This document shows positions 1 to 8,897 of a DNA stretch of 8,897 nt, one piece after another. The first letter of the stretch is position 1. Each line of letters begins with the position of its first letter. A program made the translations under genes and the position numbers. The notes under the pieces are model-generated. The model was given only the letters and a program-made list of their open reading frames with translations. It did not search any database and was not told where the DNA came from. The stretch is from positions 1-8,897 of the forward strand of contig JALGVQ010000126.1 of assembly GCA_025774615.1 (NCBI GenBank), written 5' to 3'. The stretch comes from a bacterium. GTDB taxonomy: Bacteria; Blakebacterota; Blakebacteria; Blakebacterales; Blakebacteraceae.

Positions 1-2299
1 TGTTGACCGGCCCGAGCGGCTGGTCGGAGTCGATAGAGAGTATCGTGGAGCGGACCGTCGGAACCATATCGAGCGGGTCACCCAGAGTCCTGATGAGAAG
101 AGTGGCGTTCGTATTGGGATTCTGATGCGCAGTGAAATAGACCTGAATGTGGGTGTCTTCCACCAGGCCCTGGTGATGAGCATGTCCGATCACGCCCACC
201 ACATGGAACCAGGGATCGTTCTCCAGGTCATCCGGGTCCCCGAATGCTTTTCCGCTGAGAGGGTCGGTCTCATGCCAGAGCTGCTCTGCAGCTGTTTCAT
301 CGACGACGATGACCGGGAGCGATCCGGGTGCGTCGGCCGGATCGAAGACGCGGCCTTCGATCAGCGGCAGGCCCAGAGTCTCGAAATATCCCGGACTGAC
401 GATTCTGATATCCCCCCATGGCTGGGGATTATCTTCGTCGATCACATACCCTTCGACATCGAAGATGGTGGTATAGCCCATTCCGGTGAAGGGCACCTGT
501 GATGCGAACGTGGCCCCCTCGACCCCCGGTGTCTCGTTCAGGCGGGTCAGCAGTTCGTCCCAGAAAGCGCTGATCGTTGCTGCTTCTGAATATTTCGTCG
601 GCGGGATGGAGAGACTGATCGTGAGGATGTTATCGGGATCGAACCCGGGATCGATACGCTGCAGGCCGTCGATGGACCGGATGAGCAGACCTGCCCCGGC
701 CAGTACGATCAGGGCCATGGCGAACTCGGCCGCCACCAGGATCTGCCGTAACCGTCCACCGCTCCGTTCGATATGGGAACCGAGCCCTCCTTCGCGCAGT
801 ATTCCCTGGATGTCGAGGCGGGAGATCTGGGCGGCCGGCGCCAGACCGAACAGCACGCCGGTAATACAGGAGACTCCCAGCGTGAAGAGGAGTACCGGCA
901 GGTCAATCGTGATACCAGCCATCCCGAACTGGGCAGGACCGAAGGCGATGATGGCCCTCACACCCCACCAGGCGAGGAAGAGTCCCGCGATACCGCCCAG
1001 ACCAGCCAGGACTACACTCTCGGTCAACAGCATTCCGACCAGTCGCCTGCGGCCCGAACCGAGGGCGCTACGGATGGCGACCTCCTTCCGTCGACGGATC
1101 GAGCGGGCCAGCAGCATGTTTGCGACGTTGGAACAGGTCAGGAGCAGGACGATCCCGACTGCGGCGAAGAGGAGCAGGAGCGAGGAGCGGAATCCCTGAC
1201 GAGCCAGTTCGTTCATGGCCGTCACCCGGCAACTCCAGCCATCAGGGATGAGCTGGGCGATCTCCTCATACATGATCTCTGATTTGACGGCCATCTCGGC
1301 GCGGGCCGCCTCAAGGGTGACACCGTCGTCAAGACGGGCGATCGTGCGCAGAAATTCGAAGATGATACTCCGGTTGGCAAGCTGGTCTGGTGTCAGAGCC
1401 AGAGGGGTCCAGAGAAGGCGGGTCTGTCCCATGAAGTCGCGGAAGCCCTCCGGCATCACCCCCACGATCTCGTACGATTCCCCGTTCAGCTGGACCGTCC
1501 GGCCGATCACATCGGTATCACCTGCCAGCCGGGCATTCCAGAAGCCGTCACTCAATATGATCACCCGGCTGTTGCCGAAGAGATCCTCCTCTTCGAGGAA
1601 GGTCCGGCCCATGGCCGGCTCCACTCCGTATACATCGAACCAGTTCCAGCTTACCTGACCACCGATGAGTCGCTCCGGATCACCGAGTCCGGTCAGGTTG
1701 GTTACCCAGCTCCGTGAGGCGGCGACACTCTCGAAACTGCTGATGGTATCGCGATATTCAGTGAAACCGCGGACTGATGTATTCGATATCAGATTTTTGC
1801 CGGGATAGAAGTGGTTGAGCGCAACCAGTTCGTTCGAGTCGGGGTAATCGAGAGGGTGGAGCAGTATTGCATTCACCAGGCTGAAGATGGTGACGTTTGC
1901 GCCGATCCCGAGTGCCAGTGTAAGGATGATGACCGCTGAGAAAGTCGGCTGACGGCGCACTCTCCTGATGCTGTATTTCAGATGTTGCTTCAGCCGATCG
2001 AACAGAGTGCTGCTGCCGCCGGGATCTGAAACAGAGCGGGTGTTACGTCGGAATCGGTCGGCTTCGAGGTTCACATCCACCTCCCGCATCTTTCCATGTC
2101 TGATGAGTGACCAGAGACAGGCCCCGGTGAGCGAAATCACCCTCCGCCAGAGCCAGAGGATAGCTCTCGGCCTCCCGTATAGCCGGATGGCATATTCGAG
2201 ATACTGCTCCTCGAGATCGCCGATCAGATAATCGCGTTCCAGGTCGGGGAGTACCCGGTTCAGGAATCCGAGGACATGGGCCGGCAACGACTTTGTCAT
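1..2299 (-). CDS. ADOP-type orphan ABC permease (MacB/FtsX-like), C-terminus outside window
   Basis: The frame is open for 766 codons from the ATG at 2299 to the window edge. Residues about 5-65 form a permease prefix domain with the G-D-L-E-E motif at residues 27-31. A membrane helix at about 118-142 leads into a MacB-like periplasmic domain (about 143-365). Three FtsX-type helices follow at about 372-394, 423-451 and 466-487. Another helix at about 519-539 begins the second half, whose periplasmic domain reaches the edge; the last FtsX domain should lie beyond. This duplicated layout with a prefix and no fused ATPase is that of the acidobacterial duplicated orphan permease family, usually 800-900 residues. 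The start overlaps the padR stop as ATGA, and GGGAGAGG lies just upstream, so the two are translationally coupled. No ATPase gene is visible nearby. The transported substrate is unknown; MacB relatives export peptides, lipoproteins or macrolides, which cannot be assumed here. Confidence 0.93.
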   Translation of the reverse strand, partial: MTKSLPAHVLGFLNRVLPDLERDYLIGDLEEQYLEYAIRLYGRPRAILWLWRRVISLTGACLWSLIRHGKMREVDVNLEADRFRRNTRSVSDPGGSSTLFDRLKQHLKYSIRRVRRQPTFSAVIILTLALGIGANVTIFSLVNAILLHPLDYPDSNELVALNHFYPGKNLISNTSVRGFTEYRDTISSFESVAASRSWVTNLTGLGDPERLIGGQVSWNWFDVYGVEPAMGRTFLEEEDLFGNSRVIILSDGFWNARLAGDTDVIGRTVQLNGESYEIVGVMPEGFRDFMGQTRLLWTPLALTPDQLANRSIIFEFLRTIARLDDGVTLEAARAEMAVKSEIMYEEIAQLIPDGWSCRVTAMNELARQGFRSSLLLLFAAVGIVLLLTCSNVANMLLARSIRRRKEVAIRSALGSGRRRLVGMLLTESVVLAGLGGIAGLFLAWWGVRAIIAFGPAQFGMAGITIDLPVLLFTLGVSCITGVLFGLAPAAQISRLDIQGILREGGLGSHIERSGGRLRQILVAAEFAMALIVLAGAGLLIRSIDGLQRIDPGFDPDNILTISLSIPPTKYSEAATISAFWDELLTRLNETPGVEGATFASQVPFTGMGYTTIFDVEGYVIDEDNPQPWGDIRIVSPGYFETLGLPLIEGRVFDPADAPGSLPVIVVDETAAEQLWHETDPLSGKAFGDPDDLENDPWFHVVGVIGHAHHQGLVEDTHIQVYFTAHQNPNTNATLLIRTLGDPLDMVPTVRSTILSIDSDQPLGPVN

Positions 2300-2628
2300 A
2301 CCTCTCCCAGTAGTGGTTCGAGTCCGGCCGACATCCGCTTCAACACCGAGATCGAGCTCTGTAGAGCATCCATACCGTCCGGCTCTACCAGGTAGAGCCT
2401 CCGTGGACGACCACCCCGCATGGGTCGGGAATCTCCGCGGTGCGACCGCAGGTATCCCTTTTCCTCAAGCCGGTTGAGGGTCGTATAGACCGCACCGGTC
2501 GAAACAGAATGGCTGGCTCGTGCCTCGATCTCATTCGTGATCGTGACCGCGTAGGCTTCATCTCCGAGGTGGAGGATCGCGAGCAGGATCAGTTGTTCGA
2601 ATTCACCGAGTGGTGTGACGGTACCCAT
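2296..2628 (-). CDS. PadR-family winged-helix transcriptional regulator
   Basis: A 110-aa protein with the PadR winged-helix pattern. It opens with a helix containing E-Q-L-I-L-L-A-I-L, followed by a helix-turn-helix with the S-T-G-A-V-Y-T-T-L-N-R-L-E-E-K-G-Y-L signature at about residues 42-60. The wing carries R-G-G-R-P-R-R-L-Y-L at about 70-80, typical of PadR proteins that sit beside ADOP permeases. The C-terminal dimerisation helix is short, as in the small (s2-type) PadR subgroup. The ATG at 2628 is supported by GAGAAGGGG six bases upstream. The stop overlaps the permease start by 4 bases, so the pair is almost certainly one transcript. By family precedent it represses its own operon and responds to an unknown inducer or stress; two direct repeats just upstream are candidate binding sites. 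Confidence 0.95.
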   Translation of the reverse strand: MGTVTPLGEFEQLILLAILHLGDEAYAVTITNEIEARASHSVSTGAVYTTLNRLEEKGYLRSHRGDSRPMRGGRPRRLYLVEPDGMDALQSSISVLKRMSAGLEPLLGEV

Positions 2629-2634
2629 GCGTTT

Positions 2635-2643
2635 CCCCTTCTC
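2635..2643 (-). promoter_or_regulatory. Ribosome binding site of padR
   Basis: On the minus strand GAGAAGGGG lies six bases before the ATG at 2628. It is a strong Shine-Dalgarno match and fixes the start codon of the regulator. Confidence 0.75.
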
Positions 2644-2650
2644 CGGGTTA

Positions 2651-2666
2651 TTTCCCTACATTGTCT
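2651..2666 (-). repeat. Direct repeat copy 1 upstream of padR, candidate operator
   Basis: On the minus strand this reads AGACAATGTAGGGAAA. A second copy at 2696-2711 matches in 14 of 16 positions in the same orientation, 45 bases away, start to start. This copy ends 22 bases before the padR start codon, where a bound autorepressor could block transcription or initiation. The role is inferred from position and from the autoregulatory habit of PadR proteins. Confidence 0.5.
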
Positions 2667-2695
2667 ACGAAAGGGGATGCGTCAGAGTTGCATGT

Positions 2696-2711
2696 TTTCC
2701 CTGCAATGTCT
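2696..2711 (-). repeat. Direct repeat copy 2 upstream of padR, candidate operator
   Basis: On the minus strand this reads AGACATTGCAGGGAAA and differs from the copy at 2651-2666 at two positions. It starts directly after the terminator tail of the upstream operon, so it sits where the padR promoter should be. I found no convincing -35/-10 pair here, so the exact promoter is not called. Confidence 0.5.
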
Positions 2712-2713
2712 GG

Positions 2714-2746
2714 AAAATTGATCCGGAATCCCGATCGGGACTCCGG
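2714..2746 (-). terminator. Intrinsic terminator of the four-gene operon
   Basis: Read on the minus strand, 2746-2723 forms a 10-bp stem, CCGGAGUCCC with GGGAUUCCGG, around a GAUC tetraloop. The single imperfect pair becomes G-U in the minus-strand transcript. It is followed by AUCAAUUUU. It lies 48 bases past the stop codon at 2795 and before padR. The U tract is short and offset, so termination may be partial. Confidence 0.65.
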
Positions 2747-2794
2747 TGGCAGCAGCTATAGAGGTGCCGGAGGTGGGCTCGATCGGTGGATCGT

Positions 2795-5392
2795 TCAGCG
2801 TTCCACGATGGTCAGTTCACCCTTCAGATCGATTCCCTCGCCTGAGATCCACACGGTATAGGTGCCCGCCCTGATGAAAATGCGGTCCCGCCAGAAGTAG
2901 GCGTCCTGTCCCTCGATCCGCTCGGTGATGAGGTCCCATCGGATCTGATTGAGGCCTTTCGAGCCCTCATGCTCCATCGACCACACGGTCCGGTCCTGGT
3001 CGTTGACCACGCTGATGGTCACAGAAACGCCCTCTGTCAGGAAGAAGGTGATGGGGACCTTCTCCATGGTGCTGTACCGGGGATCGCGGTGGGTATCGTT
3101 TATCCAGGGCAGACGAGCTGTCGGGGTATCGAAGAGGATGTTTTCGCGTGGTGAATCTGCCTGGAACATCTCATGCAGGGGGTGGAGATTAGTACGCCAG
3201 ATTCCCCGTCCGTGGGTGCCGGCCACCAGGTCCATCTCCCGTTCCTGGATCACCAGGTCGGAAACCGCCGCGGCGGGAAGGTCACCAAGGAGTGACCAGC
3301 TCGTACCGCGATCGAACGAGACATAGACCCCCCGGTACATCCCCGCATAGAGGATATCCTCGCATACCGGATCCTCGAGTATGCAATAAGCCACCTCGCC
3401 GGGCAGGTTCCCCATGATCGATCGCCAGGTCCGGCCGAAGTCGTCGGAGGCGAAGAGGTGCCCCGCCAGGTCGTCATCGTTGATACCGGTCAATGAGATG
3501 TAGACCCGGGAGGTGCTGAACCGGGAGGGGGAGATGCTCCGGATATACCGGTTCGGCAGCCCGACCGAATGCTCGGTCCATTCTCCACCGTCGTTCTTCG
3601 TTACCCAGAAAGCGCCTTTGTCGGTACCGACGTAGAGCAGTCCGGGCTGCAGATGGGATTCGGCCACCGCGCCGGCGGAGACCGACCGTTTTTCAGGGAA
3701 GGCCGACTGTGAGAGATCGGGACTGATCAGATCCCAGGAGTCTCCGCGGTCGACACTCTTGAAGAGGTAGTTGCCGCCGTGGTAGAGCGTCACTGGATCG
3801 TGAGGTGAGATGATGTAGGGAGCGATGAAATTGTAGTTCAGTTCACGATCGTCGTCCCTCGGAAAACGCGGCCTGATCCCCACAGACCGGTCGGCGGCCA
3901 TGTCCTTGCGACGCACTCCACCGTTCTGGCTGGAGAAGTATACGATGTTCGGATCGACAGGATCGGGCAGGGTGTAACAGCCGTCTCCACCAGACCAGGA
4001 GTCGAGCCAGACGTATTGCCATCCGTCCGGGTACTTCGGCTGCCACTCACGGGAGGGTCCCATGACCGATGAGTCATCCTGGGTCCCGCCGTAGACCTGG
4101 TAGGGCTCCTGGTTGTCGACAGCGATGTCGTAGAACTCCCCGGCCGGGATATTGTTGTAGTGCAACCATGTGCCGGCCCGGTCGTAACTGATGAAGAACC
4201 CACCGTCGTTGCCCAGGAGGAGGCGATCGGGATCGTTTGGGTCTATCCACATCTCACAGTTGTCGAGGTGGAGCATCTCTGATGGGTTGGGGAAGAGGTG
4301 GTAGACCTCACCGCCCATGAGACTGAAGGTCTTCCCGCCGTCACTGCTGCGGGCTGTCTGGACCCCGAGAGCGTATATCTCTTCGTCGTCCTGTGGATTC
4401 ACATAACAGTCAGTGAAGTACCAGCCGATGCTGCCGAGCATCAGCAGTTCATCCTTATGGGTACGGTTCCATGTGATACCGCCGTCGAGGGTACGGTAGA
4501 CCTCCGCCTTTCCCTCTCCGCGTTCCCTGCGGTTCAGATTATCGACGAGGGCGTACACCTTCAGCGGATCGGTCCAGGATACGGCCAGACCGATCCGGCC
4601 GGTCAGGGGACCGTCGGGGAAACCTCCCCACGCCCTGGTGAATGTCGAGCCTCCGTCAGAACTGTACCAGACCCCGCTCTCGGGACCCGCCACGCCGGGA
4701 TTGTTCTCCCACATCGAGACGTAGACCCGGCTGGGATCCGACGACGCGATCACCACGTCGTTCGCTCCGGTCCGCTCGTTCACATAGAGCACGTGTTCCC
4801 AGCTCTCACCACCATCAGTGGTCCGGTACAGTCCCCGGTTCGGATTGGTGGACCAGAAATGGCCCTGCACGGCCACGAAGGCGATGTCGGGATCGCGCGG
4901 ATGCACGGCGATCTCGCCGATATGGTATGAATCGGGGAGTCCTACATTCCGCCATGTCTCTCCGGCATCATCGGAGCGGAACACCCCGGTGCCGGGCATG
5001 GTGAAGTTCCGTGCCTTCTTGAGGCTCTCACCCGAACCGAGCCAGATGACATTCGGGTCGGAGGGTGCCAGCGCGATATCACCGATACCCAGGGCCGACT
5101 GCTCCTCGAAGATCGGTCGCCAGCTGAGACCGTGGTTCTCGGTTTTCCACAGGTTGCCCGACCCGAAGGCCACGTACATGGTAGCCGGCGATCGGGGGTC
5201 ACCCTGCACGGCCTCGACCCGGGCGGAGTTCATCACCGGGCCGAGTGGCACCCACAGGAGTCCGAATTCTGACGTTGCCCGCAGCGCCAGATACTGCTCG
5301 AACGAGTCGAGCAGGGGACTTCCCGGTTCCTGGGCCTCGACAGTCATGGAACATATCAGCATCATCAGGATCAGATATCGTGATGTTCTCAC
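2795..5392 (-). CDS. Secreted Asp-box (BNR) beta-propeller protein, sortilin/GH74-like fold, with C-terminal Ig-like domain
   Basis: An 865-aa exported protein. Residues 1-20 are a signal peptide with a hydrophobic core and a V-E-A/Q cleavage site; the Cys at 14 is not in a lipobox. Asp boxes of the S-x-D-x-G-x-T-W type occur near residues 84 (weak), 140, 191, 244, 301, 349, 402, then 546, 598 (weak), 649 and 692. The first seven are about 50 residues apart, as expected for one seven-bladed propeller. After a 137-residue gap the second set fits another propeller. T-H-G-R-G-I-W at 726-732 closes the propeller region, and about 780-865 looks like a FlgD-type Ig-like domain. The family is often annotated as sialidase or glycosyl hydrolase, but I see no R-I-P motif of true sialidases, so enzymatic activity is unproven. 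The GTG start at 5392 overlaps the methyltransferase stop as GTGA and has AAAGGAG seven bases upstream. Confidence 0.92.
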   Translation of the reverse strand: MRTSRYLILMMLICSMTVEAQEPGSPLLDSFEQYLALRATSEFGLLWVPLGPVMNSARVEAVQGDPRSPATMYVAFGSGNLWKTENHGLSWRPIFEEQSALGIGDIALAPSDPNVIWLGSGESLKKARNFTMPGTGVFRSDDAGETWRNVGLPDSYHIGEIAVHPRDPDIAFVAVQGHFWSTNPNRGLYRTTDGGESWEHVLYVNERTGANDVVIASSDPSRVYVSMWENNPGVAGPESGVWYSSDGGSTFTRAWGGFPDGPLTGRIGLAVSWTDPLKVYALVDNLNRRERGEGKAEVYRTLDGGITWNRTHKDELLMLGSIGWYFTDCYVNPQDDEEIYALGVQTARSSDGGKTFSLMGGEVYHLFPNPSEMLHLDNCEMWIDPNDPDRLLLGNDGGFFISYDRAGTWLHYNNIPAGEFYDIAVDNQEPYQVYGGTQDDSSVMGPSREWQPKYPDGWQYVWLDSWSGGDGCYTLPDPVDPNIVYFSSQNGGVRRKDMAADRSVGIRPRFPRDDDRELNYNFIAPYIISPHDPVTLYHGGNYLFKSVDRGDSWDLISPDLSQSAFPEKRSVSAGAVAESHLQPGLLYVGTDKGAFWVTKNDGGEWTEHSVGLPNRYIRSISPSRFSTSRVYISLTGINDDDLAGHLFASDDFGRTWRSIMGNLPGEVAYCILEDPVCEDILYAGMYRGVYVSFDRGTSWSLLGDLPAAAVSDLVIQEREMDLVAGTHGRGIWRTNLHPLHEMFQADSPRENILFDTPTARLPWINDTHRDPRYSTMEKVPITFFLTEGVSVTISVVNDQDRTVWSMEHEGSKGLNQIRWDLITERIEGQDAYFWRDRIFIRAGTYTVWISGEGIDLKGELTIVER

Positions 5393-6027
5393 ACGATTTC
5401 TCCTTTGCGCAGCAGATAAAGCCCCATGGTGCCACCTGAGACGACCTTCATGTTCTCAAGCATCATTCCGTGTTCCTCGATGAGGGGGAGCATGCCCTGC
5501 CGGGCGAGGAAGATCCGGGAGTTCCTGAAGTGATCGCGTCCGCCCGTGAATTCCGCGACGGTAATGAGCGCGTTCCACACGCGCCCTTTCAAGCCTCTGA
5601 GCGGTCCCGGGTGGAAGTCGACGATCATCATGCGACCCTCCGGTTTCATGACCCGTTTCATCTGATTCAGTATTGCTGATCGTTCTTCTGGTGGGTGTTC
5701 GTGCAGAAAAAGTGAGGTGATGACGACGTCGAAGGAATGGTCTTCGAATGGTATTTCCCGGGCATCCTCAAGCCGAAGATCGGCCTCACTGCCAAGGCGT
5801 TTCCTCGCGATCGCGAGCATCGCTGGAGAGAGATCGATCCCCGAGATCCGGCAGCCGGAGCGAGCGTACAGTTCCAGATGCATTCCGGTCCCACAACCGA
5901 CATCAAGAACAGTGGCTCCCTCGCAGGGCGGCAGCATCGATATTGCGATCTCTCTCAGACGCCGTACGAATCGTCCGATCAACGGGTCGTAGAGACGGGC
6001 GCTCCAATCGTAGTGGTTCTCTGTCAT
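5389..6027 (-). CDS. Class I SAM-dependent methyltransferase
   Basis: A 212-aa cytosolic protein with a Rossmann-type methyltransferase domain. Motif I is V-L-D-V-G-C-G-T-G at residues 40-48. The acidic residue that binds the SAM ribose is D65 in S-G-I-D-L-S. An acidic D88 lies in L-E-D-A-R, and F-D-V-V-I-T-S at 99-105 is the motif before strand 4. L-H-E-H follows at 108-111, and K-P-E-G-R at 128-132 begins the next motif. The N-terminal Y-D-x-L-I-G-R-F segment recalls UbiE/phospholipid N-methyltransferase relatives, but the methyl acceptor cannot be read from sequence. The ATG at 6027 overlaps the upstream stop as ATGA; GAGG lies ten bases upstream, so translation may depend partly on coupling. 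Its place between a signalling pair and an exported protein does not reveal a substrate. Confidence 0.94.
   Translation of the reverse strand: MTENHYDWSARLYDPLIGRFVRRLREIAISMLPPCEGATVLDVGCGTGMHLELYARSGCRISGIDLSPAMLAIARKRLGSEADLRLEDAREIPFEDHSFDVVITSLFLHEHPPEERSAILNQMKRVMKPEGRMMIVDFHPGPLRGLKGRVWNALITVAEFTGGRDHFRNSRIFLARQGMLPLIEEHGMMLENMKVVSGGTMGLYLLRKGEIV
5400..5406 (-). promoter_or_regulatory. Ribosome binding site deciding the GTG start of the propeller gene
   Basis: AAAGGAG on the minus strand lies inside the last codons of the methyltransferase gene, seven bases before GTG at 5392. This near-perfect Shine-Dalgarno sequence supports the GTG start and gives a complete signal peptide. Confidence 0.8.
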
Positions 6028-7469
6028 CCTGACAGGTCCTCAATCCGGTAATCGCGTATCCAGCGATCGATCACCGTGGTGATGGCTTCCCGCAGATTCT
6101 CGCCGATCCCATGGATCGGACGCACCTCTTCTGCAAGCAGAGTATACCCCTGCCAGTCGAGCCAGGAGGAGATGACATCGCTGTCCGCCAGTTTCTGGAT
6201 AACTTCTTGAGGTACAGATTGCAGGGTCTCAACAAGATCATGGAGGGTATACACGTATTCTGACCCGATGATGAGGGGGGTGCGGTCCAGTCGTTCGATC
6301 TCCTTCGCGATATGCTCCTTCAGAAAGGAGATCAGTTGAAGTCCCTGACTCCGATCAGGTCGGATGATATCACCCAACTCCCGGTAGCTATGCATGTACA
6401 GCCAGGTGGAGAACGCGTCACGCTGCCCGTAGACCTCAAGGATATCAAGGATCTTCAGACCCTCCGGACTCTCTTCCTCGGCCAGACAGAGCACATCATG
6501 CAGTTCATGTATGCTCGTGATACGGTAGAGAACGTTGTTGCCATCATCGATGATCAGGAAATCGCCGATTCCGGAGTAATCATGGATATGGTCTTTCAAC
6601 TCTGTCAGACTTCCTGGATCCCCTTTCGGCAGAATGTAGAAGTCATCCCTGAAGGCCTCCGCATCATCAGCTTTCGAAGCGATCACGATCGGTATCCGGG
6701 GGTAGCGTTGAGTGATGAGCCGGATCAGATCGCGGCAACTGTCGCTATCGAGTTCATTTTTTCTCGGGAACACCAGATCGGTGATCAGGAATACCACATC
6801 GTCACCCTGACCGGCGATGGTCGAATCGGGATGTTCGATCGTGGCCTCATCATCGGTTCCGAAGAGAAATGTCAGGGCCTCCTCGAACGTCCTGGCGATC
6901 ATCACCGCCGCCCTCTGTCCGATTATGTTGTAAAGCACGGGGAGAAACTGGGATACCCAGCGTGGTTCATCATCGACTACCAGAAATACGAACCGCTTCA
7001 TATGACCTGATCGGCGGATATTGATCAGGTCCTCGACCGCTCTGACCGCCGCCGGGACGATCAGATGAGGGGCGCAGGTGTCGGAATCGTATGCGAATAC
7101 CAGATCGGCACTCGCCGAAAAGGGGAACCTTTCGCGGGAAGGTCGAGGAGCAGAACTCTGAAGAAACGTGTTGGCAGTCAGCAGGACGATCACACAACCG
7201 GGATTGTTGCCCCGAATGGCATCGGTGTCGACGACAGGAAGGGCAGTATCATCAAGAATGAATGCCAGTGGCAGGTCGGTCTCATACTCGTTCACCGCAC
7301 GAGGCTCACGCAAGACCTCGACATTCAGCCAGGGCATAACCTCCATGAGGAGTTCGGCACTCTCACGAATCCGCTTCTCAGCACTGAATATGACCACCTG
7401 CCCCACTTTGATGGGATGAATCGACCTGGGCCTGAAGCGGTGTTCGCTGTTTGCGGGGGTATCAGTCAT
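6024..7469 (-). CDS. Tandem receiver-domain protein with duplicated C-terminal module, partner of the PEP/pyruvate-binding protein
   Basis: 481 aa from the ATG at 7469; an in-frame TTG at 7481 would add four residues. Residues about 22-150 resemble a degenerate receiver domain: D73/D74 sit at the acceptor position but the first acidic pair is missing. Residues about 160-300 form a second receiver with D166/D167, candidate phosphoacceptor D231 in L-I-T-D-L, S265 and K282 in L-P-K-G, so the key residues are all present. Residues 301-480 hold two related modules, each with an S-x-W-L and an R-P motif. The segment containing G-D-F near 302 and S-T-W-L near 354 matches what I remember between the receivers and the PEP-binding domain of a long fused family. 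No DNA-binding or output enzyme domain is visible. The gene overlaps its upstream neighbour by 8 bases (ATGACTGA). Partnership with that protein is inferred from the fused relatives. Confidence 0.88.
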   Translation of the reverse strand: MTDTPANSEHRFRPRSIHPIKVGQVVIFSAEKRIRESAELLMEVMPWLNVEVLREPRAVNEYETDLPLAFILDDTALPVVDTDAIRGNNPGCVIVLLTANTFLQSSAPRPSRERFPFSASADLVFAYDSDTCAPHLIVPAAVRAVEDLINIRRSGHMKRFVFLVVDDEPRWVSQFLPVLYNIIGQRAAVMIARTFEEALTFLFGTDDEATIEHPDSTIAGQGDDVVFLITDLVFPRKNELDSDSCRDLIRLITQRYPRIPIVIASKADDAEAFRDDFYILPKGDPGSLTELKDHIHDYSGIGDFLIIDDGNNVLYRITSIHELHDVLCLAEEESPEGLKILDILEVYGQRDAFSTWLYMHSYRELGDIIRPDRSQGLQLISFLKEHIAKEIERLDRTPLIIGSEYVYTLHDLVETLQSVPQEVIQKLADSDVISSWLDWQGYTLLAEEVRPIHGIGENLREAITTVIDRWIRDYRIEDLSG

Positions 7470-8897
7470 GATCAGCAACAACCCGGCACTGCTGGTTGAG
7501 AGAATCTCCGTAAATCGCTACCGGTGTGGGGAAGGTCAACACGGCGATAGCTTTCTCGGGATCGGGTGCCGAGAAGAACCAGGGATCGAGCGTGTCCTCG
7601 GTCGGGGCAATGAATCCATAGATAACATTATTGGCGATCAGGTTTGTCAGAAAGTGGGTCCCCTGAGTGCCATGCATCCGGGTCTGAAGTCGTTTTTTAT
7701 CCTCATCATACCCACCCTGGATCATGTACAGAAAGTGGCTGCCATATATCCCTCCTGTACCGCTGTCCTCCTCAGGAAGTGGTTCGGAACGCCCAGCTAT
7801 ATCCACTCCATACTCGAAGATGGCTGAGGCGTGATTGAGTTCCCGGTAGTCGATGTTGATCCCCCAGTCACGATTGCTGCTGCCCAGCCTGCCTGGAACG
7901 ATGAGAATATAGTGCTCACCCTGTTCACGAATCGAGTTATTGATTTCCGCGATACTCTCACGCACCTCATCGTGCATCTCCTTCTCATAAAGGAAGGGTG
8001 AGATGACGACAGCCCGATTGATACCTCTGATGATGCCGTGTCCCTGCACATTGTCGATTGCCAGCCAGGTATGGCAGTGCGGTTCAGGCATCTGAATCGA
8101 CTCCCTGTGCAGTTCAGGTAGAGGTGTCAGTTGAACGATGTGGAAAACACCATTCTCCTCCCGACCTGCAAAATCGATGTTGAATACGAACTCGATCTGG
8201 AAGTGGGGTGTGATCTCGGATGAAATGGCGTCCATGATCTCACTGAGGCCCGTCCTGAAACTGAATTGGTCGTGCTGGATGAGTTCTCCGATGGTGATGA
8301 AACCTTCTTCTGTACCGAGTACCTGGAGACGACTGGTATCAGCGAAACTGGTGCGCAATTTGGACATGGTGTCGAGTTCTCCATCTCCAAGGTCGCTGTT
8401 CCTCGTCATATCAAGGGCATAGAAGTATCGCTGACCTTTGCCGATCTGCAGCAGTTTGAGGGGAAGTGGATTCCTGATAGTCGCCATCGATATCACGGGG
8501 AAATCATCCAGAATACCGAACGCAATCCGGGCGAATCCTTCGAGCGGATCCTGCTCCTTCAGGGCGTGGGTGAAGTACGATTCCGCTACCCCTGAGATGC
8601 AGGGGTAGTAGCAGGGCCCGGCGTCGGTTTGATCGTACACCCCGTGTATGGGATTCAGGATAATCGCCATTTTCTCAGAGCTCGACAGGAGCTGTTTACC
8701 GATGAAGTCGTGATAGATGCCCGAGATGGCCAGATGGACCATCCTCAGCCGGATTGCCGGGTCGGGATTGTTATTCGGCAGCATGTAGGACTGATATTCC
8801 CCGGCATGGACCAGGTCTTCCTTGTCAGTGGATAATCCCGATTCGTTGGTAGCCGAGGATCGGACACCGATCGGCCCACCTCCGAGCTCTTTCAGGA
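7462..8897 (-). CDS. PEP/pyruvate-binding (PPDK N-terminal-like) domain protein, N-terminus outside window
   Basis: The frame stays open from the stop at 7462 to the edge at 8897, giving 477 visible residues. The Met codon at 8784 is internal, because conserved sequence continues upstream: V-R-S-S-A-T at about 8865-8848 and A-G-E-Y-Q-S-Y just before 8784. V-R-S-S-A-T is the nucleotide-binding signature of PEP synthase and pyruvate phosphate dikinase N-terminal domains. Numbered from that Met, E-K-M-A-I-I-L at 37-43, S-G-V-A at 64-67 and G-F-A-R-I-A-F-G at 83-90 follow the family pattern. The usual Q-x-R-P reads Q-L-T-P at 218-221. Residues about 245-440 match the C-terminal part of the long receiver-fused family, including P-G-R-x-G-S at 297-302. 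No phosphohistidine swivelling domain or PEP-utilising barrel follows, so it is not a complete PEP synthase. The activity is unknown; ATP binding is plausible. Confidence 0.88.
   Translation of the reverse strand, partial: LKELGGGPIGVRSSATNESGLSTDKEDLVHAGEYQSYMLPNNNPDPAIRLRMVHLAISGIYHDFIGKQLLSSSEKMAIILNPIHGVYDQTDAGPCYYPCISGVAESYFTHALKEQDPLEGFARIAFGILDDFPVISMATIRNPLPLKLLQIGKGQRYFYALDMTRNSDLGDGELDTMSKLRTSFADTSRLQVLGTEEGFITIGELIQHDQFSFRTGLSEIMDAISSEITPHFQIEFVFNIDFAGREENGVFHIVQLTPLPELHRESIQMPEPHCHTWLAIDNVQGHGIIRGINRAVVISPFLYEKEMHDEVRESIAEINNSIREQGEHYILIVPGRLGSSNRDWGINIDYRELNHASAIFEYGVDIAGRSEPLPEEDSGTGGIYGSHFLYMIQGGYDEDKKRLQTRMHGTQGTHFLTNLIANNVIYGFIAPTEDTLDPWFFSAPDPEKAIAVLTFPTPVAIYGDSLNQQCRVVADHD

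Follow-up and report, generated by a model that had tools for sequence, protein, structure and literature searches.

Two overlapping genes for a receiver half and a PPDK_N-like ATP-grasp half as a candidate two-subunit switch

The closest relatives of the gene pair described here are fused proteins of 982-1128 amino acids, widespread across bacterial lineages, in which two receiver (REC) domains, a DUF5752-like linker, a PPDK_N-type ATP-grasp domain and a C-terminal domain follow one another in a single chain. An earlier note on this DNA had given the same layout for the family (two receivers, a linker with G-D-F and S-x-W-L motifs, then the PPDK N-terminal domain), and had added that the function of the fused proteins is not established; our literature search likewise found nothing on the function of either the fused or the split form. 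No curated family was found for the fused architecture, and its best NCBIfam matches are partial, are to PEP synthase and fall far below the cut-off. The split pair is the two-gene form of this uncharacterised family. It shares with the fused proteins all modules, the conserved residues of the second receiver and the invariant C-terminal residues, but the fused proteins form one chain with the receivers first, have one DUF5752 module and carry D/E and R/K at two ATP-grasp positions (the equivalents of 321 and 337) that differ in the pair.

Other described systems offer narrower likenesses. The ATP-grasp domain of PEP synthases and rifampin phosphotransferases (PF01326) has the equivalents of K22, R92, E323 and Q335 in common with the PPDK_N-like half of the pair, but that half lacks a PEP/pyruvate barrel and any recognised swivelling domain, and it scores under the Pfam cut-off. 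PleD-type tandem receivers, the best Foldseek matches of the receiver protein, also place two REC folds side by side on one polypeptide, but the split receiver protein carries DUF5752-like modules instead of a GGDEF output domain. Standalone PPDK-half proteins (approximately 580 aa), from clusters of the type GDH - PPDK - GAF/PPDK - metallophosphoesterase, resemble the pair in encoding this half separately, beside glutamate dehydrogenase (GDH), with the same C-terminal domain; unlike the pair, they are nested within the fused clade and have no receiver half adjoining. Finally, genome G120 carries PPDK (575 aa) and receiver (436 aa) halves on separate genes of contig C262, as the split pair does, but these are divergently transcribed, have a membrane-protein-like gene between them and lie outside the split clade.

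The window, by which we mean the whole stretch of 8,897 nucleotides that was analysed, is contig C181 of genome G000 (3.3 Mb in 324 contigs, 82% complete), whose phylum is represented by four genomes in our set. Two genes on its minus strand, the PPDK_N-like gene upstream and the receiver gene downstream, encode the two halves:

7462..8895, minus strand: PPDK_N-like (ATP-grasp) half, an open reading frame running from 8895 to 7462, 477 aa, truncated at the 5' end by the edge of the contig
6024..7469, minus strand: receiver half, 481 aa from the ATG at 7469, with its stop at 6024
7462..7469, minus strand: stop/start overlap of both genes, ATGACTGA, 8 nt

The receiver reading frame has an alternative TTG start at 7481, which would give 485 aa. 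The overlap is kept in several relatives as ATGGCTGA or ATGRCTAG. Order, strand and overlap are all as the earlier note had given them. The missing N-terminus of the PPDK_N-like gene was located in G000 on contig C229 (positions 5856-6575), whose final 512 nt are 94% identical to the window end that they overlap. So completed, the gene begins approximately 36 nt past a guaA-type gene and its product is about 552 aa; fifteen nucleotides (encoding HGYAT) that are absent from the window copy are present in C229 and in complete split relatives. Receiver domains in this N-terminal part would, as the earlier note had pointed out, have spoken against a division into halves, and none is present there. 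Taken together, the two products (552 + 481 aa) are as long as one fused protein (about 1000 aa).

We assign a probability of approximately one half to the reading that the pair is a two-subunit, nucleotide-binding, receiver-controlled switch whose halves act in trans. The correspondence of the halves to the fused proteins is clear, with fused chains aligning to both of them, the receiver ahead of PPDK, and each half aligning over its full extent with its counterpart. Searched as a single sequence, the 485-aa reading frame retrieves fused relatives at E values down to 2.6e-15, and the profiles that we built give E values below 1e-100 for nearly all of them; the 481-aa protein does align with the N-terminal half of the fused chain, as the division into halves implies.

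The pair recurs well beyond the window. A genome scan found split receivers in six MAGs of Ca. Aminicenantes (one of these a fragment), a Latescibacterota MAG (G002), the genome 'bacterium Meg22_46_Bin_213' (G001) and one Planctomycetota MAG. At every split locus where both genes were seen, the PPDK gene comes first and on the same strand, so that the order of the window holds in its own phylum, in Ca. Aminicenantes and in Planctomycetota. The overlap is 8 nt at five loci (the window, G001 and the Aminicenantes loci L097, L099 and L102) and slightly longer at L015 and L095, and the genes are approximately 14 nt apart at L098. Among 199 genomes of the phylum of the Aminicenantes MAG G389, the split receiver occurs in four and the split PPDK half in the same four, adjacent to it; the fused form occurs in 12 others, and pair and fused form occur together in none, an exclusivity drawn from few genomes and from MAGs that are incomplete. 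Among 386 genomes sampled across the domain, receivers that lack an in-frame PPDK half were confined to the window's phylum, to G120 with its separate, divergent halves, and to G293, where the receiver is a contig-end fragment. No relatives were found in viral contigs, and no anti-phage defence profile matched. The split pair is a conserved clade.

A second regularity is the neighbourhood of glutamate dehydrogenase. Within the few kilobases fetched, a GDH gene lies near 18 of the 27 fused loci, near eight of the 12 standalone loci and at loci of five split genomes, the last given by genome since some of the eleven 'split' rows of this count are separate contig pieces of a single genome. The searched genomes have zero to five GDH copies each, and we therefore estimate the chance of such adjacency at about one percent per locus. 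The five split genomes are four Aminicenantes and one Planctomycetota, the latter with the order GDH-PPDK-Rec. The Aminicenantes block consists of GDH, a standalone PPDK half, a protein of approximately 1065 aa with GAF-like, PPDK and NTP-transferase parts, a metallophosphoesterase and then the split pair, with an OmpR-type regulator between the last two in two of the genomes. The N-terminus of the 1065-aa protein is GAF-like by appearance only and carries no Pfam name. In G353 and G083 a fused gene adjoins the metallophosphoesterase end of the same block (metallophosphoesterase, GAF/PPDK protein, standalone PPDK half and GDH), and sits in the slot that the split pair occupies in Aminicenantes. 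None of these neighbours is found at the pair in the window's lineage; G000 has only a large GDH, of approximately 969 aa, elsewhere. A link of the family to GDH and nitrogen metabolism in these relatives is favoured by a modest amount, and the recurrent neighbourhood offers a concrete starting point for finding what it controls.

The predicted structure of the receiver protein (pLDDT 73.9) has two REC folds, and profile comparison places two further modules after them:

7011..7403, minus strand: REC1, a pseudo-receiver by fold match (Z 11.9), without the acidic pair and without the conserved Lys
6573..6995, minus strand: REC2, a receiver with D170/D171, D235, S269 and K286, by fold match and alignment
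6777..6779, minus strand: codon of D235, the predicted phospho-acceptor Asp of REC2
6288..6572, minus strand: DUF5752-like module 1 (GDF...FSTWL), by hhalign against the fused linker (probability 97.4)
6045..6287, minus strand: DUF5752-like module 2, a tandem copy, by hhalign against module 1 (probability 95.5)

Residues 25-162 (REC1) superpose on a REC structure with an rmsd of 3.2 over 122 residues, and residues 164-306 (REC2) with a Z score of 14.2 and an rmsd of 2.4 over 122 residues; good coverage in the fold searches is confined to these REC-domain residues. On the predicted model, then, each receiver-like domain proves genuine at the level of fold. D171, D235, S269 and K286 are invariant across split and fused rows, and REC2 combines the fold with the acidic pair, phospho-Asp, Ser/Thr and Lys that define PF00072. 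By profile comparison the linker with the G-D-F and S-x-W-L motifs is DUF5752-like. Its second copy is missing from fused relatives, and a second profile match occurs in every complete split receiver.

Pfam searches recover almost none of this domain content in the split proteins. PPDK_N (PF01326, cut-off 27 bits) was matched at 19.9 bits by the composite 552-aa protein, which served as the query of one search, and at 15.6 bits by the G001 protein, both below the cut-off. Response_reg (PF00072, gathering cut-off 30.2 bits) gave no match in the split proteins and is passed by some fused members. DUF5752 (PF19027, gathering cut-off 23 bits) gave none in the split receiver; among five fused proteins searched, it was seen in the linkers of four and stands above the cut-off in three. 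Because the split proteins score under all gathering cut-offs, Pfam alone would miss most of the pair.

The structure model of the PPDK half (mean pLDDT 47.7) is too low in confidence to use, and its fold matches are weak, the best being rifampin phosphotransferases at E of approximately 2e-3. Its conserved residues were read from alignments, in the numbering of Clostridium symbiosum PPDK (K22, R92, E323 and so on), which was placed by motif rather than by structure:

8848..8865, minus strand: VRSSAT, the equivalent of the PPDK R92 motif
8182..8202, minus strand: FQIEFVF, with the E323 equivalent kept and the D321 equivalent replaced by Q
7654..7656, minus strand: codon of an invariant His (G-T/S-H-F), a candidate phospho-His

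Equivalents of K22, R92, E323 and Q335 are invariant across 66-70 aligned sequences of four architectures (split, fused, standalone and GAF). At the 321 equivalent the fused, standalone and GAF groups have D/E, and at 337 Arg, or Lys in four fused members; all eight split-clade sequences have Q and T at these positions. The best reading of this pattern is a partly degenerate ATP site, one that looks more like that of a sensor than that of an enzyme, as the term nucleotide-binding sensor in the earlier note had suggested. For the split clade we lean slightly toward nucleotide sensing over full catalysis.

That the two halves form a complex in trans seems quite probable from the conservation of the coupled pair, from the absence of both pair and fused form together in any genome searched, and from the gene slot that the two forms share; the earlier note had proposed such a complex. 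We infer the following mechanism. The upstream gene would supply a PPDK/PEP-synthase-like ATP-grasp subunit that binds an adenine nucleotide, its metal/catalytic set partly lost, and the downstream, translationally coupled gene would supply a receiver subunit made of a pseudo-REC, a true REC and two DUF5752-like docking modules. Both subunits, presumably cytoplasmic, would assemble in trans into a counterpart of the single REC-REC-DUF5752-PPDK_N chain made by most other bacteria that carry the family. Once phosphorylated at D235 of REC2, the receiver subunit would grip the ATP-grasp subunit differently, such that an incoming signal (through REC2 phosphorylation) and the adenine-nucleotide level (through nucleotide occupancy) could be read jointly. 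In relatives the output would most likely fall on glutamate dehydrogenase and the balance of nitrogen and carbon, the GDH neighbour having been lost in the window's lineage. The receiver and ATP-grasp halves are separable, and each can thus be purified and tested alone.

If the ATP-grasp half had instead kept its chemistry, the pair would be a receiver-regulated enzyme, in which the PPDK half acts on a small molecule or a protein, by phosphorylation or ligation, and the receiver half serves as its on/off switch, on the model of PEP synthase, rifampin phosphotransferase or the prodigiosin ligases. Enzymes of these types are the nearest named profiles and fold matches, and the fused and standalone members retain the acidic residue at 321 and the Arg/Lys at 337. 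However, Pfam finds neither a PEP/pyruvate barrel nor a PF00391 swivelling domain in the PPDK half, and both catalytic positions are lost throughout the split clade. We hold this explanation to be unlikely.

The C-terminal domain invites another explanation. It contains a single His that is invariant in 70 of 70 relatives from all four architectures (H489 in the G001 protein), and R411, E436 and N394 are invariant alongside it. If this domain were a diverged swivelling phospho-His domain, the system could be an ATP-grasp phosphorelay, in which phosphate passes from ATP to the His and on to D235 of REC2, within one chain (in cis) for fused proteins and between two chains (in trans) for the pair. 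The four residues needed for phosphotransfer are all present in REC2, and when the fused and standalone groups are aligned by profile with PEP synthases, anchored on PPDK_N, G-S/T-H-F falls opposite the catalytic T-S-H. This anchored extension is of low confidence, however, and is missing for the split and GAF groups; the C-terminal domain alone, in local profile comparison with PF00391-type domains, does no better than controls, and the split clade has kept neither the D321 nor the R337 equivalent. A relay of this kind appears decidedly unlikely. Its most far-reaching version, in which a PPDK-type ATP-grasp domain rather than a histidine kinase phosphorylates the His, feeds the receiver Asp in cis or in trans and thereby controls GDH-linked nitrogen metabolism, is distinctly improbable.

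Split members form one clade on a long branch in the trees of both halves (2.84 and 2.62 changes per column), and the standalone PPDK halves encoded in GDH clusters branch from within the fused proteins. When the split clade was grafted on 113 branches, its best placements were just outside the fused clade, and many nested placements were not rejected at 0.05 (pAU up to 0.38); in the best tree the separate halves of G120 also lie outside the fused clade. The earlier note had spoken of fission with inverted order. Given a clade this deep in both trees, with its best attachment outside the fused proteins and nested ones not rejected, ancestral separate genes with later fusion would fit at least as well as fission with inversion.

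Separate ancestry would also suit proteins that are merely ancestral neighbours, a receiver and a PPDK protein with different jobs that form no complex. G001 carries on contig C128, at a locus syntenic with the window (guaA-Rec-methyltransferase-BNR), a second receiver gene that has no PPDK gene to pair with, and the receiver may therefore act alone; the position of the split clade and the G120 halves in the best tree points the same way. Against this, the stop/start overlap and the gene order are conserved, the same halves are fused elsewhere, and no genome searched has both forms, which makes mere neighbourhood improbable. That the pair arose from a fused gene through an assembly or frameshift error can be dismissed, despite the MAG origin of the data and the contig break inside the PPDK half, as the order is the reverse of that in the fused gene and is identical in independent MAGs from several lineages. 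With pair and order recurring in other lineages, often beside GDH, a real two-part switch is likelier than a broken gene.

When the window's copy of the PPDK-like gene (8503-8535) is compared with the end of L022, the overlapping contig from the same genome, and with all complete relatives carrying separate PPDK and receiver genes, it is found to lack 15 bp. This in-frame deletion removes the residues HGYAT from an otherwise conserved G-x-G loop, and represents either a strain variant or an assembly error.

Directly upstream of the gene pair resides a guaA-like gene of ~350 aa (L022:4765-5820), which looks like the synthetase part only, lacking the glutaminase domain, and which was named from its sequence rather than by profile search. 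In genome G001, a locus syntenic with the window (contig C128) carries an orphan receiver gene (L014:4944-6380) and lacks the PPDK gene, its order being guaA, receiver, methyltransferase and BNR protein. The coupled pair of this same genome is located on a different contig.

A second case of PPDK and receiver as separate genes occurs outside the split clade (L073:179-5246; G120:C262), where the two are divergently transcribed with a membrane-protein-like gene between them.

A cluster comprising, in this order, genes for glutamate dehydrogenase (GDH), a standalone PPDK half, a PPDK/NTP_transf_2 protein (~1065 aa) and a calcineurin-like phosphoesterase recurs in many bacterial lineages:

L105, L106, L107 and L057-L068: examples of the GDH/standalone PPDK cluster

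At L063:9659-17288 and L066:9514-17149, a single block places a GDH gene between two fused REC-PPDK genes.
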